Notes under the pieces: generated by a model | Databases searched by the model: none | Seen by the model: only the letters and a program-made list of their open reading frames with translations | What the model was told of the DNA's origin: nothing | Assembly: GCF_030269605.1 (NCBI RefSeq) | Contig: NZ_BSTQ01000017.1 | Coordinates: 62,001 to 126,000, forward strand | DNA: 64,000 nucleotides | Direction of reading: 5' to 3' | Origin: Lentzea sp. NBRC 105346 | GTDB taxonomy: Bacteria; Actinomycetota; Actinomycetes; Mycobacteriales; Pseudonocardiaceae | Shown: piece by piece, positions 1 through 64,000 of the stretch | Layout: every line of letters begins with the position of its first letter | Position numbering within the stretch: the stretch's first letter is position 1 | Program-made: the position numbers and the translations under genes

Positions 1-682
1 AGGCTCCGTCGATCGCGGCGGCCTCGTACTGCTGCCGGTCGATGCCCGCGAGCCCGGCGATGATCAGCACCATGTCGTACGGCGCGTGCTTCCAGATGCC
101 CACGGCCATCACGGACACCAGCGACTGGTCGGGGCTGTCGATGAACTCCCACGGCCCCAGGCCGATCCACGACAGCGCGGTGTTCACGAAACCGTCGGGC
201 GCCGGGTAGTAGAGCAGCCGCCAGATCTCGCCGATGACCGCGGTCGCGGCCACGACCGGCAGGAACACCGCGGAACGCACGAACCACAGCGACCGCGCGT
301 GACCCTCCAGCAGCAGCGCCAGGAAGAAGCCGAGGAACATCGACCCGAACGTCTGGCCCGCGGCGAGGATCAGCGTGTGCCAGATCGCGGCGGTGAACCG
401 GTCGTCGTCGAAGATCTTGGCGTAGTTCGCGAAGCCGACGAAGAGGTCGCCGAGGAACGGCCGGACCTCGAACATGCTGAGGCGGATGCCCTCCGCCATG
501 GGGATGTACTTGAAGACCAGGAAGATCAGGAAGGCCGGCGTGAGATAAAGCCATGGAACAAAGGTGGCTCCCGTGAGGCGGCGCCGGCGGCGCCGCCTCA
601 CGGGGTGGGTTTCGACGGCACCGCCGCCACTAGCCGTCGAGCCCACGTCTTGGGTGTCGCTGAGCGGTTGAACCGCCGTCAC
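1..682 (-). CDS. Carbohydrate ABC transporter permease (partial, MalF/UgpA type)
   Basis: Inner-membrane permease of a CUT1 sugar importer; the C-terminal end lies beyond the left edge. The GTG start at 682 overlaps the stop of the binding-protein gene (GTGA), so the two are translationally coupled. The translation shows an Arg-rich cytoplasmic tail of about 35 residues, several hydrophobic segments, and an EAA loop ending in YEAAAIDGA at the window edge, which is the contact site for the ATPase. Gene order binding protein-permease, divergent from an IclR regulator and uronate-oxidising enzymes, suggests import of a uronate or uronate-containing sugar. The family is clear; the substrate is inference. 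Confidence 0.9.
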   Translation of the reverse strand, partial: MTAVQPLSDTQDVGSTASGGGAVETHPVRRRRRRRLTGATFVPWLYLTPAFLIFLVFKYIPMAEGIRLSMFEVRPFLGDLFVGFANYAKIFDDDRFTAAIWHTLILAAGQTFGSMFLGFFLALLLEGHARSLWFVRSAVFLPVVAATAVIGEIWRLLYYPAPDGFVNTALSWIGLGPWEFIDSPDQSLVSVMAVGIWKHAPYDMVLIIAGLAGIDRQQYEAAAIDGA

Positions 683-2013
683 TGCGACGCCTTCTGGTTG
701 TCCAGTTCCTTCTTCAGGTTCTCCGCCAGCGCCTTGAGCTCACCCGCTACGTCCGGGCTGCACTTGGCGAAGATGGAGTTGAGCTTCTCGGAGGTCTGCT
801 GCCGGAACGGGGTGAAGTTCGGGACGCTCGGGAACGGCCGCGCCTGGTCGGCGTAGACCTTCGCCGTCGTGTTCCACCGCTCGTCGTTGTAGACCTCTTT
901 GGTGTTCACGTTCTTGTTGACCGACAGGCGCACGACCGGCTGCGGATCGCCCTTCATGCCCGCCTTCTGCGCGTCCGGCGTGATCAGGTACTCGGCGAGC
1001 TTCTTCTGCTCGGCCGTCTTCGCGGACCCGGCCATCAGGTAGATGTCCTCGCCCTCACCGAGCACAGTGGACCCGGCCGGCCCCTTCGGGGACTCGATGA
1101 CCTCGTACTTGTCCTTGCCCAGGGACTTGTCGAACCGGCCGAGCATGTACGGGCCGGTGAGGTAGATGCCGCTCTTGCCGGACTCGAACAGCGGGTGCGC
1201 GTCGTTCGTGCTCAACGTCAGCGCGCCCGGCTGGATGACCTTGTCGTCACAGAACAGCTTGCGCAGGTACTCGACGGACTTCACCGACTCCTGCGAGTCG
1301 ATCGCGACGGAGAACTTGCCGTTGCCCTGGTCCTTCAGGATGTCGCCGCCGCCCTGCCAGATGTAGCTGGCCGCCCACCAGGCGAGGTAGCCGCGGTCGG
1401 TGGTGCCGGGTACGAGCATCCCGTACGTGTCGGCCTGGCCGTTGCCGTCCGGGTCGTTCTTGGTGAACGCGTTCGCGAGGTCGGCCAGCTCGTCCCACGT
1501 CTTCGGAACCGGCTTGCCGAGCTTCTCGCGCCAGTCCTTGCGGATCAGCGTGATCATGGCCTGCGTCGAGTACGGCACGGCGTAGTACTTGCCGTCCGCG
1601 GCCTTCGCGTTGTTCCACGCGCGGTCGACGATGTCGCCGTTGCCCGCGATCGAGCCCTTGTCGACCTCGGTGACCCAGCCCTGCTTGACGAAGTTGCCGA
1701 GCGAGCCGGTGTCGTTGATGACGACGTCCGGCAGGTCCTTGGACGCGGCCCGCGCCTGCACCTGCTTGTCGAAGTCCTGGTAGATCGGCTTGTAGTCGAC
1801 CTTCACGCCGGTCTTGGCCTCGAAGTCCGCGAAGATCTTGGTGTAGACCTTGGCCGTGGCCTCGGTGCTGCGCGTCCAGACCTCAAGGGGCTTGTTGGGG
1901 TCCTTGTTGGACGTCGCCGCCGGTGTGGACGAGCCACAACCCGCAACCAGCACAGCGATCGCCGAGACCGCGGTGATCGACCAACGAGGCATCTTCAGGA
2001 CCGTCCGTTTCAC
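679..2013 (-). CDS. Extracellular sugar-binding lipoprotein of ABC importer
   Basis: Solute-binding protein of the family-1 sugar type, 444 residues. It has a lipoprotein signal with lipobox LVAGC (Cys26) followed by a Ser/Thr/Pro linker and a typical extracellular sugar-binding fold sequence (for example PDVVINDTGSLGNFVKQGW). The GTG start at 2013 lacks a clear ribosome site; an in-frame ATG at 1992 (residue 8) with GGACGG eight bases upstream also leaves a complete lipoprotein signal and may be the true start. An inverted repeat overlaps the GTG. It probably delivers a uronate-type sugar to the permease encoded just downstream. Substrate is inferred from context. Confidence 0.9.
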   Translation of the reverse strand: MKRTVLKMPRWSITAVSAIAVLVAGCGSSTPAATSNKDPNKPLEVWTRSTEATAKVYTKIFADFEAKTGVKVDYKPIYQDFDKQVQARAASKDLPDVVINDTGSLGNFVKQGWVTEVDKGSIAGNGDIVDRAWNNAKAADGKYYAVPYSTQAMITLIRKDWREKLGKPVPKTWDELADLANAFTKNDPDGNGQADTYGMLVPGTTDRGYLAWWAASYIWQGGGDILKDQGNGKFSVAIDSQESVKSVEYLRKLFCDDKVIQPGALTLSTNDAHPLFESGKSGIYLTGPYMLGRFDKSLGKDKYEVIESPKGPAGSTVLGEGEDIYLMAGSAKTAEQKKLAEYLITPDAQKAGMKGDPQPVVRLSVNKNVNTKEVYNDERWNTTAKVYADQARPFPSVPNFTPFRQQTSEKLNSIFAKCSPDVAGELKALAENLKKELDNQKASQ

Positions 2014-2050
2014 GTATGTGAACTAGGGTCGTACTTGTGAACGTGGTTCA
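2009..2050. promoter_or_regulatory. Candidate IclR operator pair between divergent genes
   Basis: Two short inverted repeats lie between the binding-protein gene and the IclR gene: TTCAC-4-GTGAA at 2009-2022 and TGAAC-3-GTTCA at 2038-2050. GTGAAC also occurs as a direct repeat at 2018 and 2037, 19 bases apart. The position between divergent units and the neighbouring IclR gene make these likely binding sites for that regulator; this is inference. Confidence 0.5.
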
Positions 2051-2116
2051 GGACTGTAAGAATCACCACAGCAACGTGTCAAGAGCGTGTTGCGGGTACG
2101 TTTCGCAGGAGGCCAG

Positions 2117-2890
2117 GTGACATCCCCAGCTCGTCCGGGCGCCGTAAAGAGCGCTGACCGAACGGTCGAACTACTCGAGGTTCTCTCGGCTTCCGACCGG
2201 CGCCTGACGCTCACCGAGCTGCACCGGGAGCTGAGCTACCCGAAGTCCAGCCTCTACATGCTGCTGCAGACGCTCGTCGCGCGCGGGTGGGTCGAGGTCG
2301 ACCCCGAGCGCGGCACCTACGGCATCGGCGTGCGCGCCCTGCTGGTCGGTACGTCCTACCTGGACCACGACCCCGTGGTGCGTGCCGCGATCCGCGTGAT
2401 GGAGCAGGTCCGCCAGGACGTCAACGAGACCGTGCACCTGGCGCGGCTCGACGGACCGGACGTCGTCTACCTGGCCAGCCGTGAGTCCGAGCACCACCTG
2501 CGCGTCGTCTCCCGCGTCGGCCGCCGGCTGCCCGCGCACTCCACGTCGCTGGGCAAGGCGCTGCTCGCGACGCGCACGCGCGACGAGGTCGAGCTGATCC
2601 TGCCCGCGGAACTGACGGCGCTGACGCCGAACACCGTGATCGACCGCACCGCGTTGCACGACCAGCTCGCGGGCTTCCGGAATGTCGGATATGCCCACGA
2701 ACGCGAAGAGAACACGCCTGGTCTCGGCTGCTTCGCCGTGGCCCTGCCGTACCGCAATCCCGTGATGGACGCTATGAGTTGCTCGGTGCCGTTGGGCAGA
2801 CTGGACCCCGACCACGAACGTCAGGTCGTCAGTGCCCTGCTGGACGCCGCCCGAACGATCACCGAGCTTCTCCGCCAGTTCGGTCGCTGA
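2117..2890 (+). CDS. IclR-family transcriptional regulator
   Basis: Cytoplasmic repressor/activator of 257 residues. An N-terminal winged helix-turn-helix (about residues 8-75, containing LTELHRELSYPKSSLYMLLQ) precedes an IclR effector-binding domain (SLGKALLA, GFRNVGYAHEREENTPGLGCFAVAL in part). The start is taken at GTG 2117 because a strong GGAGG (2108-2112) precedes it; upstream in-frame codons have no ribosome site. It is followed 44 bases later by uronate dehydrogenase and diverges from a sugar importer, so it likely controls both units in response to a sugar-acid ligand. Confidence 0.9.
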   Translation: MTSPARPGAVKSADRTVELLEVLSASDRRLTLTELHRELSYPKSSLYMLLQTLVARGWVEVDPERGTYGIGVRALLVGTSYLDHDPVVRAAIRVMEQVRQDVNETVHLARLDGPDVVYLASRESEHHLRVVSRVGRRLPAHSTSLGKALLATRTRDEVELILPAELTALTPNTVIDRTALHDQLAGFRNVGYAHEREENTPGLGCFAVALPYRNPVMDAMSCSVPLGRLDPDHERQVVSALLDAARTITELLRQFGR

Positions 2891-2934
2891 AAAGGTTTAC
2901 CGACAGACTGTCCAACACGGAGGGGTAACAACCC

Positions 2935-3759
2935 GTGACCGCACGCATCCTGATCACCGGCGCCGCCGGCGTGGTGGGAACGCTCATGCGTCCCCGTCTC
3001 GCGGCGGAGAACCGCGTCCTTCGGCTGCTGGACGTCGCCGAGCTGCCCGCGGCGCGGGACGGCGAGAACGTCGAGCTGCTGCAGGCGTCGGTGACCGACA
3101 TGGCCGCGATGGAGTCGGCCATGAAGGACGTGGACGCCGTCATCCACCTCGGCGGGCACAGCCTGGAGAACACGTGGGAGAACATCCTGCGGGTCAACAT
3201 CGACGGCACGCACACCGTGCTGGAGGCGGCCCGCAGGCAGGGCGTCCGGCGGGTGATCCTGGCGTCGTCCAACCACGCCGTCGGCTACGTCGAACGCGCC
3301 TCGGGTGAGGCGGGCGACTACCTGTTCCCGCGCCCGGACACCTACTACGGCGTCAGCAAGGTCGCCGTCGAGGCGCTCGGCAGCATGTACGCCGACCGCT
3401 ACGGCCTCGACGTGATCACCATCCGGATCGGCTCGTGCTTCGAACGGCCGAAGGACGTCCGGATGCTCTCGACCTGGCTCTCCCCCGACGACGGCGCGCG
3501 CCTGTTCGAGGCGTGCCTTTCCGTGCCCGCACCGGGTTTCCGGATCGTCTGGGGTGTGTCGGACAACGACCGCCGCTGGTTCTCTTTGGACGAAGCACAC
3601 GCTCTGGGGTACGAGTCGAAGGACAACTCCGAGGTGTACGCGGCCGAGGTGCTCGCCGAGCACGGTGAGCTCGATCCTTCGTCGTACGCCGCGAAGTACG
3701 TGGGTGGCGCCTGGTGCGGCCCCGAGTTCGACACCGCAGTCAAGGAGGCAGGACGTTGA
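2935..3759 (+). CDS. udh: Uronate dehydrogenase (NAD-dependent)
   Basis: Short-chain dehydrogenase/epimerase-fold enzyme that oxidises glucuronate or galacturonate to the aldarolactone. Residues 7-15 carry the NAD-binding TGAAGVVG, and Y138/K142 form the YxxxK catalytic pair (YYGVSK). Blocks typical of bacterial uronate dehydrogenases are present: ASSNHAVGY, RIGSCF, RMLSTWLSPDD, VWGVSDNDRRW and GYESKDNSEV. Length 274 matches the family. GTG start with GGAGGGG upstream. Its stop overlaps the start of the following aldehyde dehydrogenase. The intermediate dehydratases of the oxidative uronate pathway are not in this window and may lie to the left. Confidence 0.88.
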   Translation: MTARILITGAAGVVGTLMRPRLAAENRVLRLLDVAELPAARDGENVELLQASVTDMAAMESAMKDVDAVIHLGGHSLENTWENILRVNIDGTHTVLEAARRQGVRRVILASSNHAVGYVERASGEAGDYLFPRPDTYYGVSKVAVEALGSMYADRYGLDVITIRIGSCFERPKDVRMLSTWLSPDDGARLFEACLSVPAPGFRIVWGVSDNDRRWFSLDEAHALGYESKDNSEVYAAEVLAEHGELDPSSYAAKYVGGAWCGPEFDTAVKEAGR

Positions 3760-5243
3760 GCAGCGTTGTTCAGGGCTTCAACCCGCGCACCGGGGAGCCG
3801 TTCGGTGACGGGGTCCCGAAGACCTCGGACAGCGAGGTCGACCGGATCGCTTCGGCCGCGGCAGCCGCTTTCGGGCCGTGGTCTTCGTTGCCGGCCACCG
3901 AACGCGCGGATGTGCTGGACTCGCTTGCGGACGCGCTGGACGCATCGTCCGAGCTGTTGATCACCACGGCCGACACGGAGACGGCACTGGGCGTGCCGCG
4001 GCTGACCGTGGAGCTCAAGCGCACCACCAACCAGATCCGGCTGTTCGGCGAGGTGCTGCGCGAGGGCAGCTACGTCGAGGCCACCTTGGACACGGCCAAC
4101 CCGGACATCATCCCGCCGCGGCCGGTGCTGCGGCGCGTGCTGCGTCCACTCGGGCCGGTCGCGGTGTTCTCCGCGTCCAACTTCCCGTTCGCCTTCTCCG
4201 TCGCCGGCGGCGACACGGCGTCCGCGCTGGCGTCGGGTTGTCCCGTTGTGGTGAAGGCACATTCGGCGCACCCGCGGACCTCCGTGGAGACCGCGCGCGT
4301 GGTCGCTTCCGTTCTCCCAGAAGGTGTTTTCGGGATCGTCTACGGCACCGAGTCCGGTCGCGCTCTGGTGCAGCACCCGGCGATCAAGGCGGCGGGCTTC
4401 ACCGGTTCGACCGGCGGCGGGCGGGCTTTGTTCGACCTGGCGCAGGGCCGTCCGGACCCGATCCCGTTCTACGGCGAGCTGGGCAGCGTGAACCCGACGG
4501 TGATCCTGCCGGGTGCCGCTACTCCGGACATCGCGGCGGGTTTCGCGCAGTCGCTGACGATGGGCGTCGGCCAGTTCTGCACCAACCCCGGCCTGGTGTT
4601 CGCGCCCGCGTCCATCGTGTCCGCACTGGGTGAGGCCGTCGCCGCCTCCGGTGGTGGCGCGATGCTCAACGAGCGCATGTGCGACTCCTACCGCGCGTCG
4701 ACCGACGCCCTGGCCGCCAGCGACCTGGTGACCGTGGTGTCGACCGGCACGAAGCCGGACGAGGCGTGGGCCGTCGAGCCGCGGCTGTTCACCGTGCCGC
4801 TGGAGACGTTCCGCGACAACCTGGAGAAGCTGACCGAGGAGCACTTCGGTCCGGCCGGCATCGTGGTCACCTACTCCGACCCGGCCGATCTGGTCGATGT
4901 GCTGCGGCGGCTGCCCGGCACCTTGACCGGCACCGTGCACGCGGCCCCGTCCGATCACGAGGCAGCCGGTGTCATCGCGGAGGCGTTGCGGCACATCGCG
5001 GGCCGGCTGATCTTCAACGCGTGGCCGACGGGTGTCGCCGTCGCGTGGGGCCAGCACCACGGCGGTCCGTGGCCGGCGACGACGAACCCGCTGCACACCT
5101 CGGTCGGCGCCACGTCGATCCGGCGGTGGATCGCGCCGGTCACCTACCAGTCGTGGCCGGACGAGCTGCTGCCGCCCGAGCTGCAGGACGCCAACCCCCT
5201 CAACATCCCCCGCCGCATCGACGGAGTCCTCGGTACCCACTGA
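3756..5243 (+). CDS. Aldehyde dehydrogenase, 2-oxoglutarate semialdehyde type
   Basis: NAD(P)-dependent aldehyde dehydrogenase of 495 residues. Catalytic Cys275 lies in GVGQFCTNPG and the general-base Glu241 in YGELGSVN; the cofactor site includes FSASNFPFAFSVAGGDTASA. These features resemble ketoglutarate semialdehyde dehydrogenases, which finish oxidative hexuronate/pentose pathways by making 2-oxoglutarate. The start is TTG 3756, overlapping the udh stop (TTGA) and preceded by GGAGG at 3743-3747, so translation is coupled to udh. An upstream ATG at 3714 is a frame extension without a ribosome site. Function is supported by context as well as motifs; the exact substrate is inferred. Confidence 0.88.
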   Translation: MSSVVQGFNPRTGEPFGDGVPKTSDSEVDRIASAAAAAFGPWSSLPATERADVLDSLADALDASSELLITTADTETALGVPRLTVELKRTTNQIRLFGEVLREGSYVEATLDTANPDIIPPRPVLRRVLRPLGPVAVFSASNFPFAFSVAGGDTASALASGCPVVVKAHSAHPRTSVETARVVASVLPEGVFGIVYGTESGRALVQHPAIKAAGFTGSTGGGRALFDLAQGRPDPIPFYGELGSVNPTVILPGAATPDIAAGFAQSLTMGVGQFCTNPGLVFAPASIVSALGEAVAASGGGAMLNERMCDSYRASTDALAASDLVTVVSTGTKPDEAWAVEPRLFTVPLETFRDNLEKLTEEHFGPAGIVVTYSDPADLVDVLRRLPGTLTGTVHAAPSDHEAAGVIAEALRHIAGRLIFNAWPTGVAVAWGQHHGGPWPATTNPLHTSVGATSIRRWIAPVTYQSWPDELLPPELQDANPLNIPRRIDGVLGTH

Positions 5244-5294
5244 CCGTTATGGCCACCATGACGGACTTGAGGTCCGTCATGGTGGCCATAACGG
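5244..5294. terminator. Perfect 23-bp hairpin between convergent genes
   Basis: Arms 5244-5266 and 5272-5294 are exact reverse complements with loop TTGAG. The repeat begins at the base after the aldehyde dehydrogenase stop and ends five bases from the stop of the leftward STAND gene, so it can terminate both transcripts. No T-run follows on either strand. Confidence 0.8.
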
Positions 5295-5298
5295 TTCC

Positions 5299-7416
5299 TC
5301 AGTGCGGCCGGGACTCGACCAGCCGGCGGACGATCTGGTGGTCGGCGCCGTGGGCGTGGGCCCACGCGGCGGTGATCTCGTCGTACCAACGCAACGCGTC
5401 GGCCCGCTGCCCGGTAGCGATGAGGTGCGGCACCAGGTGTGAGAGCGCCTCGAACGTCTCGGGATGCGTGTCCCCCAGCGCGACCCGGCGCGCGAAGAAC
5501 ACCATCAGATAGCACTTTGCCGCGTCACCTCGTTGCCCCGCGGCGGCGTGGGCCTCGGCCAGGCACCACAGAGTGTTCAAGGTGTCACGGTGCTGATCTC
5601 CGAGAACCTTGCCCTGCTTCACCCAGGCGGTCCCGAGCCAGCTGATCGCGTCGGCGGTCCGACCGGCCTTGAGGTAGGCGTTGCCTACGTTGCGCGTCGC
5701 GAGCAACGTCAGCGGCGCGTCATCGCCCTCGCAGCGCCGATATGTCTCTGCCGCGGTCTGCGCCCACTGGATCCCGTCCGCCACGCGGCCCACCGCGAGG
5801 CACGCCGATGCCAGCGCGGACGCGGCGGTCGCGGATTCGATGTGGATCACGCCGTACAGCTTCTGCGTGCCCTTCAACGCGAGGTCCGTCAGTTCGACGG
5901 CCTCGTTCGACCGCCCGTCCTGCAGGTAGGCGATGCCCAGTTCGCGCATCGCGCGCAGGGTGCCGGGGTCCATCGTGCCGAACGTCCGCTGCCTCGTCTG
6001 CAGCTCCCACTCCAGCATCGGGATCGCTTCGGACGTCCGGCCCGACTTCCGGAACAGTTCCGCGGCCCGGTGCATCACCGCCATCGTGGCCGGGTCCATG
6101 TCCCCCAGCACCCGCCGGTGTTCGGCCAGGGATTTCGTGACCCACGGGATCGCCTCCGCGAACCGGTCCGCCTGCACGAGCGCGCTCTCCAGGTGGACCA
6201 GCGCGTCGAGCGTGGTGCGGTGGTCCGGGCCGAGCACCGCCACGCAGTCCTCGTACACGGTGTGCGCCAGCGGGATCGCGCGGTCGAACGCGGCGGTCAT
6301 CACGAGGTGGCCGACCGTCCAGTTCCGCAGGACCAGCAAACCGCGGGTCTCGCTCGGCAGCGGGTCGGCGTTGTGCCGCAGCTCCTCGACGTGCCGGACG
6401 AGCTCGTCGCCGAAGACCCGGTGCTGCCAGGCCTGCGCCGGGTCGGGCACGACCCGGACGAGCCGCGCGATCTCCATGTCCAGCACACCCGAGTACCGGC
6501 CGTTCGCCTTGAGGTGTTCGCGGACCATCCGTTGCGTCTCCGGGCGGATCACGACCGCGCCCTCGCCGGCGAACTCGATCACCGACGCCTCGTGCAGCGC
6601 GGCCAGCTCGCGGCCGACCGCGGCTGGATCCCGCTTCGCGTCGAGAATCCGCCGGTCGACACCGTCCGCCGACAGCACTGCCAGCGTCGCGAGCACCTCG
6701 CTCCCGAGGAACGGCTCCACGGCGATCCACTCGGACCCGAACCTGCGGACCCGCTCCAGGTAGGCCGCCGGATCCCAGCCCGCGCGGATCTTCGCCGCGG
6801 CCTGGGCGAGCGCCAGCGGCAGGAACCCCAGTTCGGCGGCGAGCTCAAGGGTTCCGCCCGCAGATTGGACGAAACCCAGCGCGGTCTGTTCGTCGAACAC
6901 CGGCACTTCGACGTTGCGTCCCAGCTCGCCGACCGGCCTGGTGATCACCACCTGGGCCGTGCCCTCGGCAGGCAGATAGGGCGCCACAAGGCCGAGGTCG
7001 GCGACGTCGTCGAACACCAGCAACGCCGGGGTCCGCTTGCTCTGCAGGTGATCGCGTACCCGCGCGCCCGCGTCGTCGGTCCGCAGCCCGAGCCGGTCGG
7101 CGAGCTGGATCATGCCCGCCAGCAACCGGTCCGCGGACTCGGCGTTGATCCACGCGACGGTCCAGCCGTCCCGGACCCGCCGCCGCGCGTACTCGGCCGC
7201 GACCTGCGTCTTGCCGACGCCCGGCGGTCCGGTGAGCGTGCAGACGCCTGCGTCGTCGAGCACGATTCCGCGCGACTGGAAGTGCGGCGGCTCGTGCGGG
7301 ATCAGGCCGACGACGACGGGCCCGTCCGGTGGCGGCGCGTGGAAGTGCACGTCGCCGTGGATCGCACCGGCCTGCACCACGTTGTCGGCCTGGCCGCTGA
7401 ACACGTTCCCGGTCAC
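5299..7416 (-). CDS. STAND P-loop ATPase with TPR repeats
   Basis: Protein of 705 residues in the NB-ARC/TPR class common in actinomycetes. The N-terminus contains the low-complexity stretch NVVQAGAIHGDVHFH, then a P-loop GPPGVGKT (residues 63-70), a Walker B region ALLVFDDVADLG, and an NB-ARC core to about residue 330. Helical tetratricopeptide repeats fill the C-terminal half (for example TVYEDCVAVLGPDHRTTLDA). There is no added N-terminal effector domain such as TIR, protease or SARP. GTG start with GGAGGGGGA upstream. Such proteins act as signal-dependent switches or scaffolds; the ligand and output are unknown. Confidence 0.8.
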   Translation of the reverse strand: MTGNVFSGQADNVVQAGAIHGDVHFHAPPPDGPVVVGLIPHEPPHFQSRGIVLDDAGVCTLTGPPGVGKTQVAAEYARRRVRDGWTVAWINAESADRLLAGMIQLADRLGLRTDDAGARVRDHLQSKRTPALLVFDDVADLGLVAPYLPAEGTAQVVITRPVGELGRNVEVPVFDEQTALGFVQSAGGTLELAAELGFLPLALAQAAAKIRAGWDPAAYLERVRRFGSEWIAVEPFLGSEVLATLAVLSADGVDRRILDAKRDPAAVGRELAALHEASVIEFAGEGAVVIRPETQRMVREHLKANGRYSGVLDMEIARLVRVVPDPAQAWQHRVFGDELVRHVEELRHNADPLPSETRGLLVLRNWTVGHLVMTAAFDRAIPLAHTVYEDCVAVLGPDHRTTLDALVHLESALVQADRFAEAIPWVTKSLAEHRRVLGDMDPATMAVMHRAAELFRKSGRTSEAIPMLEWELQTRQRTFGTMDPGTLRAMRELGIAYLQDGRSNEAVELTDLALKGTQKLYGVIHIESATAASALASACLAVGRVADGIQWAQTAAETYRRCEGDDAPLTLLATRNVGNAYLKAGRTADAISWLGTAWVKQGKVLGDQHRDTLNTLWCLAEAHAAAGQRGDAAKCYLMVFFARRVALGDTHPETFEALSHLVPHLIATGQRADALRWYDEITAAWAHAHGADHQIVRRLVESRPH

Positions 7417-7495
7417 CGAAATCCCCCTCCGCCCCGGCCTCAGGTTACCGGCTGATCACAGCTCGGAAAGCGCTTTGCTCACACCGAGCGAACTT

Positions 7496-7508
7496 CCGCC
7501 ACTGGCGG
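7496..7508. promoter_or_regulatory. Palindrome in divergent promoter region
   Basis: CCGCCA-C-TGGCGG is a perfect palindrome located between the STAND ATPase gene and the rightward gene at 7525, 16 bases before that start. It may be an operator or a start-site hairpin. No regulator can be assigned. Confidence 0.3.
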
Positions 7509-7524
7509 TAGTTTGTGCGGCGCT

Positions 7525-8232
7525 ATGTCGATCAATGTCTGGCTCGACCGCAGCGAGCAACTCCTGGCGGGTACCGAGATCTACCGCTCCCATCGGAAGT
7601 TCACGTGGTGGGACTACACATCCGCGCACAGCAGACTGCTGCTGCGCTGCGACGGCGGCACCGACTGGACCCGGATCGACATCCTGTTCAAGTCGGTCTA
7701 CGTGATGAAGGTCCGCAGCAACTACAACGGGCTGCACATCCGTTGCGCCACAACGGCCGAGCAGGAGCACATCCAGCGCGACACCCCGGGGATCACCTAC
7801 TTCGACCCGGCGGAGAGCGAGTTCGACCTCGGGTCGCGGTACTTCATCCTCGACGACGGCAGCGGCGAGCTGGACTACGTCGTCGCGCAGGCCATCGGGT
7901 GGCACGAGGACCACGCGCGCGGCGAGCCGAGCTACTTCGCGCAGCACTGCGACACCCCGCCGTGGGCGCGGACCGCGCTGGACGGCGCGAACGGTGGCTT
8001 CGACACTCCAATTGCGACGGTCAGCGAGTTCGTCGACACAATCGTGATGCCGGAGCACTCGATACCGGCCGAACGGACGCGCTACCGGTTCATCTACGTC
8101 GTCATGGGCCCCGAGCCGCACGCGTACGGCGCGTTCCTCACCCGCGACGAGGCCGAGCGCAACCGGCAGCAGCTGACGCACCGCTACCCGACGGGCCGGT
8201 TCACGATCGACGCCACCCCGGTCCGCATCTAG
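7525..8232 (+). CDS. Uncharacterised protein
   Basis: A 235-residue soluble protein that I do not recognise. It begins MSINVWLDRSEQLL at ATG 7525 (a TTG four codons earlier is possible). It is rich in aromatic residues (FTWWDYTSAHSRLLLRC, ITYFDPAESEFDLGSRYF) and has no signal peptide or membrane segment. The N-terminal half has an immunity-like or sensory beta-rich look, but no motif is decisive. It diverges from the STAND ATPase and is followed ten bases later by a second small protein. Codon use is normal for the window, which supports a real gene. Confidence 0.7.
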   Translation: MSINVWLDRSEQLLAGTEIYRSHRKFTWWDYTSAHSRLLLRCDGGTDWTRIDILFKSVYVMKVRSNYNGLHIRCATTAEQEHIQRDTPGITYFDPAESEFDLGSRYFILDDGSGELDYVVAQAIGWHEDHARGEPSYFAQHCDTPPWARTALDGANGGFDTPIATVSEFVDTIVMPEHSIPAERTRYRFIYVVMGPEPHAYGAFLTRDEAERNRQQLTHRYPTGRFTIDATPVRI

Positions 8233-8235
8233 CCT
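8207..8235 (+). promoter_or_regulatory. Possible promoter at end of preceding gene
   Basis: TCGACG at 8207-8212 and TAGCCT at 8230-8235 are separated by 17 bases; the TAG is also the stop codon of the upstream gene. The -10-like box ends seven bases before the ATG at 8243, consistent with a leaderless transcript. A GGAG at 8236 offers an alternative ribosome site. Confidence 0.35.
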
Positions 8236-8242
8236 GGAGCAC

Positions 8243-8698
8243 ATGCTGGAAGCTCGAAGAATCAGCTTGTGGCGCAGCCAGTACGAGCTCAGCTCGGACG
8301 GCACGCGGATCGCGACCTGGCACGACCGGCTGTGGCGCAACGGCGGCACCCTCGAGCTGGAGGGCCGCCGCTACGAGGTGAAGTCGAACCTGTTCGCCAC
8401 GCGCTACGAGATGACCGACGAGGCGGGCGAGGTCGTCGCCGTCGCGGACCGCATCGGCCGCAAGCGGTGGACCGTCGAGTCGAACGGGCAGCTGTACCGG
8501 TTCCGGCGCGCCTCATGGTGGCGGCACGAGGAGCAGCTCCTCGAAGGCGACCAGCCGATCGGTTCGGTGAAGCGGGTGAGCGCGTGGCGCAGTGACGCCG
8601 TCGCGGACCTGCCCGGCCTGCCGCTGCCGTTGCAGGTCTTCGTGTTCACCATCGTGCTGACGGCCTGGGACGCCCAGGCGGCCGCCGCGAGCTCTTGA
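8243..8698 (+). CDS. Tubby/LURP-one-like small protein
   Basis: A 151-residue protein without signal peptide. Its alternating short strands (SQYELSSDGTRIATWHDRL, RYEVKSNLFATRYEMTDEAG, DRIGRKRWTVESNGQLYRF) resemble the tubby-C/LURP-one/scramblase-like beta-barrel fold, in which each strand pair restates a feature of the previous one. A hydrophobic C-terminal helix (PLPLQVFVFTIVLTAWDAQ) is compatible with a buried central helix, as in that fold. Function is unknown. It sits between an uncharacterised gene and a MerR sensor whose -35 box overlaps its stop codon. Fold assignment is inference from sequence pattern. Confidence 0.65.
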   Translation: MLEARRISLWRSQYELSSDGTRIATWHDRLWRNGGTLELEGRRYEVKSNLFATRYEMTDEAGEVVAVADRIGRKRWTVESNGQLYRFRRASWWRHEEQLLEGDQPIGSVKRVSAWRSDAVADLPGLPLPLQVFVFTIVLTAWDAQAAAASS

Positions 8699-8726
8699 CC
8701 CTGGAGTGCGGTCCAAGGTTTAGCGT
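8695..8726 (+). promoter_or_regulatory. MerR-type promoter/operator, apparently leaderless
   Basis: TTGACC (8695-8700) and TAGCGT (8721-8726) are separated by 20 bases, the over-long spacer typical of MerR-controlled promoters. The spacer carries an imperfect inverted repeat, ACCCTGGAGT with GGTCCAAGGT (7 of 10 pairs). The TGA stop of the previous gene lies within the -35 box. The -10 box ends seven bases before the merR ATG, so transcription likely starts at the start codon. Confidence 0.7.
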
Positions 8727-8733
8727 GGATCGC

Positions 8734-9141
8734 ATGAGAGTCGCCGAACTCGCCCGCGAGACGGGAGTGCGGCCGGACACCGTGCGCTACTACGAACGCA
8801 CGGGCCTGCTCGCCCCGCCGCCGCGCACCGCGTCGGGGTACCGCCAGTACCCCGCGGACGCCGCCGAACGCATCCGGTTCATCCAGGGCTGCCAGCGCCT
8901 CGGGCTGCGGCTCAAGGAGATCGCCGAGCTGCTCGCCGTGCGCGACACCGGCGTGTGCCCGTGCGAGCCGGCGGAAACGTTGCTGCACCGGCACATCGCC
9001 GAGCTCGACGCCGAGATCCGGCGGCTCTCCGGTCTGCGCGCCGAGCTCGTGCGGATGGTCGGGGCACTCCCAGGGGGTGAGTGCCCCGACATCGCGCCCG
9101 GTGTCTGGTGTCCACCGGAGGGAGGTGATCGGGATGGGTGA
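8734..9141 (+). CDS. MerR-family thiol/metal-responsive regulator
   Basis: A 135-residue regulator with an N-terminal MerR helix-turn-helix (RVAELARETGVRPDTVRYYE) and a coiled-coil dimer helix. Cysteines are placed for metal binding: C75 and C77 (VCPCEP) near the start of the dimer helix, and C117 and C126 in the C-terminal loop, the same spacing as the C117/C126 pair of mercury MerR. It therefore probably senses a soft or borderline metal; which one is not determinable. ATG 8734 is chosen because the MerR-type promoter lies immediately upstream. The 3' end overlaps a cysteine-rich micro-peptide gene. Confidence 0.85.
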   Translation: MRVAELARETGVRPDTVRYYERTGLLAPPPRTASGYRQYPADAAERIRFIQGCQRLGLRLKEIAELLAVRDTGVCPCEPAETLLHRHIAELDAEIRRLSGLRAELVRMVGALPGGECPDIAPGVWCPPEGGDRDG

Positions 9142-9172
9142 CGACTGCTGCACCGACTGCGGCTGCTGCTAG
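9134..9172 (+). CDS. Cysteine-rich 12-residue micro-peptide, possible mini-metallothionein
   Basis: ATG 9134 to TAG 9170-9172 encodes MGDDCCTDCGCC: five Cys and three Asp in twelve residues. It overlaps the end of merR by eight bases in another frame. The ribosome site GGAGGTGATC (9121-9130) is an unusually complete match to the 16S anti-Shine-Dalgarno sequence, with good spacing to the ATG. The CC-x2-C-x-CC pattern is metallothionein-like, and the upstream gene is a thiol-type MerR sensor, so metal buffering or a metal-sensing peptide role is plausible. No homologue is known to me. A hairpin follows 11 bases after the stop. Confidence 0.65.
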   Translation: MGDDCCTDCGCC

Positions 9173-9183
9173 CCCGCTGACCG

Positions 9184-9204
9184 GGAGGCGAGGCGCCCGC
9201 CTCC
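9184..9204 (+). terminator. Hairpin after merR/micro-peptide unit
   Basis: GGAGGCG (9184-9190) pairs with CGCCTCC (9198-9204) around a seven-base loop. It is GC-rich, lacks a T-run, and lies just after the micro-peptide stop, at the position expected for the end of the transcript. Confidence 0.45.
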
Positions 9205-9335
9205 TACCGCAGGATCTGCGCCCAGACGTCCCAGTGGTCCGCCGACACCCACGTCAACACGCCCGGCCAGTCCGGCCGTCCGCAGCCGGCGCCGAGCACG
9301 GCTCCCGCGACGGTCGCCCACTTCCGGTGCGTCGT
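9204..9335 (-). pseudogene. Collapsed copy of the adjacent trypsin-like protease gene
   Basis: The reverse strand reads RKWATVAGAVLG, matching the signal peptide of the protease at 9370-10173 (RKWAAVAGAVLG), and then jumps directly to CGRPDWPGVLTWVSADHWDVW and AQILR at a TAG, matching the protease C-terminus (CARPDAAGVYARVSTHYRDI, LAQIIH). The whole catalytic domain is missing. The two start codons are altered to ACG ACG (9335-9330), and homology continues upstream into the leader. This is an internal-deletion relic of a tandem duplication, not a functional gene. Confidence 0.8.
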
Positions 9336-9369
9336 GTCTCCCGGCGATTTCGCTTGCGGTGCAACGGAC

Positions 9370-10173
9370 CTAGTGGATGATCTGCGCCAAGATGTCCCGG
9401 TAGTGCGTCGACACCCGCGCGTACACGCCCGCCGCGTCCGGCCGGGCACAACCGCGGCCCCACGACGTGATTCCGACGATCTTGCCCCGCACGAGCAGCG
9501 GGCCGCCCGAGTCGCCCGCGCACGTGTCCACGCCGCCCTGGGGCACGCCCGCGCAGATCTGAGTCCGCTTGTCGAACGCCCGCAGGTCCGGGCCCGCCGG
9601 GTACTGCGCCGCGCACGTCTCGTCGCTGATGAGCGGCACGGTGGCCTTCCGCAGCTGGTCCGACGGCTCGGTGGGCTCGGTCGGTTCCTCGGTGAGGCCC
9701 CAGCCGAGCACGGTCGTGGCGGTGCCGGGCCGTTCCCGCCATTTGTCCAGCGGACCCGCGAACGGCACCGGGCGGTACGGCAACGGCTGCTTCAGCGTCA
9801 TCACGGCGACGTCGTGGCGGCCGTCCTCGTCGTACTTCGGGTGCACCCAGATCTTCTCAACACCGACGACGACGCCCGCGTCGCTCGACCGGACGTCCCG
9901 GCGCGCGACGACCTTGTACCCCTCGGGCTTGCGGAACACGCAGTGCGCCGCCGTCAGAACCTTGGCCGGCGCGACGAGGCTGCCACCGCAGAAGAGCTCG
10001 TGGTCGTTCTCGGCCGGGGCGAGGTACACCATCCACGGGTAGTCCGCGGTGGACGCCTCCGTTCCGCCGACCACCGTGCCGTGCACGTCATCCGGGTCAG
10101 CGGACGCCGTCCCCAGGGGAAGGAGTAGGCCGAGCACGGCTCCCGCGACGGCCGCCCACTTCCGGTTCATCAT
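9370..10173 (-). CDS. Secreted trypsin-like serine protease (S1)
   Basis: A 267-residue exported protease. A Sec signal (MMNRKWAAVAGAVLGLLLPL, cleavage near TASA-DPDD) is followed by a very short propeptide and the trypsin N-terminus VVGGTEAS at residue 34, implying zymogen activation before Val34. The catalytic triad is H77 (TAAHC), D121 (DVAVM) and S222 (GDSGGP); Asp six residues before the serine (D216 in GVDTCAGDSGG) suggests trypsin-like specificity for Arg/Lys. Paired cysteines around the active site fit disulfides. Start at the tandem ATGs, with GGGAG upstream. A degenerate copy lies just downstream. Confidence 0.92.
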   Translation of the reverse strand: MMNRKWAAVAGAVLGLLLPLGTASADPDDVHGTVVGGTEASTADYPWMVYLAPAENDHELFCGGSLVAPAKVLTAAHCVFRKPEGYKVVARRDVRSSDAGVVVGVEKIWVHPKYDEDGRHDVAVMTLKQPLPYRPVPFAGPLDKWRERPGTATTVLGWGLTEEPTEPTEPSDQLRKATVPLISDETCAAQYPAGPDLRAFDKRTQICAGVPQGGVDTCAGDSGGPLLVRGKIVGITSWGRGCARPDAAGVYARVSTHYRDILAQIIH

Positions 10174-10177
10174 GTCT

Positions 10178-10204
10178 CCCGTTGTTCGCTTGCAGTGCAA
10201 CGGG
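10178..10204 (-). promoter_or_regulatory. Leader hairpin overlapping protease ribosome site
   Basis: CCCGTTG (10178-10184) and CAACGGG (10198-10204) form a perfect 7-bp stem just upstream of the protease start on the reverse strand. The ribosome site GGGAG (complement of 10176-10180) starts inside the stem, so folding could limit translation. The decayed copy downstream has lost this pairing. Confidence 0.45.
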
Positions 10205-10259
10205 AATACTGATGGAAACGTGATCAGACCAAAGTGCACAGTCGCAGGGCCGTAGGTAG

Positions 10260-11015
10260 CTACTCCGTGTCGCAATTGGCGAGCGGGATGTGCGGCCGGT
10301 CCTCCGCCTCGATGAACACCGCGATGCCGTCCAGCACCCGCGCGAGCCCGAACTCGAACTCGTCCAAGGGTTTGTCGAATCCGCCGGACAGGTACACGTG
10401 GTTCATCATCGGGAACCGGTCCGGCGTGAAGTGCTCGAACACGGTGGTGCGGCTCGCCCACCACGAGTCCTCGGTCTCACCGGACTCCCGCTCGGCGTCC
10501 CGCCGGTCGGCCAGCCGCCGGGCGACGCTGTCGACGAAGTAGCCGACGGTCAGGAAGACGGCGTTCATCTCGGCCGCGGTCAGCCCGATGTTCGCCAGGA
10601 CGGCCAGCGCGGCCTCCATGCTCTCGATCGTGCGTGGGCCGGGCGTGCGCCGGGTGCCGGTGAGCTGCGAGACCCACGGGTGGCGCCGGAACACCGCCCA
10701 CATGCCGCGGGCATAGCGCTCCAGGCCGTCGCGCCAGCCGCCCTCGGCGAGCTCGGCCTCGCCGATGACGGTGTCGACCATCAGGTCGAGCAGCTCTGAC
10801 TTGCCCGGCACGTACCGGTAGAGCGACATCGTGGTGAAGCCGAGCACCTCCGCGACCCGCCGCATGGTCAGCGCGCCGAGGCCTTCGGTGTCGGCGACCT
10901 CGATGCCGGCCGCCACCACGCGGTCCAGGCTCAACGCGGGTTTGGGCCCACGAGTCGGCTCCGCCTGCGCATCCCACAACAACCGGATGCCGCGCTCCGG
11001 GTCCTCCTGCTTCAC
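10260..11015 (-). CDS. TetR-family transcriptional repressor
   Basis: A 251-residue repressor. The helix-turn-helix is GALTMRRVAEVLGFTTMSLY (about residues 50-70), followed by RYVPGKSELLDLMVD, the usual end of the TetR DNA-binding domain, and a C-terminal ligand domain of the TetR_C type. GTG start with GGGGAG upstream. It diverges from a DrrAB-type exporter across a long inverted repeat, so it most likely represses that pump and itself until a drug-like ligand binds. Confidence 0.9.
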   Translation of the reverse strand: MKQEDPERGIRLLWDAQAEPTRGPKPALSLDRVVAAGIEVADTEGLGALTMRRVAEVLGFTTMSLYRYVPGKSELLDLMVDTVIGEAELAEGGWRDGLERYARGMWAVFRRHPWVSQLTGTRRTPGPRTIESMEAALAVLANIGLTAAEMNAVFLTVGYFVDSVARRLADRRDAERESGETEDSWWASRTTVFEHFTPDRFPMMNHVYLSGGFDKPLDEFEFGLARVLDGIAVFIEAEDRPHIPLANCDTE

Positions 11016-11044
11016 ACCGCTCCCCTCGCTTGACCACCGATCCT

Positions 11045-11090
11045 AGAACTGTGTATGAAGTACACCGAAGTATACGACGTACACAGTTCT
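11045..11090. promoter_or_regulatory. Long inverted repeat, likely TetR operator
   Basis: AGAACTGTGTA (11045-11055) and TACACAGTTCT (11080-11090) are exact 11-base reverse complements 24 bases apart, between the TetR gene and drrA. The interior holds further GTAC and GTATAC palindromes. The repeat lies where the divergent promoters should be, supporting an operator for the neighbouring TetR protein. Confidence 0.7.
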
Positions 11091-11102
11091 TGGGGGTGGA
11101 AC

Positions 11103-12032
11103 GTGGCGGTCTTGGCTGAGGGGCTGCGCAAGACGTTCGACAAGAAGGCGGCGCTGGACGGGATCGACCTGACCGTGCCCGCGGGCACGGTCTGCGGGCT
11201 GCTCGGCCCGAACGGCGCGGGCAAGACGACGGCGGTGCGGATCCTCGCGACGCTGCTGCGCCTGGACGGCGGACGGGCCGAGGTGGCCGGGTTCGACGTG
11301 GTCCGGGACGCGGCCGAGGTGCGGCGCCGGGTGGGGCTCAACGGTCAGCAGTCCACTGTGGACGCCGTGCTGACCGGGCGAGAGAACCTGGTGATGTGGG
11401 GCCGGCTCTATCACCTGTCCCGCAGGCAGGCCGAGCGCCGGGCGGACGAGCTGCTGGAGCAGTTCGGGCTGACGGACGCGGCCGGGAAACGCGCCAAGAC
11501 GTACTCCGGCGGCATGCGGCGACGCCTGGACCTGGCGTCCAGCTTCATCATGGCGCCGCAGGTGTTGTTCCTCGACGAACCGACGACAGGCCTCGACCCG
11601 CGCAACCGCGGCGAGGTGTGGCGGGAGGTGAAGCGCCTCGTCGCGGAGGGCACGACCGTGCTGCTGACGACGCAGTACCTGGACGAGGCCGACCAGCTGG
11701 CGGACCAGATCGTCGTGCTGGACAGCGGGAAGGTCGTCGCGGACGGGCCGCCCGACCAGCTGAAGTCGAAGCTGGGCGGGGACCGGATCGAGGTCGTCGT
11801 CCGGTCCGCCGGTGACCTGGGTGCGGCGGCCCGGATTCTCGGTGCCGCGGCCGAGGTCGACGCGGACAACTTCCGGGTGAGCGCGGCGGTCGAGGACCGG
11901 GTGGCGGCGTTGACGCGCGTGACGCGGGATCTCGCCGACGCCGGTGTCGAGGCGGAGGACATCGCGTTGCGCCGGCCCACTCTCGACGAGGTCTTCCTGA
12001 CTCTGACCGGGCACAAGGCGGTGGCGGCATGA
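11103..12032 (+). CDS. DrrA-type ABC exporter ATPase
   Basis: A 309-residue ATP-binding subunit of the daunorubicin-resistance exporter family. Motifs: Walker A GPNGAGKT (35-42), signature YSGGMRRRLDLA, Walker B VLFLDEPTTGLDP. The switch position reads LLTTQYLDEAD, with Gln instead of the usual His, as is common in DrrA proteins. A DrrA-type C-terminal extension ends RRPTLDEVFLTLTG. Start taken at GTG 11103, preceded by GGGGGTGGA; the ATG at 11055 lies inside the operator and has no ribosome site. Its stop overlaps the permease start (ATGA). Confidence 0.92.
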   Translation: MAVLAEGLRKTFDKKAALDGIDLTVPAGTVCGLLGPNGAGKTTAVRILATLLRLDGGRAEVAGFDVVRDAAEVRRRVGLNGQQSTVDAVLTGRENLVMWGRLYHLSRRQAERRADELLEQFGLTDAAGKRAKTYSGGMRRRLDLASSFIMAPQVLFLDEPTTGLDPRNRGEVWREVKRLVAEGTTVLLTTQYLDEADQLADQIVVLDSGKVVADGPPDQLKSKLGGDRIEVVVRSAGDLGAAARILGAAAEVDADNFRVSAAVEDRVAALTRVTRDLADAGVEAEDIALRRPTLDEVFLTLTGHKAVAA

Positions 12033-12808
12033 TCTACGCACTGACAGACAGCTGGGTCGTCGCCAAGCGGGACCTGATGCACTGGATCCGTGAACCGGTC
12101 CGGGTGTTCGCCGGGATGCTCTACCCGGTCGTGTCCGTGCTGATCTTCGCGTTCGTGTTCGGCAGCGCGATGAGCGTGTACGGCGGCGGCAGCTACCAGG
12201 AGTTCCTGTTGCCGGGCATGCTCGGCCAGGCCATCGCGTTCGGCACCGCCGCCACGATGATGGTCGTGTCGCTGGACGCCTCGCGTGGCGTGACGGACCG
12301 GTTCCGCGCGTCGCCGATGTCGCAGACCGGGGTCGTGGCCGGGCGCAGCATCGCGGACCTGGTGAACTCGACGCTGGAGATCCTGCTGCTCGTGCTGTGC
12401 GGACTGGCCATCGGGTGGCGGTGGCACCTCGGGATCGTGAGCGCACTGGCCGCGGTGGGACTGTTGCTGTGGCTGCGGTTCGCGTTGATCTGGGTCGGTA
12501 TCTACTTCGGACTGTTGCTCAAGCCCGAGGCGTCCAGCGCGTCGTGGATGGTGCTGTTCCCGTTGACGATGTTCGCGAACACCTTCGTGTCGCCGGAGCT
12601 GATGCCCCCGTGGCTGCGACTGGTGTCGGAGTGGAACCCGATCTCGTCGACCGTGGCGGCGTGCCGGGAGCTGTTCGGAAACCCCGGTGTGGGTGGGGAC
12701 TCCTGGGCCGCGCAGCACGCCGTCCTGCTCGCGATCGTATGGCCGCTGCTGCTGGTGGCGATCTTCTGGCCGCTGTCCGTGCGGCGGTATCGCGACCTCA
12801 GCCGCTAG
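12029..12808 (+). CDS. DrrB-type ABC exporter permease
   Basis: A 259-residue membrane subunit of the ABC-2 type with six hydrophobic segments. Family blocks include YQEFLLPGMLGQ, RGVTDRFRASPMSQ, the NTFVSPELMP segment and EWNPISSTVAACRELFGNP. Its ATG overlaps the stop of the ATPase gene by four bases, so both subunits are made together. With the upstream ATPase it likely exports a hydrophobic drug or lipid; the substrate is unknown. The last 11 bases overlap the end of the convergent flavin monooxygenase gene. Confidence 0.9.
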   Translation: MIYALTDSWVVAKRDLMHWIREPVRVFAGMLYPVVSVLIFAFVFGSAMSVYGGGSYQEFLLPGMLGQAIAFGTAATMMVVSLDASRGVTDRFRASPMSQTGVVAGRSIADLVNSTLEILLLVLCGLAIGWRWHLGIVSALAAVGLLLWLRFALIWVGIYFGLLLKPEASSASWMVLFPLTMFANTFVSPELMPPWLRLVSEWNPISSTVAACRELFGNPGVGGDSWAAQHAVLLAIVWPLLLVAIFWPLSVRRYRDLSR

Positions 12809-14141
12809 CCGTCTGGACGCGCCGCGCCCCGGCGCGGCGCTCCGCGGCGAGCTCGCTCTTGTAGGCGAAGAAGTCGACCTCGATCGTGTGCCGCTTGGAC
12901 GTCACGTACCGCTCGTGCAGCTTGCGTCCGTACGCGGCGATCTCGGCGCGCATGTCCTCCTCGGACGGCAACGCGGCGCGTCCCTCGACGATGTCCGCGA
13001 CCCACTCCGCCTGCGCCTCGGCCAGCGGCATGATCGCTCCCAGCGGCTGGATGAGGCCGAGGAAGTACAGTCCTTTGTGGACAGGATCGACGACCCGGCG
13101 GAAGAGCGCGACCTCGTTGTCCCGCACGGGAACCACGTCGTCGTCGAGGAACGGGAACTCGATCTTGTAGCCGGTGCAGTAGACGATGATGTCGACCTGT
13201 TCGGTGCTGCCGTCGGCGAACATCACGGTGTCGCCGTCGAGGCGCACGATGTTCGGCTTGACCGCGATGTCGCCGTGGCCGAGGCGGGTGAGCAGGTCGT
13301 CGGTCACGGTCGGGTGCGCGTGCAGCACCTTGTGGTCGGGCTGCGGCAGGCCGTAGTCCGTGACCTTGCCGCGCGCGAGCCGCAGCATGAGCTGGAAGCT
13401 GAGGCGCTGGAACCAGAACGGCGTCTTGGAGGCGAGCCACGACGTGGTCAGCTCGTCGGTCGGCTTTCCGAACAGGTACTTGGGCACGATGTGCGCGCCG
13501 CGCCGCATGGCGAGGAACGTCCGGCGCGCCACGCGGGACGACTCGACCGCGATGTCGCACGCCGAGTTGCCGATGCCGAGCACCAGGACCCGTTTGTCCT
13601 CGAGGATCTCGGGCGTCTTGTAGTCGTGCGCGTGCAGCTGCAGACCGGTGAACTCGCCGGGGAACGCGGGTTCGGGCAGGCGCGGCGACCAGTGGTGGCC
13701 GTTCGCGACGATCACGTGGTCGTAGTGGTTGGTGATCTCGTTCCCACCGTCGCGCCATCGCGCGGTGACATTGAAACCGTTTTCCTTCGGCTCGACCCTG
13801 GTCACCTCGGTGCGGAACGTGATGCGGTCGCGGAACCCGTGGTGCTTCACGAAGTCGTCGAAGTACTCGGCGATCTGGTAGTGGCTCGGGTACGCGGGCA
13901 GGTGGTCCGGCATCGGGAAGGACTTGTACTCCATCAGCTGCCGTGAGGTGTTGATGTGCAGCGAGCGGTACGCCGACGACATTCCGTTGTCGTTGAGGTA
14001 ACGCCAGTTACCCCCGATCTCGGACCCTGTCTCGTAGCAGTCGAACTCGATCCCGCGCGCGTGCAGCACCTGACATGCGGCAATACCCGACGATCCGGCC
14101 CCGATCACGCACACCCGAGTCATGTCTCGAAGGTTTCTCAT
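12798..14141 (-). CDS. Flavin-containing monooxygenase (class B)
   Basis: A 447-residue FAD- and NADPH-dependent oxygenase. The FAD Rossmann motif VIGAGSSGIAACQVL is near residue 11, the NADPH motif LGIGNSACDIAVES near residue 190, and between them the FMO fingerprint FTGLQLHAHDY (FxGxxxHxxxY). It probably oxygenates a nucleophilic N- or S-containing compound or a ketone (Baeyer-Villiger); substrate unknown. The start at ATG 14141 is preceded by GGGGGG; a second in-frame ATG six codons later has a weaker site. The gene is convergent with drrB and divergent from the subtilase. Confidence 0.88.
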   Translation of the reverse strand: MRNLRDMTRVCVIGAGSSGIAACQVLHARGIEFDCYETGSEIGGNWRYLNDNGMSSAYRSLHINTSRQLMEYKSFPMPDHLPAYPSHYQIAEYFDDFVKHHGFRDRITFRTEVTRVEPKENGFNVTARWRDGGNEITNHYDHVIVANGHHWSPRLPEPAFPGEFTGLQLHAHDYKTPEILEDKRVLVLGIGNSACDIAVESSRVARRTFLAMRRGAHIVPKYLFGKPTDELTTSWLASKTPFWFQRLSFQLMLRLARGKVTDYGLPQPDHKVLHAHPTVTDDLLTRLGHGDIAVKPNIVRLDGDTVMFADGSTEQVDIIVYCTGYKIEFPFLDDDVVPVRDNEVALFRRVVDPVHKGLYFLGLIQPLGAIMPLAEAQAEWVADIVEGRAALPSEEDMRAEIAAYGRKLHERYVTSKRHTIEVDFFAYKSELAAERRAGARRVQTASG

Positions 14142-14215
14142 GTCTACCCCCCGATGTCAACCGGACGGTAGGGTCACGGTCGCCGTCGCCGCACCGACCA
14201 ACGAATAGAGGATCC

Positions 14216-17200
14216 ATGCGTCGGCGGACGGTCACCAGCGCGGTCGCACTGGTACTGGTCGCGGGGTTGTGCGGTGCCGCGGAGGCATCGCCACGAACTC
14301 CCGCGCCAGATTCCCCGCATACTGTCACTTTGGTCACGGGCGACAAAGTCGTTCTCGGTGACCAGCCGCGGGTGATCCGCGGACCTGGGCGGGACCGGGT
14401 CTCCTTCTACACGTCCAAGCGTGACGGCGAGCTCACCGTGGTGCCGTCCGACGCCGCGCGGCTCGTCGAGGCGGGCCGGCTGGACGAGCGGTTGTTCAAC
14501 GTCACCGCGCTCGCCCGCGACGGGTTCGACGACCGTCATCGGTCCGATCTGCCACTCATCGTCTCTGGCGGGTTCGCGGCGTCCGTGGTGCGCGAACTGC
14601 CCGCGTTGGGCGGTTCGTCCGTGCTGGCGCGCAAGTCCGAACTGGCGTCGTTGTGGCGCACCGGCGGGTTCGACCGGATCTGGCTCAACGGCAAGGCGCA
14701 CCTCGTCGACGACGTGAGCAACGCGCAGATCGGCGTGCCCGCGGCGTGGCAGGCCGGGTTCACCGGCAAGGGCGTCAAGGTCGCCGATCTCGACGGCGGG
14801 TACGACGCGTCGCATCCGGACCTGAAGAACGTGGTGGCCACCAAGGACTTCACCGGTTCGAGCATCAAGGACGGCTACGGGCACGGCACGCACACCGCGT
14901 CCACCATCGCCGGCTCGGGTGCCGGATCGAACGGGAAGTACGCCGGTGTCGCGCCGGACGCCTCGCTGCTGATCGGCAAGGTGTGCGAGGACGACGGCGG
15001 CTGCCCGGAGGACGCGATCATCGCGGGCATGCAGTGGGCGGCCGACCAGGGCGCGTCGATCGTGAACATGTCGCTGGGCGGCGGGCCGACCGACGGCAAG
15101 GACCCGCTTTCGTTGGCGCTCAACAAGATCAGCGCCAAGTCCGGCGCGTTGTTCGTCGTCGCGGCGGGCAACGCCGGTGCGGCGCGCAAGGTCGGCAACC
15201 CGGCCGCGGCGGACCTGGCACTGGCCGTGGGCAGCGTGACGAAGCAGGACGAGCTGTCGCGGTTCTCCAGCCAGGGCCCGCGGCTCGTGGACGACGCGAT
15301 CAAGCCGGACATCGCCTCGCCGGGTTCGGACATCATCGCGGCGCGGGCCAAGGGCACGTCGATGGGCACGCCCGTGAACTCCTTGTACACCAGTGCGAAC
15401 GGCACGTCGATGGCGACGCCGCACGTGACGGGCGCGGCCGCTTTGCTGTTGCAGCAACACCCTTCGTGGAAGGCGCCCGAGCTCAAGGCGGCGCTGATGA
15501 ACGCCGCTTCGCCGTTGAAGGACCTGACCGTGTACCAGCAGGGTGCCGGTCGGCTGGACATCGGGCGTGCGGTGTCCTCTCCGGTCCGCGCCTCGGCAGG
15601 ATCGGTGAACTTCGGGCGTTTCCCGTGGCCCCACAGCACTTCCCCGGTCACGCGGAAGGTGACGTTCTTCAACTCCGGTTCCAGCGCCTCGACTCTCGCC
15701 CTGAAGGCGCCGGTGGCGTTGTCGGCGTCGTCGGTCACCGTGCCGGCGGGCGGCAGCGCGTCGGTGGACCTGTCGTTCACGCCGAAGGCGGACGGGCTGC
15801 TCAGCGACTGGCTGACCGCAACGGACGGCTCTCTGGTCGTTCGGGTGGCGCTGGGCGCGTCGGTGGAGCCGGAGAGCTACGACGTGACCGTGAAGCGGGA
15901 GCTGCGCGGTGAGGTCGACGAGAGCTGGTACGGCGCGCTGGTGAATGTCGACACCGGTGTCTACAACCGGTTGCGGTTCAACGAGGACGGCAGCAAGGAG
16001 ACGCTGCGGCTGCCCAAGGGCCGCTACGACCTGATCGGGTTCAGCGAGTCCTCCACCAAGGGCAAGCGGTACGCGACGGCGTTGGTGAAGCCCGGCATCG
16101 TGGTGTCGTCGAACACGACGGTTCAGGCCGACGAGAACACGGCGAAACCGGTGACCGTCAAGGCGGGCAAGGCCAAGCTCGACTCGTACCAGGCGAGCCT
16201 CGTGTTCGGGAACGACAACCTGACGTACGCCTCCTCGGCGGACACGGCGTTCTACGCGACGCCTACCGCCACCCAGGACCGGGTGCTCGGGTTCTCGTTC
16301 CGGCCCGTGCTCGTGGACGGGACGTCGGTCTACAACCTGGTGTTCGGCTCGAAGGACCGCGTGCCTTCATCTCTGGCGTTCTCCGCCGGTGAACTGGCCG
16401 CGGTGAAAGCGACCTACTACGTGCAGGGGGCGACGACGACGGCGACGCGGTCGGACACGGGCGCGCTGCCGTGGGACGACAGCGGGCTCGGGTACACGGA
16501 CCTGCCGGTGAAGGTGCCGTCCACGCGGACCGAGTACTACACGCCCGGTGTGACGTGGAAGCAGCAGATGTCGATCTCGGACGGCACGACGGCCGAGTTC
16601 CTCACGCACGTGCGCAAGTTCGAGCGCGCCGGGTCGTTCACCAACGAGTGGAACCGGGCGCCGATCGGGCCGATCCCGGACCCGGTGGTGCGCGAGGGGA
16701 ACGAGATCACCATCGACGTCGCGTTGTTCGCGCCTGGTGACGTGGTGTCGGCCAGCGAGTATGACGGTGTGCTGAACGGCGCGATCAAGGGTACGTCCGA
16801 GCTGTCGCGCAACGGTGTCGTGCTCGGGAAGTCGGACACGGCGGGCGGTGGGACGTTCACCGCGACGCCGGGTCCGCTGACGTTGAAGACCTCCGCGACG
16901 CGGTCGCAGAAGTTCTCGGTGCTCGGCTCGAAGGTGGACGCGACGTGGACGTTCAACGGCTCGCAGCTGATGTTCATCCGTGCGTCGGGCAAGGTGTCCT
17001 CGCGCGGCGTGGCGCCATCGGGTGCGTTCCCGCTGACGCTGCGCGTGGGCGGCAACTCGGGAGCGGTTTCCGGCGTGGAGCTGTCGGTGTCCTACGACGA
17101 CGGCAAGACCTGGAAGACCGTTCCGGTCACGCAGTCGGGTGACGCCTACTCGGCACAGCTGACGCATCCGGCCGGCAACGGCTTCGTCGGCTTGCGCACT

Positions 17201-17269
17201 TCGGCAGCGGACGCAAGTGGCAATTCGGTGCGGCAAACCGTCCTGAGGGCGTACCAGTTCGGGCAGTAA
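14216..17269 (+). CDS. Secreted subtilisin-family (S8) serine protease
   Basis: A 1017-residue exported protease. After a Sec signal (MRRRTVTSAVALVLVAGLCG) comes a propeptide, then the S8 domain with catalytic Asp193 (VADLDGGYDASHPDL), His223 (GHGTHTAST) and Ser398 (ANGTSMATPHVTG). A second GTSM sequence (AKGTSMGTP) precedes the true serine motif by about 20 residues. The 500-residue C-terminal half is beta-rich and Ser/Thr-rich with Ig-like character, resembling large streptomycete S8 proteases. ATG 14216 is chosen for its signal peptide and GAGGA upstream. It likely degrades extracellular protein. Confidence 0.92.
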   Translation: MRRRTVTSAVALVLVAGLCGAAEASPRTPAPDSPHTVTLVTGDKVVLGDQPRVIRGPGRDRVSFYTSKRDGELTVVPSDAARLVEAGRLDERLFNVTALARDGFDDRHRSDLPLIVSGGFAASVVRELPALGGSSVLARKSELASLWRTGGFDRIWLNGKAHLVDDVSNAQIGVPAAWQAGFTGKGVKVADLDGGYDASHPDLKNVVATKDFTGSSIKDGYGHGTHTASTIAGSGAGSNGKYAGVAPDASLLIGKVCEDDGGCPEDAIIAGMQWAADQGASIVNMSLGGGPTDGKDPLSLALNKISAKSGALFVVAAGNAGAARKVGNPAAADLALAVGSVTKQDELSRFSSQGPRLVDDAIKPDIASPGSDIIAARAKGTSMGTPVNSLYTSANGTSMATPHVTGAAALLLQQHPSWKAPELKAALMNAASPLKDLTVYQQGAGRLDIGRAVSSPVRASAGSVNFGRFPWPHSTSPVTRKVTFFNSGSSASTLALKAPVALSASSVTVPAGGSASVDLSFTPKADGLLSDWLTATDGSLVVRVALGASVEPESYDVTVKRELRGEVDESWYGALVNVDTGVYNRLRFNEDGSKETLRLPKGRYDLIGFSESSTKGKRYATALVKPGIVVSSNTTVQADENTAKPVTVKAGKAKLDSYQASLVFGNDNLTYASSADTAFYATPTATQDRVLGFSFRPVLVDGTSVYNLVFGSKDRVPSSLAFSAGELAAVKATYYVQGATTTATRSDTGALPWDDSGLGYTDLPVKVPSTRTEYYTPGVTWKQQMSISDGTTAEFLTHVRKFERAGSFTNEWNRAPIGPIPDPVVREGNEITIDVALFAPGDVVSASEYDGVLNGAIKGTSELSRNGVVLGKSDTAGGGTFTATPGPLTLKTSATRSQKFSVLGSKVDATWTFNGSQLMFIRASGKVSSRGVAPSGAFPLTLRVGGNSGAVSGVELSVSYDDGKTWKTVPVTQSGDAYSAQLTHPAGNGFVGLRTSAADASGNSVRQTVLRAYQFGQ

Positions 17270-17307
17270 GTCCCAAAGTTGTCGGACCCCCCGGCCAAGA
17301 TGACCTC

Positions 17308-18261
17308 ATGGCAGACGCGATCGTGGCCGAGGGGCTGACAAAGCGGTACGGGTCGGTGGTCGCACTGGACGGCCTCGACCTGGCGGTGCCCGAGGGCACC
17401 GTGATGGGCCTGCTCGGTCCCAACGGAGCGGGCAAGACGACCTCCGTGCGGGTGTTCACGACCTTGCTGGAGCCCGACTCGGGCACCGCGCGGGTGGCGG
17501 GGCTCGACGTGCGTTCCGACGCCGTCGAGCTCCGCCGCCGGATCGGGTTGTCCGGTCAGTACGCGGCGGTGGACGAGTACCTGACGGGGTTCGAGAACCT
17601 CGACATGGTCGGGCGGCTCTACCACCTGGGCCGCACGGCCTCCCGCGACCGTGCCCGCGAGCTGCTCGAGGTGTTCGACCTGGTCGAGGCGGCCGACCGC
17701 ATGGTCAAGGGCTACTCCGGCGGCATGCGCAGACGCCTGGACCTCGCCGCATCCCTGGTGGCGCGGCCGTCCGTGCTGTTCCTCGACGAGCCGACGACGG
17801 GCCTCGACCCGCGGTCGCGCATGGGCATGTGGGACGTCATCGCGGAGCTGGTCGCGGGAGGCACGACGTTGCTGCTGACCACCCAGTACCTGGAGGAGGC
17901 CGACCGCCTCGCGGACCGGATCGCCGTGATCGACCACGGCCGCGTGATCGCGCTCGGCACCGCGGACCAGCTCAAGGACCAGGTGGGCGGCGAGCGCCTG
18001 GAGCTGACCGTCCGGCAGGCGTCCGACCTCGCGCTGGCGCGGTCGGCGCTGGCCGGGGTGGCGATCAGCGAGATCACCGTCGACGGTCACCAGCTGACCG
18101 TCCCGGTGTCCGGCGGCGCATCCGTGCTGGTGGAGGCGATCCGGCTGCTCGACGCCGAGGCCGTGAAAGTGCGCGACGTCGGTCTGCGCCGCCCCACGCT
18201 CGACGACGTGTTCCTGGCCCTGACGGGTCACGCGGCTTCTTCCTCGGAGGTCTCCCGGTGA
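17308..18261 (+). CDS. Second DrrA-type ABC exporter ATPase
   Basis: A 317-residue paralogue of the ATPase at 11103. Walker A GPNGAGKT, signature YSGGMRRRLDLAAS, Walker B VLFLDEPTTGLDP and the Gln-switch LLTTQYLEEADRLAD are all present, with the DrrA tail RRPTLDDVFLALTGH. ATG 17308 lies six bases after a CAAGAT box, so its message may be leaderless. No regulator gene is adjacent, unlike the first exporter. It is coupled to the downstream permease by a GTGA overlap. Confidence 0.92.
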   Translation: MADAIVAEGLTKRYGSVVALDGLDLAVPEGTVMGLLGPNGAGKTTSVRVFTTLLEPDSGTARVAGLDVRSDAVELRRRIGLSGQYAAVDEYLTGFENLDMVGRLYHLGRTASRDRARELLEVFDLVEAADRMVKGYSGGMRRRLDLAASLVARPSVLFLDEPTTGLDPRSRMGMWDVIAELVAGGTTLLLTTQYLEEADRLADRIAVIDHGRVIALGTADQLKDQVGGERLELTVRQASDLALARSALAGVAISEITVDGHQLTVPVSGGASVLVEAIRLLDAEAVKVRDVGLRRPTLDDVFLALTGHAASSSEVSR

Positions 18262-19055
18262 CGACTCTCGTGCAGTCCCTCGGCGACGGCGTGGTCATCG
18301 CCCGGCGCAACCTGCTCAAGGTCAAGCGCGTGCCGGACCTGATCTTCTTCTCGATCCTGTCGCCGATCATGTTCGTGCTGCTGTTCGGGTACGTGTTCGG
18401 CGGGTCGATCGAGATCCCCGGGATGAGCTACCGCGAGTTCCTGATGGCGGGGATCTTCGCGCAGACCGTGATGTTCGGCGCCTCCTTCACCGGTGCCGGC
18501 CTGGCCGAGGACATCCAGAAGGGCGTCATCGACCGCTTCCGGTCCCTGCCGATGGCCCGGTCGGCGGTGCTGGTCGGCCGGACGACGTCCGACCTGGTCA
18601 ACAACATCATGGTGATCACCGTGATGTCCCTGACGGGCCTCGCCGTCGGCTGGCGCGTCCACTCGTCGTTCTGGTCGGCGGCGGCCGGCTTCGCGCTGCT
18701 CATGCTGTTCGCCTACGCCTTCTCGTGGGGCATGGCGATCGTCGGCCTGCTGGTACCCAGCCCGGAGGTGTTCAGCAACGCGAGCTTCATGTTCATCTTC
18801 CCGCTGTCGTTCCTCGCGAACACCTTCGCCCGCACCGAGACGTTCCCGGCCCCGCTGCGGGTGTTCGCCGAATGGAACCCGGTCTCGTCGATCACCCAGG
18901 CGGTCCGCGAACTGTTCGGCAACACCGGTCCGCAACCACCCACGGCATGGCCGCTGCAGCACGCCGTCCTCGCCTCGCTGCTGTGGATCGCGATCCTCCT
19001 GGCCGTCTTCGTCCCCCTGGCCATCCGCCAGTACAAACGAGCGGCAGCCCGATGA
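18258..19055 (+). CDS. Second DrrB-type ABC exporter permease
   Basis: A 265-residue membrane subunit starting at GTG 18258, which overlaps the ATPase stop and has GGAGG seven bases upstream. Family blocks are YREFLMAGIFAQTV, KGVIDRFRSLPMARS, SFLANTFARTETFP and EWNPVSSITQAVRELFGNTG. The sequence is parallel to the first DrrB but clearly diverged, so the two systems probably have different substrates. The upstream frame extension to 17829 is antiparallel noise within the ATPase gene. Confidence 0.9.
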   Translation: MTTLVQSLGDGVVIARRNLLKVKRVPDLIFFSILSPIMFVLLFGYVFGGSIEIPGMSYREFLMAGIFAQTVMFGASFTGAGLAEDIQKGVIDRFRSLPMARSAVLVGRTTSDLVNNIMVITVMSLTGLAVGWRVHSSFWSAAAGFALLMLFAYAFSWGMAIVGLLVPSPEVFSNASFMFIFPLSFLANTFARTETFPAPLRVFAEWNPVSSITQAVRELFGNTGPQPPTAWPLQHAVLASLLWIAILLAVFVPLAIRQYKRAAAR

Positions 19056-19068
19056 CCGGAACGTGTGA

Positions 19069-19097
19069 TCGACGACATCGTAGATCGCCCATACGTT
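19069..19097 (+). promoter_or_regulatory. Possible leaderless promoter
   Basis: TCGACG (19069-19074) and TACGTT (19092-19097) are 17 bases apart; the second box ends seven bases before ATG 19105, and no ribosome site is present. The same TCGACG-17-TANNNT arrangement precedes the gene at 8243. Confidence 0.4.
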
Positions 19098-19104
19098 GAA
19101 CCGC

Positions 19105-19758
19105 ATGAGAAACCGCCTGACGGCTTTCCTCGCGTCGACGGCCCTGGCCCTCGTCATCGGCGTGCACCCGGCGGCAGCCGAGCCACTTCCGGCACCGGAG
19201 ATCTTCGCGACCAGCAACACCGCGGTGATCACCGACCCGGACGACCCGCGGCTGAGGACGCGGCTCGTGCGGTTCGACATCGAGGTGCGCGGCATCATCG
19301 CGACCAACGGCGGCCGCACCGAACGTTCGACGCTGCTCGACGGCGTGTTCTGGTCGAGCAGCCTGCAGCAGACCACCTACGAGCGGTCCCGCAAGTTCGA
19401 CGTGCGCGGGCTGAGCTCGGACGGCCTGCACCACGCGGCGGACGTGGTGCGCAAGCAGTACCAGCAGGAGTCGGTGCTCACTTTCGAGTTCCTGCCGAAG
19501 ATGTCGCCGCGGATCAACGCCGTGCAGGTCGAGGTGCCCGGTGTGACCCCGAAGCAGCTGCGCGACGGACTGGCGAACGACCCGGTGGCGCGCGAGAAGA
19601 TCGGCGGCGGGTCGGTCACCATGCACGACAAGCTGATCCTCGTCGCCGACCGGGACGACCTGTCGCTCGTGAAGGCGTTCGTCATCAAGATCGGTGGCAA
19701 CTGGGCGAACTCCACCACACGGCAGGGCGCGTGGGAGTTCGTGTCCACAGTGGAGTGA
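19105..19758 (+). CDS. Secreted uncharacterised protein
   Basis: A 217-residue exported protein with a Sec signal (MRNRLTAFLASTALALVIGV, cleavage near HPAAAEP). The mature part is compact and without cysteines, so it is not a lipoprotein. I do not recognise a domain; EVPGVTPKQLRDGLANDP and IGGGSVTMHDKLILV are notable blocks. A TTG three codons earlier is possible, but the ATG fits a leaderless start. It follows the second exporter by 49 bases and precedes rtcB by 45, with its own promoter-like boxes. Confidence 0.7.
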   Translation: MRNRLTAFLASTALALVIGVHPAAAEPLPAPEIFATSNTAVITDPDDPRLRTRLVRFDIEVRGIIATNGGRTERSTLLDGVFWSSSLQQTTYERSRKFDVRGLSSDGLHHAADVVRKQYQQESVLTFEFLPKMSPRINAVQVEVPGVTPKQLRDGLANDPVAREKIGGGSVTMHDKLILVADRDDLSLVKAFVIKIGGNWANSTTRQGAWEFVSTVE

Positions 19759-19768
19759 GGTAATCCGC

Positions 19769-19797
19769 TCGCGGCCCACGGCACCGCGACCTAGCCT
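19769..19797 (+). promoter_or_regulatory. Possible rtcB promoter (-10 box only)
   Basis: TAGCCT at 19792-19797 ends six bases before the rtcB ATG and no Shine-Dalgarno sequence is visible, suggesting a leaderless message. The expected -35 position (19769-19774) shows no good hexamer. Confidence 0.3.
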
Positions 19798-19803
19798 GGT
19801 CGC

Positions 19804-20982
19804 ATGGCAGCAACCATCGTCCGCGGACAGAACGTGGACATCCGCATGTGGACTCGACCGGACGAGGTCGAGCCGTTCGCCATGCAGCAGCTCCAGAACA
19901 TCTCCGCGCTGCCGTGGGCCGTGAAGCACATCGCCGTGATGCCGGACGTGCATTACGGCAAGGGCGCGACGGTCGGATCGGTGATCGCGTTGCGCGACGC
20001 CGTCTCCCCCGCGGCCGTCGGCGTGGACATCGGCTGCGGCATGACCGCCGTCCGGACGTCGATCAACGCCGCCGACCTGCCGGAGAGCCTCCGCCGGCTG
20101 CGCAGCCGCATCGAGTCGGTCGTGCCGGTCGGCTTCGGGCAGCACCGGGAACCGGCGTTCACCGAGCGCGACGCGCAGGACTGGCAGCGCTTCTGGAAGG
20201 CGTTCGACGAGCTCACCCCGGCCGTGAAGGCGCGGGCGGAGAAGGCGCGCAACCAGATGGGCACGCTCGGTGGCGGCAACCACTTCCTGGAGATCTGCCT
20301 GGACGAACGGCAGCAGGTGTGGGTGATGCTGCACTCCGGCTCGCGCGGCATCGGCAACGAGCTGGCGCAGCACCACATCTCGGTGGCGCGCACCCTCGCG
20401 CACAACGCCGAGCTGCCGGACCCGGACCTCGCGGTGTTCCTCGCGGGCACGCCGGAGATGGCCGAGTACCGCCACGACCTGTACTGGGCTCAGGACTACG
20501 CGCGACGCAACCGCGCGGTGATGCTGCGCTTGGTGACGGACGTGTTGCGCACCGAGTTCCCGCACATCGAGTTCGACGAGCCGATCTCGTGTCACCACAA
20601 CTACGTCGCCGAGGAGACGCACTTCGGCGAGGACGTTCTGGTGACGCGCAAGGGCGCGATCCGCGCCGGCCGCGGCGAGCTGGGCATCATCCCGGGTTCG
20701 ATGGGCACCGGAAGTTACATCGTGCGGGGACTGGGAAACCCGGACTCGTTCGAGTCGGCGAGCCACGGCGCGGGCCGCCGGATGTCGCGCAACAAGGCCC
20801 GCAAGACGTTCACGACCGAGGATCTGCGATCCCAGACCGCTGGGGTGGAGTGCCGCAAGGACTCGGGTGTCGTGGACGAGATTCCGGGCGCCTACAAGGA
20901 TATCGACACGGTCATCGCAGACCAGTCCGACCTCGTCAAGGTGGTCGCGAAGCTGAAGCAGGTCGTCTGTATCAAGGGCTGA
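19804..20982 (+). CDS. rtcB: RNA-splicing ligase RtcB
   Basis: A 392-residue GTP- and Mn-dependent ligase that joins RNA 2',3'-cyclic phosphate or 3'-phosphate ends to 5'-OH ends. Metal and nucleotide motifs are present: AVMPDVHYGKG, VGVDIGCGMTA (metal-binding Asp and Cys), LGGGNHFLE, MLHSGSRGIGNE, CHHNYV, IIPGSMGTGSY, and SHGAGRRMSR, which holds the His that becomes guanylylated. The protein ends in the family-typical VVCIKG. Archease, a common RtcB activator, is not encoded nearby. Role is tRNA or rRNA repair by family knowledge. Confidence 0.95.
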   Translation: MAATIVRGQNVDIRMWTRPDEVEPFAMQQLQNISALPWAVKHIAVMPDVHYGKGATVGSVIALRDAVSPAAVGVDIGCGMTAVRTSINAADLPESLRRLRSRIESVVPVGFGQHREPAFTERDAQDWQRFWKAFDELTPAVKARAEKARNQMGTLGGGNHFLEICLDERQQVWVMLHSGSRGIGNELAQHHISVARTLAHNAELPDPDLAVFLAGTPEMAEYRHDLYWAQDYARRNRAVMLRLVTDVLRTEFPHIEFDEPISCHHNYVAEETHFGEDVLVTRKGAIRAGRGELGIIPGSMGTGSYIVRGLGNPDSFESASHGAGRRMSRNKARKTFTTEDLRSQTAGVECRKDSGVVDEIPGAYKDIDTVIADQSDLVKVVAKLKQVVCIKG

Positions 20983-21066
20983 AGTTTGTTCACGCAATGA
21001 CAGGGAAACCCGGTAGACATCAGATTCCTTTACCGGCCAACGATCTTGGCCAACCAGGAGGTTTCG

Positions 21067-21624
21067 ATGTCTACCGGTGGCGTGATCGTTCTGGTGATCG
21101 CGGTGCTGGTCGTGCTCGCTTTGGCGGGTTTCGCCGCCATGAAGTTCGCGCAGCGCAAGCGGCTGCGGGAACGGTTCGGGCCGGAATACGACCGCACCGT
21201 CGCCGACAGCGACAACCGGTTCAGCGCGGAAAAGGAGCTCTCCGAGCGCGAGAAGAAGCACTCGGAGTTCGAACTGCGACCGCTTTCGCCCTCCGCGCAG
21301 GACAGCTACTCGCGGCACTGGGCGGTGCTGCAGGAACAGTTCGTCAACTCTCCGGAGAAGGCCGTCACGGACGCGGACCGTCTGGTCACGGATCTGATGG
21401 CCGAACGGGGATACCCCACCGAGGGTTATGAGGCGCAGCTGAGCGTGCTCTCCGTCGAGCACGCGAAGACGCTCGACCACTACCGCAAGGCGCACGACAT
21501 CTCCGAACGCCAGGAGATCGGTGAGGCCAGCACGGAGGACCTCAGGATGGCGATGGTCCACTACCGCAGCCTGTTCGAGGACCTGCTCCGCACCGGCTCC
21601 CGGAAGGAGAAGAGTGATGTCTGA
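21067..21624 (+). CDS. Membrane-anchored protein, paralogue of the next gene
   Basis: A 185-residue protein with one N-terminal membrane helix (VIVLVIAVLVVLALAGFAAM), a basic stop-transfer run (QRKRLRERFG) and a soluble helical domain on the cytoplasmic side. The C-terminal domain (WAVLQEQFVNSPEKAVTDAD, EDLRMAMVHYRSLFEDLL) is homologous to the end of the following gene product. ATG 21067 has AGGAGG upstream. The next ATG overlaps its last eight bases. Function unknown; similar actinomycete proteins are seen but uncharacterised. Confidence 0.82.
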   Translation: MSTGGVIVLVIAVLVVLALAGFAAMKFAQRKRLRERFGPEYDRTVADSDNRFSAEKELSEREKKHSEFELRPLSPSAQDSYSRHWAVLQEQFVNSPEKAVTDADRLVTDLMAERGYPTEGYEAQLSVLSVEHAKTLDHYRKAHDISERQEIGEASTEDLRMAMVHYRSLFEDLLRTGSRKEKSDV

Positions 21625-22135
21625 GCACCGCGCCGTCACCACCGAGGACCTGGCCCAGCAGGATCGGACTCAGGAGACTCCGGAGCGCGACTTCCCGGAG
21701 CAGCAGTCCGAGTTCCGTTCCGAGGAGCCCGAGTTCCGTTCCGAGTCGGGGACCGACGAGATTCCCGCGCAGCATGAGCCGGACGACTCCGGCACCATGC
21801 GGCAGGACACCCCTGAGCGCACTGATTCTGAGCGAATCGATTCTGGGCGCACCGACTCCGAGCAGCGGACCCCGTTGTTCGACCGCGAAGACACCGACCG
21901 GTTCCGGGAGAACTGGCGGTCCCTGCAGACCGACTTCGTCGACGACCCGCAGCAAGCCGTGCGGCAGGCCGACGAGCTGGTCGCCGAGGTCATGCAGACC
22001 CTCGCTTCGACGTTCGCCGAACACAAGCGGTCGTTGGAGGAGCAGTGGTCGCGCGGCGGTGAGCCGCAGACCGAGGACCTGAGGCTCGCACTGCAGCAGT
22101 ACCGCGTGTTCTTCCAGCAGCTGCTGTCCGTCTGA
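21617..22135 (+). CDS. Soluble paralogue with disordered acidic N-terminus
   Basis: A 172-residue cytoplasmic protein. The first 90 residues are low complexity, rich in Glu, Asp, Arg, Ser and Thr with repeats such as SEFRSEEPEFRSE and DSERIDSGRTDSE. The C-terminal domain (WRSLQTDFVDDPQQAVRQAD, EDLRLALQQYRVFFQQLL) matches that of the membrane-anchored neighbour. ATG 21617 has AAGGAG upstream and overlaps the previous stop, so the pair is co-translated. A pair of anchored and soluble forms suggests they share a binding partner; this is inference. Confidence 0.82.
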   Translation: MSEHRAVTTEDLAQQDRTQETPERDFPEQQSEFRSEEPEFRSESGTDEIPAQHEPDDSGTMRQDTPERTDSERIDSGRTDSEQRTPLFDREDTDRFRENWRSLQTDFVDDPQQAVRQADELVAEVMQTLASTFAEHKRSLEEQWSRGGEPQTEDLRLALQQYRVFFQQLLSV

Positions 22136-22154
22136 GCCCAACTCCGCAATACCT

Positions 22155-22184
22155 GGCGCCGTGGCCGTAACAGGTCACGGCGCC
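22155..22184. terminator. Hairpin between convergent genes
   Basis: GGCGCCGTGGCC (22155-22166) pairs with GGTCACGGCGCC (22173-22184), one G-T pair, around the loop GTAACA. It lies 20 bases after the end of the paralogue pair and 27 before the end of the opposing gene. T-runs are absent. Confidence 0.7.
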
Positions 22185-22210
22185 GGTGCGCGTCTTTCGC
22201 CGGCTTTCGG

Positions 22211-22552
22211 TCAGCTGGGGAGCTCGCGGATCTCCATCTCCAGCACGTCGATCTCGTCGCTGATGGCCTCGTCGAGCATGTCGTCGAGCAGCCGCCGGCA
22301 GTCCGCGGCGCCCCACTTGCTCCGCCCGGCGCCGAACCTCGGCACCTGCTCCCACCACACCGCGGGATTGTTCCAGAACGACCCGGAACCCTGGTCGACG
22401 CCCTCCAGGCAGCGCAGGTGTTTGTCGTGGTCGGGCATCGCACGCACGAACTCGATGAAGAACGCCAGGGCGTCGGGATTACTCACCGGAACGGCGCCAT
22501 AGCCGCGCAGACAGTCCTCGAGCTCGGCGAGGAACTCGGCCTTGAAGGTCAC
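22211..22552 (-). CDS. Small uncharacterised acidic protein
   Basis: A 113-residue soluble protein, acidic at the C-terminus (DDMLDEAISDEIDVLEMEIR). GTG 22552 is taken as start because upstream sequence loses normal codon bias, although the GGAGG is about 14 bases away. Distinctive block: FWNNPAVWWEQVPRFGAG. No domain recognised. It stands alone between a hairpin terminator and a 267-base intergenic region. Confidence 0.65.
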   Translation of the reverse strand: MTFKAEFLAELEDCLRGYGAVPVSNPDALAFFIEFVRAMPDHDKHLRCLEGVDQGSGSFWNNPAVWWEQVPRFGAGRSKWGAADCRRLLDDMLDEAISDEIDVLEMEIRELPS

Positions 22553-22819
22553 GGCACACCCCGCTCCCTCCGCACCGTTGCGGCATCTGGGTACGTTCCA
22601 ACAACAGTACCTCCGGGAGTTGTCCGGCAAACGAGTGCGAACGGGCGGTTCCTTCCGGCGTTCTCGGATTTTCTCGTGACCCGCTGTCGATTTCGCTGTT
22701 CCGGTTGCGTCACGGACGTAGCCGGATCGGATGCACGGCGTGCACACCTGGTTCGTCGAGATGCTCATCGCCGGGTGAATGCGGCAAGCCGGAAATACCG
22801 CCCAATCCTTTGTGGACGG
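22553..22819. other. Intergenic region, 267 bases
   Basis: No convincing gene in either strand; codon bias is lost here. It should hold the promoter of the leftward gene starting at 22552. The only structured element I see is TCCTTTGTGGAC at 22806-22817, one of six copies of a motif found across the window, immediately beside the gntR stop codon. Confidence 0.5.
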
Positions 22820-23599
22820 TCAGGACTCGGCGTGCAGGCGCGCGATGAAGCTGAACCGGTCGCCGCGGTAGAGCGAACGGGCGCGTTCGATCGGGTGACC
22901 GTCGGTGTCGTAGGAGACTCGGTGCAGCAACAACATCGGCAACGCTGGGTTAGTACCGATGAGCAACGCCTCGCGCGGTGTGGCGAGCACGGTCTCGATG
23001 CGTTCCTCGGCGTCGAGGAAGCTCACGCCGAGCTGTTCGGTGAGATGCGCGTAGAGCGACCCGGCCGGGTCGAGCTCCTCGCGCAGCCGGGGGAAACGTA
23101 TGGCCGAAAGATACGTGGATTCGAGTCCGATGCGTTCCTCATCGGCGATGAGCACGCGTTCGAGGTGGAACACCGGGTCGCCGGGCTCCAGGAGCAGGTC
23201 GCGGGCCAGCTGGTCGTCCGCGCGCACCGGCTCGAAGGTGATGACGGTGCGGCACGGCTCGACGCCCTGCCTGCGCATGCCCTCGGTGTAGCTGACGAGC
23301 GACAACGGTTGCACGAGTTTCGGCGGTGCGACGAAGGTTCCGCTGCCCTGGCGGCGGATCAGCTTGCCCTCGAGGACGAGCTCGCTCACCGCCTGCCGCA
23401 ACGTCACCCTGGACACCGAGAATCGTTCGGCGAGCTCCCGCTCCGAGGGCAGGACCGTGCCCTCGCCGAGTGTCTCGACGAGCTCGAACAGCTCGGTCTT
23501 CACCGCGTAGTAGCGCGGCACCCGCCCGTGCTCGGGGACCCCGGCACGAACCGGTCTGTCGGCACGGTGGCGTTGAGGCACTGACGGAACGCGGTTCAC
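22820..23599 (-). CDS. GntR-family regulator (HutC/UTRA type)
   Basis: A 259-residue regulator. The winged helix-turn-helix covers LPSERELAERFSVSRVTLRQ and LIRRQGSGTFV; a UTRA ligand domain follows (FLDAEERIETVLATPREALL, GHPIERARSLYRGDRFSF). GTG 23599 is preferred, though GTG 23623 or later starts are possible and none has a good ribosome site. It lies 68 bases downstream of a binding-lipoprotein gene on the same strand, so it may respond to that protein's ligand or a derived metabolite. Confidence 0.88.
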   Translation of the reverse strand: MNRVPSVPQRHRADRPVRAGVPEHGRVPRYYAVKTELFELVETLGEGTVLPSERELAERFSVSRVTLRQAVSELVLEGKLIRRQGSGTFVAPPKLVQPLSLVSYTEGMRRQGVEPCRTVITFEPVRADDQLARDLLLEPGDPVFHLERVLIADEERIGLESTYLSAIRFPRLREELDPAGSLYAHLTEQLGVSFLDAEERIETVLATPREALLIGTNPALPMLLLHRVSYDTDGHPIERARSLYRGDRFSFIARLHAES

Positions 23600-23621
23600 G
23601 TCTTGTGAGCATACGTCACTC

Positions 23622-23643
23622 ACCGTGCGAGCGATCTCACGGT
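23622..23643. promoter_or_regulatory. Inverted repeat upstream of gntR
   Basis: ACCGTG (23622-23627) and CACGGT (23638-23643) are exact complements ten bases apart, 23 bases upstream of the gntR start; GTGAG/CTCAC arms also flank 23606-23624. Possible autoregulatory operator. Confidence 0.3.
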
Positions 23644-23667
23644 CCGAACTGTTAATCCTTGATCCGC

Positions 23668-24501
23668 CTAGTCCTTGATTTGCGGCGGGTCCGGAATCTT
23701 GTAACCGGAGGAGCCGATGTTGTCCTCGAGCGACTTGCGCCAGGCTCCGCTGCTGATCATCTTGCGCACCGCGCCGACGACCTTCGCCTTGCTGGTCGGG
23801 TCGTTGCGGTGCATGCCGATGCCGTACTCCTCCTTGCTGAACGGCGCGCCGACGACGCGCAGCAGCTCGGGGTTCTGGGCGGCGTAGCCGGCGAGGAGGA
23901 CGTCGTCGGTGGTGACGGCGTCGACGTTGCTCGCGAGCAGGGCGGTGACGCAGTCGCTGAACTTCGCGTACTCGACCAGCTTCACGTCCTTGGCGAACTG
24001 GTCCTTGACGTACGCGGCGGAGGTGGAGCCGGCGGTCGAGCAGAGCCGCAGGTCCTTGCTCAGCGACTTCGGGCCCTCGATGCGGTTCTCGTTGAAGCGC
24101 ACCAGGAGGTCCTGACCGGCGACGAAGTACGGGCCGACGAAGTCGACGAGCTCCTTGCGCTTCTCGGTGATCGAGTAGGTGGAGACGACGAGGTCGACCT
24201 CCCCCGAGGTCAGGAGCGTCTCGCGTGAGCCCGTCTGGGCCTCCCGCCAGGTGATGTTGTCCTCGGAGACGCCCAGCTCGTTGGCGATGTACTTGGCGAC
24301 GTCGACGTCGAAGCCCTTGTACGTGCCGTCGAGGCGGCGCACCGACATGCCCGGCTGGTCGTAGGAGACCGCGATGGTGAGCCGATCGGTGGCGTTGGCC
24401 TTGCCGATGAGCGTGGTCTGATCGGAGGAACCGCACGAGGCGAGGAGGAGCAGTGCCGTTGATGTTCCGGCTACCAGGCGAAGGACCGCGGCGGGCGTCA
24501 T
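23668..24501 (-). CDS. Amino-acid-type ABC binding lipoprotein
   Basis: A 277-residue solute-binding protein of the family-3 (polar amino acid, GluB-like) class. Lipobox LLASC follows a hydrophobic signal; ligand-site blocks include GFDVDVAKYIANELG, GEVDLVVSTYSITEKRKELV and NVDAVTTDDVLLAGY. ATG 24501 is preceded by GGGAG; the upstream extension lacks codon bias. No permease or ATPase gene is adjacent, so it either serves a transporter encoded elsewhere or has a sensory role with the neighbouring GntR regulator. Glutamate is the likeliest ligand by family, not proven. Confidence 0.88.
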   Translation of the reverse strand: MTPAAVLRLVAGTSTALLLLASCGSSDQTTLIGKANATDRLTIAVSYDQPGMSVRRLDGTYKGFDVDVAKYIANELGVSEDNITWREAQTGSRETLLTSGEVDLVVSTYSITEKRKELVDFVGPYFVAGQDLLVRFNENRIEGPKSLSKDLRLCSTAGSTSAAYVKDQFAKDVKLVEYAKFSDCVTALLASNVDAVTTDDVLLAGYAAQNPELLRVVGAPFSKEEYGIGMHRNDPTSKAKVVGAVRKMISSGAWRKSLEDNIGSSGYKIPDPPQIKD

Positions 24502-24678
24502 TCTCTCCCTCTTCGACTTGCGTTCGCTGCTTGCGTTCTGCGGGCGTGCGCCGACGCGACTGCATGCGGACGACGTCGTCCGGGTCGAACTCTCGGCGAT
24601 TCCGGGAAACCTAGGCGGCGATCCGACGTGTGTCCATACCCACGTGCGAATAGAGACAACAGAATCGTTCACTCCGGG

Positions 24679-27303
24679 TCACCGCAGCCGCCGGGGACCC
24701 GCGTCGTGCCGTGACGGCCGCGGCCCCAGGGTGATCTTGGCGCTGCTGACGTAGGCGCCCGCGGCGGAGGCCAGCACGGGTTCCAGCGTGAGGCAGCGGA
24801 TCTCGGGCAGGTCCTCGGCGAGCGCCGCCAGGCGGAGGATCAGGTCCTGCAGCGCGTCGAGGTCGGCGGGTTCGTCGCCGCGATAGCCGGTGAGCAGCGG
24901 GGCGGCCTTCGGTGCGCGGACGAGTGCCGCCGCGTCGGTGTCGGTGAGCGGCACGGCCCGGTACGCGCGGTCGCCGAGGAGATCGCTGACGAGCCCGGAG
25001 AGTCCGAACGACACGAGCGTGCCGAACGACGGGTCGTCCTGCAGCCCGAGCGCGCACGAGATTCCCTTGGGCGCCATGCGCTGCACGTACACACCGTCCG
25101 AGTCGGACAGTTCGGCGAGATCGGCATACGCCGCGCGGACCGACTCCGCGCCCGCCACGTCGAGGCGCACGCCGACGAGATCGGTGCGGTGGCGCAGGCG
25201 TTCGCTGGTGGACTTCATCGCGACCGGGAAACCCAGTTCGACGGCCGCTTCGACGGCCTCGCCCGCGGAGTGCACGATGCGGAACGGCACGACGTCGATG
25301 CCGTAGCAGGCGAGCAGGCGCACGGCGGTCTCGTCGTCGATCTGGACCTCGGATTCGTCTTTCAGTGCGGTGTCCACAATGGAGCGTGCGGTCGTGGTGT
25401 CGGCGTCGTCGGGCCTGGTGAAGGTTCCCTGCGGCGAGCTTCGCCAGCCGGCGTACCGGGTGGCGCGGGCGAGGGCGAGGGCGGCGCGTTCGGGGCTCGG
25501 GTAGCTGGGAATCGAGCCGCGCCCGCTGGGCACGGCCAGCTCGTCGGGGATGCCCTCGACGGCGAGGAACGTGGAGACGATCGGCTTGCTGGTGGCCGCT
25601 TCCTTGAGTGCGCGGGCGTAGGCGGTGCCGGGCACCGCGATCGGTGGCACGAAGACGACGACGAGCGAGTCGGTGTCCGCCCGGTCGTGCGCCGCCTGGA
25701 CGGCCTTGGCGAACTCCTCCGGGTCGGCCTGCGCGCCGACGTCGACGGGGTCGCAGGCCAGTTCGAGGCCTTGCGCGAGGAGCGTGTCGGCGGCGAGGAC
25801 GCCGATCGCGGTCGAGTTGCCGACGACCGCGACGCGCGGGCCTTTCGGGAGCGGCTGGTGCGCGAGCAGTAGGGCGGTGTCGAACATCTGGGCCAGCGAC
25901 TCGACCCTGATCACGCCGGCCTGTTCGAACAGCGCCTGGACGCTGGCCTCGTCGACGGGCACACCCGTGGCGGCGAGTGCGGGCATGACCGCGTGCCGTC
26001 CGGACTTGACCGCGACGATCGGTTTCGTGCGGCCGAGCCTGCGGGCGAGGCGGGCGAACTTGCGCGGGTTGCCGAAGCTCTCGAGGTAGAGCAGGACGAC
26101 GTCGGTCGCGGGGTCGGTCTCCCAGTACTGGAGGAGGTCGTTGCCGGAGACGTCGGCGCGGTTGCCCGCGCTCACGAACGTCGACAGGCCGAGTCCCCGG
26201 CTCGCCGCGTTCGCGAGGATCGCGGTGCCGAGCGCGCCCGACTGGCAGAAGAACCCGGTGCGGCCCTTTTTCGGGAGCTTCGGCGCCAGGCTCGCGTTGA
26301 GCCGGACCTTGGGGTCCATGTTGAGCACACCCAGCGCGTTGGGTCCGACGACGCGCATGCCGTGGGCGCGTGCCTCGGCGGCGAGGCGGCGTTCGGCGCT
26401 GAGCCCGTGCGGGCCGGTCTCGCCGAACCCGCTGCTGACCACGACCAGCGCCTTGACGCCTTTCGCGAGGCAGGCGTCCATGACGCCGTCGACGCTCGCG
26501 GCGGGCACGGCGACGACGGCGAGGTCGACGTCGTCGGGGATGTCGAGCACCGATGGGTAGGCCCGCACGCCGCGCACGCTGCGGTGTTCGGCGTTGACCG
26601 GGTAGACGGGGCCCGCGAAGTCGGCGGTGAGGAGGTTCGTCAGCACTGCGTGCCCGACCTTCGTGTGGTCGGTGGACGCGCCGATGACGGCGACGCTCCT
26701 CGGGTGCAGCAGGTTGTGCACGCTACGCGCCTCGGCGGACTGCTCGCGCGCCTTGGTGATGGTGATCGACTCGTCGGTCGGGTCGATCGCGAACTCCAGG
26801 TGCAGCACACCCTCCTCGAAGGCGCGTTTGACCTGGTAGCCGGCGTCGCGGAAGACGCGGACCATCTGCCCGTTCTCGGCGAGCACCTCGGCCTCGAACC
26901 GGCTCAGCCCGGTCTCCTTGGCGGCCGCGGCGAGGTGTTCGAGCAGGATCGACCCCAGTCCCCTGCCCTGGTGCGCGTCCTCGACGACGAACGCCACCTC
27001 GGCCGAGTCGCCGTTGTTCAGCCGGTCGAACCGGCCGACGGCGACGATGTCGTCGCCGAGCAGCGCGATGAGCGCCACCCGGTCGTGGTGGTCGACGGTG
27101 GTGAACCGGTCGAGGTCGCGCTGCGGGATGCGCGGGTACGGCCCGAAGTAGCGGAAGTACCGCGTCCGCTCACTCAGCCGGCCGTGGAACTCTCGCAGCT
27201 GGTCGGCGTCTTTCGGCGTGATCGGTCTCAGGTGGACGGTGCCCCCGTCGCTGAGGACGACGTCCGCTTCCCAGTGCCGCGGGTAGTCGAAGGGGTCCGA
27301 CAC
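24679..27303 (-). CDS. pat: Protein lysine acetyltransferase, GNAT fused to NDP-forming acyl-CoA synthetase
   Basis: An 874-residue two-part protein. Residues about 30-170 are a GNAT acetyltransferase (acetyl-CoA loop DAHQGRGLGSILLEHL). The rest has the NDP-forming acyl-CoA synthetase architecture: CoA-binding domain (RSVAVIGASTDHTKVGHAV), ligase domains (RTGFFCQSGALGTAILANAA) and an ATP-grasp C-terminus. N-terminal GNAT placement is the actinomycete Pat arrangement; such enzymes acetylate AMP-forming acyl-CoA synthetases to switch them off. GTG 27303 starts four bases after the acuC stop with GAGGGA upstream, so the writer and its presumed eraser are co-expressed. Confidence 0.88.
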   Translation of the reverse strand: MSDPFDYPRHWEADVVLSDGGTVHLRPITPKDADQLREFHGRLSERTRYFRYFGPYPRIPQRDLDRFTTVDHHDRVALIALLGDDIVAVGRFDRLNNGDSAEVAFVVEDAHQGRGLGSILLEHLAAAAKETGLSRFEAEVLAENGQMVRVFRDAGYQVKRAFEEGVLHLEFAIDPTDESITITKAREQSAEARSVHNLLHPRSVAVIGASTDHTKVGHAVLTNLLTADFAGPVYPVNAEHRSVRGVRAYPSVLDIPDDVDLAVVAVPAASVDGVMDACLAKGVKALVVVSSGFGETGPHGLSAERRLAAEARAHGMRVVGPNALGVLNMDPKVRLNASLAPKLPKKGRTGFFCQSGALGTAILANAASRGLGLSTFVSAGNRADVSGNDLLQYWETDPATDVVLLYLESFGNPRKFARLARRLGRTKPIVAVKSGRHAVMPALAATGVPVDEASVQALFEQAGVIRVESLAQMFDTALLLAHQPLPKGPRVAVVGNSTAIGVLAADTLLAQGLELACDPVDVGAQADPEEFAKAVQAAHDRADTDSLVVVFVPPIAVPGTAYARALKEAATSKPIVSTFLAVEGIPDELAVPSGRGSIPSYPSPERAALALARATRYAGWRSSPQGTFTRPDDADTTTARSIVDTALKDESEVQIDDETAVRLLACYGIDVVPFRIVHSAGEAVEAAVELGFPVAMKSTSERLRHRTDLVGVRLDVAGAESVRAAYADLAELSDSDGVYVQRMAPKGISCALGLQDDPSFGTLVSFGLSGLVSDLLGDRAYRAVPLTDTDAAALVRAPKAAPLLTGYRGDEPADLDALQDLILRLAALAEDLPEIRCLTLEPVLASAAGAYVSSAKITLGPRPSRHDAGPRRLR

Positions 27304-27307
27304 GTCA

Positions 27308-28480
27308 TCAGTCCCTCGGGTCGTCGGGGTCCAGTCCGTGCAGCGGGAAGACCGCGCGGCGGGTGTCCCGGATGGCCCGGTCGACCGGGTCCTCGGTGTC
27401 GCCGCCCCACGGCTGGTGAACAGGGTCGCACCCATCCGACATAGACGCAGGCAACGGCCAGTTCGGCGCGATCCGCGTCGCGTGCGCGACCCACTCGGCG
27501 GGCAGCGGCACGTCGGGGTCGACGTCGCGGTCGAGCACGGTCGCCAGCAGGTGCGTCCAGCTCCGCGGCACCACGCGCAGCAACTCGTACCCGCCGCCGC
27601 CCAGAGCCAGCCACTTCGCCTGATGCTTGGTGACCGCAGTACGCAATATGCGATATATCGCCCGGTGCCCGTCGACGGACAACCGCAGATCGGCGAGCGG
27701 GTCCTCCTTGTGCGTGTCGGCCCCGCACTGCGTGACGATCAGCTGCGGCTCGAACGCGTCGAGCAGCGCGGGCACCGTCGCGTGGAACGCCCGCAACCAC
27801 CCGCTGTCCGACGTCCCGGCGGGCAACGCGACGTTGACGGCGCTGCCCTCGGCCCCGCCGCCGCCGACCTCGGTCGCCCACCCGGTACCCGGCCACAGGC
27901 TCATCGGATGCTGGTGCAACGAGATCGTCATGACGCGCGGGTCGTCCCAGAACGCCGTCTGGACGCCGTCGCCGTGGTGGACGTCGACGTCGACGTACGC
28001 GATCCGGTCGAACCCGTTGTCCAGCAGCCACGCGATCGCGACGGCGCAGTCGTTGTAGACGCAGAACCCGGCGGCGTGATCCGGCATGGCATGGTGCAGC
28101 CCGCCCGCGATGCTGACCGCCCGATCCACCTCCCCGCTCGCCAGCGCCCGCGCCGCCGCCAGCGAGCCGCCGACGACCAGCGCCGACGCCTCGTGCATCT
28201 GGTGGAAGACGGGGTTGTCCGCGGTGCCGAGCCCGTGCCCGACGTCCCAGCCGGCCGTCGGCGCGGCCCGCACCGCGCTCAGGTAGCCGGGCCGATGGAC
28301 CAGCTCGATCTCCTCGTCGGTCGCCGGCTCGGGGCTGACGACGTCGACACCGTCGAGCACACCGAGCGCGGTGGCCAGCCGGATGGTCAGATCAAGGCGA
28401 ACGGGGTTCAGCGGGTGGTCACCACCCAGGTCGTACGCGAGAAACGACGAATCCCACACGACACTGACTGGCTTGCCCAT
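27308..28480 (-). CDS. acuC: AcuC-type protein deacetylase
   Basis: A 390-residue zinc-dependent hydrolase of the histone-deacetylase superfamily. Active-site elements are the His pair in GGLHHAMPDHAAGFC, the metal ligands in YVDVDVHHGDGVQ and the distal Asp in CGADTHKEDPL. AcuC enzymes remove acetyl groups from acetyl-CoA synthetase and related enzymes. The adjacent Pat gene forms a compact reversible-acetylation pair. Oddity: at 27641-27661 the gene contains an AT-rich palindrome with rare codons ATA and TTG, unlike its surroundings. Confidence 0.92.
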   Translation of the reverse strand: MGKPVSVVWDSSFLAYDLGGDHPLNPVRLDLTIRLATALGVLDGVDVVSPEPATDEEIELVHRPGYLSAVRAAPTAGWDVGHGLGTADNPVFHQMHEASALVVGGSLAAARALASGEVDRAVSIAGGLHHAMPDHAAGFCVYNDCAVAIAWLLDNGFDRIAYVDVDVHHGDGVQTAFWDDPRVMTISLHQHPMSLWPGTGWATEVGGGGAEGSAVNVALPAGTSDSGWLRAFHATVPALLDAFEPQLIVTQCGADTHKEDPLADLRLSVDGHRAIYRILRTAVTKHQAKWLALGGGGYELLRVVPRSWTHLLATVLDRDVDPDVPLPAEWVAHATRIAPNWPLPASMSDGCDPVHQPWGGDTEDPVDRAIRDTRRAVFPLHGLDPDDPRD

Positions 28481-28616
28481 GACCGCAACCTACCGACCAA
28501 TCGGCCTATCGGGTGATCACAGCTTGGTCGCCGATCCCCGATCGCCCGTTTCAGCGACTTAGAGTGACCGCGCTCGGTCGGGGAACCGAACTGTCCGGAC
28601 AGGGGTCTGAATCCAC

Positions 28617-29201
28617 ATGCAACTGCGACTCGCCTCCGCGCTCATCGTGCTGACGCTGGCTCTCGGTGTGACCGGATGCGCCCAGCGCATCGGCGGCACG
28701 GCCGTGGCAGGCGCGCAGAAGGAGGTCTCGGAGACGACCTCGTCGAAGAAGCCGACGTCGACCAAGTCGACGGCGCCGACGACGACCAGCAAGTCGTCGA
28801 GCGGCTCCGGCGACGTGAAGATCAAGGTCGAGAAGAAGACGACCGGCTACGAGGTCTGCGAGATTCTCAAGCCCGCCGACATCGCCGCCGCCATCGGCGG
28901 CAAGGCCAGCGGCAGCGGCTGCGTCCTCAGCACCGAGAACCCCTACGCCGTCGTCAGCGAGATCATCGGCTTCGCCGACGACCTGCCGGCCGACAAGAAG
29001 GCGCTCGAGGTCGGCGGCAACACCGCGTGGCAGATCGAAGACAAGGAAGGCGGCTGCAAGGTCGTCATCATGCTCACCGACGACCCGAAGGCCATCACCC
29101 CGGCCTACGTGGTCGAGGTGCTCGAGGTCGACGACATCGACTCGTGCGGCATCGCCCTCAAGCTCGCCACCCTCGGCTTCGAACGCCTCCCCAACGCCTG
29201 A
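28617..29201 (+). CDS. DUF3558-type lipoprotein
   Basis: A 194-residue exported lipoprotein. The signal ends in lipobox LGVTGC (Cys21). A Ser/Thr/Lys linker of about 35 residues leads to a compact domain beginning YEVCEILKPADIAAAIGG with paired cysteines, as in DUF3558 proteins found in actinomycete envelopes. Function is unknown. A TAGAGT box at 28560 could be its -10, which would give a leader of about 45 bases; no strong ribosome site is visible close to the ATG. Confidence 0.8.
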   Translation: MQLRLASALIVLTLALGVTGCAQRIGGTAVAGAQKEVSETTSSKKPTSTKSTAPTTTSKSSSGSGDVKIKVEKKTTGYEVCEILKPADIAAAIGGKASGSGCVLSTENPYAVVSEIIGFADDLPADKKALEVGGNTAWQIEDKEGGCKVVIMLTDDPKAITPAYVVEVLEVDDIDSCGIALKLATLGFERLPNA

Positions 29202-29209
29202 CGCCGCCG

Positions 29210-30046
29210 TCAGCCGGTCTCGACCTCGCGGTCGAGGGCGCACCAGTTCGACCACGACCCCGCGTACAGGACCGCGGGGTTCTCCGGCGTGGTGATGCCC
29301 GCGACCTCGAGCGCGAGCACGACCGACGACGCGGTGACCCCGGATCCGCAGTAGGCGCCGACCGGCTGGTCCGGCTTCACCCCGATCGACTCGAACCGCT
29401 CGTCGAGCTCGTCGGACGAAAGCCACCGGCCGCCGTCGCCGACGTGCTCGTTCGACGGCGCGTTCAACGCGCCGGGAATGTGCCCGGCCTTGGGGTCGAT
29501 CGGCTCCGTCTCACCCCGATACCGCTGCGGCGCCCGCGCGTCGAGCAGGACGCCCTCGCGGGCCAGCGCCGCGGCGCCGTCGGCGTCGACGACCGGCATG
29601 TGGCCGGGCCGCACGACGAAGTCCCCCGGCTCCTGGTCGTGCACGTGGTCGGTCACCGGGAACCCCGCCGCCTGCCACGCGGCGAACCCGCCGTCGAGCA
29701 CGGCGACCTCCCGGCACCCCGCCCACCGCAACAGCCACCACGCGCGGGCCGCGACGGAACCGTCGCCGGCGTCGTAGACCACCACCTGAGCGCCCTCGCG
29801 CACGCCAGCGCGCCGCAGCGCCTCCTGCAGCCGGTCCGGGTCGGGCAACGGGTGCCTGCCCGCGGTGCCCGGCGGGTCCGACAACTCGGTGTCGAGGTCG
29901 ACGTACACCGCGCTCGGAATGTGACTCGCCTCGTAGTCTTGACGACCGGGTGGGCCGCCCAGGCGCCACCGCACGTCGAGCAGGGCGAGGCCGGCTCCCC
30001 ACTTCATCGCTTCGGCGAGGGTCTCAGGAGTGATCAAGGGGTCCAC
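29210..30046 (-). CDS. sseA: Thiosulfate/3-mercaptopyruvate sulfurtransferase
   Basis: A 278-residue tandem-rhodanese protein. The N-terminal domain (LALLDVRWRLGGPPGRQDYE) is inactive; the C-terminal domain has the catalytic cysteine in the loop YCGSGVTASSVVLAL. Such enzymes move sulfane sulfur from thiosulfate or mercaptopyruvate to cyanide or thiols. The loop composition leaves the donor unresolved. GTG start at 30046; the gene diverges from ideR and converges on the lipoprotein gene with eight bases between stops. Confidence 0.88.
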   Translation of the reverse strand: MDPLITPETLAEAMKWGAGLALLDVRWRLGGPPGRQDYEASHIPSAVYVDLDTELSDPPGTAGRHPLPDPDRLQEALRRAGVREGAQVVVYDAGDGSVAARAWWLLRWAGCREVAVLDGGFAAWQAAGFPVTDHVHDQEPGDFVVRPGHMPVVDADGAAALAREGVLLDARAPQRYRGETEPIDPKAGHIPGALNAPSNEHVGDGGRWLSSDELDERFESIGVKPDQPVGAYCGSGVTASSVVLALEVAGITTPENPAVLYAGSWSNWCALDREVETG

Positions 30047-30132
30047 ACGCGCATCCTGCCGAACCCGACGCCCTTGTCCCAGGCAAGACCACCTATGCGA
30101 CTAACATTGACACCATACGAAGGGGAGCGGGT

Positions 30133-30825
30133 GTGAACGACCTCATCGACACCACGGAGATGTATCTCCGCACGATCTACGAGCTCGAAGAAGAGGGCGT
30201 GGTGCCACTGCGCGCCCGCATCGCCGAGCGCCTGGGCCAGAGCGGCCCGACGGTGAGCCAGACCGTCGGGCGGATGGAGCGCGACGGCCTCGTCGTCGTC
30301 GCCGACGACCGCCACCTGGAGCTCACCGAGCAGGGCCGCAACCTCGCGATCGCGGTTATGCGCAAGCACCGGCTCGCCGAGCGCCTCCTGGTCGACATCA
30401 TCGGCCTCGAGTGGGAGCACGTGCACAGCGAGGCATGCCGCTGGGAGCACGTCATGAGCGAGGCCGTCGAGCGCAAGCTCGTCAAGCTCCTCGGCAACCC
30501 GACGACGTCGCCCTACGGCAACCCCATCCCCGGCCTCGACAAGCTCGGCGACGGCGAGCCCGCCCCGCCCGCGGAGGCGGACCTCATCCGCGTCGACGAG
30601 GTGGCCCGCCGCGGCGGCGGGCGCGTCGAGGTGCGGCGCATCGCCGAGCACGTCCAGCTCGACCCGGACCTGATGGCGGAGCTGCGCAAGGCCGGCGTCG
30701 TGCCAGGCGGCACGGTCGAGATCGACTCGCTCGGCTCGGGCAAGGTCGTGCAGGTCAGGGGCAACGGCAACACCGCCGAGCTCGAGCCGTCGGTGGCGCA
30801 CGCCGTCCTGGTACTCGCCCGGTGA
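30133..30825 (+). CDS. ideR: Iron-dependent repressor IdeR/DtxR
   Basis: A 230-residue metal-dependent repressor of iron uptake and storage genes. The winged helix (RIAERLGQSGPTVSQTVGRM) is followed by the dimer/metal domain with ligands in HRLAERLLVDIIGLEW, CRWEHVMSEAVERKL (the Cys/Glu and His of the metal sites), and a C-terminal SH3-like domain (PGGTVEIDSLGSGKVVQV). Length and order match DtxR. GTG start with GGGGAG upstream. Its stop overlaps the galK start. DtxR/galE coupling is known in corynebacteria; here galK is inserted between them. Confidence 0.94.
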   Translation: MNDLIDTTEMYLRTIYELEEEGVVPLRARIAERLGQSGPTVSQTVGRMERDGLVVVADDRHLELTEQGRNLAIAVMRKHRLAERLLVDIIGLEWEHVHSEACRWEHVMSEAVERKLVKLLGNPTTSPYGNPIPGLDKLGDGEPAPPAEADLIRVDEVARRGGGRVEVRRIAEHVQLDPDLMAELRKAGVVPGGTVEIDSLGSGKVVQVRGNGNTAELEPSVAHAVLVLAR

Positions 30826-31994
30826 CCTCAGGTCCGCAGACCCCGGCCGCCAAGGCCGCCGGTGAGTTCACGCGCCTGCACGGTCGCGCTCCCGCGGGTG
30901 TCTGGTCGGCCCCCGGCCGGGTGAACTTGATCGGCGAGCACACCGACTACAACGACGGCTACGTGCTGCCCTTCGCACTGCCGCACCGCATCGCGGTCGC
31001 GGCAGCGCCGCGCGCGGACGGGATGCTGACCGTCAGCACGCTCGGCGACGACGGCGGCTGCCAACACGCCGAGCCCGTCGCCGTGGCCGACCTCGCGCCG
31101 GGCGTGGTGTCCGGGTGGGGCGCGTACCCGGCCGGTGTCGCGTGGGTTCTGCGCGACCACGGCGTCCGCACCGGCGCGGACCTGGTGATCGCCGGCGACG
31201 TGCCCGCGGGTGCGGGGCTGTCGTCCTCGCACGCGCTGGAGTGCGCCGTCGCGCTGGCGTTGCTCGGGCTCGCCGGCCTGTCGCCCGAGCGGCCCGACAT
31301 CGCCCGCTGGGTGCAGCGGTCCGAGAACGACTTCGTCGGTGCGCCGACCGGGCTGCTCGACCAGACCGCGTCGCTCATGTGCGTCTCGGCGCACGTGCTG
31401 TTCCACGACGTCCGGTCGGGCAAGTCGGAACAGGTGCCGTTCGACGCGGCGGCCAGCGGGCTGGAGGTGCTGGTGATCGACACCCGCGCCAGCCACTCGA
31501 ACACCGACGGCGGCTATGCCTCCCGGCGCGCGGGCTGCGAACGGGCGGCCGCGCTGCTCGGGATCCCGGCGCTGCGCGACGTGGACGTCACCGAGCTCGC
31601 CGAGACGCTGGCCAAGCTCCCCGACGAGCTCCGGCCGCTGGTGCGGCACATCGTCACCGAGAACGACCGGGTGTTGCAGACGGTCGAGCTGCTGCGGGCC
31701 GGACGGCTCACCGAGGTCGGGCCGCTGCTGTCCGCCTCCCACGCGTCCCTGCGGGACGACTACCGGGTCTCGTGGAAAGAAGCGGACGTCGCCGTGGAAG
31801 CGGCGATGTCGGCGGGCGCGCTCGGGGCGCGGATGATCGGTGGCGGGTTCGGCGGCTCGGCGATCGCGCTCGTGCCGGTGGATCTGCACGACGACGTGGA
31901 GCGGGCGGTGGTCGCCGAGTGCGCGGCCCGTTCCCTGACCAGACCACGGCTCTTCACCGCGGTGCCGTCCGCGGGTGCGGGCCGGGACAGCTGA
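30822..31994 (+). CDS. galK: Galactokinase
   Basis: A 390-residue GHMP kinase that phosphorylates galactose at C1. The N-terminal signature GRVNLIGEHTDYNDGYVLP, the phosphate loop GAGLSSSHALECAVALAL and the C-terminal IGGGFGGSAIAL are all present. GTG 30822 overlaps the ideR stop (GTGA). The reading frame extends far upstream inside ideR, but that part is a shadow. galE follows 24 bases later; galT is not in the window, so the full Leloir pathway is not encoded here. Confidence 0.94.
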   Translation: MTSGPQTPAAKAAGEFTRLHGRAPAGVWSAPGRVNLIGEHTDYNDGYVLPFALPHRIAVAAAPRADGMLTVSTLGDDGGCQHAEPVAVADLAPGVVSGWGAYPAGVAWVLRDHGVRTGADLVIAGDVPAGAGLSSSHALECAVALALLGLAGLSPERPDIARWVQRSENDFVGAPTGLLDQTASLMCVSAHVLFHDVRSGKSEQVPFDAAASGLEVLVIDTRASHSNTDGGYASRRAGCERAAALLGIPALRDVDVTELAETLAKLPDELRPLVRHIVTENDRVLQTVELLRAGRLTEVGPLLSASHASLRDDYRVSWKEADVAVEAAMSAGALGARMIGGGFGGSAIALVPVDLHDDVERAVVAECAARSLTRPRLFTAVPSAGAGRDS

Positions 31995-32018
31995 TTTCCC
32001 AGGAAGGCGAGGAACGCG

Positions 32019-32981
32019 GTGAAGCTGCTCGTGACGGGTGGTGCCGGCTATGTCGGCAGCGTGTGTGCGGCGCGGTTGCTGGAGGCTGGGCACGAGGTCG
32101 TCGTGCTCGACGACCTGTCCACCGGGCACGCGGACGCCGTCCCGGCGGGCGCTCGGTTCATCGAGGGTGACATCGCCGAGGTCATCGGGGACGTCCTCGC
32201 AGAAGGCTTCGACGGAGTGCTCCACTTCGCGGCGAAGTCGCTCGTTGGCGAGTCCATGCAGGACCCCGGCAAGTATTGGACGGGCAACGTCCTGACCGCC
32301 ATTCGTCTGCTTGATGCGATGCACGAACATGGCACTGCGAAGCTCGTCTTCTCGTCGACTGCCGCTACGTACGGCGAGCCGCGGGAGGTGCCGATCCCCG
32401 AGACGGCGCCGACCCACCCGACCAACACGTACGGGGCGACGAAGCTCGCGATCGACCATGCGATCACGTCCTACGCCCAGGCGCACGGCATCGCCGCCAC
32501 GAGCCTGAGGTACTTCAACGTCGCCGGCGCCTACGGGCAGTTCGGCGAGCGGCACGCCGTCGAGACGCACCTCATCCCGATCGTGCTCCAGGTCGCGCTC
32601 GGCCAGCGGGAGCACGTGCAGATCTTCGGTGAGGACTGGCCCACCGAGGACGGCACCTGCGTCCGCGACTACATCCACGTCGCCGACCTCGCCGACGCGC
32701 ACCTCCTGGCGGTGGAGAACGCCGTCGCCGGCGAGCACCGGATCTACAACCTCGGCAACGGCACCGGGTTCTCCGTCAAGCAGGTCATCGACACCTGCCG
32801 CGAGGTCACCGGCCACCCGATCCCGGCGATCGTCGCCGAGCGCCGCGCCGGCGACCCGGCCGTGCTCGTCGCCTCCGCCGAGCGGGCCCGCACCGAGCTC
32901 GGCTGGAAGCCCGAGCGCGCCGACATCACGGGCATCGTCCGCGACGCATGGGAGTTCACCCGGTCTCGGCAGGGAGCCTGA
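32019..32981 (+). CDS. galE: UDP-glucose 4-epimerase
   Basis: A 320-residue extended short-chain dehydrogenase interconverting UDP-glucose and UDP-galactose. NAD motif GGAGYVGS at the N-terminus, catalytic Ser/Thr in SSTAATYG, and the Tyr/Lys pair in YGATKLAID. Family blocks RYFNVAGA and [12 protein letters not shown] follow. GTG start with GAGGAA upstream. The stop abuts the GTG of the next gene without spacing, so galE and the peptidase are probably translated together. Confidence 0.95.
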
Positions 32982-34973
32982 GTGACAGACTTCGCCTCGC
33001 TCGACAGCTTCAACGCCACATCCCGGATCGCCTCGCTCGCCGTGTCCCCCGACGGGGACCGGCTGGTGACGGTGGTGTCGGAGATCGCGCCGGACGGCAA
33101 GACGTGGCAGGGCGCGTTGTGGGAGGTCGATCCCCGCGGGGAACGTCCGGCCCGCAGGCTCACCCGGTCGTCCAAGAGCGACTCCAACCCCGTGTTCACG
33201 CCGGACGGATCTCTGCTGTTCCTGTCCAAGCGGCCCGATCCGGCCGCCAAACCGGGCGACACGAACGACAAGACCGCCCTCTGGCAGCTGCCGGTGTCCG
33301 GCGAGGCCAGTGAGGTGTTCCGGCCCGGCGGCGGGGTCAACCAGGTGCTCGTCGCCCGCGAGGCGGGCACGGTGCTCCTGTCGGCGTCCGCGCACCGGTT
33401 CGTGGGCTTCGGGGAGGCCGACGACGCGAAGCGCAAGGCCCGGGAGGACGCGGGGGTCACGGCGATCCTGCACGAGTCCTACCCGGTTCGGTACTGGGAC
33501 GCCGACCTCGGCCCCGCGTATCCGCGGCTGCTGACCGCGCCGTCCGTGCCGTTCGACTCCCCCGCCGAGCTCACGCCCGACGCCGACGGCCGGATCGACG
33601 AGCACCTCGCGATCAGCCCGGACGGCCGCTGGGTCGTCTACGGGCACGAGATCGACGTGAGCGCCTCGTACGGCCGCCGCACGGTGCTGCGCGTCGCCGC
33701 CACCGACGGCAGCGACGACCGGGTGCTCGCCGATATCGACGGTCACTCCTTCTACCAGTCGGCGTTCACCCCGGACTCCGCCGCGGTGATCACGGTGCAG
33801 GCGCGGGAGTCGACCTACGACTCGCCGACGCGGCACTGGCTCGTCCGGATCGACGTGGCGACCGGCGAGATCACCCCCCTCGCGCCCGACTTCGCGGAGG
33901 AGCCGGAGCACCCGGTCGTCAGCCCGGACGGTCGCTCGGTCTTCTTCGTCAGCAGTCACCTCGGGCACCAGCCGGTGTGGCGGCTCGACCTCGCGTCGGG
34001 CGAGATCACCAAGCTCACCGTCTCCGGCTCCTATACCGAGGTCCGCGTCGCGCCGGACGGCTCGGCTCTCTTCGCGCTGCGCAGCTCGGTGGACCACCCG
34101 CCCCAGCCGGTACGCATGGACCCGTCCACCTCGGACCAGGACCCGGTGCGGCTGCAGGCGCCCGGCGCCGTCGACTCGCTGCCGGGCACCCTGAGCGAGA
34201 TCTCCGTGACCGTCGAGGACGGCCGGACCGTCCGTGCCTGGCTCGCCCTGCCCGACTCCGACGGGCCCGCGCCGCTCCTGCTCTGGGTGCACGGCGGCCC
34301 CGTGATGAGCTGGAACGGGTGGAGCTGGCGCTGGAACCCGTGGCTGATGGTCGCGCGCGGCTACGCCGTGCTCCTGCCCGACCCGGCGTTGTCCACCGGC
34401 TACGGCCCGGACTTCATCAAGGCCGGCTGGGGCCGCTGGGGCGGCGCCCCCTACACCGACCTGATGGCCATCACGGACGCGGCCGTGGAGCACCCTGCGA
34501 TCGACTCGTCGCGGACCGCGGCGATGGGAGGCTCCTTCGGCGGGTACATGGCGAACTGGATCGCCACCCAGACCAGCCGGTTCAAGGCCATCGTCACGCA
34601 CGCCTCGCTGTGGAACCTCGACGCCTTCACCGGCACCACGGACTCGTCCTTCTACTGGATCCGCGAGATGGGTGACCCGCTCACCCAGCCCGAGCAGATC
34701 CGGGCCAACTCGCCGCACCTGCGCGTCGCCGACATCAAGACGCCGATGCTCGTCATCCACGGCGACAAGGACTACCGGGTGCCGATCGGGGAGGGACAGC
34801 GGCTCTACTTCGACCTCGTCCGCCACGGGGTCACGGCCAAGTACCTGTACTTCCCCAACGAGAACCACTGGATCCTCACGCCCGGCAACGCCCGGATCTG
34901 GTACGAGACGATCTTCGCGTTTCTCGCGGAGCACGTGCTCGAGCAGGGGTGGGAGCGCCCGGAGCTGCTCTGA
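32982..34973 (+). CDS. S9 prolyl-oligopeptidase-family serine peptidase
   Basis: A 663-residue cytoplasmic peptidase. The N-terminal 400 residues are a WD/propeller-type region (repeats such as VSPDGRSVFFVSSHLG and VAPDGSALFALRSS). The C-terminal alpha/beta-hydrolase domain has Ser in GGSFGGYMANW, Asp in HGDKDYRVP and His in NENHWI. It resembles dipeptidyl aminopeptidase/acylaminoacyl peptidases. No signal peptide. GTG start directly after the galE stop; the link to galactose metabolism is probably only transcriptional. Confidence 0.9.
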   Translation: MTDFASLDSFNATSRIASLAVSPDGDRLVTVVSEIAPDGKTWQGALWEVDPRGERPARRLTRSSKSDSNPVFTPDGSLLFLSKRPDPAAKPGDTNDKTALWQLPVSGEASEVFRPGGGVNQVLVAREAGTVLLSASAHRFVGFGEADDAKRKAREDAGVTAILHESYPVRYWDADLGPAYPRLLTAPSVPFDSPAELTPDADGRIDEHLAISPDGRWVVYGHEIDVSASYGRRTVLRVAATDGSDDRVLADIDGHSFYQSAFTPDSAAVITVQARESTYDSPTRHWLVRIDVATGEITPLAPDFAEEPEHPVVSPDGRSVFFVSSHLGHQPVWRLDLASGEITKLTVSGSYTEVRVAPDGSALFALRSSVDHPPQPVRMDPSTSDQDPVRLQAPGAVDSLPGTLSEISVTVEDGRTVRAWLALPDSDGPAPLLLWVHGGPVMSWNGWSWRWNPWLMVARGYAVLLPDPALSTGYGPDFIKAGWGRWGGAPYTDLMAITDAAVEHPAIDSSRTAAMGGSFGGYMANWIATQTSRFKAIVTHASLWNLDAFTGTTDSSFYWIREMGDPLTQPEQIRANSPHLRVADIKTPMLVIHGDKDYRVPIGEGQRLYFDLVRHGVTAKYLYFPNENHWILTPGNARIWYETIFAFLAEHVLEQGWERPELL

Positions 34974-34975
34974 CC

Positions 34976-35989
34976 TCATTCCTCGTCGCCCGACCGCAAC
35001 AACCAGGCCGCCTCATCCGCGGCACCCAGCACGAGGTCGCGGATGCGGGCGGGCGCGAGGCCGCAGTCGAACGCCGAGCGGAGCAGCCCGGCCAGGCGGT
35101 GTCCCGGACAGGCGGCCTCGGCGGCTTCGATCGCCACGGACGCCAGGCCGCCGTCACCGCGCAGGTAGGCGTTGACGGCGAGCAGGGTGGCCGGTTCGGC
35201 TCGCTCGGGCGCGGGACAGCCGCGGGTGAGCTCCAGCCACAACCGTTCGGCCGCCTGTGACTTGTCTCCGATCGCATATGTCATGCACGCGTCGCGCACG
35301 CGGTGATCCGACAGCGCCATCGCGAGCGCGACCACCTCGTCATCGGACAACGGCGTGTCGCGGCCGATGGTGTCCCGCACCAGGCGAATGCCGGCTGCCG
35401 TCTCCTTCTGGTGCTCGTCAACGGCCTTGTCCAGCAACTCGGACCTGCGGGTCAGCACGTCGTCTCCCACCGGTTCCACCAGCGCGACGACGTCGGACCG
35501 GTCAGCGAACGTGACGTTGCCCGCGGCCGCGCTCGCCGCCGCGAGCGGGGACGTGTTCGGGTCCGGCATGGTTCCGCTGCACTCCGGATCGGCGTAGCAG
35601 ATCCATGGTTCGCCGGCCTGACACGACCGCACCCAGATCGCGTGCGCCAGCGGTACACCGACCGAGCACAACGCGCTGTGCATCAGGTCGATCAGCTTGG
35701 CGTGCGGCGGCTTTCCCGCGGGATCGGCTTTGCCGCCGCCGAACACCATCAGCAGCACGCTGGTCGGCTGCTGCGCGCGAATCGGCATCAGCAGTTGTTC
35801 CGCCAGACCGCGGCGATGTCGGGCCAGTGGTATGTCCACACGCAAGGTGAACGTGAGGCTGCTCTGCTGCATGGCCATGACCACCAGCGAGTCGCGGGGG
35901 TGGAAGCCGAGCACGTGCGGGACGGAGGCGATGAGGTCCTCGGGGCCTTCCACGTGGACCTCGACCGGGGGCAGGAGTGGGGTCGTCAT
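34976..35989 (-). CDS. DUF4192 family protein
   Basis: A 337-residue cytoplasmic protein of the actinobacterial DUF4192 family. The opening is typical: VEGPEDLIASVPHVLGFHP followed by RDSLVVMAMQ and LRVDIPLA. The C-terminal half is helical with RLWLELTRGCPAPERAEPA and AYLRGDGGLASVAIEAA. ATG 35989 is selected because upstream frame extension has no codon bias; no ribosome site is seen. Function is unknown in the family. Its stop lies two bases from that of the convergent S9 peptidase gene. Confidence 0.85.
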   Translation of the reverse strand: MTTPLLPPVEVHVEGPEDLIASVPHVLGFHPRDSLVVMAMQQSSLTFTLRVDIPLARHRRGLAEQLLMPIRAQQPTSVLLMVFGGGKADPAGKPPHAKLIDLMHSALCSVGVPLAHAIWVRSCQAGEPWICYADPECSGTMPDPNTSPLAAASAAAGNVTFADRSDVVALVEPVGDDVLTRRSELLDKAVDEHQKETAAGIRLVRDTIGRDTPLSDDEVVALAMALSDHRVRDACMTYAIGDKSQAAERLWLELTRGCPAPERAEPATLLAVNAYLRGDGGLASVAIEAAEAACPGHRLAGLLRSAFDCGLAPARIRDLVLGAADEAAWLLRSGDEE

Positions 35990-36135
35990 GGCGACCACTT
36001 TGCTCTGCGGGATGGCGCGGAGATGGGCTTTGTTCGCGGGCTGTGGACAACTCGGCGGGTGTGGACAAGTCGAGATCTTGGAGCCGCTTGCGGGCCGGGA
36101 TTGTCGGTGGGGTGTGGGAGAATTGCAGCAAGGGA

Positions 36136-36152
36136 TCCCCCTTCGCGGGGGA
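36136..36152. other. Short GC hairpin in intergenic region
   Basis: TCCCCC (36136-36141) pairs with GGGGGA (36147-36152) around TTCGC, with outer GGG/CCC able to extend it across a bulge. It lies between the DUF4192 start and the terminator at 36192-36227 and may be a second terminator or a leader element. The rest of 35990-36241 holds two TGTGGACAA repeats and no gene. Confidence 0.4.
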
Positions 36153-36191
36153 CCCCAGCGAGAGCTTGGCAGGACTCCACCGAGGAAGCAC

Positions 36192-36227
36192 AAAAGAGGC
36201 GCGGCCACCGAAGTGACCGCGCCCCTC
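36192..36227 (-). terminator. Rho-independent terminator of the X-Pro peptidase gene
   Basis: On the reverse strand a 13-bp stem (36196-36208 with 36213-36227, small bulges) closes on a four-base TTCG-type loop and is followed by TTTT (complement of 36192-36195). It lies 15 bases after the stop at 36242. This is the most canonical terminator in the window. Confidence 0.85.
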
Positions 36228-36241
36228 ACCAGATCAACAGA

Positions 36242-38047
36242 TCAGCTGACGGCGTGGAACAGAGCGCCCCAGCCGCCGACCACGGGCAGCTTGATCGTCG
36301 TCCGCGACAGGTCCAGCGCCAGACCGGCACCGGGCTTGGGCCGCAGCGTGTAGTCGTAGTCGCTGGAGATCAGCACGAACTCGAGCTTGTGCCCCGCCTT
36401 GAGCACGTAGTCGTCGGGCACGATCGGCACCTCGACGTCATAGAACTGCCCAGGCGTGATCGGCTTCGTCTTCGCCGGGTCCACCCGGTTCTGCGGGTCG
36501 GTCCACCCACGGGTGATCACGGAGGACTTGCCGTCGGGCGCCCGGTCCACCAGCAGCGTCGTCACGTTCGCCGCGGGCCGGTCGAACGCGATCCGCAGCG
36601 CCGCCGTCGACTTGCCGGAGATACGGACGTCCTTCTTCACCGCCGGCGACGAGTACGACAACCGGTTCGGCGACGACGGCAGGTCGACGAGCGACTCCGC
36701 GGTCTTCGTCGCGTCGTCGGTCAGCTTCTCCACCGCACGCCCCTGGGACCACAGGCCGATACCGCCCTTGGTGGAACCACCGGGCGTCAGCTTCAGCCGC
36801 ACCTCGGAGGTACCGGGCGCGGGCCACTCGGCCTCGTCGACCCACGACTTGTCCTCACGCTGGATCGTCGCGCGAGGCTCCTTCTCCACACCGTTGTCCT
36901 GACCCCACAGGTAGTGGGTGAACCAGCGGTTCAACGTGCGCCGCCACTCGGGCGACCGCAGCGTATCCGGGTCGGTGTGCGCCGACTGGTGCAGCCAGAT
37001 CTTGTGCTGCACGCCGTACTTCTTCAACGCCGAGTACCACTGCTCGGCGTGCGTCATCTTGACGTTCCAGTCGTTCAGGCCGTGCGCCTCGAGCACGCCG
37101 GCCCGGACATTGCGCGCGTCCTTGACGTAGTTGCGCTCGTCCCAGAACTTGCTGTAGTCGCCGGTGATCCGGTCCTGGTCACGCGCAACCTCGGCGATGA
37201 CCGGCTTGCAGATCTCCCGGTCGGCCCGCGTGTAGACGTACTCGGCGAGCACGTCCTCGTCCTCGCCCTGGAACGTGCCGGGCGCGACGACCGCGCCGTC
37301 CGCGCGGTAGTAGTCGTACCAGCTGGAGATCGCCGCGATCGGCACGATCGCCTCCAGCCCGCGGACACCGGTCGACGCGACGGCGTTGGGCAGGGTGCCG
37401 TTGTACGACACGCCCATCATGCCGGTCTTGCCGGTCGACCACGCCGCCGTCACCGCGGCGCCCGCCGCGTCACGCGCGGTGGTCCGGCCGTTGAGCCAGT
37501 CGACGACCGACTTGGCGCCGATGGTCTCGTTGCGCCCACCCGACGTCGGACAGCCCGTGGACTTGCCCGTACCGAGCGACTCGGCGTAGACGACCGCGTA
37601 GCCACGCGAGATGAAGTAGTCCTGGTAACGCGTCGAGATGATCGGCTGCGGGCCGACGGCCGCCTTCAGCCGCTCGTCCTCGGTCGCCTTGCGCACCGCG
37701 CCGGTCCGCTTGTCCGGCACGTACAGCTCGACGTCGACGTTGTGGTTCGCCACGTCGTTGCCGCCCGAGAAGTACGGGCTGACCATGTAGACGACGGGGA
37801 CCTTGAGCCCGCGCTGCGTCGCACCGGGCCGCACGACCTCGGTGTACACCTCGTCGTCCTTGCCGTCACGGTCGCTGTCGACCGGGGCACGGACCCACAG
37901 GCTCTCCTTCACCACGTCCTTCGGGTCGAAGACGGGTTGCGCCTCGCCGTCCTTGAACACCGGGCCGTCCTGCGCGAACGCCACCGCAGGGCAGAACGGC
38001 AGTGCCAGCACGGCCGCGAGCGTCGCGACTCTTCGTGCACCCCTCAC
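36242..38047 (-). CDS. Secreted Xaa-Pro dipeptidyl-peptidase/CocE-type hydrolase
   Basis: A 601-residue exported serine hydrolase of the S15/CocE class. A signal peptide (RRVATLAAVLALPFCPAVAF, cleavage near AQDGP) is followed by the alpha/beta-hydrolase with the nucleophile motif GVSYNGTLPN, an Asp in HGLNDWNV and a His in LHQSAHTDP, and a C-terminal jelly-roll (from about VRLKLTPGGS). It likely releases X-Pro dipeptides outside the cell. GTG 38047 is chosen for signal-peptide length and GGGGG upstream. A strong terminator follows. Confidence 0.9.
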   Translation of the reverse strand: MRGARRVATLAAVLALPFCPAVAFAQDGPVFKDGEAQPVFDPKDVVKESLWVRAPVDSDRDGKDDEVYTEVVRPGATQRGLKVPVVYMVSPYFSGGNDVANHNVDVELYVPDKRTGAVRKATEDERLKAAVGPQPIISTRYQDYFISRGYAVVYAESLGTGKSTGCPTSGGRNETIGAKSVVDWLNGRTTARDAAGAAVTAAWSTGKTGMMGVSYNGTLPNAVASTGVRGLEAIVPIAAISSWYDYYRADGAVVAPGTFQGEDEDVLAEYVYTRADREICKPVIAEVARDQDRITGDYSKFWDERNYVKDARNVRAGVLEAHGLNDWNVKMTHAEQWYSALKKYGVQHKIWLHQSAHTDPDTLRSPEWRRTLNRWFTHYLWGQDNGVEKEPRATIQREDKSWVDEAEWPAPGTSEVRLKLTPGGSTKGGIGLWSQGRAVEKLTDDATKTAESLVDLPSSPNRLSYSSPAVKKDVRISGKSTAALRIAFDRPAANVTTLLVDRAPDGKSSVITRGWTDPQNRVDPAKTKPITPGQFYDVEVPIVPDDYVLKAGHKLEFVLISSDYDYTLRPKPGAGLALDLSRTTIKLPVVGGWGALFHAVS

Positions 38048-38192
38048 GAGGGACCCCCAAAATGGGCAGTTGAACAGGGATGGACCGCACTTTTCCCTTC
38101 GTCCACAAGACATGTCAAGCCATGCCCAAGTCCTATTTGGACAATGATGGAAAACACCCGACGAACGACCCCTTGACCTGAGACCATCAGGC

Positions 38193-39191
38193 GTGCTCAT
38201 CTCCGACTTCATCGCCGCGTTGCCGAAAGCCGAACTTCACGTCCACCTGGTCGGCGCGGCAAGCCTCGACACCGTTCTCAGGCTGGCGCGAAACCACCCC
38301 GGCGGCCCGGTCCCGACCGATGTGAACGAATTGCGGAAGTTCTACGAGTTCACCGACTTCCGCCATTTCATCGACGTCTACGCCAGGGTCAACGATCTCG
38401 TGACAACCGGCGCGGACGTCACCACACTCGTCGAGGGACTCGCCCGGGACGCCGCGCGGAGCAACGTCCGCTACGCCGAGGTGACGGTCAGCGCGACCAG
38501 CCACCTGCGGGCCGGTATCGATCCCGAGCAACTCACCGAGGCGCTCGAACGTGGCCGCACGACGGCAGCGGGCCTGGGCGTCGAACTGGCGTGGATCTTC
38601 GACATCCCCGGCGTGTGGGACCGCGACTTCGGCCTGACCAGCGCCGACTACGCGATCAAGTACCGACCGGCCGGCTCGGTCGGCTTCGGCCTCGGCGGCT
38701 TCGAGGCGGACGCGCCGCGCGCGAAGTTCCGCGAGGCGTTCGAACGCGCCCGCGACGCCGGCTACCGCTGCGTCCCGCACGCGGGCGAGACCACCCCGGC
38801 GAGCGAGATCTGGGCGGCGTTGCGCGACCTGCGCGCGGAACGGATCGGCCACGGCGTCAGCGCGGTCACCGACCCCACGCTGTTGAAGCACCTCGCGGAC
38901 AACGGGATTCCACTGGAAGTGTGCCCGACGTCCAACCTCCGCACGGGCGTAACGAAATCCATCGCCGAGCACCACTTGCCCCGTCTGCTCGACGCGGGCG
39001 TGCCGGTGAGCATCAACACCGACGACCCCGGCATGTTCCACACGGACCTCAACCGCGAGTACCTGCTGTGCCACGAGACATTCGGGCTGAGCCGCGAGGA
39101 GTTGAAGGATCTGGCGAAGGCCGCGGTGCACGCGTCTTTCGCGTGCGCCGAAACCAAGAGCGCGATCCTGGCGGAGATTGCTACGTTGTAG
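38193..39191 (+). CDS. Adenosine-deaminase-family protein, copy 1
   Basis: A 332-residue amidohydrolase-fold deaminase. Zinc ligands and catalytic residues are present: PKAELHVHL (two His), HAGE (His/Glu), RIGHG (His) and INTDDPGMFHTDL (Asp pair). The residue after the first metal motif is Val (HVHLVGAAS) where adenosine deaminases usually carry Asp that holds the ribose 5'-OH, so the substrate may differ. GTG start without a visible ribosome site. A close paralogue follows after 116 bases. Confidence 0.88.
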   Translation: MLISDFIAALPKAELHVHLVGAASLDTVLRLARNHPGGPVPTDVNELRKFYEFTDFRHFIDVYARVNDLVTTGADVTTLVEGLARDAARSNVRYAEVTVSATSHLRAGIDPEQLTEALERGRTTAAGLGVELAWIFDIPGVWDRDFGLTSADYAIKYRPAGSVGFGLGGFEADAPRAKFREAFERARDAGYRCVPHAGETTPASEIWAALRDLRAERIGHGVSAVTDPTLLKHLADNGIPLEVCPTSNLRTGVTKSIAEHHLPRLLDAGVPVSINTDDPGMFHTDLNREYLLCHETFGLSREELKDLAKAAVHASFACAETKSAILAEIATL

Positions 39192-39199
39192 GCATGGAC

Positions 39200-39289
39200 C
39201 TCATGGTGCCCCTGCCCCTCTATGGGGAGGACCATGAGCGCGGCGATCTCGCTTGGTGAGACCTGGACACCACCTCTGTCCACGTCTCA
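39200..39289 (+). promoter_or_regulatory. Two stem-loops between the deaminase paralogues
   Basis: First stem: CTCATGG (39200-39206) with CCATGAG (39232-39238), enclosing CCCC/GGGG at 39215-39227. Second stem: TGAGAC (39257-39262) with GTCTCA (39284-39289), continued after a 2x2 internal loop by GGACA/TGTCC. The second ends 18 bases before ATG 39308. They may end the first gene's transcript and shape the leader of the second; no known riboswitch consensus is recognised. Confidence 0.45.
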
Positions 39290-39307
39290 TCCAACGAAGG
39301 ATTCGTC

Positions 39308-40321
39308 ATGCACAAGTTCATCTTCGGGCTGCCCAAGGCGGAGTTGAACGTCCACTTGGTGGGAGCCGCGAGCGCCGACACCGTCCTCACCCTGACTCGC
39401 AGGCACCCGTCGGCCGGTGTCCCCACCGACGAGACCGAACTGCGGAAGTTCTACGAGTTCACCGATTTCGATCACTTCGTGGACGTGTACGTGAAGGTCA
39501 ACAGCCTGGTGCAGACCGGCGAGGACGTGTCGTCGCTGGTCGACGGTCTCGCTGAGGACCTCGCGTTCAACAACGTCCGCTACGCCGAGGTCACGGTGTC
39601 CGCAGTCAGCCACATCGACGCGGGCGTCGCACCCGACGAGCTCAAGGAGGCCTTGCAGACCAGCCGCCGGAAAGCGCTCGCCGTCCACGGCGTGCACCTG
39701 GCGTGGATCTTCGACATCCCCGGCCTGCGGACGCCCGGCGAGGAACAGGCGACGCTGGACTTCGCGTTGCGCCAACGTCCTGAGGGAACCGTCGCGTTCG
39801 GACTCGCGGGCCAGGAGGCGGGCCGCGACCGCGAAAGCTACCGGTGGGCGTTCGACATCGCCCGCGACGCGGGCCTGCACTGCGTCCCGCACGCGGGTGA
39901 GATGACCGGCCCGGCCACGATCTGGGCGGCGCTGCGGGCGTTGCGCGCGGAACGAATCGGGCATGGCATCAGTGCGATCGCCGACCCGCCGTTGCTGAAA
40001 CACCTGGCGGACAACGCGATCCCGCTCGAGGTCTGCCCGACGTCCAACCTGCGCACCAACGTCGTACGCACGCCGCGGGAGCACCCGCTGCCCGCACTAC
40101 TGGACGCCGGGATCGTCGTCACGCTCAACACCGACGACCCCGGCATGTTCCACACGGACCTGAACAGCGAATACCTGTTCTGCCATCAGGAGTTCGGACT
40201 CGGCAGGTCCGAGCTCGCCGACCTCGCGCGCAACAGCGTGACGGCCTCGTTCGCGCCGGACGCCCTCAAAACCCAGCTGCTGACCGAGATCTCAGCTCAC
40301 ACCAAGCAGGGGTCCCCCTGA
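39308..40321 (+). CDS. Adenosine-deaminase-family protein, copy 2
   Basis: A 337-residue paralogue of the upstream gene; the two share long blocks such as ELRKFYEFTDF, LAWIFDIPG, IPLEVCPTSNLRT and NTDDPGMFHTDL. Metal and catalytic residues (PKAELNVHL, HAGE, RIGHG, Asp pair) are kept, but the first motif reads ELNVHL, so one of the two usual zinc-ligand His is Asn here, and the usual substrate Asp is Val (HLVGAAS). ATG 39308 has AAGGA upstream. Loss of a metal ligand suggests altered or lost catalysis in this copy; worth checking against reads. Confidence 0.88.
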   Translation: MHKFIFGLPKAELNVHLVGAASADTVLTLTRRHPSAGVPTDETELRKFYEFTDFDHFVDVYVKVNSLVQTGEDVSSLVDGLAEDLAFNNVRYAEVTVSAVSHIDAGVAPDELKEALQTSRRKALAVHGVHLAWIFDIPGLRTPGEEQATLDFALRQRPEGTVAFGLAGQEAGRDRESYRWAFDIARDAGLHCVPHAGEMTGPATIWAALRALRAERIGHGISAIADPPLLKHLADNAIPLEVCPTSNLRTNVVRTPREHPLPALLDAGIVVTLNTDDPGMFHTDLNSEYLFCHQEFGLGRSELADLARNSVTASFAPDALKTQLLTEISAHTKQGSP

Positions 40322-40347
40322 CCGGAGCACCCCTTGCGCGTAGCCAA

Positions 40348-40380
40348 CCACGGGGCACCGACGGTTTCGGTGCCCCGTGG
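40348..40380. terminator. Perfect 14-bp hairpin between convergent genes
   Basis: Arms 40348-40361 and 40367-40380 are exact complements around loop CGGTT. It sits between the stops of the second deaminase (40321) and the helicase (40389) and can serve both. No T-run. Confidence 0.8.
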
Positions 40381-40388
40381 GGCGGTGT

Positions 40389-42401
40389 TCACTCCCAGCA
40401 CAACCACGAGGGCAGCGGCTCCGTGTGCAACACGCCCAGCCGCTGGGTGGCGCGGGTCAGCGCCACGTACAGCTCGCTGGGCGACATGCGCTGCGGCTCC
40501 GTCACGATGACGACGTCGAACTCGAGTCCCTTCGCCTCCTTGGGAGTGAGGCCGCCGGGTCCGATCACCGCGATCGTGCCCGTGGTGTGCATCTCCAGCT
40601 CGGTCTGCACCGCTTCCTCGAGATCGAGAACGAACCGGGACCACGGACGGATCCCGTTGCGCCGCACCGACATCGGCACCACGGCGAACGGGTCGACGAC
40701 CTCCAGCACTGGCGCCGCTACGTCCATGACCTCACCCGGCGTCCGGTAGTTGATCTCCAGCCGCCGGTACTCGAACCGGGGGTGCACCTCGTCCCAGCCG
40801 CGCACACCCGCGGACGACTGGCGTTGCGCCAGGTCGCCCACGACGGTCATGGACTTTGCCGGGCAGCGGCGCATCAGGATGCGCCAGTCCATCGGCGCCA
40901 GTTCCTGCGCCTCGTCCACCACGACGTGGCCGTAGGTCCACTGGCGGTCCGCCGACGCGCGTTCGGCGAGGGTCCGGTGGTCGACGACGGTGTGTCGGCC
41001 GGTGAGGACGTGGGTGGTCACCCAGTCGACGGTGCGGGTGTAGTCGTCGTCGTACATCTCGTAGTCGTTGTCGAGGATCTGCATCACGCCTTCCGCGTAC
41101 TCGCGTTCCGCGCGCTCGGTCTCGGCCAGGACGCGTTCGGCGGAACCGTCGGTGCCCAGCAACTCCGCCAGCTCGTCGAGCAGCGGGATGTCGGACACCG
41201 TCCACGCGGTGGGGTCGGCGCGGTGCAGGCGCGACATGCCGATGCGGAAGCAGCGGCCCGCGTAGAGGTCCGCGAGCAGCTGCTCGGGCGTGAGCTCGGG
41301 CCACAGCTCGTCGACCGCCTGCCGCAACGAGTGGCTGTTCAGCAGCTCGTGTCGGACGTCGGCCTCGATCTCGGCCCAGTCGTACCCGATCAGTTCGACC
41401 GCCGGCAGCACCAGTTCCTCGGCGAGCGCGAGGAAGAAGTGCTTGCGCGCGACGTTGTGCGGCAGGTCGAACGACCGCGCCTTCTCCCGCGCGACGGCGG
41501 CGACGTAGGCGTCCAGGGGGACCGTCACGTCCTCCAGCTCGATCGGGATCGGGTCCACCGGGACCTGCTGCCGATCGGCGACCGCGGCGTGCAGCGCGTC
41601 CAGGATGTGCAGGGATCCCTTGAAGCGCTGCAGTTCGGGCGTGTCCTCCGCCGCGGTGACGACGCCGGGGTAAAGCTCGCCGGGCGTGGCGAACACGACG
41701 TCGGTCTCGCCGAGCGACGGGAGCACGTCGCCGATGTAGCGCAGGAATCCGGAGTTCGGGCCGACCACCAGGACGCCCTTGCGCGACAGCCGTTCCCGCT
41801 GCACGTACAGCAGGTAGGCGACGCGGTGCAGGGCGACGGCGGTCTTGCCGGTGCCGGGGCCGCCCTCGATCACCAGGACGCCCTGGTGTGGCGAGCGGAT
41901 GATCTCGTCCTGCTCTGACTGGATCGTCTGCACGATGTCGCGCATGACGCTCGACCGCGGTGCGTCCAATGCCGTCCGCAACGCGGTCATGTCCGACAAC
42001 AACTCGTCGTCATGGAAATCGCGCAGCTCGCGCCCAGCGGTGTGGAAGTGCCGGCGCAGCACGATCCCCTCCGGGTTCGCGGCGGTCGCCGTGTAGAACC
42101 GACGGGCCGCCGGCGCCCGCCAGTCGGTGAGCAGCGGCTCGTATTCCTCGTCGAACAAACCGACGCGGCCCACATATGTGGACTCGCCCGCCTCACCGTC
42201 GATCCGGCCGAAGCACAGGCCTTCCTCGGCCGCCTTCAACCTGCTGACCTGCGCCGACCATGTCGAGACGGCCACTTCGCGTTCCCAGCCGCCGCCCTTG
42301 CCGCCTTTCAGCGCGCTGTCAAGCTCAGCGGCCGCGTTGTTCCGTTCCTGGTCGAGCTTCTCGTACAAAGAGGTGATTTTCGCCCGTTCATTCGCCAGCA
42401 C
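40389..42401 (-). CDS. helD: HelD/HelR-type superfamily-1 helicase (RNA polymerase associated)
   Basis: A 670-residue UvrD-like ATPase. A charged coiled-coil N-terminus precedes a P-loop GGPGTGKT (180-187); helicase motifs HVVVDEAQELAPMDW (II), VVGDLAQRQS (III), INYRTPGE (IV/V region) and YVALTRATQRLGVLH (VI) follow. This architecture matches actinobacterial HelD, which removes stalled RNA polymerase; the HelR members protect the enzyme from rifamycins. GTG start with AGGGGG upstream. The 19-bp palindromic rifamycin-associated element was not found in the 80 bases upstream. Confidence 0.88.
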   Translation of the reverse strand: MLANERAKITSLYEKLDQERNNAAAELDSALKGGKGGGWEREVAVSTWSAQVSRLKAAEEGLCFGRIDGEAGESTYVGRVGLFDEEYEPLLTDWRAPAARRFYTATAANPEGIVLRRHFHTAGRELRDFHDDELLSDMTALRTALDAPRSSVMRDIVQTIQSEQDEIIRSPHQGVLVIEGGPGTGKTAVALHRVAYLLYVQRERLSRKGVLVVGPNSGFLRYIGDVLPSLGETDVVFATPGELYPGVVTAAEDTPELQRFKGSLHILDALHAAVADRQQVPVDPIPIELEDVTVPLDAYVAAVAREKARSFDLPHNVARKHFFLALAEELVLPAVELIGYDWAEIEADVRHELLNSHSLRQAVDELWPELTPEQLLADLYAGRCFRIGMSRLHRADPTAWTVSDIPLLDELAELLGTDGSAERVLAETERAEREYAEGVMQILDNDYEMYDDDYTRTVDWVTTHVLTGRHTVVDHRTLAERASADRQWTYGHVVVDEAQELAPMDWRILMRRCPAKSMTVVGDLAQRQSSAGVRGWDEVHPRFEYRRLEINYRTPGEVMDVAAPVLEVVDPFAVVPMSVRRNGIRPWSRFVLDLEEAVQTELEMHTTGTIAVIGPGGLTPKEAKGLEFDVVIVTEPQRMSPSELYVALTRATQRLGVLHTEPLPSWLCWE

Positions 42402-42481
42402 CTTGCCCCCTGTGATAGAATGATGGCCGATCCCCAGGAAAATGAATTCCTGAAACTCTCAACCCTCATTTCTAGCACAAT

Positions 42482-43300
42482 TCAGCCGCGCACTGCACCC
42501 TTTGCCAGGTCGGCGATGAAGTTGCGAGCGCCGATGAGGAACACGATGAGCAACGGGATCACCGCGAGCACCGTGCCCGCCATGACCATGCTGTAGTCCG
42601 TGTCGTGCGTGCGGTTGAGCTGGCCCAGCGCCACCTGCAGCGTCAGCTCGTCCGGGTCGACGAGCACGACCAGCGGCCACAGGTAGTCGTTCCACACGCT
42701 GATGAACGTGTAGATGCCGAGGAACCCGAGCGCCGGCCGCACCACGGGCAGGCCGACGTGCCAGTACTGCCGCAGGAAGCCGCAGCCGTCGAGCCGCGCC
42801 GCCTCCAGCAGCTCGTCGTGGACGGCGCCCGCGATGTACTGGCGCATCCAGAAGATGCCGAACGCGTTGATCGTCGCAGGCACGACCAGTGCCTTGAGCG
42901 ACCCGACCCAGCCGAACTGCGCCATCACCACGAACTGCGGAATCGCCGAGAGCTGCGGCGGGATCATCATCGTCGCCAGGAGCAGCACGAACAGGAACGT
43001 CCGGCCCGGGAAGTGGAACTTGGCGAACGTGAAGGCCGCCAGTGAGTCGAACAACAGGACGAGAACGGTCGCGCCCGTCGCGGCCAGGAAGGTGTTCAGC
43101 ATCGAGCCGAAGAAGTCGATCTCGGTGAACACCTTGCCGACGTTGGTGAGGAGCTCGCCGCCGGGCGTAACGGCCGGCGGGAACTTCAGGATCTCCTCGG
43201 TGCTGTTGGTCGCCATGACGACCATCCAGTAGAAGGGGAACAGCGACAGCAGGACGCCGAGCCCCAGGACGCTGTGTTGGATCACTTTGGGGCGCCTCAT
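42482..43300 (-). CDS. Carbohydrate ABC permease (MalG type)
   Basis: A 272-residue CUT1 inner-membrane subunit with six hydrophobic segments. The EAA loop reads ELLEAARLDGCGFLRQYWHV, the contact site for the ATPase. Its ATG overlaps the stop of the MalF-type gene (ATGA). Last gene of the leftward transport operon; no ATPase gene is present, so a shared MsiK-type ATPase encoded elsewhere is likely, as is usual in actinomycetes. Confidence 0.93.
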   Translation of the reverse strand: MRRPKVIQHSVLGLGVLLSLFPFYWMVVMATNSTEEILKFPPAVTPGGELLTNVGKVFTEIDFFGSMLNTFLAATGATVLVLLFDSLAAFTFAKFHFPGRTFLFVLLLATMMIPPQLSAIPQFVVMAQFGWVGSLKALVVPATINAFGIFWMRQYIAGAVHDELLEAARLDGCGFLRQYWHVGLPVVRPALGFLGIYTFISVWNDYLWPLVVLVDPDELTLQVALGQLNRTHDTDYSMVMAGTVLAVIPLLIVFLIGARNFIADLAKGAVRG

Positions 43301-44163
43301 GCGCGTTCTCCCCTCTGGACGAGCCGCCAGTTGATGATCGAGAACAGCAGCACCACCACGAACAGGCCGACGCCGATCGCCGCGCCGTAGCCGAAGTCGT
43401 TGTGCTTGAACGCCTGCTGGTAGAGGTAGAGGACCATGGTCAGGCCCGCCTGGCCCGGCCCGCCTTCCTCGCCGACGAGGATCTGCGCCTCGGTGAACGT
43501 CTGCAGGCCGCCGATCGTCGACGCGATCACGGTGAACAGGATCACCGGCTTCATCATCGGGATCACGATGCGCCACAACGTCTGCCAGCGCGACGCACCG
43601 TCCACGGTGGCCGCGTCGAACACGTCCGACGAGATGGCCTGCAGGCCGGCCAGGTAGATGATCGCGTTGTACCCGGTCCACTGCCAGACGATCAGTGCCG
43701 AGATCGAGACCTTGATGCCCCATTCGCTCGTCAGCCACGGCACCTCGGCGGCGCCGAGGGCGTTGAGCACGGCGTTGAGCAGGCCGAAGTTCGAGCTGAA
43801 GATCGATCCGAACACGATCGCCACCGCGACAAGCGACGTCACGCTCGGCACGAAGTAGGCGATCCGGTAGAAGGTCGTGAAGCGCACTGAGGAATGCAGT
43901 ACGAACGCGATCACCAGGCCCAGGAACAGCGTCGGGACGGTGGAGAGCACCCAGATCTCCAGGGTGTTCACCAGCGACCGCCAGAACACGTCGTCGCTGA
44001 CGAGGTACCGGAACTGGTCCAGGCCGACGAACCTCATGGCGCCGACGCCGTCCCAGTTCTGGAACGCCAGGTACAGCAGGAACAGCATCGGGAACAGGCC
44101 GAAGATCCCGAACAGCAGGAAGAACGGCGAGATCGCGAGGTACTGGGGCAGGTACTTCCTCAT
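43297..44163 (-). CDS. Carbohydrate ABC permease (MalF type)
   Basis: A 288-residue CUT1 permease: N-terminal helix (LAISPFFLLFGIFGLFPMLF), further membrane segments and an EAA loop (VFDAATVDGASRWQTLWRIV). Start ATG 44163 overlaps the stop of the binding-protein gene by ATGA, and its stop overlaps the next permease in the same way. Pairs with the MalG-type subunit to form the channel. Confidence 0.93.
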   Translation of the reverse strand: MRKYLPQYLAISPFFLLFGIFGLFPMLFLLYLAFQNWDGVGAMRFVGLDQFRYLVSDDVFWRSLVNTLEIWVLSTVPTLFLGLVIAFVLHSSVRFTTFYRIAYFVPSVTSLVAVAIVFGSIFSSNFGLLNAVLNALGAAEVPWLTSEWGIKVSISALIVWQWTGYNAIIYLAGLQAISSDVFDAATVDGASRWQTLWRIVIPMMKPVILFTVIASTIGGLQTFTEAQILVGEEGGPGQAGLTMVLYLYQQAFKHNDFGYGAAIGVGLFVVVLLFSIINWRLVQRGERA

Positions 44164-45365
44164 GTCAGCCCCACATGGTCGGCGATCCGGCGGGCCCTGC
44201 TCTGCGCATCGCGCCACGCCTCCTCGGGTGGTTTGCCCATGGTCTCGACGCTGCTCAACTCCTCGTGGAACGCCCAGGCCAGCCGCACCTCGTACGGACT
44301 GAGGTAGGCGATCGGCACCTGTTTCGCGCTCTCGGCGAACGTGTCGACGATGATCTGGCCGCCGAAGAAGTCGTCGGGCTGGCGCAGCTCGGGGCGGGCG
44401 AACGTGTCCGGGGTGGACGGGAAGAGGTTGAGGTCGACGAACCCCTGCGTCTGCCGGTCGGGGCTGAGCAACCAGGTGATCACCTCGAACGCCCGCTCGG
44501 GTTCGCGGCAGTACTTCGTGATGCCGAGGAACGAGCCGCCGTAGTTCGCCGCGCCGCCCGGCGTCGGCGCGACCCGCCACGCGCCCTTCGAGTCGGGCGC
44601 GCCCGACTTCAGGTCGGCCGCCGCCCACGACGCGCCGATCATGCTGGGCACCTTCCCGGTGGTGAGCGCGGCGTTGACGTCCGGGCTGCCGTCCTGCATG
44701 CCGGCGTTGATGCCAAGCCGCTGCGCGCGGACCGCCAGGTCCCACGCGTGGCGGACGTGGTCGTCGCCGCCGATGTACCTGCCGCTCTCGTCGACCAGCT
44801 GCCGCTTCGACTGCGCCATGGCCATGATGAAGACCATGCGCAGGTTGAGGATCATGAACGCTTCGCGCTTCAGCTCGACGCCGGCGTCGAAGTAGTCGTC
44901 CCAGGTGCGCAGCGCGTCGCCGCGGATGCCGAACCGGTCGAAGACGTCGGCGCGGTAAAAGAGGCCGGTCGGGCCGGTGTCGATCGGGAACCCGATCATC
45001 TTCCCTTCGGCGGTGCAGCCCTGCTGCCACTTCCAGCCGAGGTACTGCTCGCGCAGCCGGTCGGCGCCGAGGGTCTTCAGGTCGACGAACTCGTCGGCGT
45101 TCGGGAAGAACGCCGAAATGTCCTCGCCTTTGAGGCCGGTGATGTCCGGAACGTGGGACCTGCCCGCGAGGTTCGTCATCAGCTTCGACTTGAACGCCGC
45201 GCCGACCTGCAACGGCCGCAGTCCGGGGAACCGGTTCGCCGCCTCCTCGAGGACCTTCTCGCTCAGGCCGCCCGACCACATCCAGAGCGTCATGCCGGTG
45301 CGGTCCTCGGTGGCGCAGCCGGTGGCGACGAGTCCGGCGAGCGCGAGGAACGTTCTGCGGTTCAC
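44160..45365 (-). CDS. Sugar-binding lipoprotein of ABC importer
   Basis: A 401-residue family-1 solute-binding protein. Signal and lipobox LVATGC (Cys17) are short and preceded by RR (MNRRTFLALAG), so Tat export is possible. Ligand-domain blocks include SHVPDITGLKGEDISAFFPN and GFPIDTGPTGLFYRADVFD. GTG 45365 overlaps the stop of the PfkB gene (GTGA). With two permeases and the divergent GH38/GH4 genes it probably imports a mannose-containing oligosaccharide; inference from context. Confidence 0.9.
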   Translation of the reverse strand: MNRRTFLALAGLVATGCATEDRTGMTLWMWSGGLSEKVLEEAANRFPGLRPLQVGAAFKSKLMTNLAGRSHVPDITGLKGEDISAFFPNADEFVDLKTLGADRLREQYLGWKWQQGCTAEGKMIGFPIDTGPTGLFYRADVFDRFGIRGDALRTWDDYFDAGVELKREAFMILNLRMVFIMAMAQSKRQLVDESGRYIGGDDHVRHAWDLAVRAQRLGINAGMQDGSPDVNAALTTGKVPSMIGASWAAADLKSGAPDSKGAWRVAPTPGGAANYGGSFLGITKYCREPERAFEVITWLLSPDRQTQGFVDLNLFPSTPDTFARPELRQPDDFFGGQIIVDTFAESAKQVPIAYLSPYEVRLAWAFHEELSSVETMGKPPEEAWRDAQSRARRIADHVGLT

Positions 45366-46210
45366 AGCTCCTCCAGCCTGGGCGCGGCGAGCGCGCCGCC
45401 GACTCGTTGCACCGACAGCGACGCCGCCCGGTTGGCGAACCGGAGCCGTTCGTCGAGCGGCATGCCGGCGAGCGTCGCGTGGACGAACGCGGCGCCGAAC
45501 ACGTCGCCCGCGCCGGTGGTGTCGACGGCGACGACGTCGTCGCCGTCGACGGACGCCTGCTCACCGGAGATGGCGTCGATCGCGACGGCGCCGTCGCGGC
45601 CGCGGGTGACGACGGCGATCGGGACGAGCTCGGCGAGCCGGGCGGCGGCGAGCTCGGGCGTGTCGGTGCGGGTGTAGGCCATCGCCTCGACCTCGTTGGG
45701 CATGAACGCGTGACAGTGCTTCAGCTGGTCGAGGAGCTCGGGCCGCCACTGCCGGCTCGGATCCCAGCCGACGTCGGCGAAGATCAGGCCGGGCAGGTCG
45801 AGGTCCGAGTCGGGGGCGATGTGCACGATCGACGCGGCCGTCGACGGCGGCGTCACGTCGATCAACGGCGGCGGCGCGCCGTGCGTGACGAGTGCGCGGT
45901 CGCCGTCGTACGAGAGTGCGACCGTCACGGGCGTCGCCCAGTCGGCGAACTTGCGCGAGCAGCTGAGGTCGACGCCCTCGTCGGCGAGGACGTCCCAGCA
46001 GTGCCGGCCGTGGAGGTCGTCGCCGAACGCCGCGGACAGCACGGGCCTCAGGCCGAGGCGGGCGAGCGCGACGGCGAAGTTCGCGATGCCGCCCGGTCCG
46101 CTGCCCATGCCGCCGGTCCACACCTCTTCGCCGGGTGTCGGCGGCTTGGGCAGGCCGGTGAAGACGAGGTCGTAGAAGAGCAGTCCGGACAGGTAGACAT
46201 CGTTGTCCAC
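45362..46210 (-). CDS. PfkB-family sugar kinase
   Basis: A 282-residue ribokinase-fold kinase. Motifs: N-terminal substrate glycine pair (GSGPGGIANFAVALARLG) and the ATP/anion-hole signature DTTGAGDVFGAAFVHA with catalytic Asp. It is the first gene of the leftward operon, GTG 46210 with AAGGGAG upstream, and shares a divergent control region with the DeoR gene. It probably phosphorylates a monosaccharide released by the glycosidases encoded opposite; the sugar is not known. Confidence 0.9.
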   Translation of the reverse strand: MDNDVYLSGLLFYDLVFTGLPKPPTPGEEVWTGGMGSGPGGIANFAVALARLGLRPVLSAAFGDDLHGRHCWDVLADEGVDLSCSRKFADWATPVTVALSYDGDRALVTHGAPPPLIDVTPPSTAASIVHIAPDSDLDLPGLIFADVGWDPSRQWRPELLDQLKHCHAFMPNEVEAMAYTRTDTPELAAARLAELVPIAVVTRGRDGAVAIDAISGEQASVDGDDVVAVDTTGAGDVFGAAFVHATLAGMPLDERLRFANRAASLSVQRVGGALAAPRLEEL

Positions 46211-46230
46211 GCCGCAGCTCCCTTCCCAGG

Positions 46231-46290
46231 TTGCGCAAGAGATTGCACAAGTCGTGCGCGGGTTGGCAAGAGTTTGCTCAACTTTGCGCG
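46231..46290. promoter_or_regulatory. Repeated TTGCNCAA boxes, likely DeoR operators
   Basis: The divergent region contains TTGCGCAA (46231-46238), TTGCACAA (46243-46250), TTGGCAA (46263-46269), TTGCTCAA (46274-46281) and TTTGCGC (46283-46289). TTGCGCAA is a perfect palindrome. Multiple similar boxes on both promoters fit cooperative binding by the DeoR protein encoded at 46314. A TACGGT -10-like box (46301-46306) follows, seven bases before the deoR ATG. Confidence 0.6.
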
Positions 46291-46313
46291 ACTTCGGCGG
46301 TACGGTGACGGGC

Positions 46314-47069
46314 ATGCTTCCCCAGAGCCGGCGCGACCTGATCCTGCGCACGCTGCGCGCGGACGGTCCGAGTGAGGTGCGGGCGCTCGCCGACAAGCTC
46401 GGCGTCAGCCAGGCGACGATCCGCCGGGACCTGGAGCAGCTCGACGCCGAAGGGCGGCTGACGCGGGTGTACGGCGGGGCGATGGCCGTCGAGGACGACC
46501 AGGACGACCCGTGGGCCGAGGTCGCGGCCGAGCGCGTCGAGGACAAGGACGCCGTCGCCCGCGCGTGCGCGGACATGATCGAGGACGGCGAGACCGTCCT
46601 GCTCGACATAGGCACGACGGCGCACCGGCTCGCCCGGCTGCTGCACGGTCGTTCGATCACGGTCATCACCAGCAACCTCGCCGTCTTCGACGAGCTGCGC
46701 GACGACGACGCCGTCGACCTCGTCCTGCTCGGCGGCCTCGTGCGCCGGACCTATCACTCGCTCGTCGGCTACCTCACCGAGGACAACTTGCGACAGGTGC
46801 ACGCGAACCGGTTGTTCCTGGGGTGCGCGGGCGTGCGCGCCGACGGCGCCGTCATGGACACGACGGTCGTCGAGGTGCCGGTGAAGCGGGCGATGATCAA
46901 GGCGGCGGACCGCGTCGTGCTGATGGCCGACGGCGGCAAGTTCCCCGGCGTCGGCATGGCGCGGGTGTGCGGTCCGGAGATCCTCAACGTCGTCGTGACG
47001 ACGGAGTCGGCCGACCCGCCGACGCGGCGCGCGCTGACCGACGCGGGAGTGGAAGTGGTGGTCGTATGA
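46314..47069 (+). CDS. DeoR-family sugar regulator
   Basis: A 251-residue repressor. Helix-turn-helix: RALADKLGVSQATIRRDLEQ, then the family arch LTRVYGGA, and a C-terminal phosphosugar-sensing domain (LDIGTTAHRLARLLHG, ITSNLAVFDEL, GGLVRRTYHSLVG). DeoR proteins usually respond to a sugar phosphate, which could be the PfkB product. ATG 46314 appears leaderless (TACGGT box seven bases upstream). It overlaps the GH4 gene by ATGA and faces repeated operator-like boxes. Confidence 0.92.
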   Translation: MLPQSRRDLILRTLRADGPSEVRALADKLGVSQATIRRDLEQLDAEGRLTRVYGGAMAVEDDQDDPWAEVAAERVEDKDAVARACADMIEDGETVLLDIGTTAHRLARLLHGRSITVITSNLAVFDELRDDDAVDLVLLGGLVRRTYHSLVGYLTEDNLRQVHANRLFLGCAGVRADGAVMDTTVVEVPVKRAMIKAADRVVLMADGGKFPGVGMARVCGPEILNVVVTTESADPPTRRALTDAGVEVVVV

Positions 47070-48361
47070 GGCTGGTCATCCTCGGCGGCGGCGGGTTCCG
47101 CGTGCCGCTGGTCTATCGGGCGCTGCTCGCCGACCGCGAACCCGGCCGCGTCACCGAGCTCGTGTTGTACGACCTCGACGCGAAACGCCTCGACGCCATT
47201 ACCCGTGTCCTACACGATCTCGTCGGCAATATATTGGATGCACCATCCATCACGGCGACGACCGACCTCGACGAGGCGTTGCGCGGCGCCGACTTCGTGT
47301 TCTCGGCGATGCGCGTCGGCGGGCTCGATGGACGGGCCGTTGACGAGCGCGTCGCCGCCGACGCGGGCGTCCTCGGGCAGGAGACGGTCGGCGCCGGGGG
47401 CATCACGTACGGGTTGCGGACGATTCCGGTCGCCGTCGACGTCGCCCAGCGGATCAAGCGGCTCGCACCCGACGCGTGGGTCATCAACTTCACCAACCCC
47501 GCGGGCATGGTCACCGAGGCCATGGCCCGGCACCTCGGCAACCGGGTCATCGGCATCTGCGACTCCCCCGTCGGGCTCGGCCGGCGGGTGGCGCGGGCGC
47601 TCGGCGTCGACCTGTCCGAGGCGTGGCTGGACTACGCGGGGCTCAACCACCTGGGCTGGCTGTCCGGTTTTCACGTCGAGGGCGTCGACCGGCTGCCGAA
47701 GCTGCTCGCCGACGGCGAAAAGCTCGAGTCGTTCGAGGAGGGCAAGCTCTTCGGCGCGGAGTGGTTGCAGGCGATCGGCGCCGTGCCGAACGAGTACCTG
47801 CACTACTACTACTTCAACCGCGAAGCCGTCGCGGCCGGCGCGCAGCGCGGGGCGTTCCTCAAGACCCAGCAGGAGCGGTTCTACGCCGACCCGTCGCTGG
47901 AGTCGTGGGAACGGACGCGACTGGAGCGCGAGTCCACCTACATGGCCGAGACGCGCGACGACGAGCGCGACTCGTGCGATCTCGACGGCGGCGGCTACGA
48001 GCAGGTCGCGTTGTCGTTGATGCACGCGATCGCGAACGACCGGCAGGCGACGCTGATCCTGAACGTGCCGAACGGCTCCACTCTCGACGCTGTCGACGGC
48101 GACGCCGTCGTCGAGGTTCCGAGCGTCGTCACCGCGAACGGTGCGCGGCCCGTATCGGTCAGTCAGATCCCCGGCCACGGCGTCGGCCTCGTCGCGACGA
48201 TCAAGGCCGTCGAGCGCGCCACGATCGAGGCCGCGCTGTCCGGGGAACGCAAGCACGCGCTCAAGGCGCTCGCGCTGCACCCGCTCGTCGACTCCGTCGC
48301 CGTCGCCCGCCGCATCCTCGACACGCACCCCTACCTGTCTGGAGAGTTCCGTGCACGATGA
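47066..48361 (+). CDS. GH4 family glycosidase (6-phospho-beta-glucosidase-like)
   Basis: A 431-residue NAD- and metal-dependent glycosidase. N-terminal dinucleotide motif LVILGGGGFRVP, family motif VINFTNPAGMVTEAM, metal-site CDSPVG and the catalytic region LNHLGW. GH4 enzymes hydrolyse by oxidation at C3. Many members need a 6-phosphate, but the sugar here enters by an ABC importer, so the substrate may be unphosphorylated or made by the PfkB kinase. At 47227-47240 there is an AT-rich palindrome with a rare ATA codon. Confidence 0.9.
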   Translation: MRLVILGGGGFRVPLVYRALLADREPGRVTELVLYDLDAKRLDAITRVLHDLVGNILDAPSITATTDLDEALRGADFVFSAMRVGGLDGRAVDERVAADAGVLGQETVGAGGITYGLRTIPVAVDVAQRIKRLAPDAWVINFTNPAGMVTEAMARHLGNRVIGICDSPVGLGRRVARALGVDLSEAWLDYAGLNHLGWLSGFHVEGVDRLPKLLADGEKLESFEEGKLFGAEWLQAIGAVPNEYLHYYYFNREAVAAGAQRGAFLKTQQERFYADPSLESWERTRLERESTYMAETRDDERDSCDLDGGGYEQVALSLMHAIANDRQATLILNVPNGSTLDAVDGDAVVEVPSVVTANGARPVSVSQIPGHGVGLVATIKAVERATIEAALSGERKHALKALALHPLVDSVAVARRILDTHPYLSGEFRAR

Positions 48362-51320
48362 CCGGCGGCTGGTGGAGGACCGGCTCACGCGAGCGCTGAC
48401 GACGAGGATCCAGCCGGCGATCTACTCGGCGTCGACGCCGTTCACGGTCGAGGCGTGGCGCGTGCCCGACGAGCCGATCCCGTTCGCGCAGGCGGTTGCC
48501 GACGCCGACTTCCGGCCGTTCGCGATCGGCGACCGGTGGGGTGCGCCGTGGTCGACGACGTGGTTCCGGGTGCGCGCGACGGTGCCGTCGCAGTGGGCCG
48601 GCAAGCGCGTCGAGGCCGTCTTCGACCTCGGGTTCGAGGACGCGTGGCCCGGCAACCAGGCCGAAGCGCTCGTCTACCTGCCCGACGGGACGCCGGTCAA
48701 AGGCGTCGCGCCGCGGAACAAGCACGTTCCGATATCCAATATATCGGATATTGAATTCTACGTTGAGGCCGCCGCGAACCCGGACATCCTCAAGCACGAC
48801 TTCCAGCCGACGCCGTTCGGCGACAAGAAGACGGCTCCCCCGGACCTGATGTACCGGCTCGACAAGGCCGAGCTCGCGGTGCTCGACGAGAACGTCTGGC
48901 ACCTGAGCCTCGACCTCGAGGTCCTCCGGGACCTGATGCTGGAGCTGTCGCTGGACGACCCGCGCAGGCACGAGATCCTGCGGGCGATCGAACGCTCGTT
49001 GGACGCACTCGACCCGCACGACGTCAACGGCACCGCAGAAGAAGCGCGGCAGGAACTTGAAGACGTGCTCAGCCGGCCGGCGCACGCGAGCGCGCACACG
49101 TTGTCGGCGGTGGGCCACGCGCACATCGACAGCGCCTGGCTGTGGCCGCTCCGGGAGACCGTCCGCAAGGCGTCACGCAGCTTCGCGAACGTCACATGGC
49201 TGGCGACGCAGTACCCGGAGTTCGTGTTCGCCGCCTCGCAGGCGCAGCAGTACGACTGGGTCAAGAAGAACCAGCCGGTGATCTACGAACGCATCAAGGA
49301 GGCCGTCCGCAACGGACAGTGGCGGCCGGTCGGCGGCATGTGGGTCGAGTCGGACGCGAACCTGCCCGGCGGCGAGGCGCTCGCCCGCCAGATCAGCCAC
49401 GGCAAGCGCTTCTTCAAGCAAGAGTTCGGGATCGACACCGAAGAGATCTGGCTGCCCGACTCGTTCGGTTACACGGCGGCGTTCCCCCAGCTGGCGAAAC
49501 TGGCCGGCGCCAAGTGGTTCCTCACGCAGAAGCTGAGCTGGAACCAGACGAACAAGCTGCCGCACCACACCTTCTGGTGGGAGGGCATCGACGGGACGAG
49601 GATCTTCACGCACTTCCCGCCGGTCGACACCTACAACGCCGAGATCCTCGGCAAGGAACTGAGCCACGCCGTCCGCAACTACGCCGAGAAGGGCCGCGGC
49701 ACCCGCTCCCTGCTGCCGTTCGGCTTCGGCGACGGCGGTGGCGGCCCCACCAGGGACATGGTCGAACGCGCCCGCAGGCTGAGGAACCTCGAGGGTTCAC
49801 CGAAGGTCGAGATCGAGCCCCCGCACGCGTTCTTCGAGAAAGCCCAGCGGGAGTACCCGGACGCGCCGGTGTGGAGCGGCGAGCTGTACCTGGAGTTGCA
49901 CCGCGCCACGTACACCACGCAATCGCGCACCAAGGCGGGCAACCGCCGCAGCGAGCACCTCCTGCGGGAAGCCGAGCTGTGGGCCGCCACCGCAAACGTC
50001 AACACGGGCTTCCAGTACCCGTACGACGAACTCGACGAACTGTGGAAAACCGTGCTGCTGCACCAGTTCCACGACATCCTGCCGGGCAGCTCGATCGCCT
50101 GGGTGCACCAGGAGGCCGAGCAGACCTACGCCGACGTCGCGAGCGCACTCGAAAAGATCATCACCACAGCGCAGCAGGAACTGGGCGGCGGCGTGTTCAA
50201 CGCCAGCCCGAGAAGCCGCAAGGAAGTCACCAGCATCGACGGACAACCGGTCTTCGTCCACGCACCCGCCAACGGCATTGGATCCGTTGTGGACAGTGCA
50301 GACCCCGTTCACGTCAACGGAACCACGCTGGACAACGGACTCGTCCGGGTCGAGATCGACGACAACGGCCTCATCACGAGCGTCATCACCGACGGCCGTG
50401 AAGTGCTCGCCGGACCAGGCAACCTGCTGCAGCTGCACCCGGACTTCCCGAACTACTGGGACGCCTGGGACATCGACGCCCACTACAAGCGCAAGCACCG
50501 GAACCTGACCGAGGCACAACGGATCGAGGTGGTCGACCACGGCCCGCTGATCGGCTCGGTAAAAATCACGAGGCACACGGGCAAGTCGACGATCGTCCAG
50601 ACGATCCACGTCAAGGCGGGCTCCAAGCGCATCGACATCGAGACCGAGATCGACTGGCACGAGTCGGAGAAGATCCTCAAGGCGGCGTTCCCACTCGACG
50701 TGCACGCCGACCGCTCCGCCGCGGAGATCCAGTTCGGGCACGTCTACCGCCCGACGCACACCAACACCAGCTGGGACGCAGCGCGGTTCGAGGTCTACGC
50801 GCACCGCTGGGTGCACGTCGCCGAACCGGGCTTCGGAGTCGCTGTCGTCAACGACTCCACCTACGGCCACGACATCAGCCGCGACGGCAACACCACCACG
50901 ATCCGCCTGAGCCTGGTGCGCGCGCCGCACATCCCGGACCCGCACGCCGACCAGGGCCTGCACAGGTTCACCTACTCACTCCTGCCCGGCGCGGAGATCG
51001 AGGACGCGATCACCGAGGGGTACGCGCTCAACCTGCCGTTGCGCGCAACGGCGGGAAGCAGCGAGACGAAACCACTCGCGACCACAAGCCACCCGGCCGT
51101 CGTGATCGAGTCGATCAAGCTGGCGGACGACCGGTCCGGCGACGTGATCGTGCGGCTCTACGAGTCACTCGGCGGCCGCGCGACCTTCGACCTCAACACG
51201 AGCTTCACCCCGAAAAGTTCCGCTGTGTGCGACCTTCTGGAGAATCCGGTTGACGAGACCGCGCTCGAGGCGATTGCGTTGAGGCCCTTCCAGATCCTCA
51301 CCCTTCGCCTCACCAGGTAG
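48351..51320 (+). CDS. GH38 alpha-mannosidase
   Basis: A 989-residue zinc-dependent retaining alpha-mannosidase. Metal site HAHIDSAWLWPLRETVRK, nucleophile Asp in WLPDSFGYTAAFPQLAKLAG, second metal His in HQFHDILPGSSIAWVH, and a long C-terminal beta domain (GH38 middle and C-terminal). No signal peptide, so it acts inside on imported oligosaccharide. GTG 48351, with GGAG upstream, overlaps the GH4 stop by eleven bases. Codons 48731-48760 form an AT-rich patch with two ATA codons inside a GC-rich gene. Confidence 0.93.
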   Translation: MHDDRRLVEDRLTRALTTRIQPAIYSASTPFTVEAWRVPDEPIPFAQAVADADFRPFAIGDRWGAPWSTTWFRVRATVPSQWAGKRVEAVFDLGFEDAWPGNQAEALVYLPDGTPVKGVAPRNKHVPISNISDIEFYVEAAANPDILKHDFQPTPFGDKKTAPPDLMYRLDKAELAVLDENVWHLSLDLEVLRDLMLELSLDDPRRHEILRAIERSLDALDPHDVNGTAEEARQELEDVLSRPAHASAHTLSAVGHAHIDSAWLWPLRETVRKASRSFANVTWLATQYPEFVFAASQAQQYDWVKKNQPVIYERIKEAVRNGQWRPVGGMWVESDANLPGGEALARQISHGKRFFKQEFGIDTEEIWLPDSFGYTAAFPQLAKLAGAKWFLTQKLSWNQTNKLPHHTFWWEGIDGTRIFTHFPPVDTYNAEILGKELSHAVRNYAEKGRGTRSLLPFGFGDGGGGPTRDMVERARRLRNLEGSPKVEIEPPHAFFEKAQREYPDAPVWSGELYLELHRATYTTQSRTKAGNRRSEHLLREAELWAATANVNTGFQYPYDELDELWKTVLLHQFHDILPGSSIAWVHQEAEQTYADVASALEKIITTAQQELGGGVFNASPRSRKEVTSIDGQPVFVHAPANGIGSVVDSADPVHVNGTTLDNGLVRVEIDDNGLITSVITDGREVLAGPGNLLQLHPDFPNYWDAWDIDAHYKRKHRNLTEAQRIEVVDHGPLIGSVKITRHTGKSTIVQTIHVKAGSKRIDIETEIDWHESEKILKAAFPLDVHADRSAAEIQFGHVYRPTHTNTSWDAARFEVYAHRWVHVAEPGFGVAVVNDSTYGHDISRDGNTTTIRLSLVRAPHIPDPHADQGLHRFTYSLLPGAEIEDAITEGYALNLPLRATAGSSETKPLATTSHPAVVIESIKLADDRSGDVIVRLYESLGGRATFDLNTSFTPKSSAVCDLLENPVDETALEAIALRPFQILTLRLTR

Positions 51321-51324
51321 GACC

Positions 51325-51753
51325 ATGCAGCAGGAACTGAACGACCAGATCTGGCATCCGTTCATCAACGCCTACAGCGCCTGTGACGCCGAGAAGTTCC
51401 TGGCGCTCTACAGCCGCGACCTCATCCGCGCCGGCGGCCCGGCGAAGCAGATCATCGGGTACGACCAGTACGCGAAAGAGATCGAGGAGTGGTTCGGCGG
51501 CGTCCGGGAACGCGGCAGCTCGATCGCCATCGACTTCCGGTTCCACGAACGGCTCATCGGCGACAAGATCGCGAGCGAGCGCGGCGTGTTCAAGATCGAC
51601 GCCAAGAAGGCCACCGGCGAGAGCAAGACGTTCTACGGCCGGTTCCACGTGTTCGCGCGCAAGCAGGACGGGCGCTGGCTGATCGTCGCCGACCACGACA
51701 CCGACGAAGGCGCGACCGCGGAGACGTTCGAGGCGGGTGCCGCACTAGTCTGA
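51325..51753 (+). CDS. NTF2/SnoaL-like small protein
   Basis: A 142-residue protein with the cone-shaped NTF2/DUF4440 pattern: helix NDQIWHPFINAYSACDAEKF, sheet GRFHVFARKQDGRWLIVADH. Such proteins are ligand-binding domains or small enzymes. ATG 51325 lies four bases after the alpha-mannosidase stop, so it ends the rightward sugar operon. Its role in glycan use is unknown; a sugar-binding or isomerase accessory role is possible. Confidence 0.8.
   Translation: MQQELNDQIWHPFINAYSACDAEKFLALYSRDLIRAGGPAKQIIGYDQYAKEIEEWFGGVRERGSSIAIDFRFHERLIGDKIASERGVFKIDAKKATGESKTFYGRFHVFARKQDGRWLIVADHDTDEGATAETFEAGAALV
51746..51751 (+). promoter_or_regulatory. Possible -10 box for lspA
   Basis: TAGTCT ends eight bases before the lspA ATG, overlaps the stop region of the preceding gene, and no ribosome site is present, suggesting a leaderless message. 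No clear -35 hexamer. Confidence 0.3.
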
Positions 51754-51759
51754 CCGGCG

Positions 51760-52245
51760 ATGGACACCACACAGACCCGCCGGCTGCCGCTCGCGCTCGG
51801 CATCGCCGCCGCCGTGCTCGTGCTCGACCAGGCCACGAAGTTCTGGGCGGAACGCACGCTCGCCGGCCGCGCGCCGATCCCCGTGCTCGGCGAGTTTCTG
51901 CAGCTCAGGCTGCTGTACAACCCGGGAGCGGCGTTCTCCATCGGCGCGGGTTCGACGTGGGTCTTCACGATCGTCGCCGCGGCGGCCGTGGTCGTCCTCA
52001 TCCGATACGTCGCACAACCGCAGCCGAAACTCCGCGTGGTAGTGCTGTCGCTGCTGCTCGGGGGTGCGACGACGCACCTGCTCGACCGGTTGTTCCGTGC
52101 CCCCGGCTTCGCGCGGGGGCACGTCGTCGACTTCATCGACTACAACGGGTGGTTTGTCGGCAACGTCGCGGACATCGCGCTCGTCGTCGGCGCCGCCCTG
52201 CTCGTCCTGCTGAGCTTCAAGAAAGAGGACGCAACCACGGCCTGA
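51760..52245 (+). CDS. lspA: Lipoprotein signal peptidase (signal peptidase II)
   Basis: A 161-residue membrane aspartyl protease that cleaves prolipoproteins. Four hydrophobic segments; DQATKFW near the N-terminus, YNPGAAFS, and the two catalytic Asp regions HLLDRLFRAPGFARGHVVDF and GNVADIALV. The usual G-N before the first Asp (GGAxGNxxDR) reads TTH here, and the second motif has GNVAD instead of FNxAD, so this may be a divergent second copy. It follows the sugar operon by six bases but has its own promoter-like box. Confidence 0.85.
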   Translation: MDTTQTRRLPLALGIAAAVLVLDQATKFWAERTLAGRAPIPVLGEFLQLRLLYNPGAAFSIGAGSTWVFTIVAAAAVVVLIRYVAQPQPKLRVVVLSLLLGGATTHLLDRLFRAPGFARGHVVDFIDYNGWFVGNVADIALVVGAALLVLLSFKKEDATTA

Positions 52246-52511
52246 GCTCGACCTTGCCGCCGATCTGGTCGAACTTCGCCTTCAGCTCCGGGGTGACCAT
52301 CACCAGGTCCCCGTAGAAGCGATCCCCGATCGACATCGCGGAGATCTGGTTCGCCTTGTCCTGCCGCAACGGCTCGATCTTCGCGCCAAGGTCCCGGTGC
52401 TCGGCGGTGATCGCGAGCAGCCAGGCGGACGGCGTGCCGCGCGGCCAGCCTGGCCATCGCCGGCACATGTGGGGCCACCCAGTCGGCGAAGGCCTCGGGC
52501 ACGGTGTTCAT
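52217..52511 (-). pseudogene. Broken ECF sigma-factor-like gene
   Basis: From ATG 52511 the reverse strand reads VPEAFADWVAPHVPAMARLA, then another frame continues with RGTPSAWLLAITAEHRDLGA. Together these are the start of sigma region 2 and the GTPSAWLLAIT block of ECF sigma factors, joined with the middle deleted near 52440. Downstream sequence (IGDRFYGDLVMVTPELKAKF) is not recognised, and the frame runs into the end of lspA. Probably a deletion relic; a sequencing error cannot restore the missing middle. Confidence 0.5.
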
Positions 52512-52528
52512 ACCGTGTCTACCCCGCG

Positions 52529-53182
52529 CTAGGGGCGTCCGGTTCGGTCCCGCAGCGAAAGTCGCGTCAACTGGTCGGCCCGCCGCGTCGTCTCCGGCAG
52601 GCGATACCGCGGCGCCAGGCGCAACACCTCGGCACCCGCCCGGTCCAGGTCGATCCTGTGCCCGACCGACACGAACACCGGCTTCACCCCAGGCTGCGTG
52701 CGCAACGCCCGGCCGACGACCTCGCCGTCCAGCACGAGATCGGAAACGGCACCACGCGAGTCGGCCGGCGCCGTGAACGCCCCCATGGGCGTCTTCGCGA
52801 CACCCACGCTCGGCAGCCCGGTCTCGACCCCGAGGTGGCACGCGAGCCCGAAGCGGCGCGGGTGCGCCACGCCCTGCCCGTCGCACACGAGCAGGTCCGG
52901 CCGCACGGACAGCCGGTCCAACGCCCGGACCAGCGACGGCATCTCGCGGAACGCGAACAGGCCCGGCACGTACGGGAAGTCGGTCGTCCCGTGCACGACG
53001 ACCTCGTCCAGCGGTTCCAAGGACTCGGCGTCCAGAACGACGGCAACGGCCGCGAGCCGGTCGTCGGAGGCATACCCGACGTCGAGGCCCGCGACCGTCC
53101 GCACGACAAGATCCGGCTCGGTCGCCGCGATCACCGACGAGCGCAGCCGCTCCTGCAGCGCGATCGCTTCCTCAACCGTCAC
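52529..53182 (-). CDS. nfi: Endonuclease V (deaminated-DNA repair)
   Basis: A 217-residue nuclease acting at deoxyinosine (or inosine in RNA). Catalytic acids are in VAGLDVGYASDD, LFAFREMPSLVRAL and VCDGQGVAHPRRFGLACHLG; the last is the most conserved block of the family. GTG 53182 overlaps the stop of the lipase gene (GTGA), so it is translated after it. The pairing with a secreted lipase has no obvious functional logic. Confidence 0.92.
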   Translation of the reverse strand: MTVEEAIALQERLRSSVIAATEPDLVVRTVAGLDVGYASDDRLAAVAVVLDAESLEPLDEVVVHGTTDFPYVPGLFAFREMPSLVRALDRLSVRPDLLVCDGQGVAHPRRFGLACHLGVETGLPSVGVAKTPMGAFTAPADSRGAVSDLVLDGEVVGRALRTQPGVKPVFVSVGHRIDLDRAGAEVLRLAPRYRLPETTRRADQLTRLSLRDRTGRP

Positions 53183-53970
53183 GCAACCAGTGTGCAGTTC
53201 GGCAGGAATGCCGGGTCGGCGGGACCCGTGCGGCCGAGCGCGTTGGTCACCCACTGCCAGACGAGCGGGTGGTTGGGGCTCTGATCGTGCTCGATGGTCG
53301 TCAGCGGGCACTTGTCCTGCAGCGTCACGTTGGTGACTCGTTTGCCGACCAGGAACGCGCTGCTGTACGGGATGACGACCTCGTCGGAGACCGTGGTGAT
53401 CACGGTGTAGTCCGGGCCGTTCACGGTGTCGCCGCCGGCGTTCAGGGTAGTCAGGAAGTCCGAGCCCACCATCTGCTCACGGCACGCCTCGCACACCGTG
53501 TACCCGGTCGGGATGGTCAGCGGGTTGGTCGTGCCGTGGTTCGACGGCACGATCCCGACGAGGTCGTCGACCTTGTTGGCGCCACCGAGGAACCTCACGT
53601 AGTAGCGGGGCATCATGCCGCCCTGGCTGTGCCCGACGAGGTCGACCTTCCGGGCGCCCGTCGCGGACAGCACGGCGTCGACGAACGGCGCGAGCTGCGC
53701 GGCCGAGTCGGCGATCGGGCCGGTGGCGTCGTCGCCGTAGTTCAGCGCGAACACGCAGTACCCGGCGTCGGCGAGGACCGGCGACAGCGTCGACCAGTTC
53801 TTCGCCATGTTCTCGAACGTGCCGTGCACCAGCACCACCGGTTCGGGGTGCGCGGCGGACGGCTTGCAGGACCAGTCGTTGGCCCCAGGGGGCGACACGT
53901 CGACCACATCGGCCGTGGCCGGAACAGCGAGAGCGAACAACATCAAGACGGCGGCGATGACGGCGCGCAC
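53179..53970 (-). CDS. Secreted lipase (class 2, alpha/beta hydrolase)
   Basis: A 263-residue exported esterase/lipase. Signal peptide VRAVIAAVLMLFALAVPATA, oxyanion region PVVLVHGTFENMAKNWST, nucleophile GHSQGGMMPRYY, and cysteine pairs (CEAC, CPL, NCTL) for disulfides. GTG 53970 is preferred with AAAGGGA upstream. It resembles actinomycete secreted lipases of Pfam lipase class 2. Coupled to endonuclease V downstream. Confidence 0.88.
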   Translation of the reverse strand: MRAVIAAVLMLFALAVPATADVVDVSPPGANDWSCKPSAAHPEPVVLVHGTFENMAKNWSTLSPVLADAGYCVFALNYGDDATGPIADSAAQLAPFVDAVLSATGARKVDLVGHSQGGMMPRYYVRFLGGANKVDDLVGIVPSNHGTTNPLTIPTGYTVCEACREQMVGSDFLTTLNAGGDTVNGPDYTVITTVSDEVVIPYSSAFLVGKRVTNVTLQDKCPLTTIEHDQSPNHPLVWQWVTNALGRTGPADPAFLPNCTLVA

Positions 53971-54082
53971 GCATTCCCTTTCGTCACCGCGTCCTCCCAC
54001 AACCTGCACTGGTCACGCGGTAGGCAGGGAGTGTGAGGAATGGATTAACGTCATGTCAACCGCGGTGACGATCAGGTTTCGT

Positions 54083-55021
54083 TCAGTGACGGACGGCCGC
54101 GAAGTGAGCGGCGAGCAGATCGTCGCCGAAGTCGCCGGAATGACGGCGCCACACGGTGTGCGCGTGGTTGGCCTCGTTCTGCGTGTTGTCGTACTCGATG
54201 AGCAGCTCAGGCCCCTGGACGCGGTAGTAGTGCCCCTCACCGCGTCGCGTCGAGCCCTCCCACGAGAAGTGCAGCCGCTCCGGGTCGATCCGCTGGAACT
54301 CCTCGTCGGCGAGCTCGAACGCGAGCCGGTCAAGGTAGAACCGGACGATCTCGACGAGCAGGTCGCCCGCGCCCTTGCCGAGCTGGGCCGGGGTGACGCC
54401 GACGGGTTCCTGCGGGCGGATCGTGGGCTGGTTGCCGGTGCGGATGTCGTGCGGCGCGGTGTCCGACACGATCGCGAGCCGCCGAGCGGTCGGCCCCATG
54501 CGGTCGAGGAGCTCACGCGCGAGCTCCTCCTCGAGCCGCAACGGCTGGCCGACGACGCGTCCCCGGTACGTCACGCGCGCCGGGTTCGCACCGAGGAAGA
54601 ACGGCGTCGCGGACACCTGTCCCTCGGCGACGACGACGTTGACCGACACGTGGTGTCCCTCGATGCGCCAGCCCCACGGCTCGTCACCGCCGGGCGTGCC
54701 GAACAGGACGGTCCAGTAGTCACCGTTGTGCCGGTCGCGGTGGCCGCCCTCGCGGTGGTCGAGCACGTCCTCGAGCGCCATGACCGCCGCGGCCTGCGCG
54801 TAGGCGTGCGGGCTGAGCACGGTCGCGAGCATCCCGTGCACGGCCTTGCGCTGGGCCCGCCGGAGATCGCCGAGGACGAGGCCGGCCCGCTCGCCCGGCG
54901 TGTATGCCCAGCGGTGCCGCAGTGCGTCGTCGGTGATCGGACGGACCGCGGCCTCGCGCTGGTCGCCGTCGAGTGAGTTGAGGAACCGGCGCGTGGCCTC
55001 GGCGACGTCATGCAGCATCAT
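54083..55021 (-). CDS. DUF3500 family protein
   Basis: A 312-residue protein of the DUF3500 type. Blocks: RFLNSLDGDQREAA, GDYWTVLFGTPGGDEPWGWR, EGHHVSVNVVV, PFFLGANPARV, and HYYRVQGPELLIEYDNTQNE near the C-terminus. No signal peptide is visible. Tandem ATG start (55021/55018) overlaps the stop of the lyase-like gene (ATGA). DUF3500 is uncharacterised; the conserved His- and Asn-rich C-terminal block suggests an enzyme. Co-translation with a Tat-secreted polysaccharide lyase-like protein is a hint about its pathway. Confidence 0.85.
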   Translation of the reverse strand: MMLHDVAEATRRFLNSLDGDQREAAVRPITDDALRHRWAYTPGERAGLVLGDLRRAQRKAVHGMLATVLSPHAYAQAAAVMALEDVLDHREGGHRDRHNGDYWTVLFGTPGGDEPWGWRIEGHHVSVNVVVAEGQVSATPFFLGANPARVTYRGRVVGQPLRLEEELARELLDRMGPTARRLAIVSDTAPHDIRTGNQPTIRPQEPVGVTPAQLGKGAGDLLVEIVRFYLDRLAFELADEEFQRIDPERLHFSWEGSTRRGEGHYYRVQGPELLIEYDNTQNEANHAHTVWRRHSGDFGDDLLAAHFAAVRH

Positions 55022-55788
55022 TCGAATTTATAGGCCTTCAGGTTCCGCAGCAGCAGGTAGCAGTTCTGCAGTGAGCCGGACGTGTCACCGAGCGACCGGT
55101 AGATCCCCCACTTGGGGCGTAGCCGATCGTCCAGCCAGGTGTCCACGTTCGTCTTCGTCGCGTCGATCACGGTCTGGGTTCCGTTGCGGACGATCCACCG
55201 CACGCGGCCGGTGCCGTTGCCGACCTTGATCTCGACCTCGGTGTCGATCCACTTGTTGTGCAACGGCTCCAGGTCGACGTTGCCGACGGTCACGTTGCCC
55301 TCGGTGACCTTGAACTCGATCTTCTGGGTGCTGCCGTAGCGGCGCAGCGACATCACGGTGACCGGTGCCGAGCCGAGGCCGGGCATCTTGGTCTGCATGA
55401 TGTGCGTGAAGCTCGTCGTCGACTTCAGCGAGCTCGGGATGAACATGGAGTAGGTCCACTTCCACGTCTCGCCGTTGAAGATGTCGATGTTCTTGCCGGC
55501 CGCCTTCATGCCGCGCACCTCGTTGCGCTGCCGGTCGGTCGATGTGTCGCGGTCCCGTGTGTGCATGTCGAACCGGTAGTCGTTGCCGGACACGTAGATG
55601 TGCTTGACGCCGGGGTGCGAGCCCGCGCGGTCGTCCTCGACACCCTCGAACGCGCCGAGACCGTCCTTGTTCGCCTGCGGGCTCCACTTGAGCTGCCAGG
55701 AGGCGGCGTGTGCCGCCTCCGATCCCGCCATGAGCAACGGCACCGCGGCCGCCCCACCGATCAACGCCGAACGCCGACTGATCCGCAC
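55018..55788 (-). CDS. Tat-exported polysaccharide lyase-like protein
   Basis: A 256-residue secreted protein with a twin-Arg signal (RISRRSALIGGAAAVPLLMA, cleavage near AHAA). The mature part is a beta-jelly-roll pattern with the lyase-like block DRQRNEVRGM, a buried WKWTYSMFIPSS strand and HIMQTKMPG, resembling heparin-lyase-I/glucuronan-lyase type enzymes. Substrate is not determinable; acidic polysaccharide is the natural guess. It precedes DUF3500 by an ATGA overlap. Confidence 0.72.
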   Translation of the reverse strand: MRISRRSALIGGAAAVPLLMAGSEAAHAASWQLKWSPQANKDGLGAFEGVEDDRAGSHPGVKHIYVSGNDYRFDMHTRDRDTSTDRQRNEVRGMKAAGKNIDIFNGETWKWTYSMFIPSSLKSTTSFTHIMQTKMPGLGSAPVTVMSLRRYGSTQKIEFKVTEGNVTVGNVDLEPLHNKWIDTEVEIKVGNGTGRVRWIVRNGTQTVIDATKTNVDTWLDDRLRPKWGIYRSLGDTSGSLQNCYLLLRNLKAYKFE

Positions 55789-55833
55789 GCCCGTCTCCTC
55801 CCGAGACCGTTGGCGGCGGTTTTGGGAAAAGGT

Positions 55834-56256
55834 CTATACAACTGCGATCCCATCATCGGCGGCCGATCGTGTCAACGGCCACAGGGCCAACGGCAGCAAC
55901 ACCGCCACGACCAACGCCACGACGTTCCCGATCCGGTCCGCGACCGGCATGTGGTCGAGGTGGTTCAGGTGGAACGCGAGGTGCGGCACCGCGAACGCGA
56001 CGTACGCGACCAGCGCCGCGCGCACCACCGTCCGTTGTGCCGTCACCGCCGCGAACACCAGCACCGCGCACAGCGACAGGCTCAGCGCGCCGAAGTCGCG
56101 CATCAGGTGCTCGTTGTACGGCGGGAACATGGCCACCCAGTGCGTGCCGGGGAACGGCCCGTTGTCGAAGAACGACCGCGGGGCGGCCAGGGCCCATCCG
56201 CCGACGAACGCCTGTGCTGCCGCGAGAACGCCTAGTCCAGTCCTGAGGAGTGTCAT
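55834..56256 (-). CDS. Small four-helix membrane protein
   Basis: A 140-residue integral membrane protein with four hydrophobic segments (LGVLAAAQAFVGGWALAAP, LSLCAVLVFAAVTA, VRAALVAYVAFAVPHLAFHL, VVALVVAVLLPLALWPL). A His-rich loop HLNHLDHMP lies between helices 3 and 4, and GTHWVAMFPPYNEHLMRDFG between 1 and 2. DoxX/DUF4345-like in outline, but not certain. Function unknown. No overlap with its neighbours. Confidence 0.75.
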   Translation of the reverse strand: MTLLRTGLGVLAAAQAFVGGWALAAPRSFFDNGPFPGTHWVAMFPPYNEHLMRDFGALSLSLCAVLVFAAVTAQRTVVRAALVAYVAFAVPHLAFHLNHLDHMPVADRIGNVVALVVAVLLPLALWPLTRSAADDGIAVV

Positions 56257-56296
56257 GCTGATCAGACGACACAGGTCCTCGTGATGTGACCGGAAG

Positions 56297-57211
56297 TCAG
56301 GCGTGACTGCGGATCGGGCCGCCGCTGAACGCCATCATGTCGCCCCACACCTTGGCCACGTCGAGCCGCGCCTCGATGTCGTTTCCGTCGAGCTCGCTGT
56401 ACGCGCGGTGCAGGTTGCCGACCAGCCGCTCGCTCTCCTGCCACGTGTCGAACCGCGACGCGGCCTTGCCGCGCACCACTTCCAGCGGCGTGCGCCCGGC
56501 CGCGTGGCCTTCGCGTGCCAGTGAGTCGACGAACGACGCGTACGCGGAGAGATCGTCGAGCAACGACGTGACCTCGTCGCCGCGGCACACCGGGCCATGG
56601 CCGGGCACCAGCACGTCGGGCTCGAGAGCGCGGATCCGTTGCAACGCCTGGGGATATCCGGCGACGCTGCCCTCCGCGAGGAACGGCTGCCCGCCCGAGA
56701 AGGCGATGTCGCCGGCGAACAGCACGCGTTGCGCGGGCAGCCACACGACGACGTCGCTGCGCGTGTGCGCCGGGCCCACGTGGTGCAGCTCCACAACGGT
56801 CTCACCGAGGTGCAGCGTCAGCGAGCCGGTGAACGTGACGTCCGGCGGGCGCACCTCGATACGGCCGTAGTCCGGTCCGGTGAGGACCTGCGACGCCAGC
56901 AAACCCGCCGCGAGCACGTCCTCACGGCACTTCACGTGCCCGATGATCGGCATGTCCGCGGGCATCAGCCAGTTGCCGTACGTGTGGTCGCCGTGGTGAT
57001 GGGTGTTCACGAGCGCGCGCGGCCGCCGTTCGGTGACGCCCTCGACCGCGGCGAGCAACGCACGGTTGCGCGCCTCGGTCGAGGTCGTGTCCACGAGCAC
57101 CGCGGACCCGTCGTCGCCGACGACGAGCCCGGTGTTGTTGATCATCCACGACCCGTCGGGCTGGATGTAGGCGTGGGCGCCGGGCGCCACCTCGACCAGT
57201 TCAGGCTTCAC
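56297..57211 (-). CDS. Metallo-beta-lactamase-fold hydrolase
   Basis: A 304-residue cytoplasmic MBL-fold protein. Zinc ligands: NTHHHGDHTYGN (HxHxDH), VGPAHTRSDVVV (His), FAGDIAFSGG (Asp) and VPGHGPVC (His). The C-terminal helical part contains RLVGNLHRAYSELDG, as in MBL proteins related to quinoprotein-associated or aryl-sulfatase-like hydrolases. Substrate unknown. ATG start without a strong ribosome site. Confidence 0.88.
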   Translation of the reverse strand: MKPELVEVAPGAHAYIQPDGSWMINNTGLVVGDDGSAVLVDTTSTEARNRALLAAVEGVTERRPRALVNTHHHGDHTYGNWLMPADMPIIGHVKCREDVLAAGLLASQVLTGPDYGRIEVRPPDVTFTGSLTLHLGETVVELHHVGPAHTRSDVVVWLPAQRVLFAGDIAFSGGQPFLAEGSVAGYPQALQRIRALEPDVLVPGHGPVCRGDEVTSLLDDLSAYASFVDSLAREGHAAGRTPLEVVRGKAASRFDTWQESERLVGNLHRAYSELDGNDIEARLDVAKVWGDMMAFSGGPIRSHA

Positions 57212-57241
57212 CCGGCCAAAACTAGCTCGTGACAGCCAGAG

Positions 57242-57667
57242 TCAGCTGGTGATGTATGCCTGGAGTTGGTCGGAATCGGTTTCCAGCTGGCTGATCCTGC
57301 TCTTCACCACGTCACCGATGCTGACGATGCCGACGAGCTCGTCGCCCGAGATCACCGGCACGTGCCGGAACCTGCGCTCGGTCATCACGACGGTCAGGCT
57401 GTCCACGGTGTCCGATGGCGAACACGTGAACACATCGGCGGTCATGATCTCCGACACCGGGGCGGACAACAGGTCCGCACCGCGTTCGTTCAACCTGCGC
57501 ACGATGTCGCGCTCGGACACGATGCCGGCGACACCGCTCCCGCCCACGACGACGATGGCGCCGACGTTGTGCTCCGCGAGCTTTCTGAGCAGCTCGGTCA
57601 CCGTCGCACCAGGGTCGATCGTTGCGACCGCCGAACCCTTGGTCCGCAACACGTCCGCGATCCTCAT
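57242..57667 (-). CDS. CBS-domain pair protein
   Basis: A 141-residue protein consisting of two CBS motifs (about residues 8-65 and 75-130): GIVSERDIVRRLNERGADLL and GIVSIGDVVKSRISQLE are the repeat ends. Such stand-alone pairs bind adenine nucleotides and sense energy state. ATG 57667 is preferred because GGAGG lies six bases upstream; the frame extension above lacks bias. Target is unknown. Confidence 0.9.
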   Translation of the reverse strand: MRIADVLRTKGSAVATIDPGATVTELLRKLAEHNVGAIVVVGGSGVAGIVSERDIVRRLNERGADLLSAPVSEIMTADVFTCSPSDTVDSLTVVMTERRFRHVPVISGDELVGIVSIGDVVKSRISQLETDSDQLQAYITS

Positions 57668-57802
57668 GTGGCGCCTCCAGATCCTCACTGCGGTCCGGTG
57701 ACCTACCCCACCCAGGCTAGAGCGGATCCGGACAGAACGGGAGATCTTGACGCCCGATAGGTGCATGCGAACGGTGCATACCGCAGGTCAGCGCCGCCCG
57801 GC

Positions 57803-57821
57803 GCCTGGTGCAACGCCAGGC
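57803..57821 (-). terminator. Hairpin after small basic-protein gene
   Basis: GCCTGG (57803-57808) pairs with CCAGGC (57816-57821), loop TGCAACG; flanking GCCGG-type sequence can lengthen the stem. It lies 20 bases past the stop at 57841 on the reverse strand. GC-rich, no T-run. Confidence 0.45.
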
Positions 57822-57840
57822 GGCCGGACGGCGGGAACGC

Positions 57841-58023
57841 TCAGCCGCGGCGCCTGACGGCGTACTGGCGCGGCGCCACGACGGGACCGGACCGGCCCCC
57901 GCGGTTCTGGACGGGAATCTTCCCGCCGCCACCGTGCTTGGCGGCGCGCCGATCGCGACGGCTGAGCGGAGTCTGGTCCGGAATCTCCGGATTGGGATGT
58001 TCTGGGTGCTTGTCCGCAGGCAT
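57841..58023 (-). CDS. Small basic protein (60 residues)
   Basis: ATG 58023 with GAGGAGG upstream encodes a 60-residue basic, disordered protein: MPADKHPEHPNPEIPDQTPL, then SRRDRRAAKHGGGG and a C-terminus APRQYAVRRRG. No membrane segment or cysteine. The strong ribosome site and the conserved-looking SRRDRRAAK core make it a real gene. Similar Pro/Arg-rich short proteins occur in actinomycetes without assigned function; nucleic-acid binding is plausible from charge alone. Confidence 0.72.
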   Translation of the reverse strand: MPADKHPEHPNPEIPDQTPLSRRDRRAAKHGGGGKIPVQNRGGRSGPVVAPRQYAVRRRG

Positions 58024-58207
58024 GCGAAGACCTCCTCGAATTCGAGGCGTGCAAAAGAGCGGCCGGATGGACGGCCGTGAACGACCCGCGAGGGTCACCT
58101 GGAGACATGAAGACGCGCGGCAGCGGATGCGCTGCGGGGCGGAGGAAGGACCTGTCAGATCACGTCCACCACGCTAGCGCCGCTGCCGCGCGCCACCAAT
58201 CGAATTT

Positions 58208-59362
58208 CTACCTGCGAGAACGCGCCGCGGCGCCGGAGGCGCCGAGCAGGACGAGCACGATCGTCGCGATCGCCCACTTGCGGGTCTTGGTCATCGACGT
58301 CGGCTCGGGCGAGGCCGACGCCACGTTCCGCGGTTCCGGCCGCTTGGCGCCCGGCCGGGGCGGAACCAGCTGCGGCGCCACCGACGGCGGCGGCGTGCTC
58401 GGCGGCGGCGTGGGCACGGCCGGCTGCGGGGGTGCGGGCGGCTGTGCCGGTTTGGCGGGTTTGGGCGGGGCGGGCGGCACGGGCTGCGCGGGCGGGATGG
58501 GGACGTTCGACTTCGGCGGCATCGGCGCGGGCAGGCACCCGGCGCCGTCGACGAACCCGACCGGCGCCGCGCTCGAGACCTCGGCCGGCGTGTACTTGCC
58601 GTCGAGTGGCACGCGGTAGAACCGGCTGCGGTGCAGGAACCCGTTGTTCGTCGCGTAGAGGTTGCCCGCGCTGTCGGTGACGACCGCGCCGTAGGTCGAC
58701 CCGCCGGGCAGGCCCTCGGGTGCACCGACCTTCGTGACCGCGCCGGACACCGGGTCGATCGTGACGATCTTGCCGGGACCGAAGCCCGCGGACGACAGGC
58801 CGTACAGCTTGCCGTCCACCGGGTTCACCGCGAAGTCGTCCACCGTGGACCCGAGCCAGCCCGGTTCCAGCCGGACGGTCCGGACGATCGTGAGGTACGT
58901 CGGGCTCGCCGGGTCGATGTCGACCGCGTGCAGCTTTCCGCTGTCCCGCAAGTAGAACAGCGTGCCCACGACGGTGCCCGCGCTGACGTCGTCGAACTTG
59001 TACCAGGGTGCCCGGATCGCGCCCATGTCCGTGGCCTTGCCCTGCTTGTCCAGCAGCACGATGTGGGCGGGGAACATGTGCCAGTCGTCGCGCTCGCGTG
59101 TGGCCAACGCCACTAGCCGGCCGAGCGCGGGCGAGTACCCCAGCGCGTTCACCGCGTAGTCGAGATCGGCCACAGTGGTCACTCCACCGGATGACACGTC
59201 GACCCTCACAAGCGTTGCCAGCACACCCGGCGCAGACGCCCTTACCTGAAAGGCCTCGCAGTTCGCCGGTGCGGCATACGCAACGGGGCTGGTCGCGAGG
59301 GTAAATAGCGCCAATAGAGACGCACTAGTACACATCGCAACGAAATCCGGTCGCCACCGCAT
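58208..59362 (-). CDS. Surface-anchored protein with Pro-rich stalk
   Basis: A 384-residue exported protein. Signal segment (MCTSASLLALFTLATSPVAY, cleavage near AYAAP), a propeller-like domain with repeats (TTVADLDYAVNALGYSPALG, YGAVVTDSAGNLYATNNGFL), a Pro-rich stalk of about 70 residues (PPAPPKPAKPAQPPAPPQPA) and a C-terminal membrane helix (KWAIATIVLVLLGASGAAA) with a short Arg tail. No LPXTG motif, so it is held by the helix. ATG 59362 has AAGGGG upstream; a later ATG at CTSA is possible. Function unknown. Confidence 0.78.
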   Translation of the reverse strand: MRWRPDFVAMCTSASLLALFTLATSPVAYAAPANCEAFQVRASAPGVLATLVRVDVSSGGVTTVADLDYAVNALGYSPALGRLVALATRERDDWHMFPAHIVLLDKQGKATDMGAIRAPWYKFDDVSAGTVVGTLFYLRDSGKLHAVDIDPASPTYLTIVRTVRLEPGWLGSTVDDFAVNPVDGKLYGLSSAGFGPGKIVTIDPVSGAVTKVGAPEGLPGGSTYGAVVTDSAGNLYATNNGFLHRSRFYRVPLDGKYTPAEVSSAAPVGFVDGAGCLPAPMPPKSNVPIPPAQPVPPAPPKPAKPAQPPAPPQPAVPTPPPSTPPPSVAPQLVPPRPGAKRPEPRNVASASPEPTSMTKTRKWAIATIVLVLLGASGAAARSRR

Positions 59363-59496
59363 TGGAGCAGCCCCTTGCGACAATCGGGTATTTCTGCCGT
59401 CGTTGAGCCGCATTCCCACCTGACCACAATTCATCGGACCGTGCTGTACCGGCCACAGTAGACCGTGGTCTAATCCCACACCAGAAAGGAGCCGAA

Positions 59497-60255
59497 TTGA
59501 GTATTTATGTGAACGGCCTGCTCTGGGTTCTCGGAGCGGCTGCGATCTCCTCCGCCTTGGTAGTTGTGACCCGTCGGTTCGGCTCGGAGGACGACCGCGA
59601 GAAGACGCTCGGATCGGGCGGCGCGGTGTTCAGCATCGTCGGCGGCCTGCACGCCGTGCTCGTGGCGTTCATCCTGATCTCGCTCTTCGACGGCGCCAAC
59701 GCCGCCGAGGACGCCGTGAACAAGGAGGCGAACGGACTCGTCGCGGTGAACTGGGCGGCCAAGTCGCTGCCCGAGCCCGCCCGCACGAAGGTCGACGAGC
59801 TCGGCAAGCAGTACGTCGGCATCGTGGTCGACGAGGAATGGCCGCGGATGAGCGACGGCGGCGACATCGGCAACAAGGGCTGGGACAAGCTCAACGAGCT
59901 GCGCGCGACGATCGCGGACGCCGCCCCCGACGGCGACTGGCAGCTCGACCGCAAGACCGAGGCCGCGAACCAGCTGTGGGACGTCTACCAGGCCCGGCAG
60001 GCCCGGCTCGACGCCGCGGGCGGCGGGGTGAACCCGGTCGTCTGGCTGGCGCTGATCATCGGTACGGTTTTGTCGCTGTTGTTCCCGTATCTGTTCGGCG
60101 GCCCGAACCTGATCTCGCAGCTGCTCATCACCGTCACCCTGAGTTCGACGTTGATTCTGCTGTTGTTCGCGATCTACCAGATGCAGAACCCGTTCAGTGG
60201 TGGAGTTCACATCCCGCCGGACGCGTTCACCGCGGCAATGGACCGGTTGAGTTAG
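59497..60255 (+). CDS. DUF4239 membrane protein
   Basis: A 252-residue membrane protein. N-terminal helices (GLLWVLGAAAISSALVVVT, GGLHAVLVAFILISLFDGAN), a large polar middle domain and two C-terminal helices (VVWLALIIGTVLSLLFPYLF, LLITVTLSSTLILLLFAIYQ) ending in NPFSGGVHIPPDAF, which is the DUF4239 signature pattern. TTG 59497 with AAGGAG upstream. Related to bestrophin-like proteins; channel activity is not established. Its stop directly abuts that of the convergent EcsC gene. Confidence 0.85.
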   Translation: MSIYVNGLLWVLGAAAISSALVVVTRRFGSEDDREKTLGSGGAVFSIVGGLHAVLVAFILISLFDGANAAEDAVNKEANGLVAVNWAAKSLPEPARTKVDELGKQYVGIVVDEEWPRMSDGGDIGNKGWDKLNELRATIADAAPDGDWQLDRKTEAANQLWDVYQARQARLDAAGGGVNPVVWLALIIGTVLSLLFPYLFGGPNLISQLLITVTLSSTLILLLFAIYQMQNPFSGGVHIPPDAFTAAMDRLS

Positions 60256-60909
60256 TCAATCGGCTTCCTCTATGGCAGCTTCCTCGATGGCCACGACTTC
60301 ACCGTCGATGACCATCGGGGAGCTTTCCTCGTTGGTGAAGAACTTGCGCGCGAATGCGCCGACCGCCCTGGTCGAGGCGGCGTCGAAGCCACCGCCGATG
60401 ACGCCGCCGACCAGTGGAACGCCCTTCGCGAGCGTGGCCCCGGCCTTCTTGCCGCCGTACTTCGCCAGCAAAGCGGCCGCGACGCGTTTGTTGAACTGAC
60501 CGATGCCGACTTTCTTCAACAGGTCCGTGCCCGCGTTGCCGAGCAGGCACAGCAGGATCGCGGTCTGCACCTCCTCGCTCTCCAGGTCCCGCCCGTAGAC
60601 GGCGGCGATCGAGGCGATCAGGTGCGTCTGGATCACGTAGGAGGCCGTCACGTTCGTCGGCAGCGTCACCGGCAAGGTGATCAGCCCGCCGAGGTTCGTG
60701 ACGAACCCCTGTGCGCCCGCGAGCGCGACGTGGTTGCGGATCAGTTGCCTCACCGCGCGGTCCCGGTCGCCCTCGCTCTTGGCGAGGGCGTCGGCCGCGG
60801 ACTCGCGTGCGCTCTTGAACGGGCCGAACCCGTCGACGCCCACGCGCAGCAGATGGTCGACCAGGCCGGACCCGGCCTTGGCGAGCGCGCCCGGTTCTTC
60901 AGCTGACAC
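60256..60909 (-). CDS. EcsC-family protein
   Basis: A 217-residue protein with the EcsC domain: AVRQLIRNHVALAGAQGFVT, LPVTLPTNVTASYVIQTHLI, CLLGNAGTDLLKKVGIGQFN and the Gly-rich VPLVGGVIGGGFDAASTRAVG. Amphipathic helices and glycine-rich segments suggest membrane association. Function is unknown. The stop touches the DUF4239 stop with no gap, and folD follows upstream on the same strand. Confidence 0.88.
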   Translation of the reverse strand: MSAEEPGALAKAGSGLVDHLLRVGVDGFGPFKSARESAADALAKSEGDRDRAVRQLIRNHVALAGAQGFVTNLGGLITLPVTLPTNVTASYVIQTHLIASIAAVYGRDLESEEVQTAILLCLLGNAGTDLLKKVGIGQFNKRVAAALLAKYGGKKAGATLAKGVPLVGGVIGGGFDAASTRAVGAFARKFFTNEESSPMVIDGEVVAIEEAAIEEAD

Positions 60910-60937
60910 GTCTCGACATTACCCCGCGACGAGATCG

Positions 60938-61771
60938 TTAAGCGTCGAGTCGCCGATGCGCGGCGTCGACGGTCTGCTCCAGCAGCACCGCGATCGTCGT
61001 CGGCCCCACCCCGCCCGGCACCGGCGTGATCAACCCGGCCCGTCCGGCTGCCTCGTCGTAGGCGACGTCGCCTACGTTGCCGGGGTTGTAGCCCGCGTCG
61101 ATGACCGTGGCACCGGGCTTGATCCAGTCGCCCCGGACGAACTCCGGCTTGCCGACCGCGGCGACGACGATGTCCGCCGTGCGCACGATCTCCGGCAGGT
61201 TCTCGGTCCTGGAGTGGCAGATCGTGACCGTCGCGTTGCGCGCGAGCAGCAGCATCGCGACCGGTTTGCCGAGGATGGGGCTGCGGCCGATGACGACCGC
61301 GTGCTTGCCGCTCGGGTCCACGTCGTACGCGTCGAGCAGGCGCATGATCCCGCCGGGCGTGCAGGACGCGAAACCTGGTTCGCCAAAGGACATGGCGGCG
61401 AACGAGTGCATCGTGACGCCGTCGACGTCCTTGTGCGGTGCGATCGCCTCGAACGCCGCGCGCTCGTCGATGTGGCCGGGAACGGGGTGCTGCAACAGGA
61501 TTCCGTGCACCGCCTCGTCCTCGGACAGCGCGGTGATCGCCGCGACGAGCTCCTCGGTGGTGGTCTCCGCGGGCAGTTCGACGAGCCGGGAGTCGATTCC
61601 CGCCTTGTGACAACGGTTGCGCTTCATCCGCACGTACGTCACCGAGGCGGGGTCGTCGCCGACGATCACGGTGGCCAGACAGGGTTTGCGGCCCGCACGC
61701 TTCTCGTACTCACCCGCGCGTTGTGCCGCACGGCCGACGATGTCGCGCGCGAGTTCGGTTCCGGACATCAT
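60938..61771 (-). CDS. folD: Bifunctional methylenetetrahydrofolate dehydrogenase/cyclohydrolase
   Basis: A 277-residue enzyme interconverting methylene-, methenyl- and 10-formyl-tetrahydrofolate with NADP. Signature residues: YVRMKRNRCHKAGI (catalytic Tyr/Lys), LLQHPVP (Gln), KDVDGVT, the NADP site VIGRSPILGKPVAMLL and PVPGGVGPTTIAVLL. The start is ATG 61771 with GAGGGAG six bases upstream; a TTG two codons earlier is also in frame. A nine-base-pair hairpin covers the leader up to one base before the ATG. Confidence 0.95.
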   Translation of the reverse strand: MMSGTELARDIVGRAAQRAGEYEKRAGRKPCLATVIVGDDPASVTYVRMKRNRCHKAGIDSRLVELPAETTTEELVAAITALSEDEAVHGILLQHPVPGHIDERAAFEAIAPHKDVDGVTMHSFAAMSFGEPGFASCTPGGIMRLLDAYDVDPSGKHAVVIGRSPILGKPVAMLLLARNATVTICHSRTENLPEIVRTADIVVAAVGKPEFVRGDWIKPGATVIDAGYNPGNVGDVAYDEAAGRAGLITPVPGGVGPTTIAVLLEQTVDAAHRRLDA

Positions 61772-61802
61772 GGGCAACTCCCTCTACTTGTCAGAGTTGC
61801 CC
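61772..61802 (-). promoter_or_regulatory. Leader hairpin overlapping folD ribosome site
   Basis: GGGCAACTC (61772-61780) and GAGTTGCCC (61794-61802) are exact complements with a 13-base loop. On the reverse strand the stem ends one base before ATG 61771, and the ribosome site GAGGGAG (complement of 61778-61784) straddles loop and stem, so folding would hide it. It lies 46 bases after the preceding gene and could also be an intergenic attenuator. Confidence 0.55.
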
Positions 61803-61848
61803 AGGCGCGCGGCGGGTTCGGCGGGCCGCTTCCCGGTGGTGGTCCACC

Positions 61849-64000
61849 TCAGGCGCCAGTCACGGCCTCCTCCAGTGTAGAGACCACGCCCGTGGCGCCG
61901 TCGACCGTGATGGTGTCGCCGGTCTTGATCCGTGTCACCGCCTCGCGCACGCCGACGACGGCGGGGATGCCGTACTCGCGGGCCACGACCGCGCCGTGCG
62001 AGTTGGCGCCGCCCATCTCCATCACCAGGCCGCCCGCCGTGAGGAACAACGGGGTCCAGCCGGGGTCGGTCGACGGCGCGACGAGGATCTCGCCCGGTTC
62101 GAGGTGCGCGCCGACCGGGTCCATCACGACGCGGGCGGTGCCGGTGACCGTGCCGGCCGACGCCGGGGTGCCGACGAGGTCGCCCTCCGCGACCGGACCG
62201 CGGTGCGCTTCGGGTTCGGTGCCGTCCGACAGCAGCACGCGCGGGATGTGCCTGCGCCGCATCTCACGGTCGTACACCTCGCGACGCTCACCGACCAGCG
62301 GGCGCAGATCCCCTTGCGGGGACCGCATTTCCTCGAACGTCAGGAAGAACACGTCGTCGCGCGCGTCGAGCCGGTCCGCCGCGACCAGCTGGTCGCCGAT
62401 CGCCGAGATCTCCTTCCGCAACCGGCCGAACAACGTGATGATCAGGTACTTCGGGTACTCGCGCAGACCGGCGAGCAACCGCGTGCGCTTCAACGCGAAG
62501 CGCACCAGCCACCCGCGGCCGCGGGCCCTCCGTGCCAGCGTCTCGATCATCGCCTCGGCCTCCGCCGCGCCCCGCGCGAACAGGGCGTCCGGCGCCATCG
62601 AGTCGTCCTCGAGCTTGAGGTAGTTGCGCACCACGCCGCGGACGTAGGCCGGGTCCTCCGACCAGCGCGGCAGCCCGAGGTCGATCTCCGCGACGGCCCG
62701 GTCGCCCCACAACGACATGAACTCGTCGAGGCCGCCGCCGTTCTCGAACTCCTGCCGCGCAACGGGATCGTCGCGCAGCCGCCGGGCGAGATCCCACAGC
62801 GCGAGGTCCATCTCGGTGGTGATGTTGTTCGGCAGGCCGCGCAGGATCGTCTGCAGCTCGCCCGGCTTCGTGCGGACGATCTTGCTCACCAGGCCGAGCA
62901 TCGCGAACCCGACCAGCACGGTCGGCATGATCCGCGGGATCACCGGAATGGTGCACTCGCGCAGCGCCTGCTCGACCGTCATGCCACGCGCGCGGCCGAG
63001 CACTTCTTCCTTCAACCGCAACGCCTTCGCCGCCGCCTTCTCCGGGTTCACCAGGGCGCGGACCGCGGTGACCGGGAGGTGGAAGCGCCGTGCGAGCCGC
63101 AGCACCCGCTTGATCGCCGGCCACGGCGAGGACTGCGTGACCGTCAGCCGCGGGTCGTCGTGCAGGCTCTTCAGCACCTCGGCCGACCGCGCCTCCATCA
63201 CCCCGAGGAGTCTGCCGACGAACTCGCGGCCCACCCGGCTGCGCATCACGTTGGTGAAGTCGAAGAAGATCCGCTCCCCTGCCTCGGTGTAGCTCTGTGA
63301 CTTCGGGTCGCCGACGACGATCTCCAGCGCCGACTTGGCGATCTCCCGGAACGCCGCGCGTCCGGCCGGCGTGATCGGCCGCTCGAGCCCCTGCGCCAGG
63401 CTGAAGCAGAAGTAGACGTGGAAGCCTTCCCGGTCCGGCACCGGGAACAGCGTCGTGATCGGCCGCGCCTGGGTGAGGTGCAGCGAGCCGTCGGCGTCGA
63501 TCGCCCACTCGGTGTCCTGCGGGCTGCCGTAGTACTCCTGCACCCGCGCGCCCAGGTCCGCGAGCTCCAGGATCTGCGCGTCGGTGAGGCACGGCTCTTC
63601 GTTCGCCTCGGACGTGACGTGCTCCGTGCCGCCGCCCCGCTTCGAGCGGATCGCGAGCCGCTTGTCCCCCAGGCGCCTTTCGACGATCTCGTTCCCGTCG
63701 ACGACGAAGTGGTCCGGGTTCACCGCACCCGACACGACGGCCTCACCGAGGCCAGGACTCGCGTCGATGACGACCTGGTCCCGCTTGCCCGTCACGGGGT
63801 TCGCGGTGAACATGACGCCCGAGACGGCCGAGTCGACCATCCGCTGGACGACGACCGCGAGGAAGACGCTGCCGTGGTCGATGCCGTTGCTCTCCCGGTA
63901 ACTCACCGCCCGCTCGGTCCACAGCGACGCCCAGCAGCGGCGCACCGCGTCGAGCACGTCGTCGGCGCCGACGACGTTCAGGAACGTGTCCTGCTGTCCG
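61849..64000 (-). CDS. Rifampin phosphotransferase/PEP-synthase-like enzyme (partial)
   Basis: The N-terminal part is beyond the right edge; frame is open to 64000 and enters with GQQDTFLNVVGADDVLDAVR, an ATP-grasp (PPDK N-terminal) block. ATP-site elements continue (SGVMFTANPVTGKRD, IDASPGLGEAVVSG, QARPITTL), then a middle domain of about 400 residues and a C-terminal swivelling His domain (GGANSHGAVVAREYGIPAVV) whose His carries phosphate. The ATP-grasp/middle/His order fits rifampin phosphotransferases and short PEP-synthase-like proteins; the two cannot be separated from this fragment. Confidence 0.85.
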   Translation of the reverse strand, partial: GQQDTFLNVVGADDVLDAVRRCWASLWTERAVSYRESNGIDHGSVFLAVVVQRMVDSAVSGVMFTANPVTGKRDQVVIDASPGLGEAVVSGAVNPDHFVVDGNEIVERRLGDKRLAIRSKRGGGTEHVTSEANEEPCLTDAQILELADLGARVQEYYGSPQDTEWAIDADGSLHLTQARPITTLFPVPDREGFHVYFCFSLAQGLERPITPAGRAAFREIAKSALEIVVGDPKSQSYTEAGERIFFDFTNVMRSRVGREFVGRLLGVMEARSAEVLKSLHDDPRLTVTQSSPWPAIKRVLRLARRFHLPVTAVRALVNPEKAAAKALRLKEEVLGRARGMTVEQALRECTIPVIPRIMPTVLVGFAMLGLVSKIVRTKPGELQTILRGLPNNITTEMDLALWDLARRLRDDPVARQEFENGGGLDEFMSLWGDRAVAEIDLGLPRWSEDPAYVRGVVRNYLKLEDDSMAPDALFARGAAEAEAMIETLARRARGRGWLVRFALKRTRLLAGLREYPKYLIITLFGRLRKEISAIGDQLVAADRLDARDDVFFLTFEEMRSPQGDLRPLVGERREVYDREMRRRHIPRVLLSDGTEPEAHRGPVAEGDLVGTPASAGTVTGTARVVMDPVGAHLEPGEILVAPSTDPGWTPLFLTAGGLVMEMGGANSHGAVVAREYGIPAVVGVREAVTRIKTGDTITVDGATGVVSTLEEAVTGA

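Follow-up and report, generated by a model that had tools for sequence, protein, structure and literature searches.

A cysteine-rich micropeptide frame at the end of merR in Lentzea and other Actinomycetota: a probable metal sensor and micro-metallothionein unit

What might a cysteine-rich frame of only 12 codons do at the very end of a merR gene? The question arose in the window, by which we mean the whole 64,000-nucleotide stretch of Lentzea sp. NBRC 105346 DNA under analysis, where a first-pass annotation had proposed that the frame encodes either a minimal metallothionein or a metal-dependent leader peptide made together with its regulator. The elements concerned, in order along the forward strand, are the following.

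8695..8726, forward strand: MerR-type promoter/operator TTGACC-CTGGAGTGCGGTCCAAGGTT-TAGCGT, with a 20-bp spacer and the imperfect dyad CTGGAGTGCGGTCCAAGG
8734..9141, forward strand: merR, encoding a 135-aa MerR regulator of the divalent-metal type, with a predicted leaderless start
9121..9130, forward strand: Shine-Dalgarno (SD) sequence GGAGGTGATC within the merR 3' end, a 10-nt SD match
9134..9172, forward strand: cysteine-rich micropeptide gene MGDDCCTDCGCC, 12 codons plus TAG, overlapping merR by 8 bases
9184..9204, forward strand: hairpin GGAGGCG / loop AGGCGCC / CGCCTCC, the probable terminator of the merR-peptide transcript

The MerR-type promoter, the thiol-type merR gene, the overlapping cysteine frame and the near-complete ribosome site that the first-pass annotation had described were all recovered at these positions. 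The peptide frame reads ATGGGTGACGACTGCTGCACCGACTGCGGCTGCTGCTAG. The ATG of merR lies 7 nt past the -10 element, and the mRNA is therefore predicted to be leaderless. The hairpin that had been placed past the peptide stop is also present, but folding lends it little support, since the region folds no better than its shuffles (z -0.04). The 70 nt past the window's own peptide stop gave z -0.5, and the same interval across the family folds moderately better than shuffles (median z -1.6, with z below -2 in 33 of 93); we regard the hairpin as probably the operon terminator. The likely genes beyond it are on the opposite strand and read as convergent.

Several features of the surrounding DNA are recorded here in their own right. 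For two forward-strand ORFs upstream of merR (7513-8232 and 8243-8698), Pfam gave nothing at E 0.001. A segment of 77 bases (9291-9367), located between the peptide gene and a trypsin-like protease, is 88% identical to 10128-10202 in the 5' region of the protease, and the end of a minus-strand ORF (9204-9449) resembles, by eye, the protease C-terminus; on account of this repeat and this resemblance, the 9204-9449 region looks like an internally deleted copy of the protease.

The regulator itself has cysteines at positions 53, 75, 77, 117 and 126, set in part within the motifs RDTGVCPCEPA and PGVWCPP. Its HTH and dimerisation regions exceed the Pfam cut-offs for MerR_1 (71.6 bits) and MerR-DNA-bind (62.7 bits), and the cut-offs of the NCBIfam equivalogs for MerR, CadR-PbrR, ZntR and CueR were all missed, the best score being that of Hg MerR (93.9 bits, with 150.85 needed). 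The top NCBIfam and PDB models were those of Hg and Cd sensors. In a profile search against solved structures, Cys77 aligned with a cysteine of CadR (6jgf, 6jgv) and of 4ua1, which we take to be an Hg-type MerR; by this alignment, Cys77 would stand at the start of the dimerisation helix as the mark of divalent soft-metal sensors.

Relatives of the unit were collected at increasing taxonomic depth. Within Lentzea, a MerR match at E<=1e-30 was found in 12 of 24 genomes, and 11 of these 12 have a cysteine-rich frame at the merR stop (MDDCCTSCDCC, MDDCCTCCDCC, MEDDCCIGCDCC, VDDCCTACDCC and others); the frame is absent from the twelfth (L019; loci are given by our own numbers), whose MerR is a 57% identical relative. 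MerR-alignment searches found the regulator in 52 of 390 genomes of the family (E<=1e-38) and, at E<=1e-30, in 45 of 397 of the order, 9 of 394 of the class and 26 of 396 of the phylum, in samples that overlap. Given these partial counts at every rank, the merR-peptide unit is patchy, like many accessory stress genes. The named loci from GTDB contigs were the best 80 of 116, and MerR places without a locus from two of these wider searches were fetched as well. The resulting 211 loci were collapsed to 171 distinct ones wherever the 450 bases around the merR stop were exactly identical. Close species are retained by this step (Amycolatopsis, for example, contributes 14 peptides of a single length), and the counts therefore do not represent independent events. 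A peptide frame was defined by 8-40 codons, at least four Cys, at least 20% Cys, an SD match of at least 5 nt and a start between -48 and +70 relative to the merR stop, the thresholds (MerR score 125, SD 5, Cys 4) having been set after inspection of the first loci.

Among the 105 distinct loci with a MerR score of at least 125, a separate cysteine-rich frame of 11-30 codons with an SD sequence sits at the merR stop in 90. Two more (L081, L196) have such a frame with no clear SD sequence, one (L136) has a frame that was found by eye, MFELTCPCDPDWTDCECSNGCC, and in two (L147, L188) the cysteine-rich stretch is fused in frame to MerR. The peptide is absent from the other ten, nine of which have MerR tails of the WRPP/WKPP type and the tenth of which is L173. 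As a control, the same search at the ends of other ORFs in this DNA (120 codons or longer, spurious frames included) found 2 cases in 3486, or 4 in 3486 when the SD sequence was not required. The comparison of 90 of 105 with 2 of 3486 shows that the cysteine frame at the merR stop exceeds chance. The first-pass annotation had staked its reading on such conservation, and the frame, its SD sequence and its cysteines are indeed kept beside orthologous merR genes, both in the window's class of Actinomycetota and beyond it.

Below a MerR score of 125, frames of this kind were found at 3 of 66 distinct loci (L183, L199, L207), alongside one further fusion (L208), and longer cysteine-rich proteins at L198 (98 aa; 1961-2254) and L204 (81 aa; 1151-1393, minus strand). 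The latter two stand behind more distant MerRs, have no Pfam match and are possibly expanded relatives of the micropeptide. At L197, a 19-codon frame with two Cys only, MTKPKPIPYEPSCPDCPID (1358-1414, minus strand), overlaps the merR stop and is perhaps a degenerate or divergent form of the peptide. None of the 38 loci L085-L122, of which Streptomyces L086 is the sole one from Actinomycetota, has a qualifying frame. In a rough tree of 135 rows and few columns, the peptide is spread across the MerR subfamily; the WR tag that L183 bears in this tree is an artefact of reading its end out of frame. We also note that the Rhodococcus conjugative plasmid pGA1 (L215) carries a merR-peptide pair between recombinase genes and an IS element, and that its peptide, MHDCCEDPMCPPELCGCGC (after 4402), is missing from the PLSDB gene table, which is itself incomplete.

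The 83 distinct peptides range in length from 11 to 30 residues (median 19) and contain 4-10 Cys (median 6). Cys makes up 36% of residues overall (median 35%), cysteine-richness having itself been a selection criterion, and Asp 17%; the median net charge is -4. They contain 157 CC, 168 CxC and 43 CxxC motifs, and their high Cys and few hydrophobic residues are as in metallothioneins. Pfam and NCBIfam models found no family in eight of the 83, chosen among the longer ones, the window's 12-mer being too short for such a scan. Among the 93 peptide loci, which by selection all have a start codon and an SD sequence matched over at least 5 nt, the match reaches at least 7 nt in 88, and ATG, GTG and TTG starts number 75, 17 and 1.

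Four aligned groups were pooled for codon-position variation (two from Lentzea, one from Amycolatopsis and one from Actinomycetospora, being single-length sets of at least three rows, with 7, 4, 14 and 6 rows; other lengths were left out). Over 59 codons, variable sites fell at codon positions 1, 2 and 3 in the ratio 7:13:28 (chi-square 14.6, p 0.0007, with sites treated as independent), and because third positions vary most, the peptide frame is very probably translated. Conservation together with this bias led us to reject a spurious frame. That the locus is a conserved DNA or RNA signal that reads as cysteine-rich by accident is extremely unlikely: the frequent CC-stop ending (58 of 83 distinct peptides) would fit such a signal, and against it stand the concentration of variation at third positions, the exchange of TGC and TGT (562 and 41 Cys codons, respectively), the in-frame fusions and the strong SD matches, as well as the lack of any Rfam match at the gathering score in 8600-9300, on which a known RNA element was rejected. 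A programmed frameshift that would join the peptide to MerR was likewise set aside, as peptide starts range from -17 to +53 relative to the merR stop and have their own SD sequence. A RiPP precursor was rejected because no modification enzyme was recognised by eye among 25 neighbour proteins.

The presence of the peptide goes with the promoter. In a scan with a loose operator pattern, 96 of 101 peptide-type loci had a match ahead of merR, compared with 5 of 26 other loci (Fisher p 7e-15, with relatedness ignored). Counted among the 101 are the three fusions and five loci that were assigned to the peptide class by eye (L081, L136 and L196, and the longer proteins of L198 and L204). An operator match accompanies an absent peptide at L030, L173 (a doubtful match), L197, L200 and L203. 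Under a strict pattern, 79 of the 126 loci with a MerR score of at least 110 showed the promoter, and many of those missed have the Amycolatopsis TTGATT variant. The start codon is 6-8 nt past the -10 element in 76 of the 79, and the spacer, allowed to vary from 18 to 21 bp, is 20 bp in 78, the 19 bp of L191 probably not marking a true site. Many relatives have TTGACCTTGGAGT...CTCCAAGGTTTACCGT at the equivalent place. In the window's own genome, the operator 28-mer has one site within 3 mismatches and no second target was seen within that limit. A dyad-filtered operator scan proved too strict, missing the window's own site, and its negatives were not used.

Other proteins appear behind or opposite the same kind of promoter where the peptide is absent. 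The plasmids pFRL4 (Streptomyces) and pGD22-1 (Mycobacteroides abscessus) encode peptide-less, WR-tailed MerRs that are 58-62% identical to that of the window, and a similar operator (for example, TTGACTCTGGAGTGCACTCCAAGTTCTAGAGT) faces a divergent heavy-metal P-type ATPase in these plasmids. The ATPases score 560-563 bits with TIGR01525, 453-465 bits with the Cd-type TIGR01512, above its cut-off, and 416-418 bits with the Cu-type TIGR01511 (cut-off 397). Cys77 and the Cd-type score of these partners favour a metal of the Zn/Cd/Pb/Hg type as the one probably sensed, and the metal may be copper, as the same ATPases also pass the Cu-type cut-off. At L201 (1884-2150) and L203 (1926-2201), the peptide's slot is occupied by a small Thioredoxin_3-type protein that carries the motifs CPVC and CPDC and whose frame overlaps the merR stop.

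These thioredoxin-like proteins could be taken to mean that MerR senses thiol stress and that the peptide serves as a disulfide or thiol buffer linked to redox state or mycothiol and not as a metal ligand. Soft-metal and thiol stress overlap, and in Actinophytocola a pyridine nucleotide-disulphide oxidoreductase is divergent from merR (L059, 3498-4907; L062, 3498-4877; both on the minus strand), the enzyme falling below every NCBIfam cut-off shown, with lipoamide dehydrogenase (291-292 bits) and MerA (264-277 bits) among the closest. We consider a redox role very unlikely, however, as the best NCBIfam and PDB scores of MerR are those of Hg and Cd sensors with the metal cysteine in place, a similar promoter drives metal ATPases, and the abundant CC and CxC motifs suit metal clusters.

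The tail of MerR raises a further alternative, in which the peptide is a detached MerR tail that hands metal to the regulator or strips it away, and thereby determines at what threshold the sensor responds or how it shuts off, with no detoxification. The cysteine-rich stretch is an in-frame C-terminal tail of MerR in L147, L188 and L208 (scores 159, 139 and 110), and the peptide and the last MerR Cys are jointly absent at two places in the tree, namely a WR clade of eight rows (99/97 support) and L030. All nine MerRs with a score of at least 125 in which the last Cys is replaced within a WR or WK tail have no peptide, and the eight WR/WK MerRs of the clade have an operator site in neither scan. 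Strict co-loss was rejected, as L033 and the Rhodococcus plasmid locus L215 have the peptide with the last MerR Cys absent, and the pattern was kept as supporting evidence only. A detached tail is nevertheless unlikely: the sequence, length and spacing of the peptide are highly variable next to a conserved MerR, unlike those of a fixed binding partner, the strong SD sequence suggests that peptide output exceeds MerR output, and the metal exporter under a similar promoter in the plasmid relatives points to an effector. As a separate observation, six WRPP/WKPP-tailed MerRs with neither operator match nor peptide (L154, L167, L168, L170, L171, L175) have polyketide synthase-like genes, APC permease-like genes or both as neighbours (by eye), which suggests a changed role; several MerRs of the WR clade have neighbours of this kind.

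The neighbourhood bears on the second half of the first-pass proposal, that of a leader. Neighbour genes were called crudely, as ORFs of at least 80 codons picked by codon GC. Of 80 distinct peptide loci, 51 are followed by a convergent gene call and 29 by one on the same strand, and no downstream or neighbour family spans all genera among the peptide loci. Most of the 25 neighbour proteins read by eye look unrelated to metal (threonyl-tRNA synthetase, DinB-like, acyl-CoA dehydrogenase-like and others). The exceptions comprise an ArsR/SmtB metalloregulator gene, above its cut-off, that adjoins L069, L130 and L139 (all of Geodermatophilaceae type), a cation-efflux protein in the vicinity of L190, a protein like LMW phosphatase or arsenate reductase beside L063 and the divergent disulphide oxidoreductase of L059 and L062. 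From the neighbours and the convergent next genes it follows that merR and the peptide form a mostly free-standing unit, with a minority in metal-related neighbourhoods, and the stimulus is accordingly read from MerR and its plasmid relatives alone.

A cysteine- or metal-responsive attenuator, in which slow translation of the Cys codons would control a downstream gene or terminator, draws some support from the same-strand genes and from runs of Cys codons near a possible terminator, which resemble the leaderless polycysteine attenuators of mycobacteria as these are described in the consulted part of PMC9031893. It fares poorly against the opposite-strand gene that follows in the window and at most loci, the absence of a downstream family spanning genera, the placement of the frame behind merR instead of at a leader's 5' end, the variable Cys positions and length, and the existence of MerR fusions. 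We rejected attenuation as the main explanation on the missing cross-genus gene and the prevailing convergence, and judge it highly improbable. Between the two halves of the first-pass proposal, the metallothionein is thus favoured and the leader disfavoured, on the strength of the conserved MerR-type promoter, a downstream gene that is not generally conserved and the exchange of the slot with exporters or thioredoxin-like proteins.

The reading that we prefer, and hold to be probable on the sequence evidence, is a two-gene unit of an autoregulated metal sensor and a micro-metallothionein. A thiophilic divalent metal ion of the Zn/Cd/Pb/Hg type would be bound by MerR through Cys77 and the C-terminal cysteines, and the loaded regulator would untwist its own promoter with the 20-bp spacer and turn on a short transcript, steps of activation that follow established knowledge of the MerR family. 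MerR would be made from the leaderless 5' end of this transcript and the peptide from the near-perfect SD sequence inside the merR end, probably at a higher rate than MerR. The acidic peptide, of 11-30 residues and about one-third Cys, would then chelate the metal, and the resulting fall in free metal would switch the sensor off again. The sequences show the layout of the unit, its conservation, the coding constraint on the peptide and the linkage to the promoter; from these we infer the identity of the metal, the expression level, the metal binding and the protection, the binding from composition, wiring and slot swaps. Certain points weigh against a micro-metallothionein: peptides of 12 residues may be degraded quickly, and L173 has neither a peptide nor an obvious excuse. 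One peptide would also probably hold only 1-2 ions, so that protection would need high expression.

We put forward a wider claim with evenly balanced confidence, namely that these frames may represent an unannotated, widespread class of metallothioneins, at 11-30 residues the smallest to be genetically encoded and ribosomally made counterparts of phytochelatins. Each would share one autoregulated transcript with its own MerR, a minimal device to sense and sequester that gives way to exporters or thioredoxin-like proteins at promoters of this kind and is in some cases fused into the sensor. If this is true, a recurrent actinobacterial family of metal-binding micropeptides has been overlooked so far, in organisms that use mycothiol and not glutathione. 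At about 500 bases, the unit would be a complete metal circuit, suited both to asking what the minimum length of a functional metallothionein is and to use as a biosensor and chelator part. The case also illustrates that genes this short are recognisable through their linkage to a conserved regulator and promoter despite fast change in their own sequence.

Comparison with known systems places the unit among several relatives. With the divalent-metal regulators MerR, CadR and ZntR, the window MerR has in common the family domains, the metal-binding Cys77 and the promoter with a 20-bp spacer, and it differs in its additional CPC motif, its PGxWCPP tail, its scores under the listed NCBIfam equivalog cut-offs and the fact that its sole target seen is its own transcript. 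SmtA and MymT are under metal-sensor control, and the bacterial metallothioneins (SmtA, PmtA, MymT) are likewise small and rich in Cys, but they are longer, at some 50 residues or more. In phytochelatins and designed (Glu-Cys)n peptides, acidic residues alternate with Cys, as they do in peptides such as MDCECDCECGSGCC of Saccharothrix deserti (L044), whereas the peptide here would be made by ribosomes from a gene beside its sensor.

No description of a merR-peptide unit was found in the consulted parts of the literature, which comprised open-licence papers. The polycysteine ORFs of mycobacteria (Canestrari et al. 2020, as cited in the consulted part of PMC9031893) are also very short, cysteine-rich actinobacterial frames, but they are leaderless and lie ahead of operons, whereas the window's frame has a strong SD sequence and lies after merR and before a probable terminator. 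A third relative, in idea, is the sensing of copper by a nascent protein (PMC9973294, in the part consulted). The nearest published case found is that of PMC12301328, the consulted part of which names SmtA and PmtA as bacterial metallothioneins and describes how CadR, a Zn/Cd-type MerR of Pseudomonas aeruginosa, activates Zrd, a small and until then uncharacterised metal-binding candidate that its authors liken to metallothioneins. A Zn/Cd-type MerR and a small metal-binding candidate are common to both systems, but Zrd, as described there, has two predicted zinc ribbons and sits between two converging genes, whereas the peptide here has 11-30 residues and is encoded where its own merR ends, under a promoter that the two genes have in common. 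The candidate novelty of the present unit is therefore a very small metallothionein-like effector that appears to be wired into one transcript with its sensor.
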